64,000 nucleotides of DNA from a virus: the IMG/VR virus record IMGVR_UViG_3300049845_000008, positions 1-64,000 of that record. One strand, given 5' to 3'. How positions within the stretch are numbered: the stretch's first letter is position 1; the number at the start of each line of letters is the position of its first letter. The position numbers and the translations under genes are program-made. This document shows positions 1-64,000 of this stretch, piece by piece. The notes below the pieces were generated by a model. The model had not been told where the DNA came from, did no database searches, and saw only the letters and a program-made list of their open reading frames with translations.

Positions 1-103
1 CGCGAATGTTCTCGCGCTCTGCTTCCATGCGCGTGAGTGAGTTGGAGATTTCCTGTAGGCAGGACTTGATAGCAACTTTCTGTGCCTGTGTAAACGATGC
101 CAT
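1..103 (-). CDS. N-terminal fragment of small unknown protein (possible DsbA-like)
   Basis: An open frame starts at the ATG at 103 and runs off the left edge of the window, so only 34 residues are visible, beginning MASFTQAQKVAIKSC. An AAGGAA ribosome-binding site lies just upstream of the ATG, and the frame begins 13 bases after the gp45 stop, so the two are probably co-transcribed. The visible part is helical and charged, with the stretch EISNSLTRMEAERE. It recalls small double-stranded DNA-binding proteins (DsbA-like) found near replication genes in marine T4-like phages. That is an impression from memory; the function is not established. Confidence 0.6.
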   Translation of the reverse strand, partial: MASFTQAQKVAIKSCLQEISNSLTRMEAERENIR

Positions 104-115
104 GACGATAATTCC

Positions 116-784
116 TTAAATGGTGGATAGGTCTTTTTCCGCAGCCACGTAGTATTCGACGGGCTTCTCGGTGTGTTCGAACTTAGTCAGTCCCTTGCAA
201 AGCTTGACGCGATATGAGCCGTCGAGCATCTTCCAGTTCTCAACCTTGATCACGTAGACAAAACTCTTAGTCGTCTTACCAATCTCGGTAGAAGACATGT
301 CAGAAGAATCGTCCTTCGGGTCGTTCGACTGAATGTGAATCTTCTTGCCGTCACCACGGAAGATCAAGAACGGTGAGCCAGAGATACCGGCGCTCTTGCG
401 CTGCCACTGTAGATCATCTGCGCTGAGAGTAAACTCATGCTCCGGAGTGTCCATCGTCAGTTTCTTGTCCGGTGGAATTGCGGTGATGATCTTGGGTGAG
501 GAAAACTTGATGTAGTCCTTGCGGCGGGAGTCTGGAGACTTGAGGATAAGACGATCTGTTTCGACTTCAACCTCTGCATCCTTGTACAGAGACAACTTAG
601 CAAGCAACTTGTTCAGGTCGTAGATACCAAAGTCGGAAGGGAAGGACTCTGCCACTCTTGCGTTTGCGAGGATAGTCTTTCCTGTTGTAATGGTTGTGAG
701 TTCACTTCCCTTCCGAAACATGATGGTCTGGTTCAAAGTCGCGAAATTCTTGAGGATTTCAATTGTCAGTTCACTTAGCTTCAT
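116..784 (-). CDS. 45: Sliding clamp, DNA polymerase accessory protein gp45
   Basis: This 222-residue protein (T4 gp45 has 228) is the trimeric PCNA-like clamp. In T4 it tethers the replicative polymerase to DNA and, loaded as a mobile enhancer, also activates late transcription with gp33 and gp55. The whole length reads as a clamp: N-terminal MKLSELTIEILKNFATLNQT, a central two-domain beta architecture, and no catalytic motifs, as expected. The start at 784 has a GGAG box five bases upstream and a strong promoter at 806-834. The upstream neighbour is the dNMP kinase, which ends 28 bases away. Finding the gp55 late sigma gene in the same window fits the dual replication and transcription role. 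Confidence 0.92.
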   Translation of the reverse strand: MKLSELTIEILKNFATLNQTIMFRKGSELTTITTGKTILANARVAESFPSDFGIYDLNKLLAKLSLYKDAEVEVETDRLILKSPDSRRKDYIKFSSPKIITAIPPDKKLTMDTPEHEFTLSADDLQWQRKSAGISGSPFLIFRGDGKKIHIQSNDPKDDSSDMSSTEIGKTTKSFVYVIKVENWKMLDGSYRVKLCKGLTKFEHTEKPVEYYVAAEKDLSTI

Positions 785-805
785 AATAACTCCAAAGTAT
801 ACCGT

Positions 806-834
806 ATTATATCACGGTTGGATCAGTTTCACAA
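806..834 (-). promoter_or_regulatory. Sigma70-like promoter with extended -10, for gp45
   Basis: On the minus strand a -35 box TTGTGA (829-834) is separated by exactly 17 bases from a perfect -10 TATAAT (806-811). A TG dinucleotide one base upstream of the -10 makes it an extended -10. The gp45 ATG is 22 bases beyond the -10. The -35 lies inside the 3' end of the dNMP kinase gene. This would be read by host sigma70 holoenzyme and fits early or middle expression of the clamp. Confidence 0.75.
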
Positions 835-1432
835 CCTTTTTCTCAAGGTCTTCTAGCGTAGTAGAATTAGTGATTTCATCATCGAAGGTCTTGCCGATCC
901 ACGCCCACTCGGAGTAATGGACATTAGGATACTTCTTCATGCTCTGCATGGAGCCGTCCCAACTGGTCATGACGTTGTAGGCTTCGGCTGTGTCATACCA
1001 CTCAGGTTCCGGACCACGCTTCACACGGATGACCTTGCCGCCGTTGTTACGGATCAGGTCAATTTCATTAGGAAAGCGAACGTCAGCGAGGACGTAGTTC
1101 TTAGCCGGATCAGTCCGTCTAAGGAAGGAAAGTACCCATACGTCTGTGTGGAACACGTTTCTGCCCGACTCTGTTCCCATAAGTTGCAGGGCGAGTCGAG
1201 GAGAAAACTCCCGCCCCAACTTCTCAGACCACCATGGATCAGGAGTCTCACGCCACTCTCGCGACTCCTTTGTATCACCTTCCAACATTTTCCTATCCCA
1301 CCCAAAGATAGGAGCAACTGCGTCCTTCACTGCGTTCGCAAAACTTTCCTTGTGGAAACCGTACTTGTGAGTGAGTATGTCTGCAACGGTTCCCTTGCCA
1401 CTGCCAATAAACCCAACGAAACCAATGATCAT
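812..1432 (-). CDS. 1: Deoxynucleoside monophosphate kinase gp1
   Basis: This is a 206-residue P-loop kinase (T4 gp1 has 241). In T4 the enzyme phosphorylates dTMP, dGMP and hydroxymethyl-dCMP to diphosphates for phage DNA synthesis. The start is taken at ATG 1432, giving MIIGFVGFIGSGKGT, because this places the P-loop GFIGSGKGT at the N terminus as in the family. It also begins one base after the upstream stop at 1434. A longer frame back to 1495 exists but would overlap the neighbour. Further family-like features are the DVRFPNEI segment and the conserved W and R residues of the lid region. It probably shares a transcript with the glycosyltransferase upstream. Confidence 0.88.
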   Translation of the reverse strand: MIIGFVGFIGSGKGTVADILTHKYGFHKESFANAVKDAVAPIFGWDRKMLEGDTKESREWRETPDPWWSEKLGREFSPRLALQLMGTESGRNVFHTDVWVLSFLRRTDPAKNYVLADVRFPNEIDLIRNNGGKVIRVKRGPEPEWYDTAEAYNVMTSWDGSMQSMKKYPNVHYSEWAWIGKTFDDEITNSTTLEDLEKKVVKLIQP

Positions 1433-1433
1433 A

Positions 1434-2249
1434 TTACAGAGTTCCCACGTAGTTCGCAACCGCTGCCATGTCACCCGTGAACGCATACGTTCCAATGTGG
1501 TGAGTCTTCATCCATGGGCAAAGCCAAATCTCGCCGCCGATCTTCCGCCACAACTGACAGAACATGTAGTCTTCGGAGAGGTAGCGCATGGAGCCGCCGC
1601 CGACGTAGGATTCCTTAGTATCGATCACGGTGTCGAAGTAAGCGTGAATCATGCGCGAGCCGTCAAAGTTGGCTTGTCCAACATGGTCGGGCTTGTATTC
1701 GATGCCGGGGAAGTTTTCCTTAAGCTTGTCGAATACGTCACGCTTGATCAGCATGTAGCCGGTGCCAATTTCCAGAACGGAGATAGGATCACCGATGGAG
1801 AACTTCTCGGTGCCGGGGACCGGATTGAACACAAAGTCACCCGCGACCTTCTCAAGTTCTTCAAGCTTGATGTTTGGGTTCTTCGTGATAGCGTCTTTCA
1901 CAGCCGCCCACTTGATGCTCTTCTTCGGGTATGGACCGCCAATTACATCCTTCTTAAGAGCAATCATCGCAACTACGTCGCGAGGATCGTAGTGAATGTC
2001 TGCGTCGATGAATAGAAGGTGCGTGAACCCGGAGCGAAGGAATTCGTCTACCAGATAGTTTCGGGCGCGTGTGATTAGGGATTCATTGAAGATGAATGAG
2101 AACTTTACATCGATGCCGTACTGCGCACAACATGCTTGTAAGTCTAATGAGGATTTGGCATACATGCCATGGCACATACCACCATACATCGGGGTGGCGA
2201 CGAAAAGCTTTACTTTGCGCAGATCGTCTACAGAAATTTCAAGTTGCAT
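1434..2249 (-). CDS. Glycosyltransferase-like protein (GT-A fold)
   Basis: This 271-residue protein resembles GT-A nucleotide-sugar glycosyltransferases carried by many T4-like phages. A Rossmann-like start (KLFVATPMYGGMCHGMY) is followed by the metal-binding DxD equivalent in FIDADIHYDP, then GGPYPKK and a C-terminal acidic segment with LSEDYMFCQ, where the catalytic base usually lies. The GGAG box seven bases before ATG 2249 supports the start. It ends one base before the dNMP kinase start, so the two are coupled. The acceptor is unknown. Candidates are hypermodified phage DNA bases, suggested by the kinase neighbour, or host surface glycans. No base hydroxymethylase is visible in the window to settle this. 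Confidence 0.72.
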   Translation of the reverse strand: MQLEISVDDLRKVKLFVATPMYGGMCHGMYAKSSLDLQACCAQYGIDVKFSFIFNESLITRARNYLVDEFLRSGFTHLLFIDADIHYDPRDVVAMIALKKDVIGGPYPKKSIKWAAVKDAITKNPNIKLEELEKVAGDFVFNPVPGTEKFSIGDPISVLEIGTGYMLIKRDVFDKLKENFPGIEYKPDHVGQANFDGSRMIHAYFDTVIDTKESYVGGGSMRYLSEDYMFCQLWRKIGGEIWLCPWMKTHHIGTYAFTGDMAAVANYVGTL

Positions 2250-2293
2250 ATGATAACTCCACTCAGCAAATGATGACAGAGAATATATAGCTC

Positions 2294-2322
2294 AGTTTAC
2301 ATGAGCGGTGCTGAAAAGTCAA
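2294..2322 (-). promoter_or_regulatory. Sigma70-like promoter upstream of the glycosyltransferase
   Basis: On the minus strand TTGACT (2317-2322) is 17 bases from TAAACT (2294-2299), with the gene start 45 bases further on. The -35 box abuts the U-tract of the terminator at 2321-2352, so transcription of the helix-turn-helix gene stops where this unit begins. The -10 matches only 4 of 6 consensus bases. Confidence 0.5.
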
Positions 2323-2352
2323 ACGAAAAGAGCCGGAATTTCTTCCGGCTCT
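2321..2352 (-). terminator. Rho-independent terminator after the helix-turn-helix gene
   Basis: A perfect 10-bp stem, AGAGCCGGAA (2329-2338) with TTCCGGCTCT (2343-2352), closes a 4-base loop. On the minus strand it is followed by the T-rich run TTTCGTTT. It lies 26 bases beyond the stop of the 93-residue gene. Confidence 0.9.
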
Positions 2353-2377
2353 TATAGTCACTTAAGACTCGTTACTC

Positions 2378-2659
2378 TTAGCCGTTGAGGGCTTCAAGAG
2401 CGATCTGCGTCCGACCCGCACGCATGTTGCGGAGGTAACGCTTCGACGGGGTGCCGTAGCGATAGACGTTGATCGTGCGACCTTCATAGGTCTTGCGGTT
2501 GCGATAGATGGGATGCCCCTCTAGGCGCAGCGCGTTGACCGTCTTAGTCACGGTTGCCGGGGAAACGCCGAAACGTGCCGCAGCCTGCTTAGTGGTGAAC
2601 GTATTGTACACCGGATTATCGAAGGTGCGAAGCACCTTTTCACGTAGCGAAAGACTCAT
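2378..2659 (-). CDS. Small helix-turn-helix DNA-binding protein
   Basis: This 93-residue basic protein has a winged helix or MarR-type helix-turn-helix in residues 20-55. The helix pair TKQAAARFGVSPATVTKTV has the classic spacing and is followed by a wing-like segment ending in YRNRKTYEGRTINVYRY. The C terminus is Arg-rich. It stands alone: its own promoter lies upstream (2735-2763), a strong terminator follows (2329-2352), and neither neighbour overlaps it. It is probably a phage transcriptional regulator expressed early. Repeated CCCATT/AATGGG elements overlapping its promoter could be its own operator. No target can be named. Confidence 0.72.
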   Translation of the reverse strand: MSLSLREKVLRTFDNPVYNTFTTKQAAARFGVSPATVTKTVNALRLEGHPIYRNRKTYEGRTINVYRYGTPSKRYLRNMRAGRTQIALEALNG

Positions 2660-2734
2660 AGTTCTAGAACCTCAATCAAATCCCGCAATTCACATTAGAG
2701 AATGAATGGGCTGCGGTTTACCCATTACAGAATC

Positions 2735-2763
2735 ATTATAGCAGAATGGGTGGAGGAAGTCTA
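2735..2763 (-). promoter_or_regulatory. Sigma70-like promoter of the helix-turn-helix gene, with repeat elements
   Basis: On the minus strand TAGACT (2758-2763) is 17 bases from a perfect -10 TATAAT (2735-2740). The -10 is bracketed by an inverted pair CCCATT (2745-2750) and AATGGG (2721-2726), and another CCCATTC lies nearer the gene (2704-2710). The arrangement suggests an operator over the promoter. The leader to the ATG at 2659 is about 70 bases. Confidence 0.6.
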
Positions 2764-3183
2764 GAGTGTTTCTTCGCGAGCTAAGAGTATTACTCTCTTA
2801 TTGATCTTACGAGCATAACGAACGGTCGCCCATGTGCCGCTGCGAAGTTCTTCCTGATTAGACTTAGGACTAGCGATCAAGCCAATGGATTCATCCACGA
2901 TATCGTGATTGCGTGGAATGTAATCCTTGGGTTCGCGGATTTCCTTCGCACCCTGACAGTATGCACGCTTGATGCGTCTGATGGGTGGATGGATGATGAC
3001 TTCGCATCCCGCCGCAAGAGCGATTTCGTGCGCCTCTGCATCGGCACCGACACAATCGCCATGGTGAAAAATTACCGGATCACCTTGAAGGGTCGCTGCG
3101 GTCAAAACCTGCCGCAGCGTTTCCTTCTGGTGCGCTGACATTCCTAGCTGAGTGCCGGTGAAACCGATATGACGCTCGATCAT
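2761..3183 (-). CDS. SLOG/DprA-like Rossmann-fold protein
   Basis: This 140-residue protein reads as a compact single-domain Rossmann-like fold of the SLOG (SMF/DprA-LOG) superfamily. A first strand ends in GFTGTQLGM, followed by FHHGDCVGADAEAHEIA, where glycine and aspartate form the nucleotide-binding turn, then EVIIHPP, a basic segment, and a late VDESIGLIASP strand. Members bind nucleotides or nucleotide-derived ligands, and some hydrolyse N-glycosidic bonds. Substrate and role here are unknown. It starts two bases after the AAA+ gene stop at 3186 and so belongs to that transcript. Similar stand-alone proteins occur in other large phages, often called hypothetical. Confidence 0.6.
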   Translation of the reverse strand: MIERHIGFTGTQLGMSAHQKETLRQVLTAATLQGDPVIFHHGDCVGADAEAHEIALAAGCEVIIHPPIRRIKRAYCQGAKEIREPKDYIPRNHDIVDESIGLIASPKSNQEELRSGTWATVRYARKINKRVILLAREETL

Positions 3184-3185
3184 GA

Positions 3186-4601
3186 TCAGGCTTCCGGAAC
3201 AAGGAACCCGTGATTGCCGACAGTTTCATCGAAGATGAGCATCGCAGACTTCGCAGCCTTGATCTGTGCATACGTTACCGCAGTCTTGCGGTCGAACGCA
3301 TCGACAATGTAGCAAGCCTTTGCATCATCCTTGAAGATGGATACCGGAGTCTTGTACTTGGCGGCGAGCATCGTCACCATGTCATCGAATTCCTTCGCTT
3401 CGGGCATCTTGCCTTCCGCTTCCACCTTGAACGCTTCCGCGTCGATCTTGCTGTACAAGTCGAGGAATGCGGTCTTCGTTTCCGCATCGAACCGGTTGAG
3501 GCACTTTTCGATTGCTTTCATGCGATTCTTCTTGAAGATCTTGAAAGCCTTGGCAATGTGCACAAGGCGACGGGTGGAAATGATTTCATCCACTGCGCCA
3601 TCCTTGAAGGTCTTGCGAATGGCTTCCGCCCACGTTACCAGACGGTCGATAAAATCGTCGTCCGAGATTTCCAACGCTTCGAAATTCTTCGCGAGAATTC
3701 GGCGTTCGGTCTTCGCATCCGGATAGTCCTGCTCTTCCGTAAGAGCAAAACGTTCAAGCATGGCTTCGTTCATGACGTTCGCACCGAGGTAGCGACCATC
3801 CGCGTCACCCTTGCCCTTAGTGTTAGCCGTTGCGCAAATCTGGAAACCGAATGCCGGGTGGACGATTTCGCCGGTCTTCTTATCGAAGTACGGCTTGCCT
3901 TCTAGAATCGGCTGCAAGCAAAGCAAGTCTTCGGTGCCAAGGTCAACTTCATCCAGAAGTAGAACCGCACCGCGCCGCATCGCAGTCAACACCGGACCTT
4001 CGCGGCGAATCGTAGAACCATCGATCAGTTCGTAAGAGCCGATCAGGTCCGTTTCATCGGTGCGCTTAGTGATGTTCACGCGAATGACTTCGCGCCCAAG
4101 GGACGCGCAAACCTGCTCCACCATCAGGGTCTTACCGTTGCCTGAGTGACCCTGAATAAAAACAGGGTAGAAGAGTTTTGAGTTTATGATATCCCGAAGG
4201 TCATCGAAGAAACCAAACGGAACGTAGGTGTCGAGCCGATCCGGAACAAAGGATTCGGTGACGTTGAGCGCACGCTTCGAAGCAATCTGCACAACGGCAG
4301 CGGATTGCACCATAGCCGGTTCTTCCGCTTCGATCTTGTCGAGCGCCGCCGCGATTGCGTGGCTCATGGTGTTCTTTTTCAGGAGCGCGGAACGCGAGCA
4401 AAGTCGATACTTGCCGCGAGCAAACTTGCGCTTGTCGTCGCGCAGAATGAAATGCGGAACGGGCAACCCCTTGGACTCCGCGAAGTCAAGGATTTGCTTG
4501 GACGTTGCTGTATCGCCAAATTCGGCAATCAGGTCATCAAGGAATTTTTGCTGCTGTTCCACGGTGTAATTCGGAGTGCGTGCCATATCGGAGAATGCCA
4601 T
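3186..4601 (-). CDS. cobS-like: MoxR/CobS-like AAA+ ATPase
   Basis: This 471-residue ATPase resembles CobS, the AAA+ subunit of aerobic cobaltochelatase, and phage CobS homologues. After an N-terminal segment of about 75 residues, possibly a small DNA- or protein-binding domain, the AAA+ module shows Walker A GHSGNGKT (151-158), Walker B LLLDEVD (214-220), a sensor-1 ATAN (257-260) and an Arg finger-like ER (283-284). MoxR-family ATPases work with a VWA-domain partner, and such a protein is encoded just upstream at 5620-7968. The two genes share a homologous leader (4599-4683 and 7966-8052). No other cobalamin gene is visible, so a remodelling role unrelated to B12 is as likely as metal insertion. 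Confidence 0.85.
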   Translation of the reverse strand: MAFSDMARTPNYTVEQQQKFLDDLIAEFGDTATSKQILDFAESKGLPVPHFILRDDKRKFARGKYRLCSRSALLKKNTMSHAIAAALDKIEAEEPAMVQSAAVVQIASKRALNVTESFVPDRLDTYVPFGFFDDLRDIINSKLFYPVFIQGHSGNGKTLMVEQVCASLGREVIRVNITKRTDETDLIGSYELIDGSTIRREGPVLTAMRRGAVLLLDEVDLGTEDLLCLQPILEGKPYFDKKTGEIVHPAFGFQICATANTKGKGDADGRYLGANVMNEAMLERFALTEEQDYPDAKTERRILAKNFEALEISDDDFIDRLVTWAEAIRKTFKDGAVDEIISTRRLVHIAKAFKIFKKNRMKAIEKCLNRFDAETKTAFLDLYSKIDAEAFKVEAEGKMPEAKEFDDMVTMLAAKYKTPVSIFKDDAKACYIVDAFDRKTAVTYAQIKAAKSAMLIFDETVGNHGFLVPEA

Positions 4602-4683
4602 GAGTTACTATCTATGCTACCAGTATGAGGGAAGTCGAGTCAAAACGCAAGTCAGGAAAGCTTTTGGAAATCAATGACTTACG
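4599..4683 (-). promoter_or_regulatory. Leader of the AAA+ gene, homologous to the CobT-like leader
   Basis: The 82 bases before ATG 4601 align without gaps over most of their length with the leader of the CobT-like gene. Three blocks fall at the same offsets: CGTAAGTCATTGATTTCCAA (offset 1-20, spanning the upstream stop codon), CTTGC (33-37) and CTGGTAGCA (61-69). Within it a possible promoter is TTGACT (4638-4643), an 18-base spacer and an extended -10 TGGTAGCAT with -10 TAGCAT at 4614-4619. The -35 box is not shared with the other leader, so the conserved blocks may be a regulator site or an RNA element. Confidence 0.55.
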
Positions 4684-4939
4684 AGAATGTGCTAGCAGAA
4701 TAGGTGTTTCGTGGCACAATTTCGGCTTCGATCACGATCCAGTCGATAGGGTCGGGGTATCGTTCCGTTCCGTACAGTCCATATCGTTCACGATAGTTCT
4801 TAATTGAGGTAAGATGGCTCTTAACGAATGCTTTCTTTTTCCAAACCTTCGCATCGCCAATCTTGTCAGTCCATGTGGGACACGGACAACCACCCTTGGA
4901 ATACTTACCCGTCTTAGCGTCTTGAATCATGTACATCAT
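4679..4939 (-). CDS. Small hypothetical protein (86 aa)
   Basis: An 86-residue soluble, slightly basic protein without recognisable motifs, apart from a CPC pair (GGCPCPTW) and a lysine-rich centre. It follows the 179-residue gene by four bases and ends in the leader of the AAA+ gene. Coding is supported by tight packing within the operon. Two adjacent ATGs (4939 and 4936) could serve as start, and no strong Shine-Dalgarno is seen. Function unknown. Confidence 0.6.
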   Translation of the reverse strand: MMYMIQDAKTGKYSKGGCPCPTWTDKIGDAKVWKKKAFVKSHLTSIKNYRERYGLYGTERYPDPIDWIVIEAEIVPRNTYSASTFS

Positions 4940-4943
4940 AGTG

Positions 4944-5483
4944 TCATACCATCGGTAGTAAATTAGGCGGCGGCATGGACTTTCTCACCGCATCTTCGGC
5001 TTGTTCGCGGCAGCGAGTGTAAGCCTCAGTCTCAGGAAGAGAGCTATCATACCAGATATCGAAAGACTCGTAACTCGGCGTTACGGTTGTGGTCGATGCG
5101 TCGTCATAGGTTTGCAGTGTGAATGGGACCATCTTAGCCACTTTCAGGCTCACCATGCCACGCTCAATTGCTTGGCGCACAAGATCTACAACCTTACGAT
5201 TGAATTGCTTGTCCCACTTCAACTGTGTTTTCTTGTTCTCTGTCACAATGAACAGTCGGCGTGCATTCAAGTCTTCTGGACTCGGACGGTTTCCCTTCAC
5301 GTATTTATCAAATGACTTGATGTTTCGCATTACGTAGTCCACCATGTCATCGTACTTGTCGTCATCGAATCGTGTGCCGTCAATCAATTCATATTGGAAA
5401 GCTTCCATGCGAAAGGTGAACGGCACGCCATAGATCGTGCCGTCGCCCATCGGACCCCTGCCCATGAATGGATTGATTGCCAT
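4944..5483 (-). CDS. Hypothetical protein (179 aa)
   Basis: A 179-residue soluble protein starting MAINPFMGRGPMGDG. It has no signal peptide, membrane segment or recognised catalytic motif, a charged middle, and a C terminus ending in prolines and hydrophobics (MPPPNLLPMV). Its start codon shares one base with the stop of the 46-residue membrane protein (TAATG), so translation is coupled. It lies between the CobT-like and CobS-like genes, and its position suggests a link to that ATPase/VWA pair. Nothing in the sequence shows what it does. Confidence 0.65.
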   Translation of the reverse strand: MAINPFMGRGPMGDGTIYGVPFTFRMEAFQYELIDGTRFDDDKYDDMVDYVMRNIKSFDKYVKGNRPSPEDLNARRLFIVTENKKTQLKWDKQFNRKVVDLVRQAIERGMVSLKVAKMVPFTLQTYDDASTTTVTPSYESFDIWYDSSLPETEAYTRCREQAEDAVRKSMPPPNLLPMV

Positions 5484-5623
5484 TATTTCTTGTCTTCATT
5501 ATCGAACCACATCATGAGCATCATGTAAAGTATGAACTGCTCCATTTGGGTTCCATCGAAAATCCAACCACAAAGCGCGGCGAAGAAAACCGCGAAAACG
5601 ATCTTCATAATACTAAACATCAT
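5483..5623 (-). CDS. Membrane microprotein (46 aa)
   Basis: A short frame of 46 codons begins with two ATGs (5623 and 5620) and reads MMFSIMKIVFAVFFAALCGW, then a short linker, a second hydrophobic stretch (FILYMMLMMWF) and an acidic-basic end DNEDKK. The first hydrophobic run could be a signal-anchor or transmembrane helix. Both ends are coupled to neighbours: ATGA overlap with the CobT-like stop and TAATG overlap with the next gene. That tight fit, rather than its length, supports it being real. It may anchor a component of this cluster to the inner membrane; that is inference. Confidence 0.6.
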   Translation of the reverse strand: MMFSIMKIVFAVFFAALCGWIFDGTQMEQFILYMMLMMWFDNEDKK

Positions 5624-7968
5624 GCTGCGATATCCTGTGCAAATTTAGAAACAAGGATGCGGTGCTTACGCTTGTCATCCTGCGCGTCAGTGAAAACCTT
5701 GGCAATCTTCTTGCTGCTCATGTCTTCGGAGAGGCTGTAATCTTCATCCGTAACATTGAGGTCATTCTGGTTGACAAAGTAGTACATGTCATAGCCGATC
5801 ATCGGCATGGAGTAGTAACCATCCTTGCGCCACTGCTTTTCCATTTCCTTTTCAGCCAATGCGTCCATTGTGGAGTTCTGGCGAATGTAGCCCTTGACCG
5901 CACGCGCATTACCGATATAGAAGCCGATATGCTTGCAACCGGTCGAGGCACGCACAAACTCGGTCATAGCCTTCTGGTGCTGAATAGACGAAGTGTAGCC
6001 GTTGATCAGTTCGACACGGCGACGGGTCTTCGGGTCGATCAGATAGATATGCTGTTCGATCTTCGGCTTGCCTTCGGTAGTCATGGGCGACGGCTTGATA
6101 TCCGTGAAGTTGAAGCAACCGGTGCCGTCACCGTCCGTAAGATAGATGACGTTGGTGATATCCACCTTATTGTCAGCCTTGAAGCGTTCGATCATCGGGC
6201 GCGAAGCCATGACCGTATGAGTGAACGGAGTGCCGCCGAGAGCCAGACCCATCGCATCCCACGACAGATACGTGCGCGGATACATGCGGCTCTTCCAGTT
6301 CATTGCGATTGCTGCCATTGCGTCAACCGCACGGCGATACACGTTACCCTGCAACTGCGAAGATACAAAGTGAATCAGGTGGAAACCGTCACTGGTAATC
6401 GCATACGCATCGTTGTTCAACTTCTGGAACTTCTGTCCGATAAAGCCAGAGTTCAGCTTTTTCTTGGCAATCATGCCATACAGGAAGTCCTTGCGATCCG
6501 AGAAACCGTAAACGTCGAACGGGATGCCGACGCGACGGCAGAACGCAGTGAGAATAAGCGTCTGTTCCATGGTCGCGCCGAAGCAATCTGTCATGGAGCC
6601 AGACATATCCACGTACATGATCATGCCGTGGCTCTTGCCCTTTTCGACAACAGAGATTTTCTTGAACAGGTCATTCGAATACTTGTACTGGTGCAGCTTG
6701 GACATGTCCAGTTCGCCAGTCTTCGCTACGGTAGTGCGAGCGTACTGCCGCGCATTCTTCCGCATTTCGAATTCCTTGACCAGAAGGTTGATGTAGCGAT
6801 TGTTCTTCTCAGAGAAACGCTTCGCAGCCGTGGCTACGATAGGATCATTCTTACCGGCAAGCTTTTGCGCCTGCGCCAACTGCTCATAGAAGTTGTCAAC
6901 GAATACCTTGTGCGGAACCACGATGCGGTCGAGCATCGGCTTCGGCAGATTGTATGTATAGACTTCCACGCCGTCCGCGATCAGTTCGCGTTCACGGTCA
7001 CGGAAAATCTTGTCGGTGATGGACTCAGGCTCTTCGGTCTTACCTTCCTCGCCTGCGCCACTTTCACCCGGAGCCTCTTCGGTGGAATCCTTCTCTTCCT
7101 TACCCTCGGCAGCTTCATCGCCTTCGCCGGATGCCTCAGACTCTTCCTCGGATTCATCGTCGGAATCTTCCGCATTAGAACCGTCCGCAGTCTCTTCATC
7201 GTCGGAATCTTCATCCGTAGAATCAGACTGCGAAGCCTGCGTTTCCTGTTCCTCTTCCTCGCTGCCATCATTAGACAGGTCGAGTTCCTGTTCTTCGGGA
7301 GCATCGAAGTTGCCGGTTTCGCAGTTATCTTCAAACTGGCGCAGCAACTCTTCGGTCAGGTCTTCAAGCGAATTCAGCTTGTCGTCCTGTTCCTTTTTCG
7401 CGAGGTCGAACAGACGGTGTGAGAGTTCAACAACTTCATCCCAAGTCTCGGTGTTTTCGACTTCGCGCATAAGGTCGCGCTCTTCATCCGAAAACGGAAC
7501 GATCAGGAACGCGCCACACTTCGCATACAGATTGATGCGGTCGAGGATGTTCAGCTTGGAATAGTCATTGAGATTCTTGATGCCGAAGAAATCCCGTTCG
7601 AAGAGATTCTTGTAACCGGCAACGAATGACTTGGAAAGACCGGGATACTTGCGCTTGATCAGTTTTTCGATTCGCGCATCTTCCACGATGTTCAGGACAT
7701 TCTTGAACGTGCCGATGATCTTGCCGTTTTCATCGTGGATAGCGTTGTGCCAACCCTCTTCGGGAGTGAAGAGAGCATGACCGACTTCATGCCCACCGAG
7801 CAAATCATAAAGCGCACCGTCCATATCTTCCCAAATCGGCAGATACAGGGTGCGAGTCTTCAATTCGAATGCCGCAGTGCTGACACGTTGATGCACTACG
7901 TTGATGTTTTCACCCGCGAGCAATTTCGCGAGCATTGACTTGGTGATGCTAAGATTGGTGGCTGACAT
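5620..7968 (-). CDS. cobT-like: CobT-like protein with HExxH motif and VWA domain
   Basis: This 782-residue protein has the CobT layout. An N-terminal helical domain carries a zincin-type HEVGH (60-64), followed by a possible third ligand in NIVEDARIEKL (93-103). A long Asp/Glu/Ser-rich linker spans about 222-318. A C-terminal VWA domain (from about 445) has an intact MIDAS: DMSGS (454-458), a later GGTPFT threonine and LTDGDG. VWA partners of MoxR/CobS ATPases carry substrate or metal to the ATPase ring. The HExxH motif suggests a zinc-peptidase fold, but activity cannot be judged. It is transcribed just after peptide deformylase and before the membrane microprotein. Confidence 0.82.
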   Translation of the reverse strand: MSATNLSITKSMLAKLLAGENINVVHQRVSTAAFELKTRTLYLPIWEDMDGALYDLLGGHEVGHALFTPEEGWHNAIHDENGKIIGTFKNVLNIVEDARIEKLIKRKYPGLSKSFVAGYKNLFERDFFGIKNLNDYSKLNILDRINLYAKCGAFLIVPFSDEERDLMREVENTETWDEVVELSHRLFDLAKKEQDDKLNSLEDLTEELLRQFEDNCETGNFDAPEEQELDLSNDGSEEEEQETQASQSDSTDEDSDDEETADGSNAEDSDDESEEESEASGEGDEAAEGKEEKDSTEEAPGESGAGEEGKTEEPESITDKIFRDRERELIADGVEVYTYNLPKPMLDRIVVPHKVFVDNFYEQLAQAQKLAGKNDPIVATAAKRFSEKNNRYINLLVKEFEMRKNARQYARTTVAKTGELDMSKLHQYKYSNDLFKKISVVEKGKSHGMIMYVDMSGSMTDCFGATMEQTLILTAFCRRVGIPFDVYGFSDRKDFLYGMIAKKKLNSGFIGQKFQKLNNDAYAITSDGFHLIHFVSSQLQGNVYRRAVDAMAAIAMNWKSRMYPRTYLSWDAMGLALGGTPFTHTVMASRPMIERFKADNKVDITNVIYLTDGDGTGCFNFTDIKPSPMTTEGKPKIEQHIYLIDPKTRRRVELINGYTSSIQHQKAMTEFVRASTGCKHIGFYIGNARAVKGYIRQNSTMDALAEKEMEKQWRKDGYYSMPMIGYDMYYFVNQNDLNVTDEDYSLSEDMSSKKIAKVFTDAQDDKRKHRILVSKFAQDIAA

Positions 7969-8052
7969 GAGAATCCTCTATCCTGCCACCAGTTTGACAG
8001 GTTTTCTAGGGGAAAGCAAGCCTTATAACCCCTTAGAAATCAATAACTTACG
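7966..8052 (-). promoter_or_regulatory. Leader of the CobT-like gene, homologous to the AAA+ leader
   Basis: The 84 bases before ATG 7968 begin CGTAAGTTATTGATTTCTAA at the deformylase stop codon and continue with CTTGC and CTGGTGGCA at the same offsets as in the 4599-4683 leader. An imperfect inverted repeat (TTTCTAAGGGG and CCCCTAGAAA, 8003-8039) lies between the first two blocks. No clear sigma70 -10 was found, which suggests that the conserved blocks are not simply a promoter. Confidence 0.5.
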
Positions 8053-8620
8053 CGCCCTTCGTGATCTTGCGGATCTTTTTCAGGTTCGTTTTGACCTTTC
8101 TCTTAGCTATGTCTAATTTGATTGGCGACACAAGATCCGTGTAACAGATGCCGCGCAGATGGTCAATCTCATGCAGCACGCACGTTGCCATGATCCCTTC
8201 GAACTTCTGGCGAACCACTTCGCCGTTGAATGCTTGGAAGTCCACGATGACCCATTCCGGACGAGCCAGTTCTAGGAACAGACCGGGGAACGAAAGGCAT
8301 CCTTCCTTGAAGTCACTCGTCGTCGGTGACATTTCTACGATGGTCGGATTGATCAGGCAGATCGTCTTGTTGTTCTCAAGATCAACCACCACGCAAACAG
8401 AATGCTCCAAACCAACCTGATTGGCTGCGAGTCCCAATCCCTGATAGTGGGCTACGGAATCGATCAGGCTCATGCCGATGTACGATACCTGTGTTCCCGG
8501 CATCGTGTCGAAGTCGATAGGCTTTGTCGGCTTGCGGAGAATTGGATCGTACTGATCCACCAGAGGTAGAACTTCCGATTCTACCATTTCGCCTTCGATG
8601 AATTTGATATTCTTACTCAT
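8048..8620 (-). CDS. def: Peptide deformylase
   Basis: This 190-residue protein has all three deformylase motifs: GLGLAANQ (61-68), EGCLS with the metal-binding Cys (106-110) and HEIDH with two His ligands and the catalytic Glu (150-154). It removes the N-formyl group from nascent polypeptides in the cytoplasm. Phage deformylases are known from marine myoviruses, where they are thought to support rapid turnover of host photosystem or other membrane proteins, or to ease phage translation. The gene overlaps the gp46 stop by four bases. The C-terminal tail is long and basic (from about residue 165, KLDIAKRKVKTNLKK), longer than minimal phage versions. Confidence 0.93.
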   Translation of the reverse strand: MSKNIKFIEGEMVESEVLPLVDQYDPILRKPTKPIDFDTMPGTQVSYIGMSLIDSVAHYQGLGLAANQVGLEHSVCVVVDLENNKTICLINPTIVEMSPTTSDFKEGCLSFPGLFLELARPEWVIVDFQAFNGEVVRQKFEGIMATCVLHEIDHLRGICYTDLVSPIKLDIAKRKVKTNLKKIRKITKGA

Positions 8621-10329
8621 GCTGCTATCCTACTGAAGTTTTGCTTCTTTTCGAAGCGAATGGACTGGTTGAACTTGTCGTGCAACTGATCCTTGTGGCT
8701 GATGACGAAGATGTTGGTGTTGTCTGGCATCTGGTGCAGGATATCCAACAGTGCGTCGGTTCCCTTTGTGTCCAGACTTGAATCGAATGTCTCATCCAGT
8801 ACCAACAGGTTAGTGTTGACACTGTTCTTCATGCGAGCAATGCTGCGCCATGTCAACAACAACGCAAGGTCGATCTTCTGCTTCTCACCTTCCGAGAAGT
8901 TCTCATACGAAAAGTCATCCCGGTGCCGTGAACGAATGACCTCATTGAACTCTTCATCAATGGTGAAGTTCACGAAGAAGTCCATCGCTGCTAGGTATTT
9001 ATTCACAAGCTTGTTGATGATGGGCAGGTATTGCTTGATGATTTTCGTCTTGATACCGCCGTCTTTGAGGAGGTACGCGGCAACGTCGAGGTACTGCTTT
9101 TCTTCGGTAGCCTTTTTACGCTTTTCGATGTAGCCGGTAAGCTCTTCGAAGAGTTCCTTGGACTGATCATGCGACTCACCACTCCCACCGTGTTGTTCAG
9201 TAAGTCGCTCGACTTCCTGTTCAAGTACACCAATATAACGTCGGGTATGGCTAATAGAAGTAGTGGTATTAGCAATGTCGCGTCCGATTGACTGAATTCG
9301 CGAATTGACTTCTGCAATGTCTCTAAGTCTTTGAATAACGGCATTCTGCTCTTCCTGTAGCTTATCCAAGCCGCGTTGGAATTCTTCGATCTTGTGGGTA
9401 CAGTCCGCGACGGCTGCACTCTTGAACTCAGGAGCAATGGACTGCTTACATGTCGGGCAGGAGTCATTGTTCTCGTAGAAAAGAACTTCCTTTTCCAGTT
9501 TGGTCTTGTTGGATTCGATTCGCGTGCCTAGCGTATTCAACTTGCCGTGCTTGGCTTTGAACGTAGACTCGTCGCCAATCTGCATCAGCAGTGCATCGAT
9601 CTTCACCTGATGTTCACGCTGCTCCTGCTCAAACTCAATGAGTTGATGCTTGGCGTTGTTTATCTCAACTTTCTTCGCAGCGATCATTTCCTGATTGTTG
9701 CGCTTGAGTTCCTCAAGGTGCTTCTTATGCAGTTCGATCTTTTCCCTCACAGCCTCAAGACGAATCTTGAATTCCTGCATCTGCGTCTTGATGGTGGCTA
9801 GACGATCCTTGACCACCGCGTTCATGCTAGAGAAGATCTGAATATCCAACAGGTCTTCGATGACCTCGCGGCGATCCGCAGCCTTCAACTGCATGAATGG
9901 TGTGAAACTGGCTGTGCCTAGCAGGACGATCTGTGTGAAAGACTTGTAGTTCATCTTGAGAATGAACCGAGTGAGCATGTCCTGATAATCAGCCGCTCGC
10001 GCATCCTGATGCATGAGCGTACCGTTAAGAACGATTTCGAACACCGCAGGCTTGATGCCCCGGCGAACGAGATAGCGGTTGCTGCCGACGCTGAATTCAA
10101 CTTCAGTTAGACATTCCTTGCCATTGATACTATTGATGATCAAAGGCTTATTGATATTACGGAATGGCTTACCAAACAGTGCGAAAGTCAGAGCGTCCAG
10201 AATGGTACTCTTACCCGCGCCATTCTCACCCACAATCAGTGTGTTCTGGTGTGCATCTAATTTGATTTCGGTCCAGACGTTCCCGGTACTAAGGAAGTTC
10301 TTCCACCGAATAGTGTGGAATGTAATCAT
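8617..10329 (-). CDS. 46: Recombination endonuclease subunit gp46 (Rad50-like)
   Basis: This 570-residue SMC-type ATPase (T4 gp46 has 560) partners gp47 in end resection for recombination-dependent replication and host DNA degradation. It shows Walker A GENGAGKS (34-41), a Q-loop region, two coiled-coil arms (about 170-285 and 300-400), the zinc hook CPTC (291-294) at their apex, the ABC signature FSEGEKQK and Walker B LLVLDETFDSSLD. The start overlaps the gp47 stop by four bases. All catalytic elements are present and the length is normal. Confidence 0.95.
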   Translation of the reverse strand: MITFHTIRWKNFLSTGNVWTEIKLDAHQNTLIVGENGAGKSTILDALTFALFGKPFRNINKPLIINSINGKECLTEVEFSVGSNRYLVRRGIKPAVFEIVLNGTLMHQDARAADYQDMLTRFILKMNYKSFTQIVLLGTASFTPFMQLKAADRREVIEDLLDIQIFSSMNAVVKDRLATIKTQMQEFKIRLEAVREKIELHKKHLEELKRNNQEMIAAKKVEINNAKHQLIEFEQEQREHQVKIDALLMQIGDESTFKAKHGKLNTLGTRIESNKTKLEKEVLFYENNDSCPTCKQSIAPEFKSAAVADCTHKIEEFQRGLDKLQEEQNAVIQRLRDIAEVNSRIQSIGRDIANTTTSISHTRRYIGVLEQEVERLTEQHGGSGESHDQSKELFEELTGYIEKRKKATEEKQYLDVAAYLLKDGGIKTKIIKQYLPIINKLVNKYLAAMDFFVNFTIDEEFNEVIRSRHRDDFSYENFSEGEKQKIDLALLLTWRSIARMKNSVNTNLLVLDETFDSSLDTKGTDALLDILHQMPDNTNIFVISHKDQLHDKFNQSIRFEKKQNFSRIAA

Positions 10330-11396
10330 AATTCAGAAGCTAACGCCTCATTGTATACTTCTCTCAGTATACTCTTCAATCGCGGCTTTTGCAAGTCAAT
10401 TTCCATACCTTCCACCACCTTGTCGATGATGGATAGTGTGTCGTCAGCCTGATCCACCACACCGTCGCCGTTCGCATCGATTATGCTTATGTCGGTGAAA
10501 TCTTCCACGATGGTAACGTCTATCGGATTTGCTTTTCCGAGAGCTTCTATCAATGTCTCAAACAGGAACGAGTTGGACTTCTTCTCCACAACCACCTTGA
10601 CGTACTTGCCGGTGAATGCGGAGTAGTCACCATTCTGCACTTCATCGAAGAACAGGTTGTCATCGTTGTAACCGATCTTCACGTAGATTTCGTGCGGGTT
10701 GCGAATGAACTCTAGCTCGCGAGTCTCGGTGTCGAATACGTGGAATCCCTTGGGATCGTTCCAGTCTGCCCATGTCATCTGGTATGGCACGCCGGTATAC
10801 AGGACGTTGCCCTTCTCTGACCGATGGTGAAAGTGTCCGGAGATTACTTTCTCATACTTCGACAACATCCCTACGTCCATACCCTCATGGCAGAAGTTGC
10901 CGCGATCCATTTCGAATCCCGCTAACTCAAAATGCCCGAAGCAGAAGTCAGACTTGGACTTCTTGATGAAGTCGGCAATCTCTTTCTCGTTCTCTTCGCA
11001 GATCCACGGAATCAGGTCTACGGGGTTGCCGCCGAAGACAATGGTGGATGGGGAGTCGATCAGACACACTCGCCCGTACTCTTGCAATACCAGAGAGGGT
11101 GAGTTAATCTTGAGCGTATTGCGGTAGTAGATATCGTGATTGCCTAGCAGCGCGTACAGGGTCATGCCGCGACGGTCTAGTTCCGAGAAGAAGTATTCCT
11201 TGGCACTCGCAAGAATGTTGAAGTTGATGAACTTGCGTCGGTCGAACAGGTCGCCCAACTGAATCACGTTACCGATGCCGTGCTGCTCAAGATACGGGAA
11301 GAAGACCTCTGTGTAGAACTTGCGAGCAAGCTCATTGAACACAGCCGAGTCGTTTCTCATGCCGAAGTGGGTATCACCCAAGATTGCGATTTTCAA
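10326..11396 (-). CDS. 47: Recombination endonuclease subunit gp47 (Mre11-like)
   Basis: This 356-residue metallophosphoesterase (T4 gp47 has 339) is the nuclease partner of gp46. Phosphoesterase motifs are in order: GDTHFG (7-12), LGDLFDRR (48-55), GNHD (85-88), and GHFHHRS (187-193). The start is TTG at 11396, supported by overlap with the upstream microprotein stop (TTGA) and by placing the first catalytic Asp at residue 8. An unusual feature is a perfect EF-hand or dockerin-type calcium loop DANGDGVVDQAD (307-318) in the C-terminal region just before DTLSIIDKVV. Calcium binding is inferred from sequence only. Confidence 0.93.
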   Translation of the reverse strand: MKIAILGDTHFGMRNDSAVFNELARKFYTEVFFPYLEQHGIGNVIQLGDLFDRRKFINFNILASAKEYFFSELDRRGMTLYALLGNHDIYYRNTLKINSPSLVLQEYGRVCLIDSPSTIVFGGNPVDLIPWICEENEKEIADFIKKSKSDFCFGHFELAGFEMDRGNFCHEGMDVGMLSKYEKVISGHFHHRSEKGNVLYTGVPYQMTWADWNDPKGFHVFDTETRELEFIRNPHEIYVKIGYNDDNLFFDEVQNGDYSAFTGKYVKVVVEKKSNSFLFETLIEALGKANPIDVTIVEDFTDISIIDANGDGVVDQADDTLSIIDKVVEGMEIDLQKPRLKSILREVYNEALASEL

Positions 11397-11485
11397 AACT
11401 TAACACCCATGAAATAGAGAACTACCTCTACCACGAAAACAATGAACATGGCGATGAACACGCCTTGGGCTATTCTCTTAGTCAA
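11393..11485 (-). CDS. Possible hydrophobic microprotein between gp55 and gp47
   Basis: A 30-codon frame starts at TTG 11485, with GGAG seven bases upstream inside the gp55 end, and stops within the TTG of gp47. It reads MTKRIAQG and then a hydrophobic stretch (VFIAMFIVFVVEVVLYFMG), i.e. a basic N terminus and one membrane helix. An internal ATG at 11449 is an alternative start, giving about 18 residues. Double overlap with both neighbours and the membrane-helix composition support it. The non-ATG start and short length keep it uncertain. It could also be just a spacer that couples gp55 and gp47 translation. Confidence 0.4.
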   Translation of the reverse strand: MTKRIAQGVFIAMFIVFVVEVVLYFMGVKF

Positions 11486-12011
11486 TGAACTTCTCCAATC
11501 CTTTTGCGGCTGCGACCTTGGCTTTCTTTACTGCTTTCGCATCTTCGAATTTCTTGATGAATTCGCTGATGTTTTCATACATTTCAAACTGCCGGGTATT
11601 GCCGTCGTCGGATTCCATCTGATCAAACTCATCCAAGATGCCATGCAACTCAGTTGACTTATACTTCACATAGAGTTCTTTCTTTTCGAACTTAATGCGC
11701 CTCAAGAATGCATAATAGCATATTGTCGAGAAATATGCAAATGGATTCTTGGATTTCGCAGGATTAAAGTTATCCACGTAGCGCAGACAGTTTTCAATGG
11801 CATCGTTCACCATTTCGTCCCGCCATGAGTAGGTCAGGAAATTATACTTATGACTCATATTCTCTGCGATCAGCAGAAAGCACTTGCCAATGTACTCAGG
11901 CACGCGAGGCTTCGGTGCCTTCTCGCGCTTGGCTTTGCGGACAGCCTTGCGATAGGCTGTAATCTCCTTTAGAAAGAGTTTGTTGTCAACGTAGTTATTA
12001 GTTTTAGCCAT
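11478..12011 (-). CDS. 55: Late-transcription sigma factor gp55
   Basis: A 177-residue protein similar to T4 gp55 (185). It is a minimal sigma70-family factor that directs host RNA polymerase to late promoters with help from gp33 and the gp45 clamp. Family signs are the region-2-like stretch YSWRDEMVNDAIENCLRYVD with the aromatic-rich FAYFSTICYYAFLRRI that melts and reads the -10 element, plus a charged C-terminal tail that binds the polymerase flap and clamp. The ten [C/A]TAAATA elements in this window are its expected targets. It lies between the unknown protein gene at 12092 and gp47. Confidence 0.9.
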   Translation of the reverse strand: MAKTNNYVDNKLFLKEITAYRKAVRKAKREKAPKPRVPEYIGKCFLLIAENMSHKYNFLTYSWRDEMVNDAIENCLRYVDNFNPAKSKNPFAYFSTICYYAFLRRIKFEKKELYVKYKSTELHGILDEFDQMESDDGNTRQFEMYENISEFIKKFEDAKAVKKAKVAAAKGLEKFID

Positions 12012-12020
12012 GATTTAGAT

Positions 12021-12049
12021 TTGACAGAACCTCGACTGATGTGTATAAT
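12021..12049 (+). promoter_or_regulatory. Perfect sigma70 consensus promoter, antisense to the gene cluster
   Basis: On the plus strand TTGACA (12021-12026), a spacer of exactly 17 bases and TATAAT (12044-12049) form an exact consensus promoter in the gap between gp55 and the next gene. It points right, toward the 3' ends of the minus-strand genes at 12092 and 12463. No plus-strand gene follows. A transcript would be antisense to both. Confidence 0.65.
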
Positions 12050-12091
12050 GAGCGTGTGGCTCTTTGAAGGGTTGATTTAATAAGAAGGGAA

Positions 12092-12466
12092 TCAATTGGG
12101 CTTAGTAGAAGGATCACGGAGAAGAAAGGGAACAACCTTATCTCCTTTAGACTTAGGAGCCTTTCTAGGCGTAACAGAGTAGAAGAACTCAGCAGCACTG
12201 GTAAACTCTTCCTTGAAAGTGTCTTTCACATCCGTAGAGAACATAATAAACTCCTTGGGAAGAAAGATGGTGTCATTGGCACAGACGATGGGTGGAACCC
12301 ACTCTCTCACATTGAGCATCTGCCTTCCTTCAATAATCTCATTGTCCACGGTAAAGGCTAATGGGCGTTTGATCTGAATATGTCCCTTTGTGACCTGAAC
12401 CTCAAATGCGACAATATCCTCGTTGGTCTTTAGCTTGTAGAACTTGATAGGGAATTGGGTGTTCAT
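12092..12466 (-). CDS. Hypothetical phage protein, small beta-barrel-like (124 aa)
   Basis: A 124-residue soluble protein with alternating strands (KFYKLKTNEDIVAFEVQ, GHIQIKRPLAFTV) that recalls the Sm-like small beta-barrel proteins common in T4-like marine phages. It has no catalytic motif. The C terminus is basic and probably disordered (RKAPKSKGDK). It starts four bases inside the UvsW stop, so is co-translated with the helicase. Function is unknown; nucleic-acid binding is only a guess from fold impression and context. The plus-strand promoter at 12021-12049 would direct a transcript complementary to it. Confidence 0.65.
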   Translation of the reverse strand: MNTQFPIKFYKLKTNEDIVAFEVQVTKGHIQIKRPLAFTVDNEIIEGRQMLNVREWVPPIVCANDTIFLPKEFIMFSTDVKDTFKEEFTSAAEFFYSVTPRKAPKSKGDKVVPFLLRDPSTKPN

Positions 12467-13917
12467 TGGCTTAGTCCTATGTTGATTGATTTGATGGGAA
12501 ACTTTTCTTCGTTGTAAATGCGAACTCGTTCCTCATAGTGTTTCAATGCGAAGTTGACGTATGCTCCATACCGAAGATCGTCAACAATGTCATAAAGGAC
12601 TGCCTTACTCTTATTCTCACCGAGGCGTAATCCTCTGCCGATGGACTGTAATGTTCTAATCTGACTCTTCGTTGGTGAGGCGAAGATAACATTATGTAGG
12701 TGTTTTATGTTGATGCCTGTGGAGAACGTGCCATAGGAAGCCACGATCACCGAGTCTGTCTCATCCTCAGTGATTCTACGTACTTCCTCTCGGTCAAGAG
12801 TCTCTACGTCACCATGGATGAAATGCACCTTCCGATTCGGCAGACGATCCTTGATCAACTGGTGCAGAATCCTTCCGTGCTTGTCCACGTAATTATACAG
12901 GATCAGCGTGTTGCCGTCAAGTGATTCTGCTAATTTCGCTATGAATTTGTTGCGTGCTTCGTTGGCACAGAGGAAGGAAATCTCGTCCGGATAGGACTGT
13001 CCCTTGACTACCTTAGTGACCTCTTCCGGATACTTTAATACCAGACACTTGATTTCAAGTTTAGCGAGGTATCCTTTATTTTGTAGCTCCTGTGTGGAAG
13101 CCACACGCTGCACCGGACCAAACAATCCCTCTAGGACTAACTTGTGTACCTTAGACCCATCGAGGGTGCCGGTAGTTCCAATGCGGTAGTCGCAATTAAC
13201 TAGCTGCTCCATGATGTGCTTGAGGGAATCAGCCTTGAACTGGTGAGCCTCGTCACCGATCACGTAGTCGAACTGAGCAAAGTATTTCTTCGGCAGATCA
13301 TAGACTGACTGCCACGTAGAGATAACCAACGGCGCATAGGCATCCGTCGTGAATCCCTGATAGATGCGTTGGCAGTTCTTCTCTACGTCCCACCCGTAAG
13401 AGGCAAAGTCAGAGTACATCTGCTCGACAAGAGAGGTAGTCGGCACGATCAGCAGCCCACGCTTCTTACCGCGTTCGATCAGCCATCGTGATATCATGTA
13501 GATGATCATCGACTTGCCGGATGCGGTAGGCGAAATGACGATGCCACGCTTCTTAGTAAGGCTCCATAGATAGGCTACCCATTGATAATCGCGGGGAGCC
13601 ATAGAAACCTTCCATGACTCAACGTGTTCTTTCTGTGGTAGAAGGGCGATATTACCCTTGACAAGCGTTGAACTGTAAGTGTAGTTGAAGTCCTTGGCGA
13701 ACTGTCGAACGTATGGTTCTAATCCGGCGTAGATCTTGTGAGTTCTAAGATGGAATAGACGAATCTTCCCGTCCCAATACTTCTTTTTCTCTTTGGGAAG
13801 GAACTTAGCGGAGGGTACTGAATAGGTGAAGAACTCTGATAGCTCCTGTGCGGTGCTATCCTCGCATCTTATCTTCGCCCATACGTTACTGACTTGTTCA
13901 AAATGGATATCACTCAC
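12463..13917 (-). CDS. uvsW: Helicase UvsW (RecG-like, ATP-dependent)
   Basis: A 484-residue superfamily-2 helicase (T4 UvsW has about 503). UvsW unwinds branched DNA such as R-loops and Holliday junctions, switching T4 from origin- to recombination-dependent replication. It shows motif I PTASGKS (130-136), DEAH (222-225), a TGT motif III and a late helicase C-terminal domain (ASYGTFSTGINIK, QSIGRGLRLGE with the motif VI arginines). The N-terminal domain (1-105) is basic and matches the UvsW DNA-binding domain. The start is GTG at 13917, overlapping the preceding microprotein stop (GTGA). Confidence 0.93.
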   Translation of the reverse strand: MSDIHFEQVSNVWAKIRCEDSTAQELSEFFTYSVPSAKFLPKEKKKYWDGKIRLFHLRTHKIYAGLEPYVRQFAKDFNYTYSSTLVKGNIALLPQKEHVESWKVSMAPRDYQWVAYLWSLTKKRGIVISPTASGKSMIIYMISRWLIERGKKRGLLIVPTTSLVEQMYSDFASYGWDVEKNCQRIYQGFTTDAYAPLVISTWQSVYDLPKKYFAQFDYVIGDEAHQFKADSLKHIMEQLVNCDYRIGTTGTLDGSKVHKLVLEGLFGPVQRVASTQELQNKGYLAKLEIKCLVLKYPEEVTKVVKGQSYPDEISFLCANEARNKFIAKLAESLDGNTLILYNYVDKHGRILHQLIKDRLPNRKVHFIHGDVETLDREEVRRITEDETDSVIVASYGTFSTGINIKHLHNVIFASPTKSQIRTLQSIGRGLRLGENKSKAVLYDIVDDLRYGAYVNFALKHYEERVRIYNEEKFPIKSINIGLSQ

Positions 13918-14048
13918 AACTCAACCATTTTCCCACACCGCTTACACGGACCTGCCGCAGTGCGGTTACTGTAAAAGATCAGATCAATATCACCATGCCC
14001 ACGCAAAGCACACCAGAACTGCTTCCACCATTCTCTAATCTTCATCAT
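13914..14048 (-). CDS. Cys/His-rich microprotein, probable zinc-binding (44 aa)
   Basis: A 44-codon frame begins MMKIREWWKQFWCALRGH and ends PCKRCGKMVEL. One Cys and a His (WC-x4-GH), then about 16 residues later a CxxC pair (CKRC), suggest a C-H-C-C zinc-binding knuckle, as in small phage and bacterial zinc-ribbon proteins. The start ATG at 14048 overlaps the previous gene by ATGA, and the stop TGA overlaps the GTG of uvsW. Both overlaps and the patterned Cys residues support a real gene. No function is known. Confidence 0.62.
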   Translation of the reverse strand: MMKIREWWKQFWCALRGHGDIDLIFYSNRTAAGPCKRCGKMVEL

Positions 14049-14203
14049 CCATCTTCCCATACGAACCCGAAGAACAACTTCATCATGGTGCGATGAAACC
14101 AGTTGGGTTTCTTGGGGAAGTTTAGACGGCAGTGTTGATAGCGATAGCCGCCCACCATCTTAGGTAGGGCTGAAATGACGTTGTATTGAGTGTTAGTGTC
14201 CAC
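14045..14203 (-). CDS. Small phage protein (52 aa)
   Basis: A 52-codon frame from GTG 14203, with GGAGAGG about ten bases upstream, overlapping the uvsY stop. It is basic and aromatic, with the segment KKPNWFHRTMMKLFFGF followed by VWEDG. Short proteins with a PNxFHRxMxxLxxG-like core are common in T4-like phages near recombination genes, from memory. The stop overlaps the start of the next microprotein by ATGA. Four genes (uvsY, this, the zinc microprotein, uvsW) are thus chained by overlaps. Function unknown. Confidence 0.6.
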   Translation of the reverse strand: MDTNTQYNVISALPKMVGGYRYQHCRLNFPKKPNWFHRTMMKLFFGFVWEDG

Positions 14204-14645
14204 CGCGTTCAAACCTCTCCCATGCCATCCATTCCTTCATCTGCCATGTACGGTTGTTGAGTTCCTTCATGACGTAGGTGCAGAAAGACACGCACTCTTC
14301 ATGGAACGTGATCTGCGCCTTGATCTTAGCCAGATCGTCGTCAGCATCCATGTACACGTTGAGGTCAGCCTTGAGAGTGAACGGGAAGGGTTCCCAATCC
14401 AACATAGCCAACTCTTCCTGAGAAAGCTTGCCGTTGTAGTAGCACCACTTGAGCTTGCGCATCTTGTTGAACTCAGCCTCGCGTCGAGCGACCGCAAGTT
14501 TGTGCATCGACAAATACTTGTTGTACTTAGAGTGAAGGACAGGAATCTTGATCATCTGTCCACCCGCATCCGTTGTGTCAACGTGCGAGTCTGTTTCCCA
14601 TTCCGAAATCAACTGTTCGACATTGGGTGCAATCATATTAGCCAT
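14193..14645 (-). CDS. uvsY: Recombination mediator UvsY
   Basis: A 150-residue protein similar to T4 UvsY (137). UvsY loads the UvsX recombinase onto gp32-covered single-stranded DNA. It is rich in helix, with the conserved segments LHSKYNKYL, KLKWCYYNGKLSQEEL and ADDDLAKIK, and ends with ELNNRTWQMKEWMAWE, a strongly conserved UvsY region. A strong promoter (14677-14705) is directly upstream, and micro-genes and uvsW follow by overlap. UvsX itself is not in the window. No anomaly is seen. Confidence 0.92.
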   Translation of the reverse strand: MANMIAPNVEQLISEWETDSHVDTTDAGGQMIKIPVLHSKYNKYLSMHKLAVARREAEFNKMRKLKWCYYNGKLSQEELAMLDWEPFPFTLKADLNVYMDADDDLAKIKAQITFHEECVSFCTYVMKELNNRTWQMKEWMAWERFERGGH

Positions 14646-14676
14646 AGCAAAGAATCTCCATCAAAAGCATATGGTT

Positions 14677-14705
14677 ATCATACCATATTTCGGTTAGAGA
14701 GTCAA
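14677..14705 (-). promoter_or_regulatory. Sigma70-like promoter of the uvsY-uvsW unit
   Basis: TTGACT (14700-14705), a 17-base spacer and -10 TATGAT (14677-14682) with an upstream TG (TGGTATGAT), i.e. an extended -10. It spans the 3' end of the preceding late gene and drives uvsY, 32 bases from the -10 to the ATG. The -35 TTGACT is identical to those at 2317-2322 and 4638-4643. Confidence 0.75.
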
Positions 14706-15250
14706 ATTCTTTCGATGTTGTAATACGAATATCTGAAAGTTACGTCGGATGTGATGATGTTCTCAGCCGAGTCGAGCGAGCTAAATTGAATTCCACCTAG
14801 ACTTGTCGGGAACAAATCTTTGTATTGAATGCGGACATTAGGGTTATTCTTATTAGTGAATACTGTCATGGAGGCGTCCGAATACTGTGGCGGCAGTTTC
14901 ACACCCGATCCACGCCGAACCTGAGTGTCACGGAACTTGGTGTCCATCTTGGCATACTCTTCGAATTCCTTGGGGAAGGTCATCGCACGAATCCAGTCAT
15001 GAATAGCTTCCCAATCCTTGAGGTCTTCGTCAATCAACATGGTCACGTTCAGGGTATCGTAGATAGCCTTTTCGCCCGGTTGCCATAGATCGACAAACGG
15101 CGTCGGACGCTGAATTTCTGTCAAGGAAATGCCGGGGAGATTTGCAGTCTGGCAAAAGAAAGTCAACCCCGGCAGGCGCATGAAGTTGAGTTTGAACTTC
15201 GTGCTTTGCAGGATATCACGATTCGATGGATTGCGGGTGATTGCGCTCAT
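14702..15250 (-). CDS. Probable tail/baseplate structural protein (182 aa)
   Basis: A 182-residue protein (NRDILQSTKFKLNFMRLPGL, FCQTANLPGISLTEI) resembling gp19-fold tail-tube-like or tail-associated structural proteins. The pattern of N-terminal strand, aromatic loop and C-terminal FRYSYYNIE fits a tube-protein fold, comparable with gp19 in this window. It has its own late promoter (15276-15282), 26 bases upstream of its ATG, and lies after the gp23 terminator. So it is expressed late and independently of gp23. Tail-tube initiator or baseplate protein is a plausible role; it is not identifiable as a specific T4 gene product from sequence alone. Confidence 0.6.
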   Translation of the reverse strand: MSAITRNPSNRDILQSTKFKLNFMRLPGLTFFCQTANLPGISLTEIQRPTPFVDLWQPGEKAIYDTLNVTMLIDEDLKDWEAIHDWIRAMTFPKEFEEYAKMDTKFRDTQVRRGSGVKLPPQYSDASMTVFTNKNNPNVRIQYKDLFPTSLGGIQFSSLDSAENIITSDVTFRYSYYNIERI

Positions 15251-15275
15251 GCGTATTCTCCAAGGGAGTGTGATC

Positions 15276-15282
15276 TATTTAG
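15276..15282 (-). promoter_or_regulatory. Late promoter CTAAATA
   Basis: CTAAATA on the minus strand lies 26 bases upstream of the ATG at 15250, just downstream of the gp23 terminator. This matches the T4-like late promoter core. Confidence 0.75.
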
Positions 15283-15287
15283 CAGAC

Positions 15288-15320
15288 AACAAAAAGGGGC
15301 GGGAGTTGCCTCCCGCCCCT
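15288..15320 (-). terminator. Rho-independent terminator after gp23
   Basis: A perfect 11-bp GC-rich stem, AGGGGCGGGAG (15295-15305) with CTCCCGCCCCT (15310-15320), has loop TTGC. On the minus strand TTTTTGT follows directly. It separates the abundant gp23 transcript from the next gene. Confidence 0.95.
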
Positions 15321-15364
15321 GAGTCACTTGGGATTGCTCCCTCGTTATTATTGGCGACCAGTTA

Positions 15365-16708
15365 TCAACCGATTAGGTTGACGACTTGGAACTTACGGTA
15401 GTAAGTGTTGGTGCCGTTTGCCAGAGTTCCCGAGACAGCCGTTTCAGCACCCTGCGAAGAGTTCTGGAATGGGTTGCCAACCATGCCGTAGCGGGTCTTG
15501 AACCCGATCTTAGGCTGGAAGGTGTCTGGATCGATTGCGCGAACCATCTGTAGAGGAACGTATGGGCAGTAGAACACACCTGCGTCATAAGGGGTTGGAC
15601 CCTTATAGCCAACGATTACGTAGTCTGCGCCCGTTACCGAGTATGGATCCACGTAGACCTTGAGGCGACCGAATAGCGTACCTGCGAAGGTGTTGCCAGT
15701 GTCGTCAACCGAAAGGTTGGTGTTGTTGGTGAGTGCGCCCTGATAGTCAAGCAGACCGGTCATCGACAGAGCCGATGCAACGTCCGTGCTGACGATCAGA
15801 ATGTTGCCCTTGCCACGGCGAGTGTCCTTAGCAATCTTGTTGCAAGAACGCTCAACAGCGAACAGAAGTCCCTTGAACTTTTCAACTGCCCAACGTCCGG
15901 ACGTATCCGAAGTGCTGTTCAGGTTGAACTGTGCCGAGGTAAGCCCCGTAACACCAACGTTTGCCACTGCGTAAACCGTGCGAATGACTTCGCGGTTGAT
16001 TTCTGCAAGGATTTCGGTGGAAAGGATGTTCGATAGCTCGGCTTCTGCGTCAAGACCGTGAATCGCCTTCAAATCTTGAGCGAGTTCAAGCGTGTACTGT
16101 GCCTTAAGAGCGCGGCTCTTAGCGACAACCGACACACGCTCAATCGTGAAGCCCATTTCTGCCATCGTCGAGCCGAGGTTTTCAGCCGTAGACGTAGACA
16201 TGCCGGTACCGGTGTTAGCCAGAACGACATTAGCAATGTTACCGCCGAGTGCAGCAGCAGTGTGAGTGCCGGTGCCTGCCCATGCAGTGTTAGCTTCGTT
16301 GTAGAACGATTCAGGGGTCGATGCTGTGTTGAGGACAGCGTTGCCAGTGTTAGCATACTTAGCCTGCATCGCGAAGATCAAGCCGGTAGGACCGGTCATT
16401 GGCTGCACGCCGCAAACGTCATATGCCATTAGGTTAGGAAGTGCACGACGAACCAATCCGATTAGGATAGGATCGAAGCCCTTGATGTTGCCTGCGCCAG
16501 TCTCTAGCGAGCCTACGCCTGCGCCGACCGAGTTAGGAACGGCTTCGAACATGTTGCCATAAGCAGCAGCTTCTTCGCGCATTGCCTTTTCTTGGTTCTC
16601 AAGAATGACAGCCGTGACTGCCTTCTTGTATGGGTCCGTGATCTTAGCCAGTTCAGGGTGATCAAGGACTGGTGCCCACTTCTGGACATGAGTTTCTGAT
16701 AGATACAT
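15365..16708 (-). CDS. 23: Major capsid protein gp23
   Basis: A 447-residue capsid protein of the T4 gp23 family (T4 521). It assembles as hexamers of the head shell on the gp22 scaffold and is processed by gp21. The central sequence NLMAYDVCGVQPMTGPTGLIFAMQ is the family's signature, and the C-terminal region with KVYVDPYSVTGADYVIVGYKG is also typical. A candidate gp21 cleavage is after Glu55 in NMFE-AVPNS, removing the N-terminal segment. No CTAAATA occurs just upstream (only AACTAAAC), so gp23 is likely transcribed from the gp22 promoter. A strong terminator follows. Confidence 0.95.
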   Translation of the reverse strand: MYLSETHVQKWAPVLDHPELAKITDPYKKAVTAVILENQEKAMREEAAAYGNMFEAVPNSVGAGVGSLETGAGNIKGFDPILIGLVRRALPNLMAYDVCGVQPMTGPTGLIFAMQAKYANTGNAVLNTASTPESFYNEANTAWAGTGTHTAAALGGNIANVVLANTGTGMSTSTAENLGSTMAEMGFTIERVSVVAKSRALKAQYTLELAQDLKAIHGLDAEAELSNILSTEILAEINREVIRTVYAVANVGVTGLTSAQFNLNSTSDTSGRWAVEKFKGLLFAVERSCNKIAKDTRRGKGNILIVSTDVASALSMTGLLDYQGALTNNTNLSVDDTGNTFAGTLFGRLKVYVDPYSVTGADYVIVGYKGPTPYDAGVFYCPYVPLQMVRAIDPDTFQPKIGFKTRYGMVGNPFQNSSQGAETAVSGTLANGTNTYYRKFQVVNLIG

Positions 16709-16750
16709 TTGGTTTTCTCCGTAAGAGGTTTGGTTTAGTTCGCAGTTGCC

Positions 16751-17992
16751 TTACTTGGCTAGCTGCTTGCTGATTGCTGATACATAACGATCCATACTTG
16801 GGGTTACTTCCTTGGTTTCAGTCTCTACGAGAGCCTGTGGTGCTTCACTGACCTTTTTACCCGATGGGAAGTAATTCTCGCGAATCACTGCGAGCTTCTG
16901 CGAATACTCACCCTCTGTGGTGAACTCTACGCCCTCTGCGAGCGACTTAATCTTTTCGACCTGAACTTCAGTCAGACCTTCGCAAATCTTGCGTAGGACT
17001 TCCTGAGACTTAGACTCTGCCAATGCCTTGACGAGCTTCGTGTTCTGTTCAGCCTGTTCCTTTAGCATTTCCTGAGAGCTAGCAACCTGTGCTGCAAGTT
17101 CTTCTAGGAGGTCTGCCTTCTCTTCTGGAACTTCAATGTAGTGTTCCGTGAAGAGATTCTTGAGTCCTGCCATGAAGTCTTCGGCAATTTCTGCGCGTAG
17201 ACCAGACTCGACTGCAAGCTTGTTGTCTTCCATCCACTGCTCGACCACGTAGTTGAGGTATTCGTCAACCTGCGAGGTCATCTGCTCTTCAAGCTCAGAC
17301 ACGGTGGATTCCATGATTGCTTCGTTCTCAGCCGAAACCTTCTCGACAATCGCTTCGACGCGGCTGCGGACAGCGGCTTCGAAAATCGTCGTTGCTTTGG
17401 TCTTGAACTCTTCCGACAGATTCTCGCCGCTGAATAGAGCGTCGATATCCTGTGCGCAAGAACCCATGTTCTCGGAAACCAGAGCCTTGAGTGCTTCGGT
17501 ACGAGCGGCTTGAACTTCTTCTTCGGTCAACTCAGGAGCTACTTCTTCCTTCACTTCCTTCTTGTCTTCCTCATCTTCGTCCTCGTCCTTCTCATCTTCA
17601 TCGTCATCACACTTCTCGCCCTTGGCTTCGGTGACAACTTCTTCGGATGATTCCTCTTCCTCGGACAGTGCTGCAAGTTCTGCTAGCTCTTCTTCGGATA
17701 GGGTGTCGAGGTATGCGTCGATTTCTTCTTCGGTCAGTTCAGGAAGATCTTCCTCAGAAGACTCTTCTTCCTTAACAGCCTTAGCGGATAGCGGCTGCCC
17801 TTCCTTTGGAGTGACAGCTTCCTTAGCCTTAGCGGAAACCTTTGGTCCGGTTGCCTCTGGCTCAGTTGTAGGGGTTTGTCCACCGAGGTCTTCGGCTCCT
17901 GCGCCGGGACCGGCTTCCAACGGATCCTTCTTGGCAGAGCCAAGGGACGTTGCGAGGATTTCGGCAGCAGATTCAGATAGGGACTTGCTCAT
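16751..17992 (-). CDS. 22: Prohead core scaffold gp22
   Basis: A 413-residue scaffold protein, longer than T4 gp22 (269). The N-terminal half is dominated by Glu/Asp/Ser/Lys runs (for example CDDDEDEKDEDEDEEDKK), and the C-terminal half is helical and matches gp22 in the segment with YVVEQWMEDNKL and the following EDFMAGLKNLFTEHY. It forms the internal core on which gp23 assembles, then is degraded by gp21; (L/I)xE-like sites are many. It has a late promoter 26 bases before the ATG and lies between gp21 and gp23 as in T4. The extra length is in the acidic N-terminal region. Confidence 0.9.
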   Translation of the reverse strand: MSKSLSESAAEILATSLGSAKKDPLEAGPGAGAEDLGGQTPTTEPEATGPKVSAKAKEAVTPKEGQPLSAKAVKEEESSEEDLPELTEEEIDAYLDTLSEEELAELAALSEEEESSEEVVTEAKGEKCDDDEDEKDEDEDEEDKKEVKEEVAPELTEEEVQAARTEALKALVSENMGSCAQDIDALFSGENLSEEFKTKATTIFEAAVRSRVEAIVEKVSAENEAIMESTVSELEEQMTSQVDEYLNYVVEQWMEDNKLAVESGLRAEIAEDFMAGLKNLFTEHYIEVPEEKADLLEELAAQVASSQEMLKEQAEQNTKLVKALAESKSQEVLRKICEGLTEVQVEKIKSLAEGVEFTTEGEYSQKLAVIRENYFPSGKKVSEAPQALVETETKEVTPSMDRYVSAISKQLAK

Positions 17993-18017
17993 GTTCTAAC
18001 TCCTGTTAGGGTACGTT

Positions 18018-18024
18018 TATTTAG
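18018..18024 (-). promoter_or_regulatory. Late promoter CTAAATA for gp22-gp23
   Basis: CTAAATA on the minus strand lies 26 bases upstream of ATG 17992. It is the likely source of the abundant gp22 and gp23 mRNA, since no nearer late motif precedes gp23. Confidence 0.75.
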
Positions 18025-18029
18025 TAAAC

Positions 18030-18674
18030 TTAAAGTTTTGACAAGAAATTCTCAAAGATTCTCAAGGAGATATCTTCGATCTGTCTAGACTTTGCGTTGC
18101 GGATTTCATCATACATTTGGACAACATCGACCTCACGGACGATTCCATTGTCCCAAACCCATTCCTTACCTTCCATGATGCCTTGTACAAAGGCTCCGGG
18201 TGCGGATGGGTCAGCCACGATATCTGCTGCTGTAGCGAGATAGTAGTCATCTTGAACCATGTTCACGCCATTGACTTCCTTGAGGGAACCCATGCCGCGT
18301 GAAGACACGCCTAGGCTTGCGCCGCCGTCCAGAAGCCCCTTTGCGGTCTTGCCGTATGGGGTTTCAAGGATTTTAGCCTTGCCGTAGAATGTGGATCCTT
18401 CCTGACGTAGATTGACGATCAGGTGGGAAACACGGTCTAGATTGATGGATGGAGAGTCAGGATGCCCCAACTCACCGAATGCTCTGTTCTTAGTGATATA
18501 CTCTTCATTGTAGCGGCGAACTTCCCGCTCAAGAATGGACTTGGAATAGACACGCCCGTTGCGGTTCTTCTGCTCGCCCACTAGGAACGGACCAGTGATG
18601 AAAAGGCTCTTGACACCGTTCTTTTCTTCGGTGAGTACCTTCACATCCTGTAGTGTTTCTGTGATAAGTTTCAT
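18030..18674 (-). CDS. 21: Prohead protease gp21
   Basis: A 214-residue protease (T4 212) that cleaves gp23, gp22 and core proteins during head maturation. It is of the phage prohead serine-protease type: the catalytic His is likely His71 in FGELGHPD, and the nucleophile lies in LGVSSRG (Ser124 or 125). The N-terminal sequence NRNGRVYSKSILEREV is also characteristic. It follows the core genes and precedes gp22 as in T4. It starts five bases after the stop of the basic protein gene. Confidence 0.92.
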   Translation of the reverse strand: MKLITETLQDVKVLTEEKNGVKSLFITGPFLVGEQKNRNGRVYSKSILEREVRRYNEEYITKNRAFGELGHPDSPSINLDRVSHLIVNLRQEGSTFYGKAKILETPYGKTAKGLLDGGASLGVSSRGMGSLKEVNGVNMVQDDYYLATAADIVADPSAPGAFVQGIMEGKEWVWDNGIVREVDVVQMYDEIRNAKSRQIEDISLRIFENFLSKL

Positions 18675-18679
18675 TAGAC

Positions 18680-19006
18680 TTAAACTCCTAGTGACTGTCT
18701 CTTGCGCATGGAACGCTTGCGCTTCATCATGCTTCTTGCCATCTTTGCCTTACGCTTGACCTTGCCCTTTCGTGCTGCTTGCTTACGCTTCATTCTCTCG
18801 GAAGAGGACATGCGAACAAGCTTGCCGCCGCGCATCGTGTAGCCGGGGCGAGTCGAGACTTTCTTCTTTCTCTGAATCTTGCCACCGCGCACACGCGCCT
18901 TGACGATCTTGAAATTGGCTTCGTCCAGACTCGTCGCGACTGCTACCTTGTAGGCTTGCAGCTTCGCTTCGGCAATCTGGTCGAGGTACACAAACAGGTT
19001 ATCCAT
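18680..19006 (-). CDS. Highly basic prohead-core-region protein (108 aa)
   Basis: A 108-residue protein: an N-terminal helical segment (residues 1-35) and then an extremely basic tail of Lys/Arg/Met (KGKVKRKAKMARSMMKRKRS). It lies between gp20 and gp21, where T4 has genes 67 and 68 for prohead core proteins. The gene overlaps the upstream frame by eight bases. It probably binds the acidic scaffold gp22 or DNA; the opposite charges of the two proteins fit this. It is not recognisable as gp67 or gp68 by sequence, so the role is inferred from place and charge. Confidence 0.65.
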   Translation of the reverse strand: MDNLFVYLDQIAEAKLQAYKVAVATSLDEANFKIVKARVRGGKIQRKKKVSTRPGYTMRGGKLVRMSSSERMKRKQAARKGKVKRKAKMARSMMKRKRSMRKRQSLGV

Positions 19007-19241
19007 TTGGATACCCCGGCTGTCCTACAATCGGTGCGCCCATGTCCGAGTTTCCTGCGGATCCACCATAAGGAATGGTGAACACCAAATTGTATTTATC
19101 ATTAGTGTAAAGTGCAACATGCTTTCCATCAGGGAAAATACGAATGCCGCGCCGACGCAGAACGAGCATAGGCGCAGGAATGGATTCATCCCTGAGTGCC
19201 TTATCCTCATTCAACTTGGAACGTAGTTCGCGGAACTTCAT
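18999..19241 (-). CDS. Small prohead-region protein (80 aa)
   Basis: An 80-residue protein starting MKFRELRSKLNEDKAL; the start is taken at ATG 19241, directly after the upstream stop at 19243, rather than an earlier in-frame ATG at 19301 that would overlap. A middle IPAPMLVLRRRGIRIFPDG and a Gly/Pro-rich C terminus (GAPIVGQPGYPNG) are visible. It lies between gp20 and gp21 with other core genes. No family function is known to me. An ATAAATA lies inside it (19093-19099) and could drive the basic protein gene and gp21. Confidence 0.6.
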   Translation of the reverse strand: MKFRELRSKLNEDKALRDESIPAPMLVLRRRGIRIFPDGKHVALYTNDKYNLVFTIPYGGSAGNSDMGAPIVGQPGYPNG

Positions 19242-19242
19242 G

Positions 19243-20163
19243 TTACTTGAATCTCTTGATGCGTTGCAGTGCTTGATTGAATTCGTTTGGATTGGCTTCA
19301 AGCGACTGTCCGAGCGGAACGCCAGACTGCGAAAGCGACTGCACAGCCTGTGCCTTCTGTGCGCCTAGCTTGCGCATGAGCATGTAGCCGGGAGCCTTTG
19401 GATTCTTGGCTGCGAGCTTGGAGAAGTCACGATGCCCTGCGGCTGCTTGCGTAGGGTTGATACCCTTGATTCGAAGCGTCTGCATCGCACGGCGAATGTT
19501 CGTCATGACATTACGGTTGAGTGTAGCATTCGAAGGAGCAACGGCACTCTTCGAACCGCCCGACAGAACTTCGTCTAGCTGCGTGTCTTCGTTGACTCCT
19601 GCTGCTGCCATGAACTTCGCACGATCAAATCGTGGGTTCTGCTGCTTGAACAGGGATGCATGGTGATTAGCCATTTCCTTGCGCTTTTCAGGATGTTCGA
19701 TGCTCTTGATCAGGTCTGCGGTCTGCTGAAAGTGCTTGCGAGTAGGACCGCCTTCTTCAAGGGTTTCTTCCTTGACAGCTTTTCTCTTGACAGCACTGCG
19801 AGCGTCCTTGACGAACTTTGCGCCACGGTCAACATACTCCGCGCCTACACCACCGGGAACGCCACCCATGTTCTTGAAATACTTGCGTGCAGCCCCTTTG
19901 AGTTCCTGACGATGCACGGAAACCTTATGTCCTAGTCCACCCTCATAGTCTTTGCCGATTGCGGAAACGTGACGAGTCCACCGACGCTGCGCGTCCATGC
20001 CCTGCCCTTCCTGTAGATCGTCCATGATGGTCGAAGCGAGTTCTACCTTGCGGACTTCCAGATGATCAGCCAAACGGTCTTGAATCATGGATTCAAAAGC
20101 GGAATTTGCTGCATCCTTGTTGTCTGCTGCAAGAGCGTTGATCAGGTGATTTGCTGTGGTCAT
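19243..20163 (-). CDS. Probable prohead core protein (306 aa)
   Basis: A 306-residue, mostly helical protein. The N-terminal part (residues 14-45, ADNKDAANSAFESMIQDRLA) matches the short helical repeat found in T4-like prohead core proteins such as gp67/gp68. A later segment has HHASLFKQQNPRFDRAKFM, a motif seen in many large phages. The rest is basic and rich in Ala, Gln and Gly. Its late promoter (20189-20195) lies 26 bases upstream, inside gp20. Core assembly is inferred from position. The C-terminal basic part suggests DNA or scaffold binding. Confidence 0.6.
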   Translation of the reverse strand: MTTANHLINALAADNKDAANSAFESMIQDRLADHLEVRKVELASTIMDDLQEGQGMDAQRRWTRHVSAIGKDYEGGLGHKVSVHRQELKGAARKYFKNMGGVPGGVGAEYVDRGAKFVKDARSAVKRKAVKEETLEEGGPTRKHFQQTADLIKSIEHPEKRKEMANHHASLFKQQNPRFDRAKFMAAAGVNEDTQLDEVLSGGSKSAVAPSNATLNRNVMTNIRRAMQTLRIKGINPTQAAAGHRDFSKLAAKNPKAPGYMLMRKLGAQKAQAVQSLSQSGVPLGQSLEANPNEFNQALQRIKRFK

Positions 20164-21773
20164 TGTGGAACTCCGGAAGGTATGCCTGTATTTATGTTTG
20201 TTGGACTTCCTGCCTGTGGATTAGAACCCGCAAGAACCTGCTGCTTCGCCATTTCTGCCTGTGCCATGGCTGCGTAGATTTCCTGCTCTTCGGCAATCTC
20301 TTCATCCATCGTTTCGATTTCTTCTTCGGAAAGATGTAGAACGTTCTTCTTGATCCACTTCATCGAATAGTAAGTTCCGACATAAGGAACCAATCCGTTC
20401 AGAAGTGTGACGCGAGAGGTTAGTAGTTCTGCGTCCTTTAGCTCAGAGAAGTTGTTGTCTTCAAGGTAGTCATAGTAGACGAATTCCTTGATCTGATCCC
20501 ATTCTTCGTAGGATGCGATGCCCTTGAGCGCAAGCTGACGCTTCATCAGTTCATCGAACAGGGTAGAGAACTTAGCACGAATACGCTCAACGAACTTGTT
20601 GAACTTCAACTCGTCGCGAGTAATCTCGTTGCTTCTGCCGATGGAGAATCCCTGCTGTGGTTCTAGGCGACCGACTGGCACGCCGAGCGAACGATAGAGA
20701 ACCTGTTGGAAATACTTTACGTCGTCCAACTGTCCAAGTGTCTGTCCACCTTGCAGCGTAGTGATTTCGGTAGACTTACCTTCACCACGGCGAGGAATCC
20801 AGAAGTCTTCGATCATGGAAGTGAACTTACGGTCATCCTTGACTTCGCCAGTGTTCGCATCATAGACGATCTTGTTACGGAACTTCGTCATGATATCGTT
20901 CATGTACTGGTCAGCCTTCATCTTAGGCAGATTACCAACGTCGATGTAGAACACACGGCGTTCTGGTGCGCGGGACAGGCGATAGATTACCACCGCGTCT
21001 TCGATCATTCTAAGTTGATTTAGAGGCTTGATAGCCTTGTGCAGATAGGACAGAACCATGTTGCGTGATACGTCCATCAACCCGGAGTTGATGTTCACCA
21101 CTGCGTCTTCTGCGATCTTCATGGATGCATCGACCGGCGACGACATGACCATGTTGCCACTCGTCATCGACTTGTCGTTGTACACATAGAAGTCTGCGTA
21201 GCCAGAAACAAACTCTACGCCTGTGCGCGGATCCTTGTTCTTGATGACCGTGCGAACCTTGCGGATCTTGCGCGGGTCGAGATAGACAAGTCCTATGATT
21301 CCGTTCTTTGGATTGGTTTCATCTATCTGTACCTGATAGAACAGGCGACCATCGACATACCAACGGCGGAAGATATCGTGTCCATTGTTGTCGAAGTCCA
21401 ACATGCGTAACAGAGACTTGAACTCTTCGCGCAGCATGTTCTTGATGGATTCGGATTGCTTGAGTTCATCAAGCACAATCTCAACAGACATACCCTTTTC
21501 GTCGTGGACGATTGCTTCGTTGACGATTTCATCGATGGCTGCTTCCACTTCGGGTTGCATAGCCATGGTGCGATAACGAGAGATTAGCTCGTTCTCGTTC
21601 TTGAATGCGGACTCTAGATTGAGGTAGGTGCCATAGTAGCCACCGAGAGCGCCTGCGTTGATGACGTATGCGCCATCATCTGTCTGTGGCGGTGCGATAG
21701 CGGGTGCTTGGGCAACTACGGTGTCGTTTTCCGCTGCCCGAGTGATCTGCCAACCGAATAGGTTAATAGCCAT
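20160..21773 (-). CDS. 20: Portal vertex protein gp20
   Basis: A 537-residue portal (T4 524). It forms the dodecameric ring at the unique capsid vertex, through which gp17 packages DNA and to which the neck attaches. The family sequence is present throughout: the segment around RYRTMAMQPEVEAAIDEIVN, then RRWYVDGRLFYQVQID, YRLSRAPERRVFYIDVGNLP, and the C-terminal ALKGIASYEEWDQIKE. The last helices end in a Gln/Ala-rich tail. It overlaps the next gene by four bases. Between gp19 and gp20 lies a terminator-like hairpin, and no CTAAATA precedes gp20, so expression may depend on readthrough. Confidence 0.95.
   Translation of the reverse strand: MAINLFGWQITRAAENDTVVAQAPAIAPPQTDDGAYVINAGALGGYYGTYLNLESAFKNENELISRYRTMAMQPEVEAAIDEIVNEAIVHDEKGMSVEIVLDELKQSESIKNMLREEFKSLLRMLDFDNNGHDIFRRWYVDGRLFYQVQIDETNPKNGIIGLVYLDPRKIRKVRTVIKNKDPRTGVEFVSGYADFYVYNDKSMTSGNMVMSSPVDASMKIAEDAVVNINSGLMDVSRNMVLSYLHKAIKPLNQLRMIEDAVVIYRLSRAPERRVFYIDVGNLPKMKADQYMNDIMTKFRNKIVYDANTGEVKDDRKFTSMIEDFWIPRRGEGKSTEITTLQGGQTLGQLDDVKYFQQVLYRSLGVPVGRLEPQQGFSIGRSNEITRDELKFNKFVERIRAKFSTLFDELMKRQLALKGIASYEEWDQIKEFVYYDYLEDNNFSELKDAELLTSRVTLLNGLVPYVGTYYSMKWIKKNVLHLSEEEIETMDEEIAEEQEIYAAMAQAEMAKQQVLAGSNPQAGSPTNINTGIPSGVPQ
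20189..20195 (-). promoter_or_regulatory. Late promoter ATAAATA inside the gp20 3' end
   Basis: ATAAATA on the minus strand is 26 bases upstream of ATG 20163, the same distance as for gp22. It lies within the last codons of gp20. Confidence 0.65.
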
Positions 21774-21795
21774 GCGTTACTCCATATCAAAGGAA

Positions 21796-21825
21796 GGGTG
21801 CGTTGACCTTGGGATCAACGCACCC
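21796..21825 (-). terminator. Hairpin terminator between gp19 and gp20
   Basis: A perfect 11-bp stem, GGGTGCGTTGA (21796-21806) with TCAACGCACCC (21815-21825), has an 8-base loop. On the minus strand TTCCTTTG follows, so the U-tract is only moderate. It probably lets part of transcription pass to gp20. Confidence 0.7.
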
Positions 21826-21833
21826 ATTTCAAG

Positions 21834-22421
21834 TTAAGCCGACTTCTGAGGAACAGCCGAGCGAGTGTCGTCACTCTCCCAATACTGGTACGAAAGGGTT
21901 ACTGAGAACTCTTCGACCGCATCGTTGCTGCCCCAATCAAGATCGATTGCTGCGAGGTCATTAGGGAACATACCAACGAAGCGATACTTCTTGATAGGCG
22001 TTCCACCAGCCTTCGAATACTGGTACACTTCTGCATCGACAGCGTAGGACGTTCCCGGCGTGAGTGGCGAAGTGCTGACTGCACCCGGCTCACGGAGGTT
22101 GGTCTTGTTGCCGTTGATACCACGGTGCCAACGTTCAAATGCGTTGCGGATCGTGAAGTCTTCGTCGTTGATGACTGTGACTGACCAATCAGCGAAGGTA
22201 CGGTTGCCTGCGACCTTGACTTCGCGACCGAAGTAAGGCACGGTGACTGCGCCCAAAGTCGAGCCGGGAAGCTGCGCGGTCTTCACGAAGAATCGTGAGA
22301 GTGCCGATGCTTGGCTTCCAAGCTGAACGAACGTTGGGAACTGCAACACAACTTCGAAGAGGTTGGGACGCGCACCATCGAACTGCATGGCTGTTCTGAA
22401 ATTGTCTACGTTAAATGACAT
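21834..22421 (-). CDS. 19: Tail tube protein gp19
   Basis: A 195-residue tube protein (T4 163) that polymerises as hexamer rings inside the sheath. Family signs are the N-terminal NLFEVVLQFPTFV, the FFVKTAQLPGSTLGAVTVPY loop, the central WSVTVINDEDF segment and the C-terminal FSVTLSYQYWE strand. It has its own late promoter (22450-22456) 29 bases upstream and a terminator after it, as expected for an abundant protein. The 182-residue protein at 14702-15250 looks like a distant relative with the same N-terminal and loop pattern. Confidence 0.9.
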   Translation of the reverse strand: MSFNVDNFRTAMQFDGARPNLFEVVLQFPTFVQLGSQASALSRFFVKTAQLPGSTLGAVTVPYFGREVKVAGNRTFADWSVTVINDEDFTIRNAFERWHRGINGNKTNLREPGAVSTSPLTPGTSYAVDAEVYQYSKAGGTPIKKYRFVGMFPNDLAAIDLDWGSNDAVEEFSVTLSYQYWESDDTRSAVPQKSA

Positions 22422-22449
22422 TTGTTTCTACTCCTGTGAGCCTGTTAGC

Positions 22450-22456
22450 TATTTAT
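22450..22456 (-). promoter_or_regulatory. Late promoter ATAAATA for gp19
   Basis: ATAAATA on the minus strand lies 29 bases upstream of ATG 22421. It ends at the first base of the gp18 stop codon. Confidence 0.7.
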
Positions 22457-24171
22457 CAGAACTTGCCGACGACTTCTTCAAAGGCGACACCCGTGCGGAC
22501 TGCGACGAAGTTCAACTGGATAAAGTTGATCGACTTAGCAGGCTTGACGTAGATATCACCAATGAACTCGTTACGGTCAATGACTTCTGCGGTGTTGTTG
22601 GTTTCGTCGCAGACTACGCGATAGTCGTAGATACCACGGCGACCCTGAACGGTACGCAGGAATGGCTCAACCAAGTTCACGAACTGTGCGCGAGTGAATT
22701 CATCGTTGAACTCAAACAGCGAGGAACGTGCGGCTTTCGCAATGCTCTTCTCAAGAACGATGAACAGACGGCGAACGTTGATTCGGTCGAATGCGCTTGG
22801 GCGTCCGAGAAGCGTCTTGTCACCATAGAGAAGTGTGCCTTCACCGGGATTCGAAATGACAGGGTTAATGCCATTCTTGTATAGCTCGTCGCGGTTAGCC
22901 TTGTTAGGGCTGTAGGCTAGCTTGATGACGTTCTTGATCTGTCCGCGAGTCAGACCCGCAGGCGAGAACCAAGGGTCACGATCCGTGTCGGTGCGTGCGC
23001 ATAGACCGGCGATATCGCCGTTCAGTGGAATCCAACGGTACGTATCGTTGTACTTGTCGTACATGTACTTCCAACCAGAGTCCATGACTACGTAGGAAGA
23101 CGAGAGGTTCGACAGTGCATTGTTACGGTAGTTGATGACAGCCGTGGTTGCGTCCGAAGCCTGTACGTTTGCGAGTGCAGGCGAGAGGAACAACACTGCG
23201 TCCTTACGGTTCTCAACGGTCGAAGCAGCCGACAGTGCCACAGTCTGTGAGTGTCCTGCACCCATGACTAGGGAAACGTCGATCTTCTCAGCGTTACCGA
23301 TCAGGTCATAGCCGCGAATAACGTCACCATCGGTGAGGGTGATATCCGAGCCATTCGTGAACGTGTAATCATTCTGAGTGTTGTCGTTCTTCGTGGTCTG
23401 GTAGGAAGAGGTTGCGTTAGCGACCGTGTTCCAGTTATCGACAACCGTTCCGGATGCCTGTAGAGGCAGACCGGTGATGAGGATGTACTTCGACTTACGG
23501 AAGATTACGTCCTTCCAGTAGATCGATTCGCCCTGCTCGTTCTTGGCATTCGTAGCCTTGGAGAGATTTGCGAACTTCTCAAGTACCGTGTTAGCAACAC
23601 CCGTGATGGAGCCGTCTTCGTCCACAACGACAAGGTGCAATTCGTCGTTAGCCGTTGCGTTGCCGAAGGAGCTAGACACAAAGTAGGAAGTGCCGGGTGC
23701 CTTATCGAACAGGCTACCGTATGCCCAAGTTCCGAGCGAAGTGTTCGCTAGAAGACTGAGCTTGAGGGTGTTGCCCTTACCACCGGGATAGCGTGCGATT
23801 GCTACCGAGTTGGTAATCGTGTTGAGGGATGAATTAGCTTCATACGCTTCTTCGTTAGGGCAGTACACAGCCGTCATGACACCCGTGTTGGCGTATGCGT
23901 TACGCGAACCGGTGTTTGCTGTACGGACAACGCGGAGGTCGCCTGCGTAAGCAAGGAAGCTTGCTGCGGTGAAGAAGGTCGGTGCGGAGTTGGTCGATGG
24001 CTTACCAAACGTCGAGGCTAGCTCGTTTTCATTGGTAATTTGGCGAACGGACTCAACCGGACCCCAATCGAACGGACCCGCGACGGCTCCCGAAGAAGTC
24101 GATACGGCAGGGATTACCGTAGTTAGATCAATTTCGGAAGTGTTGATGCCGGGAGATACTTGAAATGTCAT
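22456..24171 (-). CDS. 18: Tail sheath protein gp18
   Basis: A 571-residue contractile sheath protein (T4 659). It shows the family N terminus FQVSPGINTSEIDLTTVIPA, with the conserved GVxTSEIDLT signature, a variable central part that faces outward, and the well-conserved C terminus RRLFIVLEKSIAKAARSSLF, LVEPFLRTVQGRRGIYDYRV and the VKPAKSINFIQLNF strand that joins adjacent sheath subunits. It is shorter than T4 in the outer domains. A late promoter sits 41 bases upstream. Confidence 0.95.
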   Translation of the reverse strand: MTFQVSPGINTSEIDLTTVIPAVSTSSGAVAGPFDWGPVESVRQITNENELASTFGKPSTNSAPTFFTAASFLAYAGDLRVVRTANTGSRNAYANTGVMTAVYCPNEEAYEANSSLNTITNSVAIARYPGGKGNTLKLSLLANTSLGTWAYGSLFDKAPGTSYFVSSSFGNATANDELHLVVVDEDGSITGVANTVLEKFANLSKATNAKNEQGESIYWKDVIFRKSKYILITGLPLQASGTVVDNWNTVANATSSYQTTKNDNTQNDYTFTNGSDITLTDGDVIRGYDLIGNAEKIDVSLVMGAGHSQTVALSAASTVENRKDAVLFLSPALANVQASDATTAVINYRNNALSNLSSSYVVMDSGWKYMYDKYNDTYRWIPLNGDIAGLCARTDTDRDPWFSPAGLTRGQIKNVIKLAYSPNKANRDELYKNGINPVISNPGEGTLLYGDKTLLGRPSAFDRINVRRLFIVLEKSIAKAARSSLFEFNDEFTRAQFVNLVEPFLRTVQGRRGIYDYRVVCDETNNTAEVIDRNEFIGDIYVKPAKSINFIQLNFVAVRTGVAFEEVVGKF

Positions 24172-24211
24172 GAGGGTCTACTCCTGATAAGAGGAATTCG
24201 GAATTGCTGAT

Positions 24212-24218
24212 TATTTAG
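24212..24218 (-). promoter_or_regulatory. Late promoter CTAAATA for gp18
   Basis: CTAAATA on the minus strand lies 41 bases upstream of ATG 24171 and just before the gp17 stop. Confidence 0.7.
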
Positions 24219-24223
24219 GTTTT

Positions 24224-25858
24224 CTAGTGGTTCACTATTTCCCATACACTACCCTCTTCGACGTATCTGGAATCGGCTGAATCCTGTCCGTCGTTGTATA
24301 GGGGTGATGGGAGCATTTGGTTGTCGATCTGTGCCATCTGTTCTCGGTAGAGCTTTTCCTTGATATTGGTGTTGCAAAGGTCCGAAAAGAACGGTTGGTT
24401 GGTCATCCAAGAAAACAGAACTAGGCACATTACGAGGTCATCGTTTGACCCCTCATCCGCTTCGTAACTGTTGCGCTTATTTATGAAAGTTGAGAGTTCC
24501 GAAATGATGTTGAAGTCTTGGAACGTCAACTGGTAGGACTCAATCAGGGACTTCATGAGGGAACAGCCGAGCCGCTTGACGCTCTTTGTGGTAATGATAC
24601 CACGGGCTGCACCGGTTCCACCCATTGCCCAAGACAGGACGACCTTGTTCTTGGATACCTGAGTGGAGAGGATGTTCTCATACTCGTAGTCATCGAACAG
24701 GGAGTCCACCACCTGTTGCCCGTTGTCGTTGATTTCGACCAGAGCATAGGCTTCGTTATACCACTTAGCCATCTTAGCGATAATGGAAGGGTACAGGATA
24801 GGACTAATATCGTTGTCCTTGTAGGTACAGACGACCCTATATGGAATCTCGGTTACATCGATAATCACGAATGCGGAATAGTCAAGCCCCTTTCCACGCG
24901 AAGTATCCGCGACGAGTACGTATTTCCGCCCCTTCTGAGGCTTCTCGTAGAAGCACAGCCCGACGATTCCTTCGAAGGTTTCAGGCTTGACAAACGCAAG
25001 AGTCTTCAAGACTCTTCCTGAAATTAGAGTTCCGGACGAGCCGTGGAACTCGCACTCCATTTCCTGCATGTATTTTTCGTCACCGAGGGCTTTCCGCTGC
25101 CGCTCTGCCCATTCTGCCGTGCGCCCCGGAACCGAACGCCAGTTGGCATCGATGGTCTTGAAGCCGTTGCGCCCTTCGATAGCGTCGATCCACATCTTGT
25201 AGTAGTGATTCATGCCGTTTGGCGTGGAGGATATGAGGATCTTGGCTGTCTCACCCGAGGTGATGGTTGGATAGACCGAGGTGAAGAACTCTTCGGCAAT
25301 GTTGTTTGGGACGAACGCGAATTCGTCCAGATACAGGAAGTTGATAGACCAACCACGGATGGCTGACGATGCGGTAGAGTCTGCAAGGACGCGGGACATG
25401 TTCTCTAGCTCAATGTCACCCTTGTTCCAGACGCGAACGCCTTGCTGAATCCAGTGAGGAAGCTCTTCATAGGCTACCTTGATACGGTTGAGGATTTCGC
25501 GAGCGGTCTTAGCTTTGTTGGCTAGAATAGCAACCGTCTTGGCTTCATGGAACAGGACGTACCAGAGAATGATACCCACGGTCAGCGTTGTCTTACCGAT
25601 CTGGCGACCGGCTTTGATGATGACCTGACGATTGTTGACGATGACCGGAACCGCATCTTTCTGGTATGGATACAGGTCGATGTTCACCAAACCCTTGTCC
25701 AGAGTGATGATCTTGACGTAGCGATTGATGAAGTATTCGGCGTCGGTGGCGCAGCGAACGTATTCGTTCACCTGATCCTGCGTCATCTTTTGTTGGACCC
25801 CTACCCTCTTTAGCTTTTTGTTGCCGAGGTAGGGGCGAAAGTCAATGATATCAACCAT
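24224..25858 (-). CDS. 17: Terminase large subunit gp17
   Basis: A 544-residue packaging motor (T4 610). The N-terminal ATPase shows the Q-motif region DLYPYQKDAV, Walker A GRQIGKTT (84-91), and Walker B NFLYLDEFAF with the catalytic Glu. The C-terminal RNase H-like nuclease begins at VLVADTSRGKGLDYSAFVII with the first catalytic Asp and continues to the late acidic residues in NSYEADEGSNDDLVM. It docks on gp20 and cuts concatemers. The start at 25858 overlaps the gp16 end by eight bases, as usual for this pair. All motifs are intact. Confidence 0.95.
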   Translation of the reverse strand: MVDIIDFRPYLGNKKLKRVGVQQKMTQDQVNEYVRCATDAEYFINRYVKIITLDKGLVNIDLYPYQKDAVPVIVNNRQVIIKAGRQIGKTTLTVGIILWYVLFHEAKTVAILANKAKTAREILNRIKVAYEELPHWIQQGVRVWNKGDIELENMSRVLADSTASSAIRGWSINFLYLDEFAFVPNNIAEEFFTSVYPTITSGETAKILISSTPNGMNHYYKMWIDAIEGRNGFKTIDANWRSVPGRTAEWAERQRKALGDEKYMQEMECEFHGSSGTLISGRVLKTLAFVKPETFEGIVGLCFYEKPQKGRKYVLVADTSRGKGLDYSAFVIIDVTEIPYRVVCTYKDNDISPILYPSIIAKMAKWYNEAYALVEINDNGQQVVDSLFDDYEYENILSTQVSKNKVVLSWAMGGTGAARGIITTKSVKRLGCSLMKSLIESYQLTFQDFNIISELSTFINKRNSYEADEGSNDDLVMCLVLFSWMTNQPFFSDLCNTNIKEKLYREQMAQIDNQMLPSPLYNDGQDSADSRYVEEGSVWEIVNH

Positions 25859-26285
25859 TCTTGATCTGCTTCAACAGGTCTGCGGTGGAGCCGGTGAATA
25901 CAGCCTTGTCAATGTTTACGGTCTGCTGAGTGGGCGCAGGACCGCCTTCTCTGCCGTCGAGCGCCTTCTTCTTTTCGTGCAAGATCATGAGCTTGTCTGC
26001 CATGTCGGACAGATTCTTGAGTAGCCCCGATGCGACTTCATACGCACGCGGATGCTGCGATTCCTTAGCCACCTTGAGGAGTTCTGGCAGTGCGTCCTGT
26101 CCTTGCTCTAGAAGGTCGCGATGAAGATTGCGAGTGTACTCATAGTCATATTCCACATCACGATTAGTGTCTGGAACCGGGTCCGACGCAACCACCACGG
26201 GATGCTCTTCCACCGGGACGACTTCATTCACAACCTCCGGAACGATTTCCAGAATGGTGTTGAGATTCTGTTCTACTTCACTCAT
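25851..26285 (-). CDS. 16: Terminase small subunit gp16
   Basis: A 144-residue small terminase (T4 164) that regulates gp17 ATPase and nuclease and helps recognise concatemers. It has an acidic, Val-rich disordered N terminus (1-45), then the oligomerisation helices (DYEYTRNLHRDLLEQGQDAL and the HPRAYEVASGLLKNLSDMAD helix) and a C-terminal tail ending VFTGSTADLLKQIKNG, typical of gp16 in phages of this group. It overlaps gp17 and adjoins gp15. Confidence 0.9.
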   Translation of the reverse strand: MSEVEQNLNTILEIVPEVVNEVVPVEEHPVVVASDPVPDTNRDVEYDYEYTRNLHRDLLEQGQDALPELLKVAKESQHPRAYEVASGLLKNLSDMADKLMILHEKKKALDGREGGPAPTQQTVNIDKAVFTGSTADLLKQIKNG

Positions 26286-27298
26286 TACATGTACTCTGTG
26301 ATATTGGTGGAGAAGCCAAACGCTTCTTCGATACTGTTGGCAGTGTTAGGAATTGGCTCGACTGTGATGTTGACTAACTGGTTTGGATCCGTGGAATAGG
26401 ACACCACGTTATATCTAGCTCCCGAAGCAGCGCCCACCAGAATAGTATTCGGACGGAAGGTGCCATTGGTATCGTAGACGATCATGGTGTTCGAAGTCTC
26501 ATTCCAATTACGAACATAGGCGGTGGCTGTGGCTTCTGAAACGTCCGGTCCCTGATAGACCAGTTCGTTGTACTTGTAGGTTCCGCAATCCGTATTCGCC
26601 ACGGACGGAGCAAGCACAATCTCACGCAATGGATTAGTCTCAAAGGTGGCATCGTACACGTTCGCGGTGGCTTTCTTGATAGGGCGAATGTCTGCGATAG
26701 GTCCGAAGAGATAGCCCTTTGCGGTGAAGTTCAGCGTCCAGATGATGCTTCGCGTAGACTCAGGATCACCTTCATGCGAGTCATCGTAGGTAATGGAGTT
26801 GAACACAATCGGAACGTCGAGTTTCATGTCGTTGATGCCGACGAAATCCAGAGTCACGGTGTAGTCGGGCGTGAAGTAGGGAAGAATTTGCTCGACCAAC
26901 TGTGCACCGTCTTCCGTGTTACGCACGAAGATGTACAGGTTGAAGTCGAAGTTGTATGGAGTGTAGCGTGCTTTCTTCAAGCCGAGAGGAAGCCCCTCTG
27001 CGAACTGCTCTGAGAAGTTGCTGACCTTGCGCAGCGGATCATACGAGATACCGTTCATTTCGAATGCCATGCGCGGCAGCGTGAGGTTCATTGGATTCAC
27101 GAAGTCGGGTGAACTGCTGATGCGCATGTAGAACTTTTCCTTCGATGCGTACATCAGAGGAACCGTGACACGCTCAATCTCAATGTCCGAGTTGGTGGAC
27201 TGATCGTAGCGCACAAGCCGCATGTCATTGAACAGCGATCCGAAAGCCACTACGAGCTTACGAATGATGCGATGATAGTAGTGAGTTTGTGCGAGCAT
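26285..27298 (-). CDS. 15: Tail sheath stabiliser gp15
   Basis: A 337-residue protein of the gp15 family (T4 272). It forms the hexameric ring at the head-proximal end of the tail, joining sheath and tube and binding the neck. Family signs: the N-terminal HYYHRIIRKLVVAFGSLFND, FARG-like central strands and an IWTLNFTAKGYLFGPI segment. The C-terminal about 80 residues (from about 255) are an extension rich in Thr/Asn, not in T4. It overlaps the gp14 stop. Confidence 0.9.
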   Translation of the reverse strand: MLAQTHYYHRIIRKLVVAFGSLFNDMRLVRYDQSTNSDIEIERVTVPLMYASKEKFYMRISSSPDFVNPMNLTLPRMAFEMNGISYDPLRKVSNFSEQFAEGLPLGLKKARYTPYNFDFNLYIFVRNTEDGAQLVEQILPYFTPDYTVTLDFVGINDMKLDVPIVFNSITYDDSHEGDPESTRSIIWTLNFTAKGYLFGPIADIRPIKKATANVYDATFETNPLREIVLAPSVANTDCGTYKYNELVYQGPDVSEATATAYVRNWNETSNTMIVYDTNGTFRPNTILVGAASGARYNVVSYSTDPNQLVNITVEPIPNTANSIEEAFGFSTNITEYM

Positions 27299-28170
27299 TA
27301 TGGGCTACCAAATGGATTAGACTCAGAGAAGTCGAGGTAGTTGTTGGCTTCCTCTTCGATGATTTCGTTGTCGCCAATCTCACCCTGCGGAATCGTCGCA
27401 TTGTAGAGAACGTTGTAGTCGGTCAGTGTGGCTGTCGCATTGGAGGTTAGACCAGTGATGACACCGTTAGCCACGAACTCGCCACGGATATTGCGCAGCC
27501 GCAGAATACCTTCCGGACGATCATACTTCACCACGATGCCAAAGATATTGGATCCGGTGTTCGCACCTTGGAATGCAACCTCACCGCGTTCGAAAGAAGC
27601 GGTCGAAGTTGGAGCCACGTTGTATTGTAGCGAAAGCGCGGATTCGTCACCCATGAGGTCAATCTCTTCGATGCCTGTGTTGATGAACTCGCCGTTGTAC
27701 TTGAAGGTTTCAAGCGAGAGAACATACATGTAAGGAATGACCTTGCCCAACTGATAGAACGATGCGTCCTTTTCCACGAATCTAATTTCCATTAGCTTTC
27801 GCTGAGTCGGCATGAAGATCAGGTCGCCTTCCTTTGGCAGCACGCGCAGGGAAGTCGGCACGTACTTTTCGAACGTGCGACGAGCCATAGCCAATCGTGC
27901 GGTCTTTTCGATCTGCAAACCGAACTTGGAGAAGAATTCCTGCTGTCCACCGAAGTCCTGAAACGTTTCAAGGTACATGTCGATCTTGATGGCTTGATCG
28001 TAATACTTGACCGGATCATCACCAAACAGGGAGTCGAGAATGCCCTGCGAAGTGCGCGGCAGATAGTATACGTCGATGCCATGATTGCGAATGCTCTCAA
28101 TGACAAGATCCTCAAGGAGCATCTGCTCCCGAGTGGCGTTCTGATTGTTGAAATAGACGCTAGTAGGCAT
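27298..28170 (-). CDS. 14: Neck protein gp14
   Basis: A 290-residue neck/head-completion protein (T4 gp14 has 256). With gp13 it closes the head after packaging and offers the attachment surface for the tail. The N-terminal NNQNATREQMLLEDLVIESI and LPRTSQGILDSLFGDDP segments are typical; the C terminus is a beta domain with Asn/Thr-rich strands. It starts three bases after the gp13 stop and overlaps gp15 by one base. Confidence 0.9.
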   Translation of the reverse strand: MPTSVYFNNQNATREQMLLEDLVIESIRNHGIDVYYLPRTSQGILDSLFGDDPVKYYDQAIKIDMYLETFQDFGGQQEFFSKFGLQIEKTARLAMARRTFEKYVPTSLRVLPKEGDLIFMPTQRKLMEIRFVEKDASFYQLGKVIPYMYVLSLETFKYNGEFINTGIEEIDLMGDESALSLQYNVAPTSTASFERGEVAFQGANTGSNIFGIVVKYDRPEGILRLRNIRGEFVANGVITGLTSNATATLTDYNVLYNATIPQGEIGDNEIIEEEANNYLDFSESNPFGSP

Positions 28171-28173
28171 GGC

Positions 28174-28998
28174 TTATCCTACGAGAAAATCTGGTGGCAT
28201 TTCCCATGTGCTTCGAAGTTGTTCTTCTAGGCGAATGATATCGGCTACAGCCTCTTCGTAGATGCCTTGCCCGTTGATGATCATACCTCCCGGCAATGTG
28301 TAGTTACCGTACTTCTTCATGTTCTCGCCCCACTGCTTCTTGATAAGCTGCGTAGAGTATTCCTTGAGCCACTCGTCGTTGTAGACCTTGGGGAAGTCCA
28401 CGGGTTCGATGACGCGGGTGCATTCGATCATGAGGTAGGTGTCAGCCGGAACTTCTGGCGCATTCCAGTGCATATCGATGTAGAGCCTGCCCATGTGCTT
28501 GCTGAACCGAATCGGGTTCTGCCCGATAAGAATCATTTCCAACATGCGAATGTGGGTACGGGCAATCCAGTAATACTGGTAGGATGAACTGGTGAATTCG
28601 TAGAGTTCGTTCAGGCGCAACTGGTAGTTCAGGTCAAAGATATTGAAATTAGCACTAGAGCCGCCACCCGAAATGACTTCGCCGGTCAGAGGGAAGATGC
28701 GATTAACACCGACAACCCCTTCTGGCAGCGGAACCCAACCGTAACTGGAATTAGCGACTGTCGAGTTAGCCGAGGTCGCAGAAGCCACGTTGCTGCCGTT
28801 CGCCAACATGTCCGCAGTCATCTTGATGGCTAGGTAGTCGGGGAAGGTCGCATCGTAGTGGAACTGGACGTACTTCTGCAACGCATCGTCAATCCGGTCA
28901 TCGACCTGATCTTCGTCTACGTTAATGTCAATGACTGGAAAGCCTAGCTTGCGTAGGCAGTAGTCCTTGAGTGATGCTTTGTCGGTTGGTTTTGCCAT
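28174..28998 (-). CDS. 13: Neck protein gp13
   Basis: A 274-residue neck protein (T4 309). Recognisable by the N-terminal LKDYCLRKLGFPVIDINVDED, followed by DDALQKYVQFHYDATF, and the C-terminal YSTQLIKKQWGENMKKYGN. It binds gp14 to seal the portal. The upstream late promoter CTAAATA (29038-29044) lies 40 bases before the ATG and overlaps the stop of the first sulfotransferase-like gene. So gp13 begins a separate late unit from the fibre cassette. Confidence 0.9.
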   Translation of the reverse strand: MAKPTDKASLKDYCLRKLGFPVIDINVDEDQVDDRIDDALQKYVQFHYDATFPDYLAIKMTADMLANGSNVASATSANSTVANSSYGWVPLPEGVVGVNRIFPLTGEVISGGGSSANFNIFDLNYQLRLNELYEFTSSSYQYYWIARTHIRMLEMILIGQNPIRFSKHMGRLYIDMHWNAPEVPADTYLMIECTRVIEPVDFPKVYNDEWLKEYSTQLIKKQWGENMKKYGNYTLPGGMIINGQGIYEEAVADIIRLEEQLRSTWEMPPDFLVG

Positions 28999-29037
28999 CG
29001 GGTTCTGTCCCTGTGGATGCTGTGAGGTGTGGTGAAT

Positions 29038-29044
29038 TATTTAG
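29038..29044 (-). promoter_or_regulatory. Late promoter CTAAATA for gp13 and downstream
   Basis: CTAAATA on the minus strand lies 40 bases upstream of ATG 28998. It covers the stop codon of the sulfotransferase-like gene at 29041. Confidence 0.7.
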
Positions 29045-29694
29045 GCAAACTTGATGCCCCTACTCTCAAGGAATCGGTAGTCTTCCTCAAGGTAGTCCCG
29101 AATCTCAGCCTCTTCGTGCGGGGCGAGCGCATCCCGATCCGGCAGGGTGATGGAATCGTTGATTTTGGGAATCGGCATGGGATTATCCACCCCGAGTTGA
29201 GTCAGAATCTTCGAAACCTCGTTTTGGTAGTCTTCGAAGTTCAACGGAATGACGGGACCGGAGAGCCATGGCTTGTGGGTTTTGCCATAGGGACCGCGCT
29301 CCATATGCATCTTAAGCTTGCGAAACACTTCGATCATGGGAATACAGTCACACATTTGCCTCATTTCGTGCTTCTCCCATTCCCAATAGTTCTCCTGAGA
29401 GGTATAGGATGCAGGTAAATAGCTACCATAGAATGCACGAAAGAACTTGGCGTGGTGTCGTCCGCGCCGCAGATAGTTCATGATGGAGATACACCGGTCA
29501 AGCGGATTCCGATAGAATGCGTAACATGTGTACTCATTCAAATTAGGGTATTCTTTCATTTCCTCGTATCTGGTATGAGCCTCGTCACACACGGCTAGTG
29601 GAATACCCAAACCGGCAACCGCCGTTCGAAGTGCCTTGCTTCCGGTCCTAGGTGTGAAGAAAACCATGACCTTTCTTTCAGTGGAAAGTATCAT
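29041..29694 (-). CDS. Sulfotransferase-like protein 1 (217 aa)
   Basis: A 217-residue protein with the sulfotransferase layout. An N-terminal strand and loop TPRTGSKAL (14-22) correspond to the 5'-phosphosulfate loop, which binds PAPS. YRNPLDRCIS (61-70) corresponds to the 3'-phosphate site, with Arg and Ser at the usual places. The C terminus EEDYRFLESRGIKFA is shared with two other genes in this cluster. The family transfers sulfate from PAPS to hydroxyl or amino groups of glycans, proteins or small molecules. It is the last gene of the fibre operon and overlaps the zinc-peptidase-like gene by ATGA. Substrate unknown. Confidence 0.72.
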   Translation of the reverse strand: MILSTERKVMVFFTPRTGSKALRTAVAGLGIPLAVCDEAHTRYEEMKEYPNLNEYTCYAFYRNPLDRCISIMNYLRRGRHHAKFFRAFYGSYLPASYTSQENYWEWEKHEMRQMCDCIPMIEVFRKLKMHMERGPYGKTHKPWLSGPVIPLNFEDYQNEVSKILTQLGVDNPMPIPKINDSITLPDRDALAPHEEAEIRDYLEEDYRFLESRGIKFA

Positions 29695-29990
29695 TGCCCA
29701 TCTTTCAACTTGCGTTCTTCGTCTGTCAGAGGAATGGTTTCCATCAGATCAGCCGCGATTTCATACTTGTTGCCCTTGTAGCCGTGGCGAATGGATTCCC
29801 ACAGGTACGAGAGGTAGAACTTGAACCAACCCTCTTCTTCGACCTGATAGATATGTTCTAGCTCATGGCGGAATAGGCGATCCGTGACTTCCTCTCGCGT
29901 GCGCTTGAAGAAGATGAATGGGTAGATGGTGATGCCGCCGATCCACGTTTTGCGGAGCGGAAGAAAGTGATAGACGATTCTGATTTTCAT
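29691..29990 (-). CDS. Small HExxH zincin-like protein (99 aa)
   Basis: A 99-residue protein with HELEH (42-46), a metallopeptidase-type HExxH, and about 30 residues later NKYEIAAD, whose Glu77 is placed like a third zinc ligand (gluzincin-like Y/N-x-E-x-A). The N-terminal FFKRTREEVTDRLFRHEL and the aromatic segment WFKFYLSYLWES after the motif resemble minimal phage and bacterial peptidases of the DUF4157 or M48-like type. It lies between two sulfotransferase-like genes in the fibre operon. It might process a fibre or act in host entry. Enzyme activity is not proven. Confidence 0.6.
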   Translation of the reverse strand: MKIRIVYHFLPLRKTWIGGITIYPFIFFKRTREEVTDRLFRHELEHIYQVEEEGWFKFYLSYLWESIRHGYKGNKYEIAADLMETIPLTDEERKLKDGQ

Positions 29991-29994
29991 TTTG

Positions 29995-30552
29995 TTATAC
30001 CTTGAAGGTGATGCCTCTTGATTCGAAAAACTCGTAGTCCTGCTTGTAGAATTCCTTTATGTACGTCACTTCTTCGGGAGTCAGGTCATTGACCGTTCTC
30101 CTGTTGTCACTGGCATTCAGCCTAGGAATGTGAATGTTGTCTGGTATGCCAACGATGCGCAACACCTTTCTCATTTCGTTTTCGAAGTCGGCGTAGTCTA
30201 GCAGGTTGACCTTCACCTCCTCCGGATTGAGCCACCGCACCTGCGGCACAAAGTAACCATACTTAGAAACATACTCCATGACGTTGCTGACTGGAACCAT
30301 GTGTGAATACTTCCTGTAGTTGAATGCCATGAAGGACAGAAACTTCTCCACCGGTTCCCGATAGAACGCATAGACCTGATATTCATCAACATTTGGAATA
30401 TCGAGTTGTTTGATGCTAGGGTGATTGGTCTGATTCTCTGTATAGATCTTATCGATTTTACCATGATCCAGTAGAATCTGTCGCAATGTATGCGTACCCG
30501 TCTTGTGTGGGTAGAGGATAATGACTTTCTTTTTGGTGTCTACGTATGCCAT
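29995..30552 (-). CDS. Sulfotransferase-like protein 2 (185 aa)
   Basis: A 185-residue paralogue of the other two: YPHKTGTHTL (14-23) as 5'-phosphosulfate loop, YREPVEKFLS (64-73) as 3'-phosphate site, and the shared end YKQDYEFFESRGITF. The KTGT loop is the canonical form seen in many bacterial sulfotransferases. Shorter than ST1 and ST3 because the middle loop is reduced. Its start shares a base with the stop of the 146-residue structural gene (TAATG). Catalytic competence is plausible from the loops; the acceptor cannot be read. Confidence 0.72.
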   Translation of the reverse strand: MAYVDTKKKVIILYPHKTGTHTLRQILLDHGKIDKIYTENQTNHPSIKQLDIPNVDEYQVYAFYREPVEKFLSFMAFNYRKYSHMVPVSNVMEYVSKYGYFVPQVRWLNPEEVKVNLLDYADFENEMRKVLRIVGIPDNIHIPRLNASDNRRTVNDLTPEEVTYIKEFYKQDYEFFESRGITFKV

Positions 30553-30992
30553 TATTTTTCTGCCGTAGCTGACATGGTATGAGTACCAGTTGCAATAAGA
30601 ACACTGTTTGAGGTGTACCGAATTTCGACAGTGAGTGTTGCATCAAGAGTACCTGCGTTCTGTTGGTCGATTGAATAGCTTCTATCAGTTGCCATACCGA
30701 TCCATGTGTTGTTTGCCCACCCTGCTGAGAATGTTGGAACTGTCGTTCCAGAAGTAAACGTGGCTCTCAACTGATAATCAGCCGAAGCACCCGCCAATCT
30801 CCACGCATAGGAAGAGGCTCCCGTGGTACCAAATACTTGACATGTTCCGTTTGCCCAATGCCAAATAGAAGCATTGGACGAATCTAAACCAGAATCAGCC
30901 ACAGTCTTGTTCTGAACCTGCGCGTCAAGCACAGGCGGTGCAGCCGCCGCTTGCGCGTTGCCATAGGATAGGAGAATGTTGCGAATGCTCAT
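30552..30992 (-). CDS. Virion structural domain protein (146 aa), paralogous to the Hint protein N-domain
   Basis: A 146-residue beta-rich protein with Trp-containing strands (ASIWHWANGT, SAGWANNTWIGM) and a C terminus TSNSVLIATGTHTMSATAEK. It aligns loosely with residues 35-147 of the protein at 31981-32814: both have the pattern ANxTWI..D..., VRIxxxL/VLIxxxx..SA. The domain is probably a tail-fibre or receptor-binding module. It lies between two sulfotransferase-like genes, overlapping both. It may be a partner, substrate or structural carrier. Not identifiable by family name. Confidence 0.55.
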   Translation of the reverse strand: MSIRNILLSYGNAQAAAAPPVLDAQVQNKTVADSGLDSSNASIWHWANGTCQVFGTTGASSYAWRLAGASADYQLRATFTSGTTVPTFSAGWANNTWIGMATDRSYSIDQQNAGTLDATLTVEIRYTSNSVLIATGTHTMSATAEK

Positions 30993-31660
30993 GGGAAGGT
31001 TATTCCCTTGGATGTGAAGAAGTCATAGTCATCCTGATAGAACGCACGAATCTCAGCCGCGTCTTCTGGTGAGAGAATATCGATATCGGGACGCTTCGGT
31101 TGTTCGTTCTCGTTGGGAAGAACCCTGTCAGGATTTGCTCCGAACGCAGTCAGTAGTCTTCTCATTTCCGCGTCGTGATCGTGGAAGTTAAGAAGGATTA
31201 GATTGATGGACGGCTGATTTAGCCAGTTCACTTGCTTCGACCACGCCGCCAATCGCCCACTGTTGATTCGATCCTGCATTGCTCGCCAGACCTGAATCGG
31301 AGTGATGGTGTCGTTTGCAGCCTGCAATTCAGGAGAAAGATCCTCATAGAACTTTCGATTGAGGCATGAAATTCTTGCGCCGTTTCCCAAGACTCTGTGC
31401 ATGATTTCAGCACACCACCGACGCTTCATGAACATCAGCATGGAGAGCGCACGATCTAATGGTTCCCGATAGAACGCATAGAAGGTGAACGCACCCAACT
31501 GTGATTGCATCTGAGGAAACTGAACGAGCATTCCGTCCAGATTGATGTGATCGTGTGAGACATGCGTAAGCGATGCATCCCTGAACACTTCGTAGAGGGA
31601 ATGTGTGGCTGTCTTTGGCGGCATGAATACCGCTAGTTTTCGGGTGTTATCAATGATCAT
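30989..31660 (-). CDS. Sulfotransferase-like protein 3 (223 aa)
   Basis: A 223-residue paralogue with PPKTATHSL (14-22) and YREPLDRALS (64-73), and ends YQDDYDFFTSKGITFP like the others. The 5' loop has Ala for Gly in the usual K-T-G/A-T pattern, which is tolerated in the family. Compared with ST2 it has an inserted helical segment of about 40 residues (from about 100). ATGA overlaps link it to the genes on both sides. It is the first of the three in transcription order. Which of the three are active, and on what, is unknown. Confidence 0.72.
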   Translation of the reverse strand: MIIDNTRKLAVFMPPKTATHSLYEVFRDASLTHVSHDHINLDGMLVQFPQMQSQLGAFTFYAFYREPLDRALSMLMFMKRRWCAEIMHRVLGNGARISCLNRKFYEDLSPELQAANDTITPIQVWRAMQDRINSGRLAAWSKQVNWLNQPSINLILLNFHDHDAEMRRLLTAFGANPDRVLPNENEQPKRPDIDILSPEDAAEIRAFYQDDYDFFTSKGITFP

Positions 31661-31971
31661 TCTGTGTACGTCCCGTTGTAGATGCTCAGAATAACATCCA
31701 CGTTATGATCCTGCATGGCAAGCACATCTGAGTTATTCTCAACCCAACTATCCAACACCAGATCCCGAACGTCGGCGGATGGAATGAAAGTCTGTGGTGT
31801 GGGAGGAGGAAGATCAACCCAATGTGCGCTGCGATACATCTGCCCTGTTTCCAGATCAGTTGTGAGAAGGAACACTCGCAGTCTGGTGTAGACAGTATCG
31901 TTGAAGGTTGCGTCGAAATAGGATTCAGCGTCTTCTAATGGTATGTAGACCTTATGCTTATACGATGCCAT
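31657..31971 (-). CDS. Small fibre-cassette protein (104 aa)
   Basis: A 104-residue soluble protein (MASYKHKVYIPLEDAESYFD), with mixed strands and acidic stretches, no catalytic motif. It lies between the Hint-domain gene (nine bases upstream) and the third sulfotransferase-like gene (ATGA overlap). It may be a chaperone or assembly factor for the fibre proteins, as small genes after fibre genes often are, but nothing in the sequence shows it. Function unknown. Confidence 0.6.
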   Translation of the reverse strand: MASYKHKVYIPLEDAESYFDATFNDTVYTRLRVFLLTTDLETGQMYRSAHWVDLPPPTPQTFIPSADVRDLVLDSWVENNSDVLAMQDHNVDVILSIYNGTYTE

Positions 31972-31980
31972 GATGTAATC

Positions 31981-32814
31981 TCACTTAAAGTTGTGGCTCA
32001 ATACGCCTTCCATGAAGTATGTATGCGCGTCTTCGACTTCGAAGCTTACCACTTCACCGGCACCTACGTAGTCGATTGCGGTGATGGTACTCTTTCCGAG
32101 TCTCATGCCGACGTTCAGCTTACAGGCGCGTATCAGAGTGTCACCGTCTTCCAGATAGAAACGATGCAAGTCCGAACAGATAATTTCCTTGCCATCATCG
32201 AATCTGATGCGAAACTTGATGGCTTGCTGTATCTTGATGTTGGTGATTGGATAGGAACCCAATTCTTTTGTCGTTTCGTGAACCGCAAGCACTTTCATTC
32301 CGACCTTTAGTTCACCCGCACGGATAGTGGATCCATTCGCAAGCGTGATGCGCATACTTGGATCCGGACAACCCAAATACTCATACTCTGCCGAACATTC
32401 ACAATAGACGTTGGATATTAGTTTTAGAGAATTCTTTTCTCGCAATTGCAACCAAAACCGTATGTTGACTGCGGTAGTGGTTGTATAGATTCCCCACCAC
32501 GGATCTGCACCACAATCAATCCACGTATTTGCGGATGAACCCACAAGAGTTCCTCCCGATTGAGAGAAAAATCTTGCGTTGGCTTGATAGTTGTTTGCGC
32601 CGCCACCCTGCAACCAAATCATCTTCGGAAGTGTAGTGGTGAGTGTATTGGCTGTATAGAACGTGCCATTGCCCGTGATTGTATGTCCTCCACTATTCCA
32701 TATCTTAATGTCAGCCTGAGTTCTCGGTCCCGGTGTCACAGCACCCGAATTATAGTTTCGCGATATGAAAGTCCCGAATCTAGACCACTGTTGCGTGCCA
32801 CGCGCCACCGTCAT
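31981..32814 (-). CDS. Structural protein with C-terminal Hint (intein-like) domain (277 aa)
   Basis: Residues 1-148 are a beta-rich domain with Trp, Asn and Thr ([20 protein letters not shown]), related to the 146-residue protein nearby. Residues 149-275 form a Hint domain: Cys149 (block [17 protein letters not shown]), block B-like CSDLHRF (213-219) with His217, and the end [16 protein letters not shown] (260-275). After the terminal His-Asn come only Phe-Lys and the stop. The +1 Phe is not a nucleophile, so protein splicing in the usual sense is not expected. Autocleavage at Cys149 or at Asn275, as in bacterial intein-like domains, is possible. It overlaps the fibre gene by ATGA. Confidence 0.75.
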
Positions 32815-35800
32815 GTGATATCTCCTGAAACAATCGCTTCACCCGTGGTGGTGTAGAAGATGGAGGCTACGGAATACCTTGCGGCAAGGTTCGATGTGAT
32901 GTATCCTGCGGAGTTCAACTTCGCTACGCCCGTCGTGTTGGCAATGGTGACGTTGCCTGTGTTGGTTCTGATGATGGTGATACCGAAGCCTGCGTTGGTT
33001 GCAGCCGCGAGCGTGATCGTCATGGCTGTTGTCGAGTTGCAGAGCAGAACCTTACCTGCATGGTTATCGCTAACCGTTCGTGACGATGTTACCTGAATCA
33101 TCGGCATGTCCGAGACATTGCTCGTCATTCTCACATTGCCGCTGAACAATACGTCCGAAGAAACCGTCGTGCCGAAGGACGTACCCTGAGTACCCTGTCT
33201 TCCCTGTACACCCTGAATACCCTGCGCACCGGTAGCACCTTGCGATCCACCACCGCCACCGGTAGACTCAATGCTTCCTAGGAGATAGATGGCATTGGTT
33301 GCGGCGTAGACGATGGTGACGGCTGAGTTCTGCGAAGCGATGTTCGAAGTGGTGAACGTCGTGCTGTTCGACTTGAGCGCAAGGTTAGCAATCGTGACAT
33401 TGCCTGTTCCCTTACGAACCACCGTGACTGCAAAGCCAGAAGTAGACGAGTTAGCGAACGTGATCGTCGTCGCGGATCCGGAGTTGACTTCGACAATCTT
33501 ACCTGCGGCATTCTCAGCATAGTGCGTAGAAACGGCTGTAGTAATGATGGGTGTGTCAAACACCTGATCAGTGAACACCACGTTTGCGTTGAACGTAACG
33601 TCCGTGGCAACTGTCGTGCCGAACGAAGTACCCTGAATACCTTGAAGCCCTGTTGCGCCCTGAGAGCCAGTACCGGTAGCACCTTGAGTGCCTGTACCTG
33701 TCGTTCCCTGCCGACCTTGAAGCCCCTGAATGCCTTGCAATCCGGTGGTGCCTTGTGCACCCGTAGCACCTTGAGTTCCTGTTCCGGTTGTGCCTTGCGA
33801 TCCAGTTGCGCCTTGAGTACCGGTCAGTCCTTGTAGACCGGTCGTGCCTTGTGATCCACTTCCAGTGAGTCCTTGAAGACCCGTTGCACCTTGCGTGCCT
33901 GTTCCTGTGGTACCTTGAGTTCCAGTCAGTCCTTGTAGACCAGTGGTTCCCTGTGCGCCTGTTGCGCCTTGTGTTCCTGTGCCAGTTGCACCTTGCGTGC
34001 CGGTGCCAGTGGTTCCTTGCAGACCCGTAAGCCCTTGCAGACCAGTGGTTCCCTGCCGTCCTTGAATACCTTGCAATCCGGTCGTACCCTGAGAACCTGT
34101 AGTTCCCTGAATGCCAGTTGTACCTTGAGAACCCGTAGTTCCCTGAATGCCAGTTGTACCTTGTGCGCCGTTCGTCCCTTGCAGTCCAGTCGTACCCTGC
34201 GCACCCTTCCGCGCAACAGCAAGCTTGATCTTGAAGTTGCTAGAGAATGAGGTTGTCGTTCCGTTGTTGATGAGTGAAAGCCCGAATTCATAGTAGCCCG
34301 TCTTATTGGTTTTAGACGTAACAGTATACGAGAAGAACTTGGACGCATCACCCGGATCTTGTAGAAGAAAAATGTCGCCTACATTCGTGTAGTTGAGGAA
34401 CAAGCTTACGTCAACAGCACTATCGTTGAGAATGTCGATCCACATCAACGTTGCGAGTGTGAGGTTTGCGTTGTTCAGCTTCAACTTGCCCGAACCCGGA
34501 TCAGAGTCCGTGGTGCCGGTGTCGAATCGATAGTCCGTTGCTAGCGCAGAAACACCTTCGTTGCCAGTGATGCCCTGAGTTCCTTGCGAACCTGTGGTTC
34601 CCTGCAATCCAGTCAAACCCTGTAGCCCTGTGGTTCCTTGTGAACCTGTGGTGCCTTGCGATCCAGTCAAACCCTGTAGTCCAGTCGTACCCTGCGAACC
34701 CGTCGTTCCTTGGCGACCTTGAATACCTTGCAGACCAGTAAAACCTTGAAGTCCCGTCGTGCCTTGTGCGCCTGTGGTTCCCTGTGCGCCAGTCGAACCT
34801 TGAATGCCTGTAGCACCCTGAGTTCCAGTCGCGCCTTGAGAACCTGTAATGCCCTGTAGTCCCGTTGCGCCCTGAGTTCCTGCACCGGTCGCACCTTGAG
34901 TACCGGTTCCAGTGAGTCCCTGTAGACCAGTCGTTCCCTGTGAACCCGTCGTTCCCTGTGAACCCGTTGTGCCTTGAAGACCCGTTAGTCCTTGCAGCCC
35001 TGTGGTGCCTTGTGCACCCGTGGTGCCTTGTGAACCGGTCGAACCCTGAATGCCTGTGAGTCCCTGTAGTCCGGTTGTTCCCTGTGCGCCAGTGGTGCCT
35101 TGTGATCCGGTGGACCCTTGAATGCCAGTTGCACCTTGAGTACCTGTCGTACCCTGAATCGATGTACCCTGAACACCCTGAATACCTTGTGCGCCTGTTG
35201 CACCGGCTGCGCCGCCGAGATTAACATCCCAATTGGTAAACGTGCCAGAGCCACCCGTGGTTGCAATGGATGCCACCATGGTTCCGTTTGCGACGTAGTA
35301 GGAACTGACGGACCCTTCCATCTTGTTGACAGCCGTGTTTGCGATAACAACAGACTGTCCTGTGGAGTATGCAAGTCCGGTTGCAATGGTAAGTTGCTTA
35401 GTTCCGGTGCCAATTGTCAATGAGGTTGTAGACGTTGTGGCATACTTGTCACCGGCATTGCCCGTCGTGCCTTGAACACCCTGAATTCCCTGTGCACCGA
35501 TTGTTCCTTGTGCACCGGTGAATCCCTGAATGCCAGTAGCCCCTTGTGAGCCAGTCGTACCTTGAACACCCTGAATGCCTTGTGCGCCGGTCGTACCCTG
35601 AGTTCCGGTAAGTCCTTGAAGTCCGGTCGTTCCCTGCCGTCCTTGAATACCTTGCAAACCAGTGATGCCCTGTGCACCGGTCGAACCTTGTGTGCCTGTG
35701 AATCCTTGAATTCCTGTTGCGCCTTGAGAACCAGTCGTGCCTTGTGCGCCAGTGGTTCCCTGAGAACCTGTCGAACCCTGTAGACCAGTGGTTCCCTGCC

Positions 35801-36464
35801 GACCTTGAATGCCTTGGCTTCCGGTCGCACCTTGGCTTCCGGTCGCACCTTGGCTTCCGGTCGCGCCTTGCAACCCTGTCGTTCCCTGTGCACCCGTCGA
35901 ACCCTGAATGCCCGTAGCGCCTTGAGTTCCGGTTGCGCCTTGTGCACCAGTAATACCCTGATTAGAGATACCCTGAATACCTTGAATGCCGGTGAAGCCT
36001 TGAATGCCAGTGGCACCCTGAACACCCGCGCCGGTCAGACCTTGTGTGCCTTGCAGTCCGGTCGATCCCTGAGTACCTGTCGCGCCCTGAGAACCTGTGA
36101 TGCCTTGAATGCCCTGTGCGCCGGTTGATCCCTGAGTTCCAAGTGCGCCTTGCGTACCGGTGGCACCCTGAGTGCCTGTTGTTCCTTGCGGTCCTGCGAC
36201 GGTACCGGCAATGATCATGGAAACGTTGGCGTTGCCGGTCGGTCCCTGCGTCACGGATACGAGAATGTCGCTTGTGTTTACAAAGTTGATTCCGTTGGCA
36301 TTGATGGTGGATGCAGAGTTGGCTGAGACAAGAACTTCGGAGATTCCTCCACCACCGCCGAGTCCACCGCCTGCTTTCCAAGAATAGCCATCCCACTCCC
36401 AAGATGTACCATCATTGGAAGTGAAGATCGTACCGATGATGGGATTGGAAGGAAAGTCTGCCAT
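32811..36464 (-). CDS. Collagen-like tail fibre protein (1217 aa)
   Basis: A 1217-residue fibre. After an N-terminal beta domain (1-90) the protein consists mostly of GxxGxQG triplets ([13 protein letters not shown]-type), the collagen-like Gly-X-Y pattern that builds a trimeric rod. Two non-collagen inserts interrupt it: residues about 337-415 and about 637-755. The C terminus has two tandem copies of a beta domain (SFGTTV-start; about 120 residues each) as a probable receptor-binding tip. A late promoter lies 35 bases upstream (36499-36505), and a stem-loop is in the leader. It is the first gene of the coupled cassette that ends with the sulfotransferase-like gene at 29041. Confidence 0.85.
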
Positions 36465-36498
36465 GAATGTACTCTAAGGTGGAAAGAGCTATGCCACC

Positions 36499-36505
36499 TA
36501 TTTAG
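36499..36505 (-). promoter_or_regulatory. Late promoter CTAAATA of the fibre-sulfotransferase operon
   Basis: CTAAATA on the minus strand lies 35 bases upstream of ATG 36464. Directly downstream, AGGTGG and CCACCT (36494-36499 and 36477-36482 on the plus strand) can pair and form a hairpin near the mRNA 5' end. Confidence 0.75.
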
Positions 36506-36511
36506 CCGCTG

Positions 36512-37264
36512 TCAGATGACGACAACTTGGGATCTAGGTCTAATCACTGCGTCTGCGGTTCCAATCAGTGCGCCTGTCCAAGCTGCCATGACGTTTGCGG
36601 CTGCGACGTTGACGCGAAGATTTCCCGTCTGTCCCGCAGAAGGTTTACGGAAAGTAAGTAGCGCAATGGCACCACCACCACCCGAAGTTGTACCCAAATC
36701 ATGCTGTTTTGTCAAGTTTGTTTCATCACCCGAAGGGGAGTTAATGAAAAGTTGTCCTGCGGCATTGATAATGGCTGCGGCTGAGTCGCGTGCGTGAGTG
36801 ACGTAATTCAGAACGAGTGTGTTGGCTACTGTGGTTGTGACATTTCGGAATGTTACCTGTGCCGAGGCAGTGCTGACCACAACGTTGACACCGGCTGCTG
36901 TTCCAGTATCCCACGGACTACCCGATGTTGGCACATTGTAAAATGCTGACATAACTGCCATCGTATGATCACCAAAGTCAGTGATGGATACAGCCGTCTG
37001 AGATTGTGATGTGGCACGTTGCCACCATACGTCAACTTTTGTAGCCTGTGCACCGCCTAGTGTACCGACCGTGACGTTAGAGTTTGCAACACGCGCCCAA
37101 CCATTGTTCGTCAGGTTGGTGTGGGCTTGTGCGTTGGACTGGTTTGCACCTTCCAAAGCAAGAACTAGAATGTCGTTGACCTGATAGCCGGTCGGAAAAG
37201 TAAGTGTAATCGAACCTGTACCCGAAACATAGGAAGAGTTAGCGCGAAAGGTTGGAGCAGGCAT
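36512..37264 (-). CDS. Fibre-associated structural protein (250 aa)
   Basis: A 250-residue beta-rich protein (FRANSSYVSGTGSITLTFPT, NNGWARVANSNVTVGT), of the carbohydrate-binding or adhesion type often found with phage fibres. Rich in Asn, Thr, Ala; no signal peptide or catalytic motif. The last residues are hydrophobic (RPRSQVVVI). It lies between two collagen-like fibre genes, starting 12 bases after the stop of the 945-residue one. Function as a fibre tip or adaptor is inferred from position. Confidence 0.6.
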   Translation of the reverse strand: MPAPTFRANSSYVSGTGSITLTFPTGYQVNDILVLALEGANQSNAQAHTNLTNNGWARVANSNVTVGTLGGAQATKVDVWWQRATSQSQTAVSITDFGDHTMAVMSAFYNVPTSGSPWDTGTAAGVNVVVSTASAQVTFRNVTTTVANTLVLNYVTHARDSAAAIINAAGQLFINSPSGDETNLTKQHDLGTTSGGGGAIALLTFRKPSAGQTGNLRVNVAAANVMAAWTGALIGTADAVIRPRSQVVVI

Positions 37265-37275
37265 TTCAAATCACC

Positions 37276-40113
37276 TTATGGGTCAAGATGCAACGCAACC
37301 GTGATGACGTTTGCGTTGACTACCGAAGGAGCGGAGTTTACGCGGAACTGAATGACGTTACCGGCAGCGATGACACCCGAAGACCATCCGGTGATGGAAG
37401 CACTGGTGTTCTTGCGAAGCGTGTCTAGTCGTGGAGAATTTGTCTGAGAAATCATGACTTCGTTCGTGAAGTCTGCAAGAGTAGTTGTCCAGATATCTAC
37501 GCGAATCGTAGCCGATGCCGAATTTGCATCCGACATGATTGACCATCCTGCGATGTTGCAGGCTTGTGAAGTGTAGATATAGCCCTTACTCTGTGCGGCT
37601 TCCGTAGTACCTGTCGCAATGATTGCTCCACCACCGTCGATGATGAAGTTGAGTGTGCGAGGACCGGCAATACCTTGAATGCCTGTGAGTCCTTGAAGAC
37701 CCGTCGTTCCTTGCGATCCGGTTCCGGTCGTGCCTTGCGTTCCTTGAAGTCCAGTTAGCCCCTGCAAGCCGGTAGCACCTTGCGTCCCTGCACCGGTAGT
37801 ACCTTGAGTTCCTTGAAGTCCAGTCAGCCCTTGAAGCCCCGTTGCGCCCTGTGTGCCTGCACCCGTGGTTCCTTGCGTCCCTTGAATGCCTTGCAGACCT
37901 GTAGTACCTTGCGAGCCGGTTCCAGTCAGACCTTGCAATCCGGTGGCACCCTGAGTTCCTGTTCCAGTTGTTCCTTGAGTTCCTTGAAGTCCAGTCAAAC
38001 CCTGAATACCGGTTGCGCCTTGAGTTCCCGCGCCGGTTGTACCCTGCGTTCCTTGCAGACCAGTTAGCCCCTGAATGCCTGTTGCACCCTGAGTTCCGGT
38101 TCCGGTCGTTCCCTGAATACCTTGCAACCCGGTCGTGCCTTGTGCGCCCGTGGTGCCTTGGCTACCGGTTCCTGTGAGTCCTTGCAGACCCGTTGCACCT
38201 TGCGTGCCGGTTCCGGTTGTGCCTTGTGTTCCCTGAAGTCCGGTGAGTCCTTGCAGACCTGTTGTACCTTGGCTACCCGAACCCGTAAGTCCTTGCAGCC
38301 CCGTCGTTCCCTGCGAGCCAGTGGTTCCTTGCAGCCCCGTCGTTCCCTGCGAGCCAGTGGTTCCTTGAAGACCTGTGGTGCCTTGTGAACCGGTAGCACC
38401 CTGAGTACCTGCGCCCGTGGTTCCCTGAATACCTTGAAGTCCGGTCGTACCCTGACTTCCGCTTCCAGTCAAACCTTGCAGACCGGTTGAGCCTTGAGTA
38501 CCCGTTGCGCCTTGTGTTCCCGCACCAGTGATGCCTTGAATACCCTGAATACCGGTTGCACCCTGACTTCCGCTGCCGGTCAATCCCTGTAGACCAGTGG
38601 TTCCCTGTGATCCTGTTGTGCCTTGGCTTCCAGTGAGTCCTTGTAGTCCTGTTGCACCTTGAGTTCCGGTTGCACCCTGCGCACCCGAACCAGTCAATCC
38701 CTGTAGACCCGTCGTACCCTGTGAACCGGTGAGTCCTTGCAGCCCTGTGGTTCCTTGTGAGCCAGTGGTTCCCTGAAGTCCGGTTGTTCCCTGCCGACCT
38801 TGCAAGCCTTGGATGCCTTGTAGCCCGGTGGCACCTTGCGAACCACTCGTTCCCTGCGCACCATTCGTTCCCTGAGAACCTGTAAGTCCCTGAATGCCTG
38901 TGAGTCCTTGAAGACCCGTCGTGCCTTGTGCGCCGGTTGTTCCCTGTGAGCCTGTAAGCCCCTGTAGACCAGTTGCGCCTTGCGTACCGGTCGATCCCTG
39001 TAGCCCGGTGGTTCCTTGTGAACCTGTGGATCCCTGTAGACCAGTCGTACCCTGCGAGCCTGTGGATCCCTGTAGACCAGTGGTTCCCTGTGAGCCTGTA
39101 AGCCCCTGTAGTCCTGTAGTGCCTTGCGATCCTGTTGCGCCCTGTGTACCGGCACCGGTCGCACCTTGAGGACCAGTTGCACCGGGAGTTCCTGCGAGGT
39201 TGATGCTCCAAGAAGTGAACGTACCTGTGCCGATGACAGAAGCAACGTCAACCACCAACTGTCCGTTTCCGGCGTTGTAGGAGTTGACCGTACCTTCCAT
39301 GGAGTGCGTCGAGTCATTCGCAATGATGACCGTCTGCCCTGCTGAGTAAGCCAAACCAGTGTCTACCGTCAGTGTCTTCTGTGCGACGGTAATCGAAAGA
39401 GAAGTCGTAGAGGTTGTTACGTATTGGTCGCCGGGTTCACCGAGCGTTCCTTGAACACCCTGAATGCCTTGCAGACCTGTAGTACCTTGCGTACCCGTTG
39501 AACCTTGCAATCCGGTCGTGCCTTGAGAACCTGTAGTTCCTTGGCGACCCTGAATGCCTTGAATACCCTGCAAACCAGTGGTGCCTTGAGTGCCTGTGGT
39601 TCCTTGTGCACCATTCGTTCCCTGTGTGCCGGTTGCACCTTGCGTGCCTGTGCCGGTGAGTCCTTGCAGACCCGTTGCACCTTGCGTACCTGTGCCTGTG
39701 GTTCCCTGTGCACCGGTCGAACCCTGCGTACCACTTCCGGTCAACCCCTGAATGCCGGTCGAACCTTGTGTGCCTGTGAGTCCTTGAAGTCCAGTGGTTC
39801 CCTGTGTTCCTGCGCCCGTGGTGCCTTGCGTTCCGGTTGCGCCTTGTAATCCAGTGGTGCCTTGAACACCCTGAATGCCTTGGGATCCGTCGCCCGTTCC
39901 ACCGCCGCCTGCCGGTCCTTGAATACCCTGAATGCCTTGTGCGCCGTTGCCCGTTCCACCACCGGGACCGACAAAGTATCCGGCTGAGTTGATGACGAGT
40001 TGATTACCAACCTGAACCTCGGCTGCATTGACAACACCGTTCGCCAACACCACGTTTGCGAGCGTGTTGCTGCTGTTAATGCGAATCTGTTTTGAGGTAG
40101 GCTTGTTTGGCAT
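37276..40113 (-). CDS. Collagen-like tail fibre protein (945 aa)
   Basis: A 945-residue fibre with a short N-terminal domain (1-55), then collagen-like Gly-X-Y triplets ([16 protein letters not shown]-type) over most of its length, one insert (residues about 230-305), and a C-terminal beta domain (about 840-945, [20 protein letters not shown]). The insert [13 protein letters not shown] is homologous to that of the 1217-residue fibre. A late promoter (40138-40144) is 25 bases upstream. It may form a trimeric rod. The repeat DNA makes it prone to recombination with the neighbouring fibre genes. Confidence 0.83.
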
Positions 40114-40137
40114 GTTCTTTTTCCGGAAGGATCCTGA

Positions 40138-40144
40138 TATTTAG
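40138..40144 (-). promoter_or_regulatory. Late promoter CTAAATA for the 945-residue fibre
   Basis: CTAAATA on the minus strand lies 25 bases upstream of ATG 40113. Confidence 0.72.
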
Positions 40145-40146
40145 GC

Positions 40147-40593
40147 TTATGCCCAAATCCTTCGCCTGTTCTTTACGTTTGCAGGATCGAATAGCTTCAC
40201 GTTATTCGGTCCCACATAGCCGGGAGGTTCGCCTGCGCGTGAGATATCTTCCCATACCAGACCGGGAATGAGGGAAAGAATGCGAGTTCGCTCAAAGACG
40301 TTGCCTTCTGTGGGCATTCCTTCTGTTAACAGTTCTTCTAACGCGCCACCGGCAATCAGAATATTCACATGATGCCCATAGACGATTTCGGGTGGAGTCG
40401 TCGGAATGCCATTGACAAAGACGGATTCCTTCTTTACTAGGTTGCCAATCTCGTCCACATGAAGTCCCGGCACATAGAGTAAAGAACCGGTTTCGGTTAT
40501 GGTCGCGAGTGGCGTTCCATCCGGCAGATAGGTCGAGGTCATTCCTTGAATGAATTCTTCTCTTGTCGGAACGTAGACTAGAATCTCAATCAT
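40147..40593 (-). CDS. Hypothetical fibre-cassette protein (148 aa)
   Basis: A 148-residue soluble protein, MIEILVYVPTREEFIQGMTS, with acidic and hydrophobic alternation and a basic C terminus (NVKNRRRIWA). No known family seen. It follows the 1185-residue lectin-like gene by three bases and precedes a late promoter. It might be a tail-fibre assembly chaperone or an attachment adaptor; nothing in the sequence decides. Confidence 0.6.
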   Translation of the reverse strand: MIEILVYVPTREEFIQGMTSTYLPDGTPLATITETGSLLYVPGLHVDEIGNLVKKESVFVNGIPTTPPEIVYGHHVNILIAGGALEELLTEGMPTEGNVFERTRILSLIPGLVWEDISRAGEPPGYVGPNNVKLFDPANVKNRRRIWA

Positions 40594-40596
40594 GCG

Positions 40597-43500
40597 TCAT
40601 TCTCCCTTCTTCACCATTTCTCTAAGAGCGAGGGTGGTGATTCCAAAAGGAATGAACACGAATCTCTTGATGCAGGAGTTGAAAGCATTGTTGGTTGTTT
40701 GACCAAATCGAATTGTGTAACCACCCCTAAACGTACCGTTGCCTTGAGCTTCTGAGGATGTTGTGGCTCTTGTTCCACAATATGCACGGAGCGTTCTTCC
40801 TTCGTCACCCCACGACATAGCCATCTTGTAGGTACCCGGCTTAGACAACTGAGGCATTGCCGCAGAGACAACAGCGTTAGAGAAGTTTATTGAGGCTGGA
40901 TTGTTGTTGTAGCCGATGGTTTGATTGCCGATGTTTCCTAAGTTTGTAATTGTCGCATAATGCCCATAGAAGTATTGCATCGTAGGGTTCTGAACGAATT
41001 CGATGTATATGGTTCCCTGACCGGTTGAAAATGCTGATGAATAAGCAGTATTAGACAACAGAACAGTCTCGACCGCTCTGGTAGCCGCTACCGTTTCGGT
41101 GTAGATGGGAGTCGTCATAATTCCAGAGGATGCTCCAACAGGCGGAATCTCAATCTGTGCAAAGTCGAGTGCAAGTTCATCACCAGAGGTTACGATTCTG
41201 ATACCACAAGCAGGATTGCTTGTGATGGAAGACAAATACACGCGAGTCCAGTTCTCATCGATTGAGAAGTCTGTCCATATCAGCCCGTCCATGCTGATCT
41301 GAACGACACCCGTGCCGGTCAGCCGCTTCACATAGATTCCCGATGCCCACCATCCGTGTCCGCGAGTGATTTGCTGAATAATGGTTGCATTGGCTCCGGT
41401 CGCGGTAAACCGTGTGGCGGTGTTTACTCTGCCGTCAATACCAGTCTCCGTCAGAGCAACGGTAGCATTGGTCTTTGTCCATGCTGATTGGGTGCCATCA
41501 CGACACCACAGAAGTTCATTGGTTCTTGCTTCCTCTTGAAACAGCCCGTTACAGACTGGCATTGTCTTGAGAAGAGCATAGTATGGATATATCTGATTGG
41601 TTGCTTCATACGTAGTGTTTGCATTGGCTTGTTCTAGCTGCGCACCCCAAATGCGAATGCCGTCCGATCCATTCGGTGTAAATGTGTTGAAGATTGAGTT
41701 TGAGTTCAGTCCTGCGCTCACGTTCAGGCTTGAACGGGGTCCAGTGAGAATGGTTCCGCGAGTGACTGTTGTTCCCGTATTTGCTTTCACCGAGCAACGA
41801 TACCAACCATCACCCACCGAATTGATTTCGGTCGTATTGGCGTAAACTCCGTTTGCGATGAGCGTTCCGGAAATCAGGTTGTAGGTCGCTGAGTGACCCA
41901 CCGGATTTGTTGCATCCGAACCAACGCCCAACATGAGCGTATGATATTCATCAGCCTTTGCGTAGACTGAGAAAGTGTGTGGTACTGTTGATGTTGTAGC
42001 CGGTCTTTGGAAGATGCCGTGGGTATTTGAGCTTACACCAGTTCCGATGAGTTTCAGTGCGTTGTTCCCACCATCCGGTGAAGGATAGAAGATTGGAGCA
42101 TATGCATATTGGGCTGTAGCGGTGGTACTGTTGGCAAAGGCTTCGTTGACATTTCCCGGCACAACCTGCGCCTTGTACAGAATCACATCGGAGTTGGCTA
42201 CGGCTACATGAGAAGGTGCGCGACCATTCACGATACTATTGCCAGTGAAAGATATGGTCAAACCGGCTGCGCCGGAAGTCAGATTCGAAGTGGCTGTCAT
42301 TATCAAATCGTAGACACCATTACCTACGCTAATAATGCTTGGAGTACAGTTGAAGGAGTTTTCAATTGCTCCGGTGGTGACGTTGAAGTTGGCAAATGAG
42401 TTTGGGAAGTTTGATCCACTACCAGAAAGCTGAATGATGGATTGAGCATTTGCGCCAGTTCCTTTCTTGACACGCACACTACTTGTATATTCTGTTCCGG
42501 AGTATGATTGAAAACCGGCACTGGCAATCATGTGTTGCGATGAACCCACTGTTGCGGTAAACACATTTGCGCCGGGAGAGCCGGTGACAGATCCGCCTGT
42601 TTTTGTCCAGTTAGACAGTGAGAAATCTTCAGACGATTGCACCAAACTTGCCTTGATGTTTGCAGATAGAGCGGTCCAATAGATGTAGAAGTCTTCCGAA
42701 GAAACAAGAAGATTCTTACTGGACGTATTCGCCATGTAGGACGAAAGTGGTCCTTCTTCAAACTGCGCACCCCAAATGTACATGTATTTGGTAGGGTCGC
42801 CAGTGTACGTGGCTTGTCCATCGGCTGTATTGATGTACAGGTTAGGGTTCAAGCTATTCGTTACTGATGTAAACGTGACAGAGCAACGATACCACCCGTT
42901 TCCAACATTGGCGATTGCGGCTGTGTGGAGAGAGTTTGCCGTTGCGACGGTTCCGCCTGCAATATTGAACCATGTTCTTACACCACCATCAGGACTCAAG
43001 GAAATGAAATCTCTATTTCCTTGCTTCACATAGTAACTCAGCGTGTACACTTTACCGGGAATGAATGCGACTATGTTTGGCGACCGGTTCAGAATGTGGT
43101 TGTTATTAACAGAGGTTTCTGAAAGCTTGGCTGCGGTGTATGAACCATCCGGAGCGGTGGTTTCCGGAGTGTCCGGAATGAGTGTTGTCGATCCTCCTGC
43201 GGTTGACCAATTGGCACCAACGAAATTATCTGAGGATGGAATGATGTTCTTATTCGTCCATGAACAGAACTGCCAGTCGAAACGCGGCAGTCCGTAATTG
43301 GTTTCGATGAATGGTGAAGCAGAAGCACCTGCCTCAATTTGTACACCCCAAACATACACACTGGATATATCGTCGCCAGTATAGGTGAAGTTGAGTGCGT
43401 CGGTTACTTGCTGTGCCAGAGAAAAGAAAGCACTGGATACGCCCGATGATTGAGCGACCCAAGAAACCACGCAGCGATACCAACCATCACCAACATCCGT

Positions 43501-44154
43501 AATAGAGGCAGTGGCAGAACCGGTTCCATTGACGCTTGTGGCTGTTCCGTTTTGAAGGTCGAACACTCCACCAGATGATCCGCTGACAGCAAAGTTTCCA
43601 TATATCTGAAAGAATCGACTACCGACACCCGCTTTAGCATAAGCAGAATATGTGTAGGTGTTGCCACCGACAACAGTGACAACAGCAGCACTTGTCACCA
43701 ATTGATGAACAGATGAAACGCTACTCTCTGTGATCAGACAGGCTGACAGAGAACCATTTGGCGCAGGAAAATTCTCACCCAAATAAACGTTGTTTTTCTG
43801 CCATACGTTATTGTCACCAAACCTTTGATATGCTCCTGACAAAATTTGATTTGGATTGGTCGTTGAATACTTCAACAGACCGTCTTGCCCAATATAGCTG
43901 CCGTTGGATGGACGAGTGAAGATGATCTGATCCATCGCGCTGCCCTTACCAAACCCCTTTACGTATCCAATGTTGTTGGAGAAGTCAAGGTCGATGGTGG
44001 CTCCCGGCAGAATGCCGATATCCTTGTATTCGCCTTCTGTGATTGGAAGCGTTCTGAGCTTCTTGCGCAGATTCGGACCACGCGAAAGGGCTGATCCTTG
44101 CACAGCAAGGTCAGTCGTCATGCGATTCAGCCCATGGGATAGCTTTTCACTCAT
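40597..44154 (-). CDS. Multi-domain tail fibre/adhesin with repeated carbohydrate-binding-like modules (1185 aa)
   Basis: An 1185-residue protein with an N-terminal attachment domain (1-100) and then at least four tandem CBM-like beta-sandwich modules of about 180 residues. Each has a WYRC or related turn (DVGDGWYRCVVSW, NVGNGWYRCSVTF, SVGDGWYRCSVKA, SVGNGVYDLIMTA) and an ending YVWGVQIEAG/YIWGAQFEEG/RIWGAQLEQA. A fifth, divergent module and a C-terminal LamG-like domain follow. Such modules bind polysaccharides, so it is probably an adhesin for a host capsule, LPS or exopolysaccharide. No catalytic residues were recognised. The gene is followed by the 148-residue one. Confidence 0.8.
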   Translation of the reverse strand: MSEKLSHGLNRMTTDLAVQGSALSRGPNLRKKLRTLPITEGEYKDIGILPGATIDLDFSNNIGYVKGFGKGSAMDQIIFTRPSNGSYIGQDGLLKYSTTNPNQILSGAYQRFGDNNVWQKNNVYLGENFPAPNGSLSACLITESSVSSVHQLVTSAAVVTVVGGNTYTYSAYAKAGVGSRFFQIYGNFAVSGSSGGVFDLQNGTATSVNGTGSATASITDVGDGWYRCVVSWVAQSSGVSSAFFSLAQQVTDALNFTYTGDDISSVYVWGVQIEAGASASPFIETNYGLPRFDWQFCSWTNKNIIPSSDNFVGANWSTAGGSTTLIPDTPETTAPDGSYTAAKLSETSVNNNHILNRSPNIVAFIPGKVYTLSYYVKQGNRDFISLSPDGGVRTWFNIAGGTVATANSLHTAAIANVGNGWYRCSVTFTSVTNSLNPNLYINTADGQATYTGDPTKYMYIWGAQFEEGPLSSYMANTSSKNLLVSSEDFYIYWTALSANIKASLVQSSEDFSLSNWTKTGGSVTGSPGANVFTATVGSSQHMIASAGFQSYSGTEYTSSVRVKKGTGANAQSIIQLSGSGSNFPNSFANFNVTTGAIENSFNCTPSIISVGNGVYDLIMTATSNLTSGAAGLTISFTGNSIVNGRAPSHVAVANSDVILYKAQVVPGNVNEAFANSTTATAQYAYAPIFYPSPDGGNNALKLIGTGVSSNTHGIFQRPATTSTVPHTFSVYAKADEYHTLMLGVGSDATNPVGHSATYNLISGTLIANGVYANTTEINSVGDGWYRCSVKANTGTTVTRGTILTGPRSSLNVSAGLNSNSIFNTFTPNGSDGIRIWGAQLEQANANTTYEATNQIYPYYALLKTMPVCNGLFQEEARTNELLWCRDGTQSAWTKTNATVALTETGIDGRVNTATRFTATGANATIIQQITRGHGWWASGIYVKRLTGTGVVQISMDGLIWTDFSIDENWTRVYLSSITSNPACGIRIVTSGDELALDFAQIEIPPVGASSGIMTTPIYTETVAATRAVETVLLSNTAYSSAFSTGQGTIYIEFVQNPTMQYFYGHYATITNLGNIGNQTIGYNNNPASINFSNAVVSAAMPQLSKPGTYKMAMSWGDEGRTLRAYCGTRATTSSEAQGNGTFRGGYTIRFGQTTNNAFNSCIKRFVFIPFGITTLALREMVKKGE

Positions 44155-44168
44155 GGTGAGTTAGACTC

Positions 44169-44588
44169 TTAGTAGTCTTCAGCCATCGCAACAAACGTCA
44201 TCGACCTACCGGCTGTGATAGCGACCTGAGAATTGGCTCTCAGCACATAGCCTGCGGGAAGTGGCAGCACGCGCTTTCCGTTCGCATCGTATGGAAGCGA
44301 AGGGAATAGAGTACCACCGAGAAGATCAGTGGTTGCGGTAGTACCGTTGTTACCGGCAGCAACCGCAACTTGCGTAGAGCCGATGTAGATATCCTGTGCG
44401 CCATCGTGAACATAGATGTTGACAGTTCTTGCGGCTGTGTCGGTGGAAACGGCATGAAGTGACTTCACAACAGAATCATTCGTTCCAGCCGTGAATACGT
44501 TCACGATGCCAGTGCCGTTGGCATTGACGAGAACATTGGCTGTCAGCTTGAAATTCTGCGTGAAATAGAGGTTAGTTGACTTTGGCAT
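44169..44588 (-). CDS. Small structural protein (139 aa)
   Basis: A 139-residue beta-rich protein (MPKSTNLYFTQNFKLTANVL, GTNDSVVKSLHAVS, PAGYVLRANSQVAITA) of the type that forms small trimeric fibre or baseplate tips. No catalytic motif. It starts one base from the stop of the 306-residue collagen-like gene and precedes the large lectin-like gene by 14 bases. Role inferred as virion component. Confidence 0.6.
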   Translation of the reverse strand: MPKSTNLYFTQNFKLTANVLVNANGTGIVNVFTAGTNDSVVKSLHAVSTDTAARTVNIYVHDGAQDIYIGSTQVAVAAGNNGTTATTDLLGGTLFPSLPYDANGKRVLPLPAGYVLRANSQVAITAGRSMTFVAMAEDY

Positions 44589-44589
44589 G

Positions 44590-45510
44590 TTAGTATCCCG
44601 TTAAAATTAGATTGGTGAGGGTTTGAAGAGGAACGGTGTTTGCATCAGCCCCGGTTGTTCCCTGAATACCTTGTGCACCCGATCCTGTGGTTCCCTGCAA
44701 ACCAAAGGATCCCTGAATACCGGTTAAACCCTGAATGCCCGTGGTTCCTTGAATGCCTTGTGCACCAGTGATACCTTGCAGTCCACTGAAACCCTGAATG
44801 CCCGTTGCTCCTTGAGAGCCTGTGATGCCTTGAGAGCCTGTGATGCCTTGTAGTCCAACAGAACCCTGTGTGCCTGTGGCTCCTTGAATACCGGTCGATC
44901 CTTGAGTTCCGATGGCTCCCTGCGATCCTGTCGATCCCTGAGTACCTGTCGAACCCTGAATACCAGTGAGTCCCTGTGTTCCGATGATGCCTTGCGTTCC
45001 GTCAGAACCTTGAATGCCTGTCGATCCCTGAGTACCGGTGGCACCCTGAACACCCGCACCCGTGACACCCTGAACACCATAGAATCCCTGAATACCGGTC
45101 GCGCCTTGCGATCCCGAACCCGTTGCACCCTGAAGTCCCTGAAGTCCTGTGGCACCCTGTACACCGTCGATGATGCCGATGGAAGTGAAGATACGAGCTT
45201 CGACCGTATCACCTTCGTCGGGAGCGACCACAAAGTTAAGGGTATTCCCCGAGAGTGTGTAATGAGTATTAGGAACCTGAACGACACCGTTGAGGGTGAC
45301 GATGATAAAGTCAGTTCCGTAAGGACGATGGCTCAGAACATAGGAAGACTCAGCTACGCCTGCGACAAACGTATCGCTGATGATGGTAGTGTTACCATCC
45401 GTACCGTCCGATCCCGGCACGCCTGCGCGAATGTTGATGGTTCCTAGGGACGATACCGGGGATACCTCAACCTTGCCGACGCGATTCTGAGACTTGATTT
45501 CAACCTTCAT
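44590..45510 (-). CDS. Collagen-like fibre protein (306 aa)
   Basis: A 306-residue protein with a beta domain (1-110; YVLSHRPYGTDFIIVTLNGV) and a collagen-like Gly-X-Y region from about 115 to 285 ([18 protein letters not shown]-type). The last part is short (NTVPLQTLTNLILTGY). The N-terminal domain is the type that fixes short fibres to the baseplate. It overlaps the next upstream gene stop by one base (45510). Transcription comes from the late promoter at 45867-45873. Confidence 0.8.
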   Translation of the reverse strand: MKVEIKSQNRVGKVEVSPVSSLGTINIRAGVPGSDGTDGNTTIISDTFVAGVAESSYVLSHRPYGTDFIIVTLNGVVQVPNTHYTLSGNTLNFVVAPDEGDTVEARIFTSIGIIDGVQGATGLQGLQGATGSGSQGATGIQGFYGVQGVTGAGVQGATGTQGSTGIQGSDGTQGIIGTQGLTGIQGSTGTQGSTGSQGAIGTQGSTGIQGATGTQGSVGLQGITGSQGITGSQGATGIQGFSGLQGITGAQGIQGTTGIQGLTGIQGSFGLQGTTGSGAQGIQGTTGADANTVPLQTLTNLILTGY

Positions 45511-45839
45511 TACCTAGTGACCTGTGGCGTAATCGTGACAATGCCTTCGATGACGCGAATGGTCACGTTGGAACTGTCTGTCATTTTGAGGTCGTAGAGA
45601 TACCGTCCCGGCTTGATGTTGGCTGTGTTGGCTGCGGGAATGGAGAGGCGAACCAATCCGTTTGCGGCGTCTTCTTTCGTGACCGTGATGATGGCTGTCG
45701 CGTTGACCGAGTAATAGGACTTACGAATTTCAGCCGAAAACGTACTGTCGGTGATGTTGATCACCGAGTTGTCGTCGTTCGTTAGATTGATGGTAGACGA
45801 AAATGTTGCGCCTTGATCAATGGTGAGTTCTGCATACAT
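45510..45839 (-). CDS. Baseplate/fibre beta-domain protein (109 aa)
   Basis: A 109-residue beta protein, MYAELTIDQGATFSSTINLT, resembling small N-terminal domains of phage baseplate proteins (BppU-like). Contains strands SVNATAIITVTKED and RYLYDLKMTDSSNVTIR. It begins a late unit with the collagen-like gene; a CTAAATA lies 28 bases upstream. Function likely structural, attachment of the following fibre. Confidence 0.6.
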   Translation of the reverse strand: MYAELTIDQGATFSSTINLTNDDNSVINITDSTFSAEIRKSYYSVNATAIITVTKEDAANGLVRLSIPAANTANIKPGRYLYDLKMTDSSNVTIRVIEGIVTITPQVTR

Positions 45840-45866
45840 GTGGAACGTTCCTCTGAGGATTCCAGT

Positions 45867-45873
45867 TATTTAG
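45867..45873 (-). promoter_or_regulatory. Late promoter CTAAATA for the 109-residue gene
   Basis: CTAAATA on the minus strand lies 28 bases upstream of ATG 45839. Confidence 0.73.
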
Positions 45874-45883
45874 GCGTAAGGGA

Positions 45884-47107
45884 TTACGTACCACCTTCGA
45901 CGGTCGCGGTTGCCACTATGTAGCAATTGACATTGGCTACAGTAACGTTATCACTGCGTCTGCGGAACTCCAACCAACCCGTCGCAGTAGAATCTGCTTG
46001 TCCTAATCCAGTCTTTTTCGCATAGCAACCCCAAGACAAATCGTTTGAGACTTGATGCCATGTGTTTGCGGTATTGCCAAGAAGTGTGGTGTTGCCCGTG
46101 GCTGCAATTCTGGTAAATCGAACATCAAAGTTCGATGTAATCGTGGAGTCTGACGAAGAAAACAATCTTTTCAGCCATGTCTGATAATATCCAGAAGACC
46201 CATTGGCTGTGGCGTACACGAATGAACTAGCCTCGGCTGAACCCGGATCAAATCCCATCGCATCAGCAAAATATTCAAATGCAGTCTTTCCCGTAGGGTA
46301 GGTATTTCCTTTGAATCCCATCTCATCGGCACCCAAGAAATCTCTTATCTTGATGGTTCCGGAGGCTGGAATGAATCCATTATACCCCACGGCTGTTGGA
46401 CTGGTCACATAGCTGCCACCGCGTAGAAATGCTCTCAGATTATTAGCGGTCGAGTTGGTATACCACGTTAGCCTAACCTGCCCGGCTGCGCCGTCGCCAC
46501 CCGTAGTGATGGTGGAGTTAGCAGGACCGCCACCACCACCGGGCGCGGTGCCGTCGAGAGTCGGCGCACCACCTGCGCCGCCACTGGATCCTGCACCTCC
46601 GGATGACACGTTACCGTTCGCACCGGCTGTGTTGACAACATTCAGTTCCATGTATGAGTGTATGGTTGAATTAACACCTCCCGCCAAACCAGAATCCGTT
46701 TTTCCACCGCTGCCACCGTCTGCGGTCAGTGTGGCGCTACCATAACCCGGAACACTGTTGGCAGAAGAAAATCCACCAGAGGAACCATTGGCACTAGAAG
46801 CACCACCTGCGCCACCCGTACCGACTTTATATCCGATTGAGGTTGTGCCGGGAATAACAGGCACAGTGACACTGAGATAAGCACCACCGCCGCCACCATA
46901 CTCTGAAAAGATAGCATTGTAGCCGCGACCACCGCCACCGCCACCCCACAATTCGATCTTACACCAGACAGCATCCGAAGGAGCGGTCGAATATCCAGTA
47001 GCCCCGGAAGTGGTGTATGTGTCCGTGCGCGAGACACCACCATAGGTGTACGCATCCCTGATATCAGAGAGGAAGATCGTCCCCGAATTAGCAATACCGC
47101 GACCCAT
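45884..47107 (-). CDS. Glycine-rich adhesin-like fibre protein (407 aa)
   Basis: A 407-residue protein. Residues 50-220 have repeated polyglycine patches (WGGGGGGRG, YGGGGGAY, GGAGGASSANGSSGG, PGGGGGPANS), a composition seen in the gp38 adhesins of T2-type phages and in polyglycine-II fibre tips. The C-terminal half (from about 240) is a beta domain with Trp, Asn and Thr (FEYFADAMGFDPGSAEAS). It starts three bases after the stop of the large S74-type fibre. It is probably a receptor-binding tip or associated adhesin. This is inferred from composition, not from close homology. Confidence 0.6.
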   Translation of the reverse strand: MGRGIANSGTIFLSDIRDAYTYGGVSRTDTYTTSGATGYSTAPSDAVWCKIELWGGGGGGRGYNAIFSEYGGGGGAYLSVTVPVIPGTTSIGYKVGTGGAGGASSANGSSGGFSSANSVPGYGSATLTADGGSGGKTDSGLAGGVNSTIHSYMELNVVNTAGANGNVSSGGAGSSGGAGGAPTLDGTAPGGGGGPANSTITTGGDGAAGQVRLTWYTNSTANNLRAFLRGGSYVTSPTAVGYNGFIPASGTIKIRDFLGADEMGFKGNTYPTGKTAFEYFADAMGFDPGSAEASSFVYATANGSSGYYQTWLKRLFSSSDSTITSNFDVRFTRIAATGNTTLLGNTANTWHQVSNDLSWGCYAKKTGLGQADSTATGWLEFRRRSDNVTVANVNCYIVATATVEGGT

Positions 47108-47109
47108 GA

Positions 47110-49740
47110 TTACTTCCCTTCAAGAACTTTGATACGTTCGCTCAGTTCCTTGATGGCTTCTAGCAGGACAGGAACCAGTCGGTCGTAGGACACGCGGAGA
47201 TATCCGGCGCTGTCTTCGTGCACGGCTTCTGGCAATACAGCCAGAACTTCCTGTGCGATCACACCGATTTCATTACCCGTGGTGTTCTCATAGCCAATTT
47301 CAAGTGCAAGATCGTTCCAACGATACTTGATCGTGTGAATCTTCTCTAGTGTGTCAACGGCATTCTCGACGTTTCCAACAATGTTCTTGAGTCGAATATC
47401 GGACGTTGCAGCGAAGTCGGTCGCATACACAATTCCGGCATTCATGTAGACCACGCCGTTGTTGATGTATGGAGTGTAGTTAGCACCGGCAGACTGAACA
47501 CCGACTAGCTGCCAGTTTCCACCCGTGCTTGTGGTCGCGTTAATTGCGGTCGAAGGACCGGTGGAACCTTGCGTTCCTTGGCGACCCTGCAAACCCTGAA
47601 TGCCCTGTAGACCAGTGATACCCTGTGCGCCAGTGGTTCCTTGAGTACCGGTTGCGCCCTGCGTACCCGTAGCACCCTGCGTTCCGGCACCCGTGGTACC
47701 TTGCAGACCTAGCGTACCCTGAGAACCGGTAAAGCCTTGCAGCCCTTGAATACCCTGAATGCCTGTGGTACCCTGAGAACCGGTTGCACCTTGCGTACCC
47801 GCGCCTGTGATACCTTGCAGACCTGTCGAACCTTGAATACCGGTCGCGCCCTGCGTACCGATACCAGACGTTCCTTGTGCGCCAGTAGTACCTTGCGTGC
47901 CTGCACCAGTGAGTCCCTGAATACCGGTGGCTCCCTGTGTACCTGTGCCGGTCGTACCTTGAATACCTGTCGAACCCGTGGTGCCTTGGCGACCCTGAAT
48001 ACCTTGAATACCCTGAATACCTTGTGCACCGTCCGAACCGATGAAGCCGTTGATACCCTGTGCACCGGTTGCACCCTGAATACCCTGTGGTCCGAGCAAT
48101 GCAGGATTAGAGTTATCGACGGCGAACGAAATGTTTGCGTTACCGTTGATGCCTGCGCCCACCGTGACGAGAACCGTCGCAGTGTTGTTGAAGTTGATGC
48201 CGTTTGCCTTCGCAATGGTCGAGCCGGTGTTGGCTGAGACACGTACCGTGTTGGCTGCACTGTTCGAAGATACGAGTGCGGCAATCGCGTTGATGTTCGC
48301 AGCGTTGACGAGCAAGGCGGATGCGACGTTGCCGGTATCGGTCGAGTAGACAGTCTGGACGTTGGCACTGGTGATCAGTGTTGAATACGTGCCTAGATCG
48401 TTTGCAGTTGCTCGCCACGTATTAGAGGTAGTGGAGAATGCAATCTGAGCGTTACCGTTTGTCGTGCCTTGGAACACACCGAACGAACCGTCGCCGCGAG
48501 TCGTCTGAGCAACGCGCAGTCTGTAGGATGAAGAGTCCGATTCGGATGGTGCAGAGATTGGATCCTTTACCGTGAGGCTTGTGACTTCCAGAGTCGCGAT
48601 GTTTGCAAGAATAACGTTTGCTCTGGTAGTGACATTCAGCAAGCCAATCGATGCGTTAGTGGTGACACTGTTCGCAGTCGATACGTTAGCAAAGTTGGCT
48701 GTTGCACCCGCAGCCGCGACGTTCAGAGTTGCAACGTTTGCGGTGACGATGTTGGCGAGGACTGCGTTTGCGCGAGTTGTGACGTTCAGCGTGCCGATGG
48801 ATGCGTTGGTCGTCGTCGTGTTTGCGAGCGTGACGTTCGCAAAGTTAGCGGTTGCACCGGCTGCGGCGACGTTCAGTGTCGCGACATTGGCTGTGACAAC
48901 GTTGGCGAGAACCGCATTCGCAGCAGTGGTGACAACCAATGTGCCGATAGAAGCATTGGTCGTGATCGTGTTTGCGAGTGTGACGTTGGCGAAGTTCGCG
49001 ACGGAACCCGTGGCTGCGACGTTCAGTGTGGTGACGTTGGCTACGGTAGCGACGAACTTGGTATAGACGTTCATGACCGATGCAACGGCATTGGTCGTAT
49101 TAGAGTTAGAAGTAAAGACGTTGGCGAAGTTCGCGGTTGCGCCGGTCGTGTTCGCGTGGAGCGTCAGAACGTTCTGAGTGGTCGTGTTGGCTAGTGTGAT
49201 GCGAGCGTTGCCAATTGTAGCTACGTTGGATACCTGAATGTTGCCGGTGATGTAGACGTTGGAACTGTTAGCCACCGAACGAACGACAAACACGTTGGCT
49301 ACGTTCATGATCACGTTGCCGTTGGCATAGGTTCCAGAAGTTTCGATGAATCCGGATGCGTTGACGTTGGCTAGCGACGAGAATGTGTTGTTGTAGAGGA
49401 AGCGAGTACGAGTGTTGCCGTTGGCATGAATCGTGCCGTCGCCTGCGCGGAACTTGATATCCAGAGAGTCAGAGTACAGGTAGGCTGCACCACCGTCCTG
49501 TTCGAAGTTCTTAAGCGAAACCTTACCCGATACGCGAGCGTCAGCCGTAACGTCCAACATCGTGCCGGTGGCGTTGGCTAGAACCAGTTTACCTACGGTG
49601 AAGGTGACGTTTCCGACTGGCTTGGTGAATTCACCACGCGCAATTTCATTAACGTCGTTCGCCATTAGGTTGTCACGGATTCTCCAAACCTCAAAGGTAT
49701 TGGTAGTTTGGATGATCGTGCTGTTTGATACATTAGCCAT
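47110..49740 (-). CDS. Tail fibre with 50-residue repeats, collagen-like stem and S74-type chaperone (876 aa)
   Basis: An 876-residue fibre. Residues 1-185 attach to the baseplate. Residues about 240-388 are 50-residue repeats (NASIGTLxVTTxANAVLAN, NVATLNVAAAGATANFANV). Residues about 550-700 are collagen-like. The C-terminal 97 residues from Ser780 (SDIRLKNIVG...) form a Peptidase S74 / intramolecular chaperone domain, which in family members cleaves itself off after trimer folding, with the Ser of the SD pair as nucleophile. The QEVLAVLPEAV and YDRLVPVLLEAIKEL helices are typical. It follows the coiled-coil gene by three bases. Confidence 0.85.
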   Translation of the reverse strand: MANVSNSTIIQTTNTFEVWRIRDNLMANDVNEIARGEFTKPVGNVTFTVGKLVLANATGTMLDVTADARVSGKVSLKNFEQDGGAAYLYSDSLDIKFRAGDGTIHANGNTRTRFLYNNTFSSLANVNASGFIETSGTYANGNVIMNVANVFVVRSVANSSNVYITGNIQVSNVATIGNARITLANTTTQNVLTLHANTTGATANFANVFTSNSNTTNAVASVMNVYTKFVATVANVTTLNVAATGSVANFANVTLANTITTNASIGTLVVTTAANAVLANVVTANVATLNVAAAGATANFANVTLANTTTTNASIGTLNVTTRANAVLANIVTANVATLNVAAAGATANFANVSTANSVTTNASIGLLNVTTRANVILANIATLEVTSLTVKDPISAPSESDSSSYRLRVAQTTRGDGSFGVFQGTTNGNAQIAFSTTSNTWRATANDLGTYSTLITSANVQTVYSTDTGNVASALLVNAANINAIAALVSSNSAANTVRVSANTGSTIAKANGINFNNTATVLVTVGAGINGNANISFAVDNSNPALLGPQGIQGATGAQGINGFIGSDGAQGIQGIQGIQGRQGTTGSTGIQGTTGTGTQGATGIQGLTGAGTQGTTGAQGTSGIGTQGATGIQGSTGLQGITGAGTQGATGSQGTTGIQGIQGLQGFTGSQGTLGLQGTTGAGTQGATGTQGATGTQGTTGAQGITGLQGIQGLQGRQGTQGSTGPSTAINATTSTGGNWQLVGVQSAGANYTPYINNGVVYMNAGIVYATDFAATSDIRLKNIVGNVENAVDTLEKIHTIKYRWNDLALEIGYENTTGNEIGVIAQEVLAVLPEAVHEDSAGYLRVSYDRLVPVLLEAIKELSERIKVLEGK
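48579..49023 (-). repeat. Tandem 150-bp (50-residue) repeats in the fibre gene
   Basis: Within the 876-residue fibre, residues 240-388 are about three copies of a 50-residue unit, with the pattern NASIGTL, ANAVLAN, TANVATLNVAA, GATANFANV. Two copies are nearly identical at protein level. An older, degenerate copy may precede them (190-240). The unit probably forms a beta-helical or triple-stranded rod. Confidence 0.8.
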
Positions 49741-49743
49741 TTG

Positions 49744-49962
49744 TTATCTTCTCTGTGTCAGGAGTTGTCCCAACAGTTCCTTGATTTCGGAAATGTCGTT
49801 CTTGATGGTATTTATCTCTTCCTCTTGAGCCTTTCGCTTACGAAGAGCTTCCATCTTCTGCTCATGGGTTCTGAGTTGTGAACGGTCGGTGTTCAGGATG
49901 GCGAAGTTTCCGGCATCCCGAATGAGTCGCTCATTTTCCCGCACTTTGAGTTTCATGTTCAT
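49744..49962 (-). CDS. Coiled-coil tail protein (72 aa)
   Basis: A 72-residue helical, highly charged protein (MNMKLKVRENERLIRDAGNF, EALRKRKAQEEEINTIKND). The start is taken at ATG 49962, sharing a base with the stop of the preceding gene (TGATG); an earlier in-frame ATG at 50004 would lie inside that gene. The heptad pattern from about residue 25 points to a coiled coil, perhaps a fibre or baseplate adaptor, or a chaperone of the next fibre. Small proteins of this type are frequent at this place in marine T4-like phages, from memory. An ATAAATA (49809-49815) lies within it and could drive the fibre gene. Confidence 0.65.
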   Translation of the reverse strand: MNMKLKVRENERLIRDAGNFAILNTDRSQLRTHEQKMEALRKRKAQEEEINTIKNDISEIKELLGQLLTQRR

Positions 49963-52900
49963 CAGCCTTCCGGAGTAGCAATGATTCTCAAGTTCTGTAC
50001 CCAAGGCGCAACAGTGGTATCGACTGCGGTGAGGCAGACCTTGACTGCGAAGTATTTGAACTTGCCGCCGATTGGATACTGAATACCGTTTTCCATGTAC
50101 TTGAGTTCATTCTCAAGGAGGTCTGGACGGAACTGCAATTCGATGACCTGACGAGCATCCTTGGACTTCTTATCCACCACCTTGTTCATGAGAACCCAAG
50201 ACTTGTCGGCAAAACGCTCTGGATCTTCGGATCCTAGCACCTTGTAGTAGCAATGAACGTCAGTTCCGTTAGGACGGACAACATCCATGAACACGCGAAG
50301 GTCGCCTGCTTCGAAGCCATCTTCCAGTGCGATCTGGCGAGTGAGGTAGCGGCAGAGGATGTTTCCGCCACGCTTGCCGTCTTCGCCCTGTGCAACAGCA
50401 GCGGCTCGGATCATGCCGGAAGCGGCATTGCCGATAGCCACGTTGAGTCTTGGCGTCTTGATGTAGCCGGAACCTTCCGAGGTCATGACGATGTAGTTGA
50501 CCGTGTTGGATGCATCCGTGTTTGCGACTGCAAAGCCTTCTGCGCCCGTACCGAACTCATTGGCTGCGACCGAGACATAGTAGAAGCCGACGTTGAAGTT
50601 GTTGGCTAGGTAAGTCTCACGGAACAACTGAGCGATGTTGTTCTGAGTGTTATTAGCACCACCGAACACCACGTTGCCCGAGGTCGAAACTGCGTTGTAG
50701 CCTGCACCCGGATTGGTGATCGAAATGACGGTATTGGAGATACCTGCATTGTTGATGGCATGGTCAGCCGGAACAACCGCAAGGGTTTCCAGATTGAAGA
50801 TAGGCGAAACGTCCGTATCCGAAGTGGCGAACTCTGCAAGCACCTGAACACTGTTCGCATTACCCGTCAGGAGTGTGCGAGCGTTGTTGAAGTTAGCCGA
50901 GGTTTCCTTGTTCGAAGCGTCCATCAGGTCGCCATACTTGAAGATGGTCTGTGGCTTGATAGCCACGTAGTTGTCAAAGGCAGCGTTAGCCTTGAAGACA
51001 CCCTTTACCTTGAAGTCGATATCGGACACAGGGAAGGAGAGCTTGTCTGCGTTGATGAACATACGATCTACGTTCATGTCGAAGGTAGGCACTTCCTTGA
51101 TCTGGAACGATGCTGAACCGGTCGAAGAGAACTTCGCCTTGTTGATGACGAACATGAGGTCTTCGTTCTGATACGGAGTCCATGTCGTCGCGTTCTGGCT
51201 ACGGAAGAACGATCCGGCGTATGGCTGCTCGGAGATTCTCTGAGGAGGATCTGCGCCTAGCACGTTGCCGCCGAGTTCTGCAATGTAGCACTCGTACTCA
51301 GGCGAGTCAGAGACTACGAGCAATGCGTATTCAGTATCCGGTGCAAGAAACACAGGGTCACGGAAGGTGAACTTCGTGATCGTGTTTGGATCGTCGTAGG
51401 AAGGAGAGGTCGAAATCTTAACGTCCTTACACTTGACCGTGGCTTCTGCAAGATAGTTCTGCGTAGGATAGCCGTTGACCACTTCTGCGATCTTGACCTG
51501 TACAGGCAACTGCAACGATGCGCGTGCGACCGATGGCTTTGCTCCGAAGAACAATTCCACAGAGGTCACGAACACACCGTAGGACACCTTGTTGGTGTCT
51601 GGCTTTGGAGTCCAGAAGGTCTGTGCAATCGGGTCGCGGGATGGGCGACGAGGAATTAGAGATACCGGCGTGCGAACAACCGGCGCAGCCACAGGCGCAG
51701 GCGAAACTGGACGCTGCGTTGGTGGTGGCGGAACAACCGGATTGTTAGGTGGCGTTTCAGGCAGCGGACGCATGATAGGAGTGAGGTTGACACGCTGACT
51801 AGAATTGCGCAACCCACCCGAAGAGAATCGTGCGGAAGCCTTCATCGTGAAGTCATCAGAGTCCAGACTATCTACGTCGGTGATGGTCAGCAGACGCTCG
51901 CCCGTGCGGAACTTGAAGTTAGGCTCTTCTGGAACGTTGAGAATACCGTTGAGGGATCCGTTCTCATCGACGTAGAGGTTGCCGATGGAATACTTCGTGT
52001 TCGAAGAAGGGTCAACCGAGAATGCGGAAGAAACGGTCACACGCTTGCCCGATACAGCCGTGACGCGGCGGAACTGTCCGAGTCCCGTTCCGGAGGTCAG
52101 ATACATGACGTTACCGACTGCATTGGTGTTGGCTGTTGCGTTCAGATAGACGTACTGCCCACCGCCTTCGATGGTGTTGGCTGTTGCATTAGCCACGACA
52201 CCCGAAGAGTGTTCATAGAGAACCACAGCCACGTTCTTCGACGCCGTGGTTACAGAAACGATGCGGTTGTTGGAAGCAATGTCTACGAGCTTGACACCCG
52301 AAACGCGGAACTCAGGAGTCGAAGTGTTCGAAGCATTCCAGAGGGTTGCGCGAATGTTAGCCGCAGAGGAGTTGGTGTTCATTCTGCCGTTGATTGGGCT
52401 GATGGCTAGAGAACCGGTTCCTGAATCGTAGTATTCAACCTTACCGGTGAACACTGCGTTGTTGAATTCTGCTCGTCCGGTCGTGGACTGATAGACCAAA
52501 TCGCCGGGATTGAAGTGCAGCGAACTCAGTGCCACGTTCATCTGTGCAAGGTTAGCATTGATGAAGTTCTCAGACACGTAGAGGATGTTCTCACCCGAAG
52601 AGCCGATGACCTTCATGAACGTCTTCGTGTTGGCATTGATCACACCTTCGTTCATCGTGAAAATGTCAGACGTATTAGAACTGACTTCGCGAGTGACGGA
52701 AGCTGAGAAGGTGGTGATGCCGGTGTTCTTTTCGATGTAGACGTTGGCTGAACTGTCGAAGTTGCCGCTCATCGCGAAGATGACCAACTGCCCGGTCGCT
52801 GAGTTGTAGGACTTGACGTTTGCGGAGAAGGTTGGGGCTACGTTCGAACTACCCTGATAGAAGTAGTCCGACGATGCGGCTGTGTACGATGTGTTAGGAA

Positions 52901-53099
52901 CGACAGTCAGAATCTTCTCGGAGTTGAGAATGATCTTGTTGCCCTTCTGTGTGAAGCCATTCATCGCCACTTCATCGAAGAAGATGCGAGCTAGCTTCTG
53001 AGGACGCAGATTGTTTGCATCAAAGGCAATGTCCTGTTTCCGCATGTACGGAATCAGGGTTGAATCACCTAGAACTGTTGCTTGTGTTACGTCAGCCAT
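49962..53099 (-). CDS. Large baseplate-associated structural protein (1045 aa)
   Basis: A 1045-residue virion protein. The N-terminal half is beta-rich with Asn/Thr/Ser; then a Pro-rich hinge (MRPLPETPPNNPVVPPPPTQ, about 450-490) and the segment SRDPIAQTFWTPKP, a hallmark of T4-like marine virion proteins, which introduces the C-terminal beta region (TEYALLVVSDSPEYECYIAE). It follows the 1339-residue protein with its own late promoter (53128-53134). It stands where T4 has genes 9-10. It is probably a baseplate outer wedge or fibre-attachment protein. No T4 counterpart can be named with confidence. Confidence 0.75.
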   Translation of the reverse strand: MADVTQATVLGDSTLIPYMRKQDIAFDANNLRPQKLARIFFDEVAMNGFTQKGNKIILNSEKILTVVPNTSYTAASSDYFYQGSSNVAPTFSANVKSYNSATGQLVIFAMSGNFDSSANVYIEKNTGITTFSASVTREVSSNTSDIFTMNEGVINANTKTFMKVIGSSGENILYVSENFINANLAQMNVALSSLHFNPGDLVYQSTTGRAEFNNAVFTGKVEYYDSGTGSLAISPINGRMNTNSSAANIRATLWNASNTSTPEFRVSGVKLVDIASNNRIVSVTTASKNVAVVLYEHSSGVVANATANTIEGGGQYVYLNATANTNAVGNVMYLTSGTGLGQFRRVTAVSGKRVTVSSAFSVDPSSNTKYSIGNLYVDENGSLNGILNVPEEPNFKFRTGERLLTITDVDSLDSDDFTMKASARFSSGGLRNSSQRVNLTPIMRPLPETPPNNPVVPPPPTQRPVSPAPVAAPVVRTPVSLIPRRPSRDPIAQTFWTPKPDTNKVSYGVFVTSVELFFGAKPSVARASLQLPVQVKIAEVVNGYPTQNYLAEATVKCKDVKISTSPSYDDPNTITKFTFRDPVFLAPDTEYALLVVSDSPEYECYIAELGGNVLGADPPQRISEQPYAGSFFRSQNATTWTPYQNEDLMFVINKAKFSSTGSASFQIKEVPTFDMNVDRMFINADKLSFPVSDIDFKVKGVFKANAAFDNYVAIKPQTIFKYGDLMDASNKETSANFNNARTLLTGNANSVQVLAEFATSDTDVSPIFNLETLAVVPADHAINNAGISNTVISITNPGAGYNAVSTSGNVVFGGANNTQNNIAQLFRETYLANNFNVGFYYVSVAANEFGTGAEGFAVANTDASNTVNYIVMTSEGSGYIKTPRLNVAIGNAASGMIRAAAVAQGEDGKRGGNILCRYLTRQIALEDGFEAGDLRVFMDVVRPNGTDVHCYYKVLGSEDPERFADKSWVLMNKVVDKKSKDARQVIELQFRPDLLENELKYMENGIQYPIGGKFKYFAVKVCLTAVDTTVAPWVQNLRIIATPEG

Positions 53100-53127
53100 T
53101 TAGAGAATACCTTGTGCGTTAATCATT

Positions 53128-53134
53128 TATTTAT
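53128..53134 (-). promoter_or_regulatory. Late promoter ATAAATA
   Basis: ATAAATA on the minus strand lies 29 bases upstream of ATG 53099. Confidence 0.7.
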
Positions 53135-56100
53135 CATCTAAAAGTCACGAATTCCAGCGATCCCATCTTCGTAGAAAGGCTGAATCCACCACCACTCGAC
53201 GCAGTGACCGGTGCTGTATAGACTGGCAGCGGCGAACTTGGTGCCGGTGGAATTGGCGCAGGCGTCTTCACCGTGAGGGTTGGGAACAGCAGTCGGATAC
53301 TGTCGAAGGTGCTTCTGGTCGTCGTGGTGGTGAGTTTAGGCACCGTGAACGACAGCGATGGAATCAATGGCGACTGAGAAACCGTGGCAACCGGCGTGTT
53401 GAACGTCGTGTTAGCCGCAGGAGGATCGACACCCGGAGTGGTTGTAATCACACTGGTTGCGTTGGAGGTTGGCGTAGGAACCTGTGGCTGTGGCACTGGC
53501 TCACGCACTCTTTCAGCCGCACGCTCGGAGTTGTAGATTTCGCGAATGCGGTCATCAACTTCTGGCGCACGCAGAACATCAGGCTTGAGGGTTTCGGATA
53601 CCCAAAAGTCCATTTCCGGAGACAGTGTGCAGTCACCAATGAACTGTGCGAAGAGGAACGGCTGAACCGAAACGAGCTTGTTGGAAGTCACAGTCTGTGC
53701 AACCATAGGCTCTTCGGTGAAGTTCAGCGTCACTGTACGCTCATTCATCTTAAGGTTAGTGGTGTTCAGCAGCTTCATGCCGAAAGGAACGTTGCCCACG
53801 TATGGACCCATTTCACCTTCTTCCATCGAAACGTTGAAGTCCTGATCCTTGTAGTCAGCGATGTTGAAGTTCTTGAAGCCTTCACCGATGATGCCGTACT
53901 TAGCCTTGTCGGTGCCGTCTTCATACTTCGTAGAGTCGCCCATGGCTAGCCCTTCGATGTTGTTCAGCGAAGTGTAGTATTCCAGAGACTCAACGCGCTT
54001 GTCGATTCGCGAGATATCCTTCATGGTGTATCTGCGGTTCTCGTTGTACTTCAAGCGAATGTCTTCGGTCGAGGATACGAACGGAGCGAGATAGATCGTG
54101 TAAAGAGTCATCGCATCTTCTGTGTCATCCGGTGGGATTGGCGCAGGCGAAGAGACACCCTTGAGAATGCGGAATTCCTTGTGCTTCGAAAGAACGAGCT
54201 TGTCGATACGTGGGAGATAGTAGTCGAAGCTCAATTCGGTCGAACTGTTTGGATCCGGCAGAATGCCCGTATCGATGGTTCCGTCCGAAACGCCGATGCG
54301 ACGGGTTGGGCGGAAGTCGAGGCAGTCACGCAGGAAGTATGCACCCGAGGATTCGGAGAAGTAGACTGGAATCTGCCCATCCTCATACACGGTCGTATCA
54401 TACGAGTCCACGGAGAAGTAAGTGGAGTTAGCAGGATAACTGTGCTGATAGAAGTCAACGTGTATCGTCAACCTTGCATTCGGCGTAGGGTATCCCTGCT
54501 TGAGCGTGATCTTGGCGTGTTCATACATTTCCTCAGTCTGTCCGAGGTCGATGGCAAAGTGGTCAGTAATGTCCTGACTGTTTGTTGCATCTGCAACATG
54601 CGTGGTGTTGCCCTTGAGAATTGCACGGACGTTGACCACATCAGGCACATAGAGGCTGATGGAATCGCCGGGGAAGATCTTAGTGACAGATGGTTCCGTG
54701 ATGAAGATCAGTCCGTTTGCGACGTTGATCTTAGCCACGTTGCCCACGTTAGGGACTGCAACCGTGTAGTCGGTGTTTACGCCGCTGTCCGTTGGATAGT
54801 TGAACGGCGCAGTGGTGAGCAATGGATTCGAACGCAGGGTCTTCGTGCGCTTACGCAGATGCGCATCGTTCTGCTTGACGAGAACATATGCATCGATTCT
54901 GGTAATCGTGGATGGAAGAGTGACCGTAACTGCACCACCCAAGCCGGGAGTGACCGCGACTTCGCCAGTGTTCAGCTTGAGAACCGTTCCGTTGGCAATT
55001 GCACCGCCCGAGGTTTCACGAACCACAACGATCAGGTTGTCTTCGATGTTCGAATTGGTGACAGACCATGGAATCGATTCGTGCGCTTCAACCGTCAACG
55101 TGAAGATACCGCCTGCGCCAGTGGATTGCATGTACTTGATGTTGTTGTAATCAACATTAGTCAACGATCCGCGCTTGACGGTGTTCTGTGGCAGACGGAA
55201 GATAACCCGCTTGTCAGAAGCTTCGAAGAGTTCCGTGGAGCCGTCGATCAGCAAGGACTGGATTGCGATGTTCGCATGGGCATTAGCCTTACCGAACGTG
55301 GCGTTAGGCTTGACCCAAGACTTGAGGTTGTTGATGCCGAAGTTCAACTGGACAACGGTGTTGTTCGCAGGAACGGCATTGTCGTCCCATGGTCGATCAA
55401 TCGTTGCAACCTGAGTCGAACCCACGTAGGATGTGATCTTACGCGACTGGTTGGTGACGTTCGAAGAGTACGTGTTCTGTAGAAGAATCTGCACGTTGGC
55501 GTTTGGCGAGCCGCCCACAACCGTCTTCGTGAACGCTGAGTTGACGTAGAGGTAGTTTGTAGCCACGTTGACAACTTCACGAACTTCGTCAGCCACGCGA
55601 ATGACCTGTCCTACCTGCACCGAGGCAAGAGTGGATTCCGCATTGACGCGAGTGGAGTTGATGAAGACGTTGGCTGCGTTGACAGCCGCAACAGGAGTGA
55701 GTGTAACAGGCAGAACGGTGATCGTGGTGTTCTGGTATACGTTGTCCTTCTGGCTTGATAATGGCGGCAACTTCACAGTGGTCGAGGTCGAACCGGTAGG
55801 AATGACAAGCACTCTTGGCTTGATGTTGATATCGGTGAAGTGGAAGTCGAAGACACCGTTGGAGTCTACGTTGGCTACGCCGTCCTGCGCTGCGATATCG
55901 CGGCGAATAGCACGAATCTTGGCTGTACCGATCTTCGTGTTGGCGTAGAAGGACGAGTTCGCACCGGCTGAGACACCAATGTTGACGTTGGCAACGTCGG
56001 TGCAGTGGAGGTCTACCGTGTCAAGTCCGGTGGTGTTGATGAACGTTGCGGCGTTCGAACCCCATACGTTCTTGAACTTAAGGTAATTGCCATAAGAAGT

Positions 56101-57153
56101 ATCGAAGTCAATGTCCACAAGCGAACGAGTATCGATACCGTCCGTGCGTGGCTTGGGAGCTTCCATCTTGACCGTGCCGATGGTTTCAAATTCGAAGCCC
56201 TTGACGTAAGCCTTGCCCGGTTCGATGTTGATGATGTAGTTGTTTGCGTTCTGCGATTCGCCCACGGAAGCGCGGAAAGGAATGACGGTGTAATCGCCCG
56301 ACTCATCGAACGTTCTACGTGCGAGTGTCTTTTCGATTTCCGAGTAGATTGGATACTTGACTTGCTTCGTGATTGCGCCGTTCTCGACTCGCATGAGTTC
56401 GAAGAACTTGGATTCGTCAACTGCGGTGTCCAGAGGGCGAGTGGAGAGCGTCAGTCCGAACTGGTAGCGGTCTGCACCCGGAGCCTGATAGTTGAACGAG
56501 TCCTGTGCAGGATCCAACAGAGTTGCGTCGATAGCGTAGTCTACGATTTCGTCGGTGACTTCAAGACCGATCTTGACGTTTGCGTTCTGAGAGTAAGCAG
56601 CGACCACAGCCGTCTGTGGATTGACCGTGACGAAATAGCCGTCAACGTAGAAGATACCGTCGTTGATCGATGCGACCGTTCCCTTGCCCGACGCAGCCGA
56701 AGCGATCAGCTTGGCGCGAGTGGTGGTTCCTGCGACCTTGAATACGTCGCCGTCCGAGAAATCCACACCCGAAAGATACTTGATCAACAGGGTTGGCGTA
56801 CCGCCCGATGGGTAGTACGATGCGAGAACCTTAGCCTGTACCAGAGAGTCAGAGTCGCGAAGAATGACCTTACCCACGAATAGGTCAAGCTCAACGTCTT
56901 CGTTGTTGTAGGTTTCGTCTAGCTTGATGTACGTAACAGAGTTGTCTAGGGCTAGATTGCCGCCAATGACAGGCGAACCATCCTGAAAGATGTGGTCGCC
57001 AAAGGCTTTGATCTGGTTCTGTAGAATAGACTGAATCTGAGTCAGTTCGCGTGCCTGAACTGAGAACCCCGGCTTGAACAGGATCTTCAGATAGTTGTTG
57101 TCTTTCGCGTTCTGCTGAAAGTCGTCGTTATACGGTTCTACGTTGAATTCCAT
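53134..57153 (-). CDS. DUF4815-type baseplate structural protein (1339 aa)
   Basis: A 1339-residue protein whose N terminus NYLKILFKPGFSVQARELTQ and QNQIKAFGDHIFQDGSPVIG is the DUF4815 signature, found in large virion proteins of marine T4-like and other myoviruses. It then has long beta-rich parts with Asn/Thr-rich strands and a Pro/Thr-rich C terminus (PAPIPPAPSSPLPVYTAP) like a flexible linker. It lies 12 bases after gp8, and is probably an outer baseplate protein bridging wedge and fibres. The exact function is not known. Confidence 0.8.
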   Translation of the reverse strand: MEFNVEPYNDDFQQNAKDNNYLKILFKPGFSVQARELTQIQSILQNQIKAFGDHIFQDGSPVIGGNLALDNSVTYIKLDETYNNEDVELDLFVGKVILRDSDSLVQAKVLASYYPSGGTPTLLIKYLSGVDFSDGDVFKVAGTTTRAKLIASAASGKGTVASINDGIFYVDGYFVTVNPQTAVVAAYSQNANVKIGLEVTDEIVDYAIDATLLDPAQDSFNYQAPGADRYQFGLTLSTRPLDTAVDESKFFELMRVENGAITKQVKYPIYSEIEKTLARRTFDESGDYTVIPFRASVGESQNANNYIINIEPGKAYVKGFEFETIGTVKMEAPKPRTDGIDTRSLVDIDFDTSYGNYLKFKNVWGSNAATFINTTGLDTVDLHCTDVANVNIGVSAGANSSFYANTKIGTAKIRAIRRDIAAQDGVANVDSNGVFDFHFTDINIKPRVLVIPTGSTSTTVKLPPLSSQKDNVYQNTTITVLPVTLTPVAAVNAANVFINSTRVNAESTLASVQVGQVIRVADEVREVVNVATNYLYVNSAFTKTVVGGSPNANVQILLQNTYSSNVTNQSRKITSYVGSTQVATIDRPWDDNAVPANNTVVQLNFGINNLKSWVKPNATFGKANAHANIAIQSLLIDGSTELFEASDKRVIFRLPQNTVKRGSLTNVDYNNIKYMQSTGAGGIFTLTVEAHESIPWSVTNSNIEDNLIVVVRETSGGAIANGTVLKLNTGEVAVTPGLGGAVTVTLPSTITRIDAYVLVKQNDAHLRKRTKTLRSNPLLTTAPFNYPTDSGVNTDYTVAVPNVGNVAKINVANGLIFITEPSVTKIFPGDSISLYVPDVVNVRAILKGNTTHVADATNSQDITDHFAIDLGQTEEMYEHAKITLKQGYPTPNARLTIHVDFYQHSYPANSTYFSVDSYDTTVYEDGQIPVYFSESSGAYFLRDCLDFRPTRRIGVSDGTIDTGILPDPNSSTELSFDYYLPRIDKLVLSKHKEFRILKGVSSPAPIPPDDTEDAMTLYTIYLAPFVSSTEDIRLKYNENRRYTMKDISRIDKRVESLEYYTSLNNIEGLAMGDSTKYEDGTDKAKYGIIGEGFKNFNIADYKDQDFNVSMEEGEMGPYVGNVPFGMKLLNTTNLKMNERTVTLNFTEEPMVAQTVTSNKLVSVQPFLFAQFIGDCTLSPEMDFWVSETLKPDVLRAPEVDDRIREIYNSERAAERVREPVPQPQVPTPTSNATSVITTTPGVDPPAANTTFNTPVATVSQSPLIPSLSFTVPKLTTTTTRSTFDSIRLLFPTLTVKTPAPIPPAPSSPLPVYTAPVTASSGGGFSLSTKMGSLEFVTFR

Positions 57154-57164
57154 TGCTTACTCTC

Positions 57165-58778
57165 TTAGAATGATAGAACGAGCCGAATTTGCTCGGTCTG
57201 GTCTGCGTCACGAACGATTTTCGCTCTGTTCTCAATATATAGGAGGTCGCCACTAAACAGCCCGATATCGGGTCCGGTTTCACCTAGAACAGTCGCGGTT
57301 GCGGCTGAAGTTGCGCCCGTCAGGGTCGAACCCACCGTCACATTGCCCGACAAGTTGTTTACGTACAACTCGTTGGTGGATGCGTTCCATGTAACCACGG
57401 TGCCGGTGAAGGTTGCGTCGTTAGGACCGGTTCCGATGTACACGGTTTCGTCGTTCGAATAGTTCGAAGTGCCGGGATCCGTCAGGCTCAACTTAGTGGT
57501 CGAGCGATAGACAGAGCCGTTGGCATAGACACCATTGGCTAGCAATGGGTCACGAATTAGAGATATCTGGCGGAAGTCGAACGGAACTACGTCCGTGCCG
57601 ACAGGGATGGTGTCGCTTTCGGTGCCTTCGAAGCTTACGGCTGTCATGACCGAGTAGCATCCGAGTTCCTTGATAGGGTTGGATCCATGTCCACCGGGAG
57701 GGCTGATCATGGCTTGGAAGATGGCTGCGTTGCCGTTCGACAATTGGTTAGGGTCTACAGCCACGACATTCGCGGAAGTGTATCCGGTGCCGCCGTTCAG
57801 AATATTCAGGTCGGTGATAACACCGGAAGAGATATTCGCAGTGACCACAGCCCCTTCGCCGTCGCCCGTGACCGTGATGATCGACAGGGAGGCTGAGTTG
57901 CCCGATTCGCCATTGTCGAGGAAGTAGCCTGTGCCGCCGTCTTCGATCATGATGATATCAAGGCGTCCGTCTGTTGCGCCTGCAACCACCGAGTTGTCCT
58001 TGATGACCGGCATCCAGTTGTTTGTGAAGAACTTCTGCTTCAAGCCGTAAGGAATCGTGTACAGGTATTTCCACTTATAGCCGTCAGCCGTGAGAATGTA
58101 TGGATTCTCAGGAAGCTGCCCGTCAATGTCGATGGTCGGCTCCGTGGTAGAAGGAATGCCCACGCCCGTATCGGATCCATTGTGCAGGCACTTGAAGACC
58201 TGATCCTTGGAGTTACGGCAGTAGAAGTTGTTGGCAAAGTGTGGATAGGTGTTGTCGATTCGGACGATGGTTCCGTTCAACACAGAATAGGTAAAGGCAG
58301 TGTTGACCACCAGATGCGTCGTATTGACACCGACAACCTGCTTAGTCTCTGCGTTGAGTGTGATCGTGTTACCGACAGAGATTACGCCTGTCCATGTGGC
58401 AGTATTAGCCACGATTAGATTGCCGGTGGCATTGGCTGTGCCAGTGACCGTCAGCTTGTCCTCATGGGAGAATAGCTCAACGTCGTCGTGGTATTCGTCA
58501 TAGGTCGTTCCTGTTACCCAATCGATGCGAGGAACCACCAGTGCGGTATCGGCTGCCGCGACTCTTTTCAGTGCGATCATGTCGCGCCAGACCTGATTAC
58601 GATAGTCCGTGGTGTAGCGAACATCCTCAATCTCGTTTGCGGTTTCGGTGTCGTCTGCTCCCCAACGAATAGGGCGACCAATGCAGAGGTACGTGTTCGC
58701 ATAGGTAGGGAACACGTTCGCTTTGATGATTTCCACAATCTCAAACTTGAGAAGTGGAGTGATGGCTGATTTGCTCAT
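57165..58778 (-). CDS. 8: Baseplate wedge subunit gp8
   Basis: A 537-residue wedge protein (T4 gp8 has 334). The N terminus FEIVEIIKANVFPTYANTYL and the segment YRNQVWRDMIALKRVAAADT match the gp8 family; then FYCRNSKDQVFKCLHNGSDT and SLTADGYKWKYLYTIP-like parts (ILTADGYKWKYLYTI) are also typical. Extra length is in beta-rich inserts (about 80-180 and 270-520). In T4, gp8 dimers join gp10 and gp7 with gp6. It overlaps gp7 by one base and precedes the DUF4815 protein. Confidence 0.85.
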   Translation of the reverse strand: MSKSAITPLLKFEIVEIIKANVFPTYANTYLCIGRPIRWGADDTETANEIEDVRYTTDYRNQVWRDMIALKRVAAADTALVVPRIDWVTGTTYDEYHDDVELFSHEDKLTVTGTANATGNLIVANTATWTGVISVGNTITLNAETKQVVGVNTTHLVVNTAFTYSVLNGTIVRIDNTYPHFANNFYCRNSKDQVFKCLHNGSDTGVGIPSTTEPTIDIDGQLPENPYILTADGYKWKYLYTIPYGLKQKFFTNNWMPVIKDNSVVAGATDGRLDIIMIEDGGTGYFLDNGESGNSASLSIITVTGDGEGAVVTANISSGVITDLNILNGGTGYTSANVVAVDPNQLSNGNAAIFQAMISPPGGHGSNPIKELGCYSVMTAVSFEGTESDTIPVGTDVVPFDFRQISLIRDPLLANGVYANGSVYRSTTKLSLTDPGTSNYSNDETVYIGTGPNDATFTGTVVTWNASTNELYVNNLSGNVTVGSTLTGATSAATATVLGETGPDIGLFSGDLLYIENRAKIVRDADQTEQIRLVLSF

Positions 58779-61700
58779 TATTCCGTTACCTTGATGATTT
58801 CATAGGTCGTTTCGGTGTAGACTGGAACCACCTGATAGACCAGACCGGTGTTCGACGTATTGGCAGTGTTATTTAGGGAGACTACATTACCGGATACGGC
58901 TGTGACCGAATAGAGTTCGATATTTCCGACATTGATTCGAACCACATCGCCGGTCGCGATAAAATCCGAAACCGAGTTAGTGTTGCCGCTGATCTGTAGC
59001 AGGTTATTGCCACTGTTGGTGGACGCCTTGCCCTGTCCAATCATGACAAAGTTGGACTCTACGTTCAGGCTCGTCGGAGAGGTGATGAACTTGATGATCT
59101 TAGCCTGACTGCGCAGCGGCGCGATAGGATCTGCGATTAGAAGTATGTCGCCCACGGCTGCGGTCAATGTGAAGAGGCTGTTCGCGCCCGTGACCACCAC
59201 GTTGTAGGAGTTGGACACCGTGACCGTCGCATTGGCATTGACATACGGAATGGTCGAGACAACCGAAACCGGTGTGATCGATTCCGTAAGCTCGGACTTG
59301 GAGATTGTACGCCCAAGCATGACCATGCCGATTGGGTGGACGATATCCTTCATGGAATTAGAGTAATCCGACAGCGACTTCTCAGACTCAATGACGTAGG
59401 AGTAGTTGTGATACTGCTTGCTGTCCTGTAGTTTCTTGTCCGAAGACAGGAAGCCGTCCGTGTTCAGATAGAATCCGGTAAACTTGATCAGACCGTTGTA
59501 GAACTCTGCGTATCCCTTAGCCTTGCCATTGCCGTAGAACCATGGATTGTCCAAGCCGACCGCACGGATTTCCGCAGGGTAGGAGGAAGGAGCCGGAACC
59601 TTGGCTGCCTGATCGACAAAGAATGTGACACCACCTTCGGAAGTGAATTGCAGAGACTTGTTGAAGCTGCCGAAGCTATTGCCCGAATAGTTGAACAGGC
59701 GTAGCAGGCGAGTCGAACGGTTGTAGGACTTGATGATGCCTTGGAAGGTTGCAGTCTCAAGGGTTGGTCCCTGATAGACACGCTCGCCTTCGGAAAGGGA
59801 TTCTGCTTCCAGAATTCCGTCGATGATCATGTCCACAACCTTGAACGAAACGATAGGCGTATCGATGTAGTCGAATCCACGGCTGATCATGCGAACGTCC
59901 TTGACGCGCCCGATTGCACCCGTTTCGACACCCACTTCGACACCTTCTCCGAAGCCATAGGCTGAGAGTGATGCATTAGCACCACCGGAAGTGGTGACGG
60001 AAACCGACTTGGCGTTGTAGTAGCCTTCACCACGGTTGATGATGGTGGCTGCGACGATGGCACCGTTAGCCCCGACCGTGACGTTACCGGTGAATCCATA
60101 GCCCGATCCGATGACGGTGAGTGCGTCACCGTTGGCATAGCCGGTGCCGGGGTTATCGATGTAGATGTGCGCAATCTGTCCGGTCGCAGAGAGCAACTGG
60201 CGAGAGTTTGCATAGTCCTGCGTGCCATACTCATACGCTTCTGAGAGATACGTATCGTGATAGGACTCAGTTCTGATCACAGGCGTCGAACGGAAGCCAT
60301 AGCCACCGTTGAGAATATTGTAGAGAGCTACGCCACCCGTTTCGATGCGTTCGAAGTTCAGTGCTTGGCAGATCGAAGAGTTGGCATTGATCGACATTTC
60401 AATGTCATCGACGCTGCTGACCGTGTAGTTTCGCAACGAGTTTGTGGTGGTGATGGTGTTGCCAGTGAGAATGGTCAGCGGCTTTGTGTTCTGCACGGCG
60501 TACATGACCACCTGTGCAGGACCGCCCACCCACGCTGCGTTCGATGTGATGATCTTGCCGACGATGTTTGCAGTCTGATAAGAGCCATTAGAATCAGCGT
60601 ACCAGTCTTCGTACTGATGCCACTTGGCTGAACCCGAACCGGGAGTACCTGTGATGGTGAGCAATACGTTGCGAGCGTTGGACGAGAACAGCACCCAATC
60701 GCCCGTGTTGGAGAGTACCTGAGAGGCTGCGTACTCAATCGGCATCTTATCGACAACGATGTATTCAAGGAACTTGGCGTTGGTGTTGGCTGTGTCATCG
60801 AACGTGGTGATACCAGCCACGCGAATGTCCGTGGACAGATTAGCATTAGGATCGTCGCCCACGGAGCGATAGACAATAGCTTCTGTGTTTGAATACGTGC
60901 GGTAGCCATAGCCTCCGAAGACCACGGACAGACCTTCGATGGATCCCACGGTGACGTTGCCGACGACAGCCACGGCATCGTTAGCTTCGGCTGTGGCTGC
61001 AAGACCACCAAAGACGATGACAGGATCACCGACGTTGTAGGATAGACCTCTACGCTTCTGCTGTGGGTCTGTACGAATCTGAGAATCCACCACGATGTTC
61101 GAAATGGATCCGATGATCTTTTCGGAGAAGAGTTGCTCGACGCCGTTTTCATCGACATACGGAATCTCTAGATCTTCACCGTTTGTGAAAGAACGGAAGA
61201 CGTTGGAAACGTACATTTCCAGAATTTCGGTTCCGAACGTGCGGTCGATGGTCTTGTTAGCCGATTCGATGATACACGTAGCCTTGGAGATAGATCCGGT
61301 AGCCTTGTGCTTCTCTAGCAGGTTAACATCGATGTTCTGATTGGCTGCGGATAGCGTCAACTGAAAGGCTTGTGGCAGCTTCCACTTACCGTCCGAGGCA
61401 ATGAGAATCTGCTGCTTCGGATAGTAGACGTTGATATCTTCGCCATAGAGAACGCGGAACAGCCACTTGACAGACTCTTCGGAACCCTTCTTGATGTAGA
61501 ACTCGCGTGCGCCCTTGAGGATCTTGACCAGATCCAGTTCAGAGTTCTCAGGGAAGTACGGCAGGAGTTCCTGCTTGAACAGACGAATGAACGGGTCCAG
61601 AGTTTCGTCCACATCACGATACTTACCAGAGTTCATGATGTGGTAAACGGTATTACCCTTAGTCTCGTCCTCTAGCCAAGTGTAGTAGAGTTCAAGAAAA

Positions 61701-61786
61701 CGCTTGAACTGTGGATGATCTGCGCGAACGAAATCCGGCAGTTGCCGGTTGATCAACGCGGATACTGTTTTCTCTGCTGTTGCCAT
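58778..61786 (-). CDS. 7: Baseplate wedge protein, gp7-like (1002 aa)
   Basis: A 1002-residue protein in the place of gene 7 (T4 gp7 has 1032). The N terminus LINRQLPDFVRADHPQFKRF with the WLED and GSEESVKWLFRVLYGEDINV segments is common to these wedge proteins in T4-like phages of marine type; the rest is beta-rich with repeated GYGYRT/GGYGFRS-type loops. It overlaps gp6 and gp8 by one base each. Sequence similarity to T4 gp7 is low, so the assignment rests on order, size and the phage family. A CTAAATA (58870-58876) occurs inside its 3' end. Confidence 0.72.
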   Translation of the reverse strand: MATAEKTVSALINRQLPDFVRADHPQFKRFLELYYTWLEDETKGNTVYHIMNSGKYRDVDETLDPFIRLFKQELLPYFPENSELDLVKILKGAREFYIKKGSEESVKWLFRVLYGEDINVYYPKQQILIASDGKWKLPQAFQLTLSAANQNIDVNLLEKHKATGSISKATCIIESANKTIDRTFGTEILEMYVSNVFRSFTNGEDLEIPYVDENGVEQLFSEKIIGSISNIVVDSQIRTDPQQKRRGLSYNVGDPVIVFGGLAATAEANDAVAVVGNVTVGSIEGLSVVFGGYGYRTYSNTEAIVYRSVGDDPNANLSTDIRVAGITTFDDTANTNAKFLEYIVVDKMPIEYAASQVLSNTGDWVLFSSNARNVLLTITGTPGSGSAKWHQYEDWYADSNGSYQTANIVGKIITSNAAWVGGPAQVVMYAVQNTKPLTILTGNTITTTNSLRNYTVSSVDDIEMSINANSSICQALNFERIETGGVALYNILNGGYGFRSTPVIRTESYHDTYLSEAYEYGTQDYANSRQLLSATGQIAHIYIDNPGTGYANGDALTVIGSGYGFTGNVTVGANGAIVAATIINRGEGYYNAKSVSVTTSGGANASLSAYGFGEGVEVGVETGAIGRVKDVRMISRGFDYIDTPIVSFKVVDMIIDGILEAESLSEGERVYQGPTLETATFQGIIKSYNRSTRLLRLFNYSGNSFGSFNKSLQFTSEGGVTFFVDQAAKVPAPSSYPAEIRAVGLDNPWFYGNGKAKGYAEFYNGLIKFTGFYLNTDGFLSSDKKLQDSKQYHNYSYVIESEKSLSDYSNSMKDIVHPIGMVMLGRTISKSELTESITPVSVVSTIPYVNANATVTVSNSYNVVVTGANSLFTLTAAVGDILLIADPIAPLRSQAKIIKFITSPTSLNVESNFVMIGQGKASTNSGNNLLQISGNTNSVSDFIATGDVVRINVGNIELYSVTAVSGNVVSLNNTANTSNTGLVYQVVPVYTETTYEIIKVTE

Positions 61787-63840
61787 TAGCTTTGTACCGC
61801 GCCTACTCTAATGTCGATAGCAGCGGGATCCGTGCTGTCGAGTGTGAGGATTGCATTACGTGTGGTCGAGAAGACGTTCGTGTTAGGTTGCGCCTTGAAG
61901 ACCATCGTTCCGAACGGATCGTTGACCGAAATTGGATTGAAGTTGTCCAGAGTCAGGTAGCCGTCGTCGTAGTAGATCGTGCCTGCGGCGTTGTTGATGA
62001 CGCGCTTGATGGAGTTGGCATCGTAGTAGAAGATTCGAAGCGTACCCTTCTTACCCTGCAATACGCAGCGAAGTTCTGCACCCGATCCGGATCCACCTTC
62101 TACGCGAGCCACGGCTGCGGAGTAATTCGAACCAGAGTTCGTGACCACAACGCTCTTGAGCTTGCCGTTGACAATGACGGCGGATGCGGCTGCGCCTGTA
62201 CCATCGCCTTCGATCACGATCTTAGGAATCTCGGTGTACTGGTCGCCGGTTGCAACCACTTCGATTGCGTCCAGTCCGGTGAAGGACTGAGGAACTTCTT
62301 CGATGAAGCCGATACGCTCAATGCCGAACTCGTCAATGATTCCGAACGATGGCTCGGAGTAGAGTCGGTCCAGAGAGGTTCCCTTCTTGAGCGGAACGTA
62401 GAAGTCGATCTTATACGTCTTAGACTGATTGAGCAGCGGACGGAAACGCTTTTCGATGACAACCTTGATGGAGTTGTTTTCGATGGAAGGATCTGCATCA
62501 TCGATAGCCCGAACCAACTTGCTCATCTTGAACGTGTTGTTGAACGTGTTGAGGTAGTCGTTGGCGAAGTTAGCCACAGCACCATAGACAGCCGTTTGAA
62601 TGCCGCCTGCGGTCTTTGTGGTTTTCCGTGGGTCATAGACCACATCGACCACGAAATTCATGTAGTTGTAATCCGGAGCGATGTACTCAGGCGTGACCGT
62701 CAGCACGGAGATAGGCTTGAGGACTTCATCCTTCATGTACTGAATCTCGGACTGCGTGACTTCGTAGTTGCCGCGAGGCTTGACCGAGAAGAAGATCTTA
62801 CCATAGACAGGCGGCACATTCTCTTCGCCACCCCACACCGCAACCGAGTCGAAGTATGGATAGTTCTTGTTGATCAGTGCGATGTAATCGTTCTTAGTGA
62901 CAGCACGGTTCTGAGCGATGAAGCTCTTTGGTGCGGTGAACTTGATGTTGTCCGTAGTCTCTTCCAACTTGCCCGAAGACGATTCGGTGGAAAGCGCGAT
63001 GGTGACAGTCGTTCCCGGCATTGGATTGTCAGAGAGGCTAAAGGTGCGAATGCCATTGGCTTCGTCGCCCGAAGTGACCACATAGGAAACGATGACGATG
63101 TTGCCGTTCTCTAGGGCTGCACCGAGAATGCCGTCACCGAAGGAAATCTGATAGCGACCGTTGCGATTCTCTTCTAGGTAATAGACAGGCGAATCGGAGG
63201 TAACGGTGGTGGAATCTTCCGCCAGTTCAAAGGTTTCGATGGAATAGTTGTCGGCACTCTTCTGAATCTGAACACTGAGCGTTGACGTATCGACACCCAC
63301 ATCCGGCAGAACGAATACCTGCTTCTCGTTGGTCTGTGAGTCGTAGGTGAAGACGTAGGAGACAGGGTTGCCTTCCTTGATCTGTAGGTTTTCGAAGTTG
63401 AAGTAGCCTGCATTGTTCTTGGAAACCACACGTTGCTCGACCGTGACAAAGCTATAGGCTTTGCCGTCCTTGGGAGCAGAAGTGAACTTCGTGAACTTAG
63501 GCAAGGTCATCGCGGAGTTGGATCCACCGACCACTTCCTGAAAGGCAACATTGATCGTAGCCTGAGAAGCCACGCGGGATCTTGGCGTATAGCCTAGCAG
63601 CTTTGCATGGCTAACCACTGACTGCCGCAGTTGTGCGGTGTCGATGAACATTTCGTTCGCCATCATGTTCATGTAGTAGCCCATGTAATGCGTGTTGTAC
63701 GCAAGAACGTCGAGCAGAATCGAAAGACCAGAGCCGTCGAAGTTGTAGTCCGAGAATTCGGGCTGAGACTTGAGGAAGGTCTTTAGGTTGGACTTGATGC
63801 TTTCAAAGTCCAGTTCTGTAATCTTGAGTGGTTGAGTCAT
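61786..63840 (-). CDS. 6: Baseplate wedge subunit gp6
   Basis: A 684-residue protein (T4 gp6 660), the wedge that dimerises to form the inner baseplate ring. Hallmarks are the N-terminal SGLSILLDVLAYNTHYMGYY, with FIDTAQLRQSVVSHAKLLGY and then PRSRVASQATINV; this is the part shared with Mu gp47/P2 J proteins. The C-terminal part is beta-rich with the SIRV-like segments. It overlaps the 53-residue gene upstream by ATGA. Confidence 0.93.
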   Translation of the reverse strand: MTQPLKITELDFESIKSNLKTFLKSQPEFSDYNFDGSGLSILLDVLAYNTHYMGYYMNMMANEMFIDTAQLRQSVVSHAKLLGYTPRSRVASQATINVAFQEVVGGSNSAMTLPKFTKFTSAPKDGKAYSFVTVEQRVVSKNNAGYFNFENLQIKEGNPVSYVFTYDSQTNEKQVFVLPDVGVDTSTLSVQIQKSADNYSIETFELAEDSTTVTSDSPVYYLEENRNGRYQISFGDGILGAALENGNIVIVSYVVTSGDEANGIRTFSLSDNPMPGTTVTIALSTESSSGKLEETTDNIKFTAPKSFIAQNRAVTKNDYIALINKNYPYFDSVAVWGGEENVPPVYGKIFFSVKPRGNYEVTQSEIQYMKDEVLKPISVLTVTPEYIAPDYNYMNFVVDVVYDPRKTTKTAGGIQTAVYGAVANFANDYLNTFNNTFKMSKLVRAIDDADPSIENNSIKVVIEKRFRPLLNQSKTYKIDFYVPLKKGTSLDRLYSEPSFGIIDEFGIERIGFIEEVPQSFTGLDAIEVVATGDQYTEIPKIVIEGDGTGAAASAVIVNGKLKSVVVTNSGSNYSAAVARVEGGSGSGAELRCVLQGKKGTLRIFYYDANSIKRVINNAAGTIYYDDGYLTLDNFNPISVNDPFGTMVFKAQPNTNVFSTTRNAILTLDSTDPAAIDIRVGAVQS

Positions 63841-63998
63841 TGTCCGATCTTCCTACTTGCTCTCTTCTGGAACGTCTTGTGACCATCTACGGTAGCCTTC
63901 TTGACGGTTTGTTCCGGCTTCTTCGTCTTAGGCAGCATTGGCTTACCCTGATACATCAACCCTTCCAACATACTGCGAAACTCTTTGAGTGTTTTCAT
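63837..63998 (-). CDS. Small basic protein upstream of gp6 (53 aa)
   Basis: A 53-codon frame from ATG 63998 reads MKTLKEFRSMLEGLMYQGKP and ends KTFQKRASRKIGQ. It is Lys-rich, with an amphipathic start. The stop overlaps the gp6 start by ATGA, and its ATG shares a base with a stop codon (TAA at 63998-64000) that belongs to a gene beyond the window edge. The double overlap supports translation. Short MKTxKEF-type proteins occur in baseplate clusters. Function unknown. Confidence 0.6.
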   Translation of the reverse strand: MKTLKEFRSMLEGLMYQGKPMLPKTKKPEQTVKKATVDGHKTFQKRASRKIGQ

Positions 63999-64000
63999 TA

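Follow-up and report, generated by a model that had tools for sequence, protein, structure and literature searches.

A shared sigma70-type promoter module with an IHF-like upstream element at the cobS- and cobT-like genes of a virus record and of related phages

Introduction

Several sigma70 promoters, lambda pL and Mu Pe among them, are assisted by integration host factor (IHF). At the IS5-activated glpFK promoter, IHF and A-tracts activate transcription in a helix-phase-dependent way (PMC2753651). The published consensus of the IHF site is TAAnnnnTTGATW (PMC8407004, PMC8421141), and in PMC8421141 it includes an A-tract. In phage T4, host-type −35 and −10 hexamers and an A-rich region upstream are found before many small early genes (PMC1524935). 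In the Stenotrophomonas phage DLP6, 25 motifs found with PHIRE, 22 of them in pairs, were reported as predicted phage promoters (PMC5349666).

Here we analyze two leaders that share a 13 bp element, E, upstream of a promoter. Promoters with E resemble glpFK-like ones in having an IHF-type site upstream, with an A/T-rich tract in most of the related phages, and, in DLP6, in helical phasing; their near-fixed geometry, by contrast, recurs at many promoters within a single phage. The likeness to the T4 early promoters lies in the host-type hexamers, the small genes behind them and the A-rich upstream region; the T4 class differs in its −35, GTTTAC, and in a UP-like A-rich stretch between −40 and −44, and no E has been described there.

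Results

The cobS and cobT leaders share one layout

The window, the whole 64,000-nucleotide stretch that was analyzed, is part of a 73,810-base (73.8-kb) IMG/VR virus record; the relatives that the annotated collection contains belong to the T4 superfamily and are mainly cyanophages. Its minus strand encodes, in this order, a gp46-like nuclease subunit, a peptide deformylase, a CobT-like protein, two small ORFs and a CobS-like AAA+ ATPase. The features considered here are the following:

3186–4601, minus strand: CobS-like AAA+ ATPase gene (AAA_5; phrog_249 'porphyrin biosynthesis')
4622–4627, minus strand: putative cobS promoter, −10 CATACT, 17 nt after the −35
4645–4650, minus strand: putative cobS promoter, −35 TTGCGT, 18 nt after E
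4669–4681, minus strand: E before cobS, TAAGTCATTGATT, which fits the reverse complement of the IHF consensus WATCARNNNNTTR; its TAA is the stop of an 86-aa ORF
5620–7968, minus strand: CobT-like gene (phrog_459 'peptidase'; without a Pfam family)
7991–7996, minus strand: putative cobT promoter, −10 CAAACT, 17 nt after the −35
8014–8019, minus strand: putative cobT promoter, −35 TTGCTT, 18 nt after E
8038–8050, minus strand: E before cobT, TAAGTTATTGATT; its TAA is the stop of the def gene
8048–8620, minus strand: peptide deformylase gene (def), with its stop codon inside E

A sequence-only reading had described three blocks shared by the cobS leader (4683–4602, 82 nt) and the cobT leader (8052–7969, 84 nt). 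Both the sequences and the offsets of these blocks were confirmed on the minus strand, and the two leaders agree at 43 of their first 69 positions. The CTTGC block and the first bases of the CTGGTRGCA block are present, but not as separate motifs: they read as the −35 and −10 regions of one promoter, TTGC(G/T)T - 17 nt - CA(T/A)ACT. Each leader consists of E (TAAGTYATTGATT), 18 nt, a −35 TTGCKT, 17 nt and a −10 CAWACT, an arrangement of the sigma70 type (−35 and −10 hexamers with 16–18 nt between them) in which the hexamers of the window are weak. As had been noted, the TTGACT/TAGCAT pair is not common to both leaders, and it is probably not the promoter. The MotA middle promoter of T4 was considered and rejected: the MotA box has a GCTT core to which TTGCTT is similar, but it lies 11–13 nt from the −10 (PMC1524935) and the spacing here is 17 nt.

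Allowing up to 3 mismatches, the 20-nt block that opens the leaders occurs twice in the window against 0.02 copies expected, and none of 100 shuffles reached two; the 16-nt core has just two sites in the whole 73.8-kb record, those in the cobS and cobT leaders. Both blocks start 2 nt ahead of a TAA stop that belongs to E (8050–8048 for def, 4681–4679 for the 86-aa ORF). In this way the putative binding site incorporates the stop of the upstream gene (window 4679–4681 and 8048–8050), as it does in several relatives.

The module is kept at cobT and cobS of related phages

Among 11 relatives identified by a protein-anchored search, E precedes cobT and cobS in nearly every case in which the leader was covered. 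Absence of the blocks in close relatives would have spoken against a regulatory module; they are present at cobS and cobT there, and the idea survives. In a larger protein-anchored set E was found at all 34 of 34 clade cobT loci, several of which come from the same contigs, and it is present in 42/42 distinct clade cobT/cobS leaders, which are related by descent and hence are not independent events. A scan with a fixed 17-nt spacer placed the best promoter 18–20 nt past E in 39 of the 42. In the other three (L279 cobS, L294 cobS and L202 cobT) it settled on different hexamers, and inspection by eye gave distances of 18–19 nt with spacers of 16–18. The module is kept down to ~40% protein identity, with the bases between the blocks changed, and before some cobS genes a small gene has been inserted and E lies farther upstream.

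Phages outside the clade carry E sporadically, several of them in reverse before cobT or cobS, often 8 nt from a TTGACA. Three cyanophages have no E at cobT (three leaders only), an absence that would be expected if their hosts lack IHF. In an AT-rich subclade (L007, L008, L011 and L013) ~6 nt separate the −10 hexamer from the cobT ATG (GATAATGGTTGTATG), so that a leaderless cobT mRNA is predicted.

E sites of phage DLP6 are helically phased with their promoters

The isolated phage DLP6 contains 30 TAANNNNTTGATT sites, every one of them TAAGT and all TAAGTNNTTGATT; the reversed DLP6 sequence contains none. They precede 15 promoters as 13 pairs, one triple and one single, the cobT and cobS clusters included, and paired sites lie 25–26 bp apart. 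In the 14 groups with reverse orientation, the −10 lies 33–34, 43–44 or 54–55 from E, which gives R 0.96 at 10.5 bp. Of 20,000 uniform draws none reached this value; the simulated p-value is too favorable, because the spacing had been noticed by eye before the test and the promoters share ancestry. Even so, three distance classes one helical turn apart remain striking. At site 142308 the −10 given by the program is doubtful, and a likelier one, TATACT at 33, is in phase too. Since the distance between E and the promoter falls on whole helical turns, E should be a DNA site that acts together with RNA polymerase.

The PHIRE motifs of DLP6 lie before genes that have tandem E sites, including AAY80_058/059 (the cobT homologue) and AAY80_060, before cobS (PMC5349666). 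The motif thus was already known in DLP6 under another name, an identity that we take from the positions, the logo of the paper being an image. Unlike here, the motif itself was taken as a promoter lacking −10 and −35 boxes, and IHF goes unmentioned in that paper.

E fits the consensus of the IHF site

E was set beside several known bacterial motifs until IHF fitted; IHF alone was then put to a test, its match having been noticed by eye beforehand. E agrees with the 13-bp consensus WATCARNNNNTTR (reverse-complement form YNANNNNTTGATW). Moreover, the T-rich run at positions 23–27 in the clade is on the same side as the A-tract of PMC8421141, facing the promoter. An A/T-rich tract on the WATCAA side is found in most of the clade, is partial or imperfect in the two window copies and is absent in DLP6, whose E sites show no clear A-tract. 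The GT at N1-N2 of E is invariant in the clade; E is in this respect stricter than the IHF consensus and, given the host counts below, is in its exact form not just the general host site. A phage-encoded regulator had been suggested as the binder. A search of 12 related records, mostly fragments, revealed no phage-encoded IHF or HU, and a host protein fits better. A literature search with the exact sequence returned incidental matches only, one of them an ICEclc primer.

Next, we searched IMG/VR and bacterial genomes with a 26-base pattern, which was derived from E itself and whose matches cannot argue for the conserved right half. It matched >120 IMG/VR stretches and was rare in bacterial genomes (42 stretches, many of them from Burkholderiales). 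Several bacterial copies of E adjoin tRNA or tmRNA ends, and in L157 a match to the phrog_1 integrase (PHROGs) lies 95 nt from E, in an ORF that Pfam did not recognize. No sigma54 promoters were found near the bacterial sites with a simple pattern. In six of these loci (L164, L185, L187, L167, L179 and L194) E sits in the loop of a terminator-like hairpin, with tmRNA as the neighbor in L185 and tRNA-Ser in L167 and L179.

The bare footprint YAANNNNTTGATTN9TTTT, with N4 and N9 free, was then counted against a reversed pattern, a control that preserves composition but not dinucleotides. The tally leaves out one match for every genome that had been reached through an E locus and includes G013 a single time. 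The 59 family-drawn Burkholderiaceae genomes contain 124 footprints, compared with 16 in the control. All proteobacterial genomes searched gave 229:16 compared with 24:15 in five others (Fisher p 5e-7), and 156:16 when one Orbaceae genome was left out (p 3e-5). IHF-type footprints are therefore common in proteobacterial hosts, which is not to say that E itself is used by them. Of the 124 footprints of the family draw, 15 have GT at N1-N2 (p 0.014 against 1 in 16), and there is no enrichment of G at N1; in the genomes reached through an E locus, with the selecting matches removed, GT was found in 6/17. The proposal that host genomes share the GT preference of E failed in the family draw.

The Zophobihabitans genome G080 (locus L176, 2.7 Mb) has 74 footprint-type sites and 0 controls, mostly with C at N1 and some as inverted pairs ~33 bp apart. 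A near-identical footprint, TAAACAATTGATTG(C/A)AAGGGTTTTT, recurs in seven Burkholderiaceae genomes (G037, G038, G040, G058, G059, G073 and G074), which suggests one conserved chromosomal site.

These data also bear on a different binder, since E, for all its likeness to an IHF site, could serve another sequence-specific DNA-binding activator, encoded by host or phage. The GT that is invariant in the clade is not strongly preferred in the family-drawn host genomes, and the 25–26 bp between tandem DLP6 sites is tight for IHF: each IHF site occupies ~35 bp, and two full complexes at once are hard to reconcile with such spacing. On the other hand, E fits the IHF consensus in full and has its A/T side where it should be, E sites lie at tRNA ends, one of them beside an integrase, and no candidate protein has emerged. 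On balance we consider another activator unlikely, though still a serious contender.

The module precedes many genes other than cobS and cobT

Additional copies of E are found at several places in G004 (172 kb), often in tandem, as well as in G001, G009 and G010, and the module also lies before other genes in L060, L077, L092, L101 and others. Across the loci examined, a good promoter (spacers 16–18) follows E at 137 distinct sites in forward and 52 in reverse orientation. With any distance from 0 to 59 nt allowed, it is located at 18–21 nt in 112 of the 137 forward sites, compared with a promoter in 1/30 control sites in the same scan, in which one of the accepted −35 forms, TTGCTT, came from this clade. 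Reverse-oriented sites outside DLP6 show weak phasing (R 0.37).

The genes behind the additional copies are mostly small and without assigned function. Early phage genes usually are small and of unassigned function; the genes behind E fit this description and may be expressed early. In the Pseudomonas phage phiH1 (L411) and the Sphingobium phage Lacusarx (L412) E lies beside terminase genes; IHF sites lie near lambda cos.

The sequence-only reading had taken the blocks for a regulatory module that coordinates cobS and cobT specifically. A DNA module kept at both genes across relatives is what we found, and in the 73.8-kb record it is indeed restricted to two copies, with E before both genes throughout the clade. 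Elsewhere, in relatives and other phages, there are many copies, before many other genes in the genomes and loci just named and before 15 DLP6 promoters, so a signal specific for this pair is very unlikely. Co-expression of cobS and cobT may still result from both having the same promoter class.

It is more improbable still that E is an RNA element, as had also been proposed, or that it serves the upstream gene as an intrinsic terminator. E does come after stop codons, and some copies form hairpins, such as L277 cobT and the bacterial tmRNA and tRNA terminators, but the mean folding z of about −0.26 is no better than that of shuffled sequences and no stable conserved hairpin emerged. Moreover, E is found upstream of the promoter, at a near-fixed distance, in both orientations and with the helical phase kept. 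Finally, a recent duplication of one leader, its copies diverging without function, would account for three blocks at identical offsets but hardly for their retention in relatives down to ~40% protein identity while the bases between them changed, and we give it next to no credence.

Discussion

Our results favor the view, held with moderate confidence and resting on sequence comparison, that the two leaders are sigma70-type promoters with an upstream E that most likely is a host IHF site, and that they are probably early. What was seen directly is that the two leaders share an architecture, that it is conserved and used at other genes, and that DLP6 shows helical phasing. In the mechanism that we propose, E, that is TAAGTNNTTGATT plus an A/T-rich stretch towards the promoter, would be bound by host IHF, which would bend the DNA sharply; DNA bent on the correct helix face would then aid the host RNA polymerase at a weak core promoter, an effect of activation rather than repression. 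This help would probably come before the phage makes its own activators, and cobT and cobS, the sole carriers of the module in the 73.8-kb record, would be switched on in the same way.

That a conserved host-type promoter module is widespread in phages is well supported, and IHF is the best single candidate for its binder. The module looks like a general way of borrowing a host protein and not like a special link between cobS and cobT. More tentatively, and with some doubt on our part, E may mark a large phage promoter class that extends from the T4 superfamily to unrelated proteobacterial phages and in which helix-phased and sometimes tandem host IHF sites replace a viral activator and early transcription depends on a host nucleoid protein. 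If this is true, it would provide a mechanism for the DLP6 promoter motif, which was reported without one, and promoters would become predictable from sequence across many uncultured phages. A host nucleoid protein whose level depends on growth would help to set phage transcription, and ihf mutants should impair such phages.

Follow-up and report, generated by a model that had tools for sequence, protein, structure and literature searches.

The window, by which we mean the whole stretch of 64,000 bases that was analysed, contains on its minus strand a gp23-like major head protein, a tail-tube-like protein, uvsY, uvsW, the 124-residue gene here called X, gp55, 47, and 46. The names gp55 and uvsW, already used in the preliminary description, proved right by PHROG matches, and the following features lie at the junction of uvsW, X, and gp55:

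11478..12011, minus strand: gp55, late sigma factor (PHROG match), its ATG 9 bases from the -35 hexamer
12012..12091, no strand: gap of 80 bases between gene X and gp55, holding the promoter
12021..12026, plus strand: -35 hexamer TTGACA, read from the sequence
12044..12049, plus strand: -10 hexamer TATAAT, read from the sequence; of the form TA...T in relatives
12050..12062, plus strand: inverted repeat GAGC-gtgtg-GCTC directly behind the -10, spanning the predicted start
12056, plus strand: the G in TGT, 7th base past the -10, predicted as the transcription start; placed by spacing, not a mapped 5' end
12092..12466, minus strand: gene X, 124 aa, first gene opposite the predicted antisense RNA (weak phrog_527 match)
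12463..13917, minus strand: uvsW helicase, second gene opposite the predicted antisense RNA (PHROG match)
12892..12920, minus strand: sigma70-like TTGACG-17-TATAAT inside uvsW, facing gp55 and convergent with the antisense promoter

Gene X occupies the position of the cyanophage 'methylamine utilization' gene. With the S-CAM4 protein as query, its family among GenBank phages was found in cyanophages only (413/413 records), and the window's own X as query gave no GenBank phage match at the same sensitivity. In Syn9, the junction divides the late structural block (ending in uvsY, uvsW, X) from gp55, 47, 46, 45, 44, and polymerase, and in the window the promoter lies where the late structural block (gp23 ... 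uvsY, uvsW, X) adjoins the replication block (gp55, 47, 46 ...). The tail-tube-like protein (14702-15250, minus strand) is encoded in the place that a gp3-like gene takes in Syn9, with the major head gene and uvsY on either side, and a CobS-like 'porphyrin biosynthesis' PHROG match was found at 3186-4601 (minus strand), as in Syn9.

The gap of 80 bases between gp55 and the next gene holds on the plus strand the exact sequence TTGACA-GAACCTCGACTGATGTG-TATAAT (12021-12049), with all 12 consensus bases and a 17-base spacer, just as had been described. It is the sole match to TTGACA-N15..19-TATAAT in the window, where dinucleotide shuffles give an expectation of 0.01, and it is the single exact consensus with a 16-18 spacer in the full record of 73,810 bases. 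The statement that it is the strongest promoter-like signal in the window also holds, as the runner-up sigma70-type sites reach 11/12 (one site) and 10/12 (four sites), all of them on the minus strand.

For the comparison with relatives, 171 sequences were collected, seven without gp55 were left out, and the remaining 164 loci were reduced to 113 distinct uvsW-X-gp55 junctions (<85% identity). An antisense sigma70-type promoter scoring at least 9/12 is present in 112 of them. Among these 112, TTGACA is exact in 109, the spacer is 17 bases in 107, and a TG step with its G at the 7th or 8th base past the -10, the predicted start, occurs in all; a spacer of 17 was the best one in 99/113 junctions even when 12-22 was permitted. 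With TTGACA and TATAAT hexamers at a distance of 17 bases, within the 16-18 expected, the site is of the host sigma70 (SigA-type) promoter class, and may be active early. The hexamers and the 17-base spacing are kept across relatives while the spacer letters drift, and in close relatives (gp55 79-85% identical) TTGACA-17-TATA(A/C)T recurs in 8/8 loci with a changed spacer. Within the 120 bases before gp55, the antisense score was at least 10/12 in 108/113 junctions versus 4.1% of shuffles, and control windows from the same loci scored at least 10 in 166/4320 cases; scores of at least 11 were reached by 71/113 junctions versus 11/4320 control windows. Fifteen named GenBank cyanophages, picked from hit lists and not a random sample, include 14 with the site at 10/12 or better, such as Syn9 (predicted antisense start ~123698), P-HM2 (~120709), S-PM2, and P-SSM2.

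Five of the 113 junctions (L018, L028, L042, L085, and L159) scored below 10 in the 120-base gap, and three of the 108 higher scorers had first matched a wrong nearby site. When these eight were re-examined by a wider search with a small score bonus for closeness to X, the site was found in seven: L028, L042, and L085, which carry additional genes ahead of gp55, and L159, which has a longer gap, all keep it beside X, and L018, where X abuts gp55, is the sole junction without it. Since L018 has no site and MC09 has only a 9/12 site with a spacer of 18, the antisense promoter can evidently be lost. The preliminary description had named a lack of conservation in related phages as an outcome that would speak against the promoter; as the site is kept in nearly every junction, this outcome did not occur. 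The probability that the window carries a chance match without function, for which nothing speaks except that weak sigma70-like sites are common in general, is practically nil, as conservation in the relatives and the expectation of 0.01 sites in the window refute it. We regard the antisense promoter as almost certainly genuine.

The distance from the -10 to the X stop has a median of 27 bp and a standard deviation of 8.4 (111 junctions; the site picker favoured sites near X), and that to the gp55 start has a median of 56 and a standard deviation of 22.1 (109 junctions, with three insertion lineages left out). In the window, the -10 sits 42 bp past the X stop. Insertion lineages comprise nine loci with a 316-aa gene, two with a 254-aa gene, and two with three genes, and in all of them the promoter stays beside X, ~0.8-2.9 kb from gp55. 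An insertion between the promoter and gp55 would leave the promoter beside X anyway. The insertions between promoter and gp55 in the L042 group, L085, L086, L028, and L029 mark this place as a spot of repeated gene gain.

The preliminary description held that no plus-strand gene follows the promoter, and this is confirmed, as the plus-strand ORFs oppose minus-strand genes and the ORF test in relatives gave no sign of an antisense gene. The longest antisense ORF beginning in the first 120 nt had a median of 21 codons (111 loci, from 111 of the 112 junctions with a site) versus 30 in the control (103 loci), so that a plus-strand gene or small protein could be rejected. Terminator and inverted-repeat tests covered 105 of 108 loci (L122, L141, and L143 left out), and fold scores the first 60. 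No terminator follows the start in 88/105 loci, the overall count being only slightly above shuffles, and the first 100 nt have no significant fold in 54/60 loci and have one in 6/60; a short RNA of defined extent, ended by a terminator or marked by a fold, thus found little support in these loci. No A+T-rich unwinding element was seen, the first 80 nt having 66.3% A+T versus 66.8% deeper in. A codon test of 75 X proteins of 100-170 aa gave no extra synonymous conservation in X, and selection on an RNA inside X was rejected, codon identity near the 3' end exceeding that of the rest of X in the last 4 usable columns only. A known RNA family was likewise rejected, as the search returned five weak and implausible matches, all far below gathering scores. 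The start region has the form GTNNRGGTTCAAGG in many relatives, and the predicted RNA sequence is poorly conserved beyond it. With no extra synonymous conservation and terminators mostly absent, no defined RNA is visible, and the lack of an ORF and an A+T bias, and in most loci of a terminator and a fold, suggests for the putative RNA that it is probably an antisense transcript of the plain kind.

The inverted repeat across the start recurs with other letters. The arms are GAGTG/CGCTC in some relatives, ACGTGT-GCACGT in L004, AACAGT-GCTGTT in L127, and AACTCT-AGGGTT in most of the cyanophage set, so that paired arm changes are seen between lineages. When G.T pairs were allowed on the antisense strand, a 6-bp stem was found in 42/72 cyanophage-set junctions (shuffles ~3%), and when they were allowed on the sense strand, a stem of 6 pairs was found in 2/72; pairing therefore favours the antisense strand, though both counts are inflated by shared ancestry. 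Elsewhere in Syn9, a gene-facing promoter at 52741 (plus strand; L173 from 2741) has the start region AACACTGCCAGGGTT, almost the same as that of the antisense promoter.

The promoter faces X and uvsW from the opposite strand (start ~12056; X from 12092), and by the ORF test the predicted RNA encodes no protein, as would be expected of a cis-antisense element. The preliminary description had proposed an antisense RNA opposite the 124-residue gene and uvsW, or else a transcript that ends soon after its start; the facing direction and the conservation give partial support to the former, and the window contains no terminator that would end the predicted RNA early. Given these features, we tentatively favour the reading, to which we give somewhat less than even weight, that early transcription by the host polymerase into X and uvsW may keep uvsW expression low early. 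Soon after DNA entry, host RNA polymerase would start at ~12056 and run rightwards (plus strand) against X and uvsW; polymerase passage and the complementary RNA would hold the expression of both genes low while replication begins; later, with the polymerase turned to late promoters, the antisense promoter would fall silent and uvsW could be read from the late block. The occurrence in 112/113 junctions, the spacing, the near-fixed place behind X, and the block border are consistent with this reading, whereas we infer both the early firing and the repressive effect on uvsW. The rationale for uvsW is borrowed by analogy from T4, in which, according to passages of one account (PMC3016281), a late promoter drives uvsW and the protein unwinds the R-loops by which origins are primed; the cyanophage main texts searched for uvsW timing do not mention uvsW. 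A late-promoter motif search for uvsW, which covered NATAAATA and close forms, found the T4-late-promoter-like NATAAATA eight times on the minus strand of the window (53135, 49816, 24485, 22457, 20196, 19100, 9003, and 5309) and not once on the plus strand.

It is also possible, though on the whole unlikely, that the gene restrained by the antisense promoter is gp55, the late sigma factor itself. In most of the cyanophage set, the antisense promoter and a divergent sigma70 promoter for gp55 overlap, and in the named isolates the two -35 boxes are shared, back-to-back, or interleaved, so that two polymerases could hardly bind together; only one polymerase would then occupy the gap, and gp55 may also be affected. 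A sense sigma70-type site of at least 10/12 lies in the gap of 67/113 junctions, and 65 of these 67 belong to the set of 76 junctions that came from GenBank or from searches with cyanophage gp55. In the window clade (six junctions), such a site occurs in 0/6, and the window's -35 and the gp55 ATG are 9 bases apart. Here gp55 would have no room for a sigma70 promoter of its own, and its transcription, which might begin at the site inside uvsW, would have to pass across the antisense promoter, with the two transcriptions colliding. This TTGACG-17-TATAAT-like site scores 10-11/12 in 6/6 window-clade loci, where the encoded protein motif also constrains its letters, and it may be a candidate sense early promoter for X-gp55. 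A bidirectional promoter sharing the -10 in the window clade (minus-strand TTCAAA-15/16-TATACA) was rejected, having the wrong spacing and being broken in L003. Against an action on gp55 speaks the place of the promoter, which is fixed to X and not to gp55 and remains behind when genes are inserted; moreover, outside the cyanophage set most junctions keep the antisense site although their gap shows no sigma70 site in the sense direction.

The transcript could form an R-loop from which leading-strand synthesis is primed, in the manner of T4 origins, and UvsW, whose gene follows shortly downstream on the opposite strand, would remove it later. A noncoding, deeply conserved strong promoter fits such an origin, and T4 oriE is described in parts of one paper as needing an early promoter, with minimal oriF and oriG consisting of a promoter and an A+T-rich unwinding element (PMC3016281); the missing A+T-rich element, the cumulative GC skew of Syn9, which has no extreme near the junction, and the lack of a coding-strand switch at the Syn9 junction make an origin improbable. 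A trans-acting small RNA from the gap, processed or ended soon after its start, would agree with the start region kept in many relatives, but most loci have no terminator near the start or significant fold and the sequence drifts past the start, so that we consider this quite improbable. The inverted repeat could also serve as an operator or switch, binding a phage regulator or folding in the non-template strand, with the antisense start as by-product or readout. The frequency of the 6-bp stem, the paired changes between lineages, and the near-identical start region at the Syn9 promoter speak for it; however, the stem is missing in most of the 27 other junctions (the uvsW-retrieved set), single-strand DNA folding is above shuffles in the window only, and no RNA hairpin is expected from the antisense promoter, as the predicted start comes after the left arm; an operator seems very improbable to us. 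Early antisense transcription against uvsW remains the reading that we prefer. Its widest form, which we hold to be improbable as a whole, would be a family-wide fixed antisense switch at the late/replication border, anchored to the end of X, silencing uvsW early, competing with the late-sigma promoter, and tuned by the hairpin-forming start region, in which the departure of the host polymerase would set the change from origin- to recombination-driven replication together with late transcription.

The promoter lies at the transition of T4-like phages from replication to late expression, and it gives an exact base to inspect in the published infection expression data of P-HM2 (PMC5082946), Syn9, P-SSM2, and S-PM2. 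Its retention in 112 of the 113 junctions argues for selection on antisense transcription itself. We found no report of an antisense promoter at the uvsW-X-gp55 junction in the openly licensed literature, and the Syn9 start-site study may contain one; provisionally, the element appears to be a new cis-antisense promoter that stands out by how deeply it is conserved, while T4-like cyanophages are already known to make antisense RNA. According to a passage of PMC5780444 that cites another paper, T4-like middle promoters and motA and/or asiA are missing from cyanophages, and our results raise the question of how cyanophages without such middle promoters time UvsW and gp55.

Phage antisense transcription is usually known from single cases. 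Lambda antisense promoters such as pAQ oppose the main transcription and delay a regulator or late gene, an effect that has been measured; the present promoter similarly runs against the main transcription, but in an unrelated phage, with unrelated sequence and a predicted effect. Antisense transcription of T4 gene 32 has reportedly been seen, which is likewise antisense in a T4 gene, though a different one. The sigma70-type early promoters of T4-like cyanophages, such as those of Syn9, have the same hexamers, spacing, and host polymerase, and most of the strong Syn9 ones face with the genes, whereas the one described here faces against them. With T4 oriE it would share an early promoter, a transcript without gene function, and a place near recombination genes, but it differs from the T4 origins in having no A+T-rich unwinding element and no skew extreme at the junction (Syn9). 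Closest in kind is CfrI of S-PM2, described in parts of PMC2984593 as an antisense RNA of ~225 nt, which lies opposite psbA and the gene of a homing endonuclease and whose expression has been measured. Both are cis-antisense in T4-like cyanophages, opposite coding genes that they are proposed to regulate, whereas the predicted element reported here sits at the uvsW-X-gp55 junction and is kept in nearly all relatives tested.

Follow-up and report, generated by a model that had tools for sequence, protein, structure and literature searches.

Three genes on the minus strand of a 64,000-nt stretch of viral DNA (hereafter the window) almost certainly belong, by class, to the P-loop PAPS-dependent sulfotransferases, and they are interleaved with virion-type genes in what looks like one late unit headed by a collagen-like tail fibre gene. 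With moderate confidence, we propose that they encode O-sulfotransferases that are made late, act on separate acceptors of the phage fibre or tip and pass between phages as cassettes. The window is part of an incomplete viral record of 73.8 kb whose terminase, sheath, sheath stabiliser and neck genes indicate a T4-like phage, and its sole DNA match in a collection of cultured phages was a short one to the sheath gene of Stenotrophomonas phage DLP_6. The genes of the unit and its boundaries are given below in the order of minus-strand transcription, with the enzymes termed W1 to W3 and loci in other contigs and genomes carrying L numbers.

36499..36505, minus strand: late-promoter-like CTAAATA ahead of the fibre gene (motif count)
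32811..36464, minus strand: collagen-like tail fibre of 1217 aa that heads the unit (phrog_6320 tail fiber, 7.6e-136)
31981..32814, minus strand: C6-Hint, C6-cluster protein of 277 aa with a C-terminal Hint (intein-like) domain (PT-HINT 1.5e-4, under its cut-off)
31657..31971, minus strand: C12, 104 aa, directly upstream of W3
30989..31660, minus strand: W3, predicted sulfotransferase, 223 aa (PHROG 3347, 0.0016; tree set with W1, L021 and L035, 98/96)
30552..30992, minus strand: C6, putative virion-type beta protein, 146 aa, directly upstream of W2
29995..30552, minus strand: W2, predicted sulfotransferase, 185 aa (PF03567, 6.1e-7; PHROG 3347, 4.4e-7)
29691..29990, minus strand: C10, HExxH protein, 99 aa (phrog_37302, 7.6e-7; phrog_15610 'protease', 1.2e-4)
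29041..29694, minus strand: W1, predicted sulfotransferase, 217 aa (PHROG 3347, 0.0097; 42% identity to L035)
29038..29044, minus strand: second CTAAATA, ahead of the gp13-like gene and overlapping the stop codon of W1 (motif count)
28174..28998, minus strand: gp13-like neck gene, end of the variable fibre slot (phrog_211 head-tail adaptor Ad2, 1.2e-34)

The eight genes from the fibre to W1 form a block between the fibre genes and the gp13-like neck gene. Four-base overlaps join the fibre gene to C6-Hint (32811/32814), C12 to W3 (31657/31660), W3 to C6 (30989/30992) and C10 to W1 (29691/29694), while C6 and W2 share one base of a TAATG at 30552 and gaps of 9 and 4 bases lie between C6-Hint and C12 (31971/31981) and between W2 and C10 (29990/29995). 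Tight coupling to the fibre gene, as claimed in a first-pass annotation of this DNA, thus holds at every junction, with neighbouring genes either overlapping or no more than nine bases apart. The CTAAATA sequence that the annotation had taken for a late promoter is present at the fibre gene, and the motif occurs eight times on the minus strand and not at all on the plus strand (shuffle mean 3.0; eight reached in 1 of 100 shuffles). As one copy precedes the fibre gene and a second lies at the W1 stop codon before the gp13-like gene, the unit is bounded on both sides. From this motif the eight genes look like one late transcription unit, and both the promoter motifs and the gene coupling support the claim that they are expressed late alongside the fibre. 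Across 30552-44154, third-position GC was 41–51% in the fibre, C6 and C12 genes against 60–66% in the genes from neck to sheath, a difference that would fit a separate history of the fibre block.

The open reading frames of W1, W2 and W3 were found with the lengths and positions first reported for these claimed paralogues, and all three carry the motifs attributed to them: a 5'-loop beginning at residues 14–16 (TPRTGS in W1, PHKTGT in W2 and PPKTAT in W3), a YAFYR sequence 43–46 residues after the loop (residue 58 in W1, 61 in W2 and W3) and a common DYxFxxSxGIxF at the C-terminal end. Pairwise local alignment scores among them were 33–48 SD above 300 shuffles, which places their homology beyond chance and rules out a coincidence of motifs. 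A Pfam search matched W2 to PF03567 (Sulfotransfer_2) at 30.3 bits over a curated cut-off of 22 but gave no PF03567 match for W1 or W3; at E 0.01 this profile matched 13 of 26 family members. All three matched PHROG 3347 at the E values listed above, weakly in the case of W1, and NCBIfam returned nothing for any of them. Profile searches against PDB sequences gave weak matches only (3rnl, HS6ST), so fold comparison was used instead, with AlphaFold2 models of W2 (pLDDT 93.4) and W1 (pLDDT 85.5) compared to the PDB and W3 placed by sequence homology. The best match of the W2 model was HS 2-O-sulfotransferase (4ndz; Z 11.0, 3.3 A over 169 residues, 14% identity) and that of the W1 model was heparan-sulfate 3-O-sulfotransferase-3 (Z 10.3), where entries within Z 1 are tied and the fold therefore cannot name the acceptor. 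The best 50 PDB entries for each model were all sulfotransferases or their close kin, with cytosolic SULT among the matches.

Relatives were collected in two scans of viral contigs, in which alignment queries worked and a single-sequence query with W2 was unsuccessful, and 26 members were aligned with a mean column identity of about 26%. The PAPS-loop Lys/Arg (W2 residue 17) is present in 26/26 members (K in 21, including W2 and W3; R in 5, including W1), as is the Arg of the 3'-phosphate site (R65), with the Ser eight residues on (S73) kept in 25/26. Additionally, all 26 share one Asn and, at the 3'-site, a Phe, Arg and Pro, and a candidate catalytic His, located between the two PAPS motifs some 20–25 residues before the 3'-site Arg, is found in 25/26. 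This residue set fits published roles, as sulfotransferases share a loop Lys/Arg, a Ser at the 3'-site and a base that is either His or Glu (PMC11625862) and the H142A variant of HS2ST is reported to have an activity of <1% (PMC6094399). The PAPS-dependent sulfotransferase identity put forward in the first-pass annotation is strongly supported by the Pfam and PHROG matches, the fold and the Lys/Arg-Arg-Ser-His conservation; the annotation had named a missing PAPS pocket or poor Lys/Arg/Ser conservation as evidence against itself, and the sulfotransferase fold is predicted and these residues are kept in relatives. The dN/dS values for the three enzyme copies of contig pair L027/L031 were 0, 0.07 and 0.04, a range that shows purifying selection and would mark genes maintained as working proteins, and the value for contig pair L030/L032 was 0.35.

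Phylogenetic analysis placed W2 with single genes of L027, L028 and L029 (100/99; 49–59% identity) and paired W1 with L035 (100/98). As W1 and W2 have their nearest kin in other phages and W3 groups with W1 and genes from two other phages, the three genes are not recent duplicates, and a recent triplication in place is rejected by the tree. L027 and L031 each likewise have a cluster of three, in which a single copy is of the W2 type and the remaining two come from other lineages. Two copies each were present in L002, L019, L025 and L029, while the 172.6-kb record of L035 had a second sulfotransferase match 15 kb from the first. This second match (contig G005, 70526-71125) consists of two pieces of one frame. 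Overall, the pattern looks like cassette exchange within a fixed slot rather than local duplication. The earlier suggestion that the three copies have separate roles is upheld in so far as the tree supports distinct lineages, although they are not duplicates that arose in the present phage and have apparently been exchanged between phages.

Particular neighbours accompany particular lineages. A C6-type protein is encoded directly upstream of every W2-type gene (the window, L027, L028, L029 and L031), and in the window, L021, L025 and L035 the next gene after C12 is that of a sulfotransferase. When used as queries alone, the C6 alignment returned only sulfotransferase-bearing contigs and the C12 alignment only loci with C12 before a sulfotransferase, in searches limited by the pattern method that yielded few independent lineages and few contigs, all of the latter known already from the enzyme searches. 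C6 and C12 are called virion-type from context and composition, and C6 is a candidate acceptor, or acceptor carrier, for the W2-type enzyme. C6, the interleaved 'structural protein' of the first-pass annotation, shares a sequence cluster with C6-Hint; the latter ends in SHNFK, and L027 and L031 also encode Hint-bearing members of the cluster, pointing to tip proteins capable of self-cleavage or self-splicing. The C10 cluster has eight members with the HExxH motif kept within a conserved RHE(L/M)(E/Q)H(I/V)YQV, encoded just before the gp13-like gene in eight sulfotransferase loci, and a single distant match among cultured phages (Phage C48C1).

The fibre/neck slot and its fixed partners recur across many phages, and the gene neighbourhoods of relatives suggest a protein-decoration locus. 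A 2OG-Fe(II) oxygenase gene adjoins the enzyme gene or is one gene off in L002, L003, L011, L015, L021, L024, L034 and L037, and glycosyltransferases occur at the enzyme loci of L002 and L003. Proteins rich in short repeats of the NYNPFVPG or SYNAQNPA type are encoded upstream of the oxygenase and sulfotransferase genes (L002:5820-7259; L011:6596-7402), and their Tyr, Pro and Asn residues are possible modification sites. In sphingomonad and other genomes (L048, L050, L051 and L055), a common fibre-gene cassette that includes a long-tail-fibre distal subunit homologue and a beta-propeller protein is followed, after a 3-base gap, by a sulfotransferase gene, so the fibre link recurs outside the T4-like group. 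This near-identical cassette (L048:3496-8663) was present in Novosphingobium, Sandarakinorhabdus and a Rhizobium MAG, has a recombinase-like gene nearby in L048 and is probably a shared prophage or phage-derived element.

Taken as a mechanism, W1, W2 and W3 would be active PAPS-dependent O-sulfotransferases produced late together with the tail fibre, with PAPS presumably supplied by the host because no APS kinase (PF01583) was found in the 73.8-kb record. The loop Lys/Arg and the 3'-site Arg and Ser would bind PAPS, and the conserved His would deprotonate the acceptor. Each enzyme may sulfate its own acceptor, a protein side chain or an attached sugar, on the fibre or tip under assembly, and the likely outcome would be that the host-recognition structure changes in charge and receptor binding, with an effect on adsorption. 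Each may also move between phages in the company of the gene for its acceptor or adaptor, which would be C6 for the W2 type and C12 for W3 and similar enzymes. Of the 1217 residues of the collagen-like fibre, 16 are Tyr and 243 are Thr; Tyr sulfation along the shaft is therefore unlikely, but this composition does not decide the acceptor. As no glycosyltransferase of PF00534 or PF00535 and no 2OG oxygenase (PF13640) was found in the 73.8-kb record, any sugar acceptor on the fibre would have to depend on an enzyme of the host, on a gene of another family or on one lying outside the incomplete record.

In the main rival explanation, the late target of the enzymes is a polysaccharide of the host surface (LPS or capsule), whose sulfation would block superinfection or prevent progeny from sticking to debris. 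As neither glycosyltransferase family sought was found in the record, a sugar acceptor might be the host's. The closest folds are indeed those of polysaccharide sulfotransferases, rhizobial LpsS sulfates LPS (PMC12445080), and glycosyltransferases in the same T4-like slot, the host recognition cluster of pelagimyophages, have been read as host-surface modifiers (PMC7029224). However, the enzyme genes lie within the late unit of the fibre and share its end boundary, particular lineages retain particular structural-type neighbours, and the sphingomonad gene directly follows fibre genes and is not in a polysaccharide cluster. We therefore regard a host-surface acceptor as unlikely; a virion acceptor fits the repeated association with virion-type genes better and is probable for W1, W2 and W3.

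Fixed neighbours in some lineages would also suit a sulfotransferase fold that has been kept for a non-catalytic role, as an assembly or chaperone factor for neighbouring tip proteins, and assembly genes often come after phage tail-fibre genes. Such a role is very improbable, as the PAPS-site residues and candidate His are among the best-kept positions of an otherwise divergent alignment and binding to diverse partners alone would need neither. The least probable reading is a usual metabolic gene acting on a host small molecule, nucleotide or lipid, for which the PHROG category ('moron, auxiliary metabolic gene and host takeover') and the SULT structures among the model matches may speak, but three copies of separate lineages in one fibre unit, paired with structural-type genes, are unexpected for metabolism.

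Virion sulfation, the role favoured here, is concrete and testable for phage sulfotransferases by virtue of their fixed pairing with tail-fibre and tip-type genes, and C6 and C12 are named as its candidate acceptors. More tentatively, and with rather less than even confidence, we suggest that such phages carry exchangeable cassettes of an acceptor tip protein and a dedicated sulfotransferase, which can be stacked (as many as three were seen) and which sulfate their own host-recognition fibres to tune receptor binding; we found no description of virion modification by such sulfation cassettes in the literature. If virion sulfation is true, sequence-based prediction of host range ignores a sulfate modification on which some phages would rely to recognise their hosts.

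Phage sulfotransferases are already known (PMC10580990, PMC8290583) and have repeatedly been reported as auxiliary metabolic genes, with a role stated as unclear (PMC10580990). PHROG 3347 ('Galactose-3-O-sulfotransferase', phages) and the annotated enzymes of P-SSM7, ACG-2014f, SIO1 (gp5.1) and RSL1 have the fold and motif set of W1, W2 and W3; the window-family profile matched P-SSM7 PSSM7_018, encoded right after gp5, at 1.3e-7 and SIO1 gp5.1 at 6e-4, and Foldseek also matched annotated phage sulfotransferases. The PHROG name implies an acceptor, and no test on phage members was found in the literature. In comparison to these enzymes, the window members are too distant for tblastn (W1, W2, W3, C6 and the enzymes of four relatives gave no match in 50,697 phage records) and represent three lineages in one fibre unit, each with its own neighbours. 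The PAPS loop, the Arg/Ser 3'-site and the His preceding it are likenesses to HS2ST. HS2ST is a longer eukaryotic Golgi enzyme that acts on iduronate in heparan sulfate, whereas the phage enzymes have 185–223 aa, and the inserts that separate their 3'-site from the QxxW segment vary. The host recognition cluster of T4-like phages occupies the same variable slot, which contains tail-fibre and modification genes and lies immediately ahead of the neck genes; it was described with glycosyltransferases and without mention of sulfotransferases (PMC7029224). What is new here is the presence of partner-linked sulfotransferases of several lineages inside a late fibre unit.
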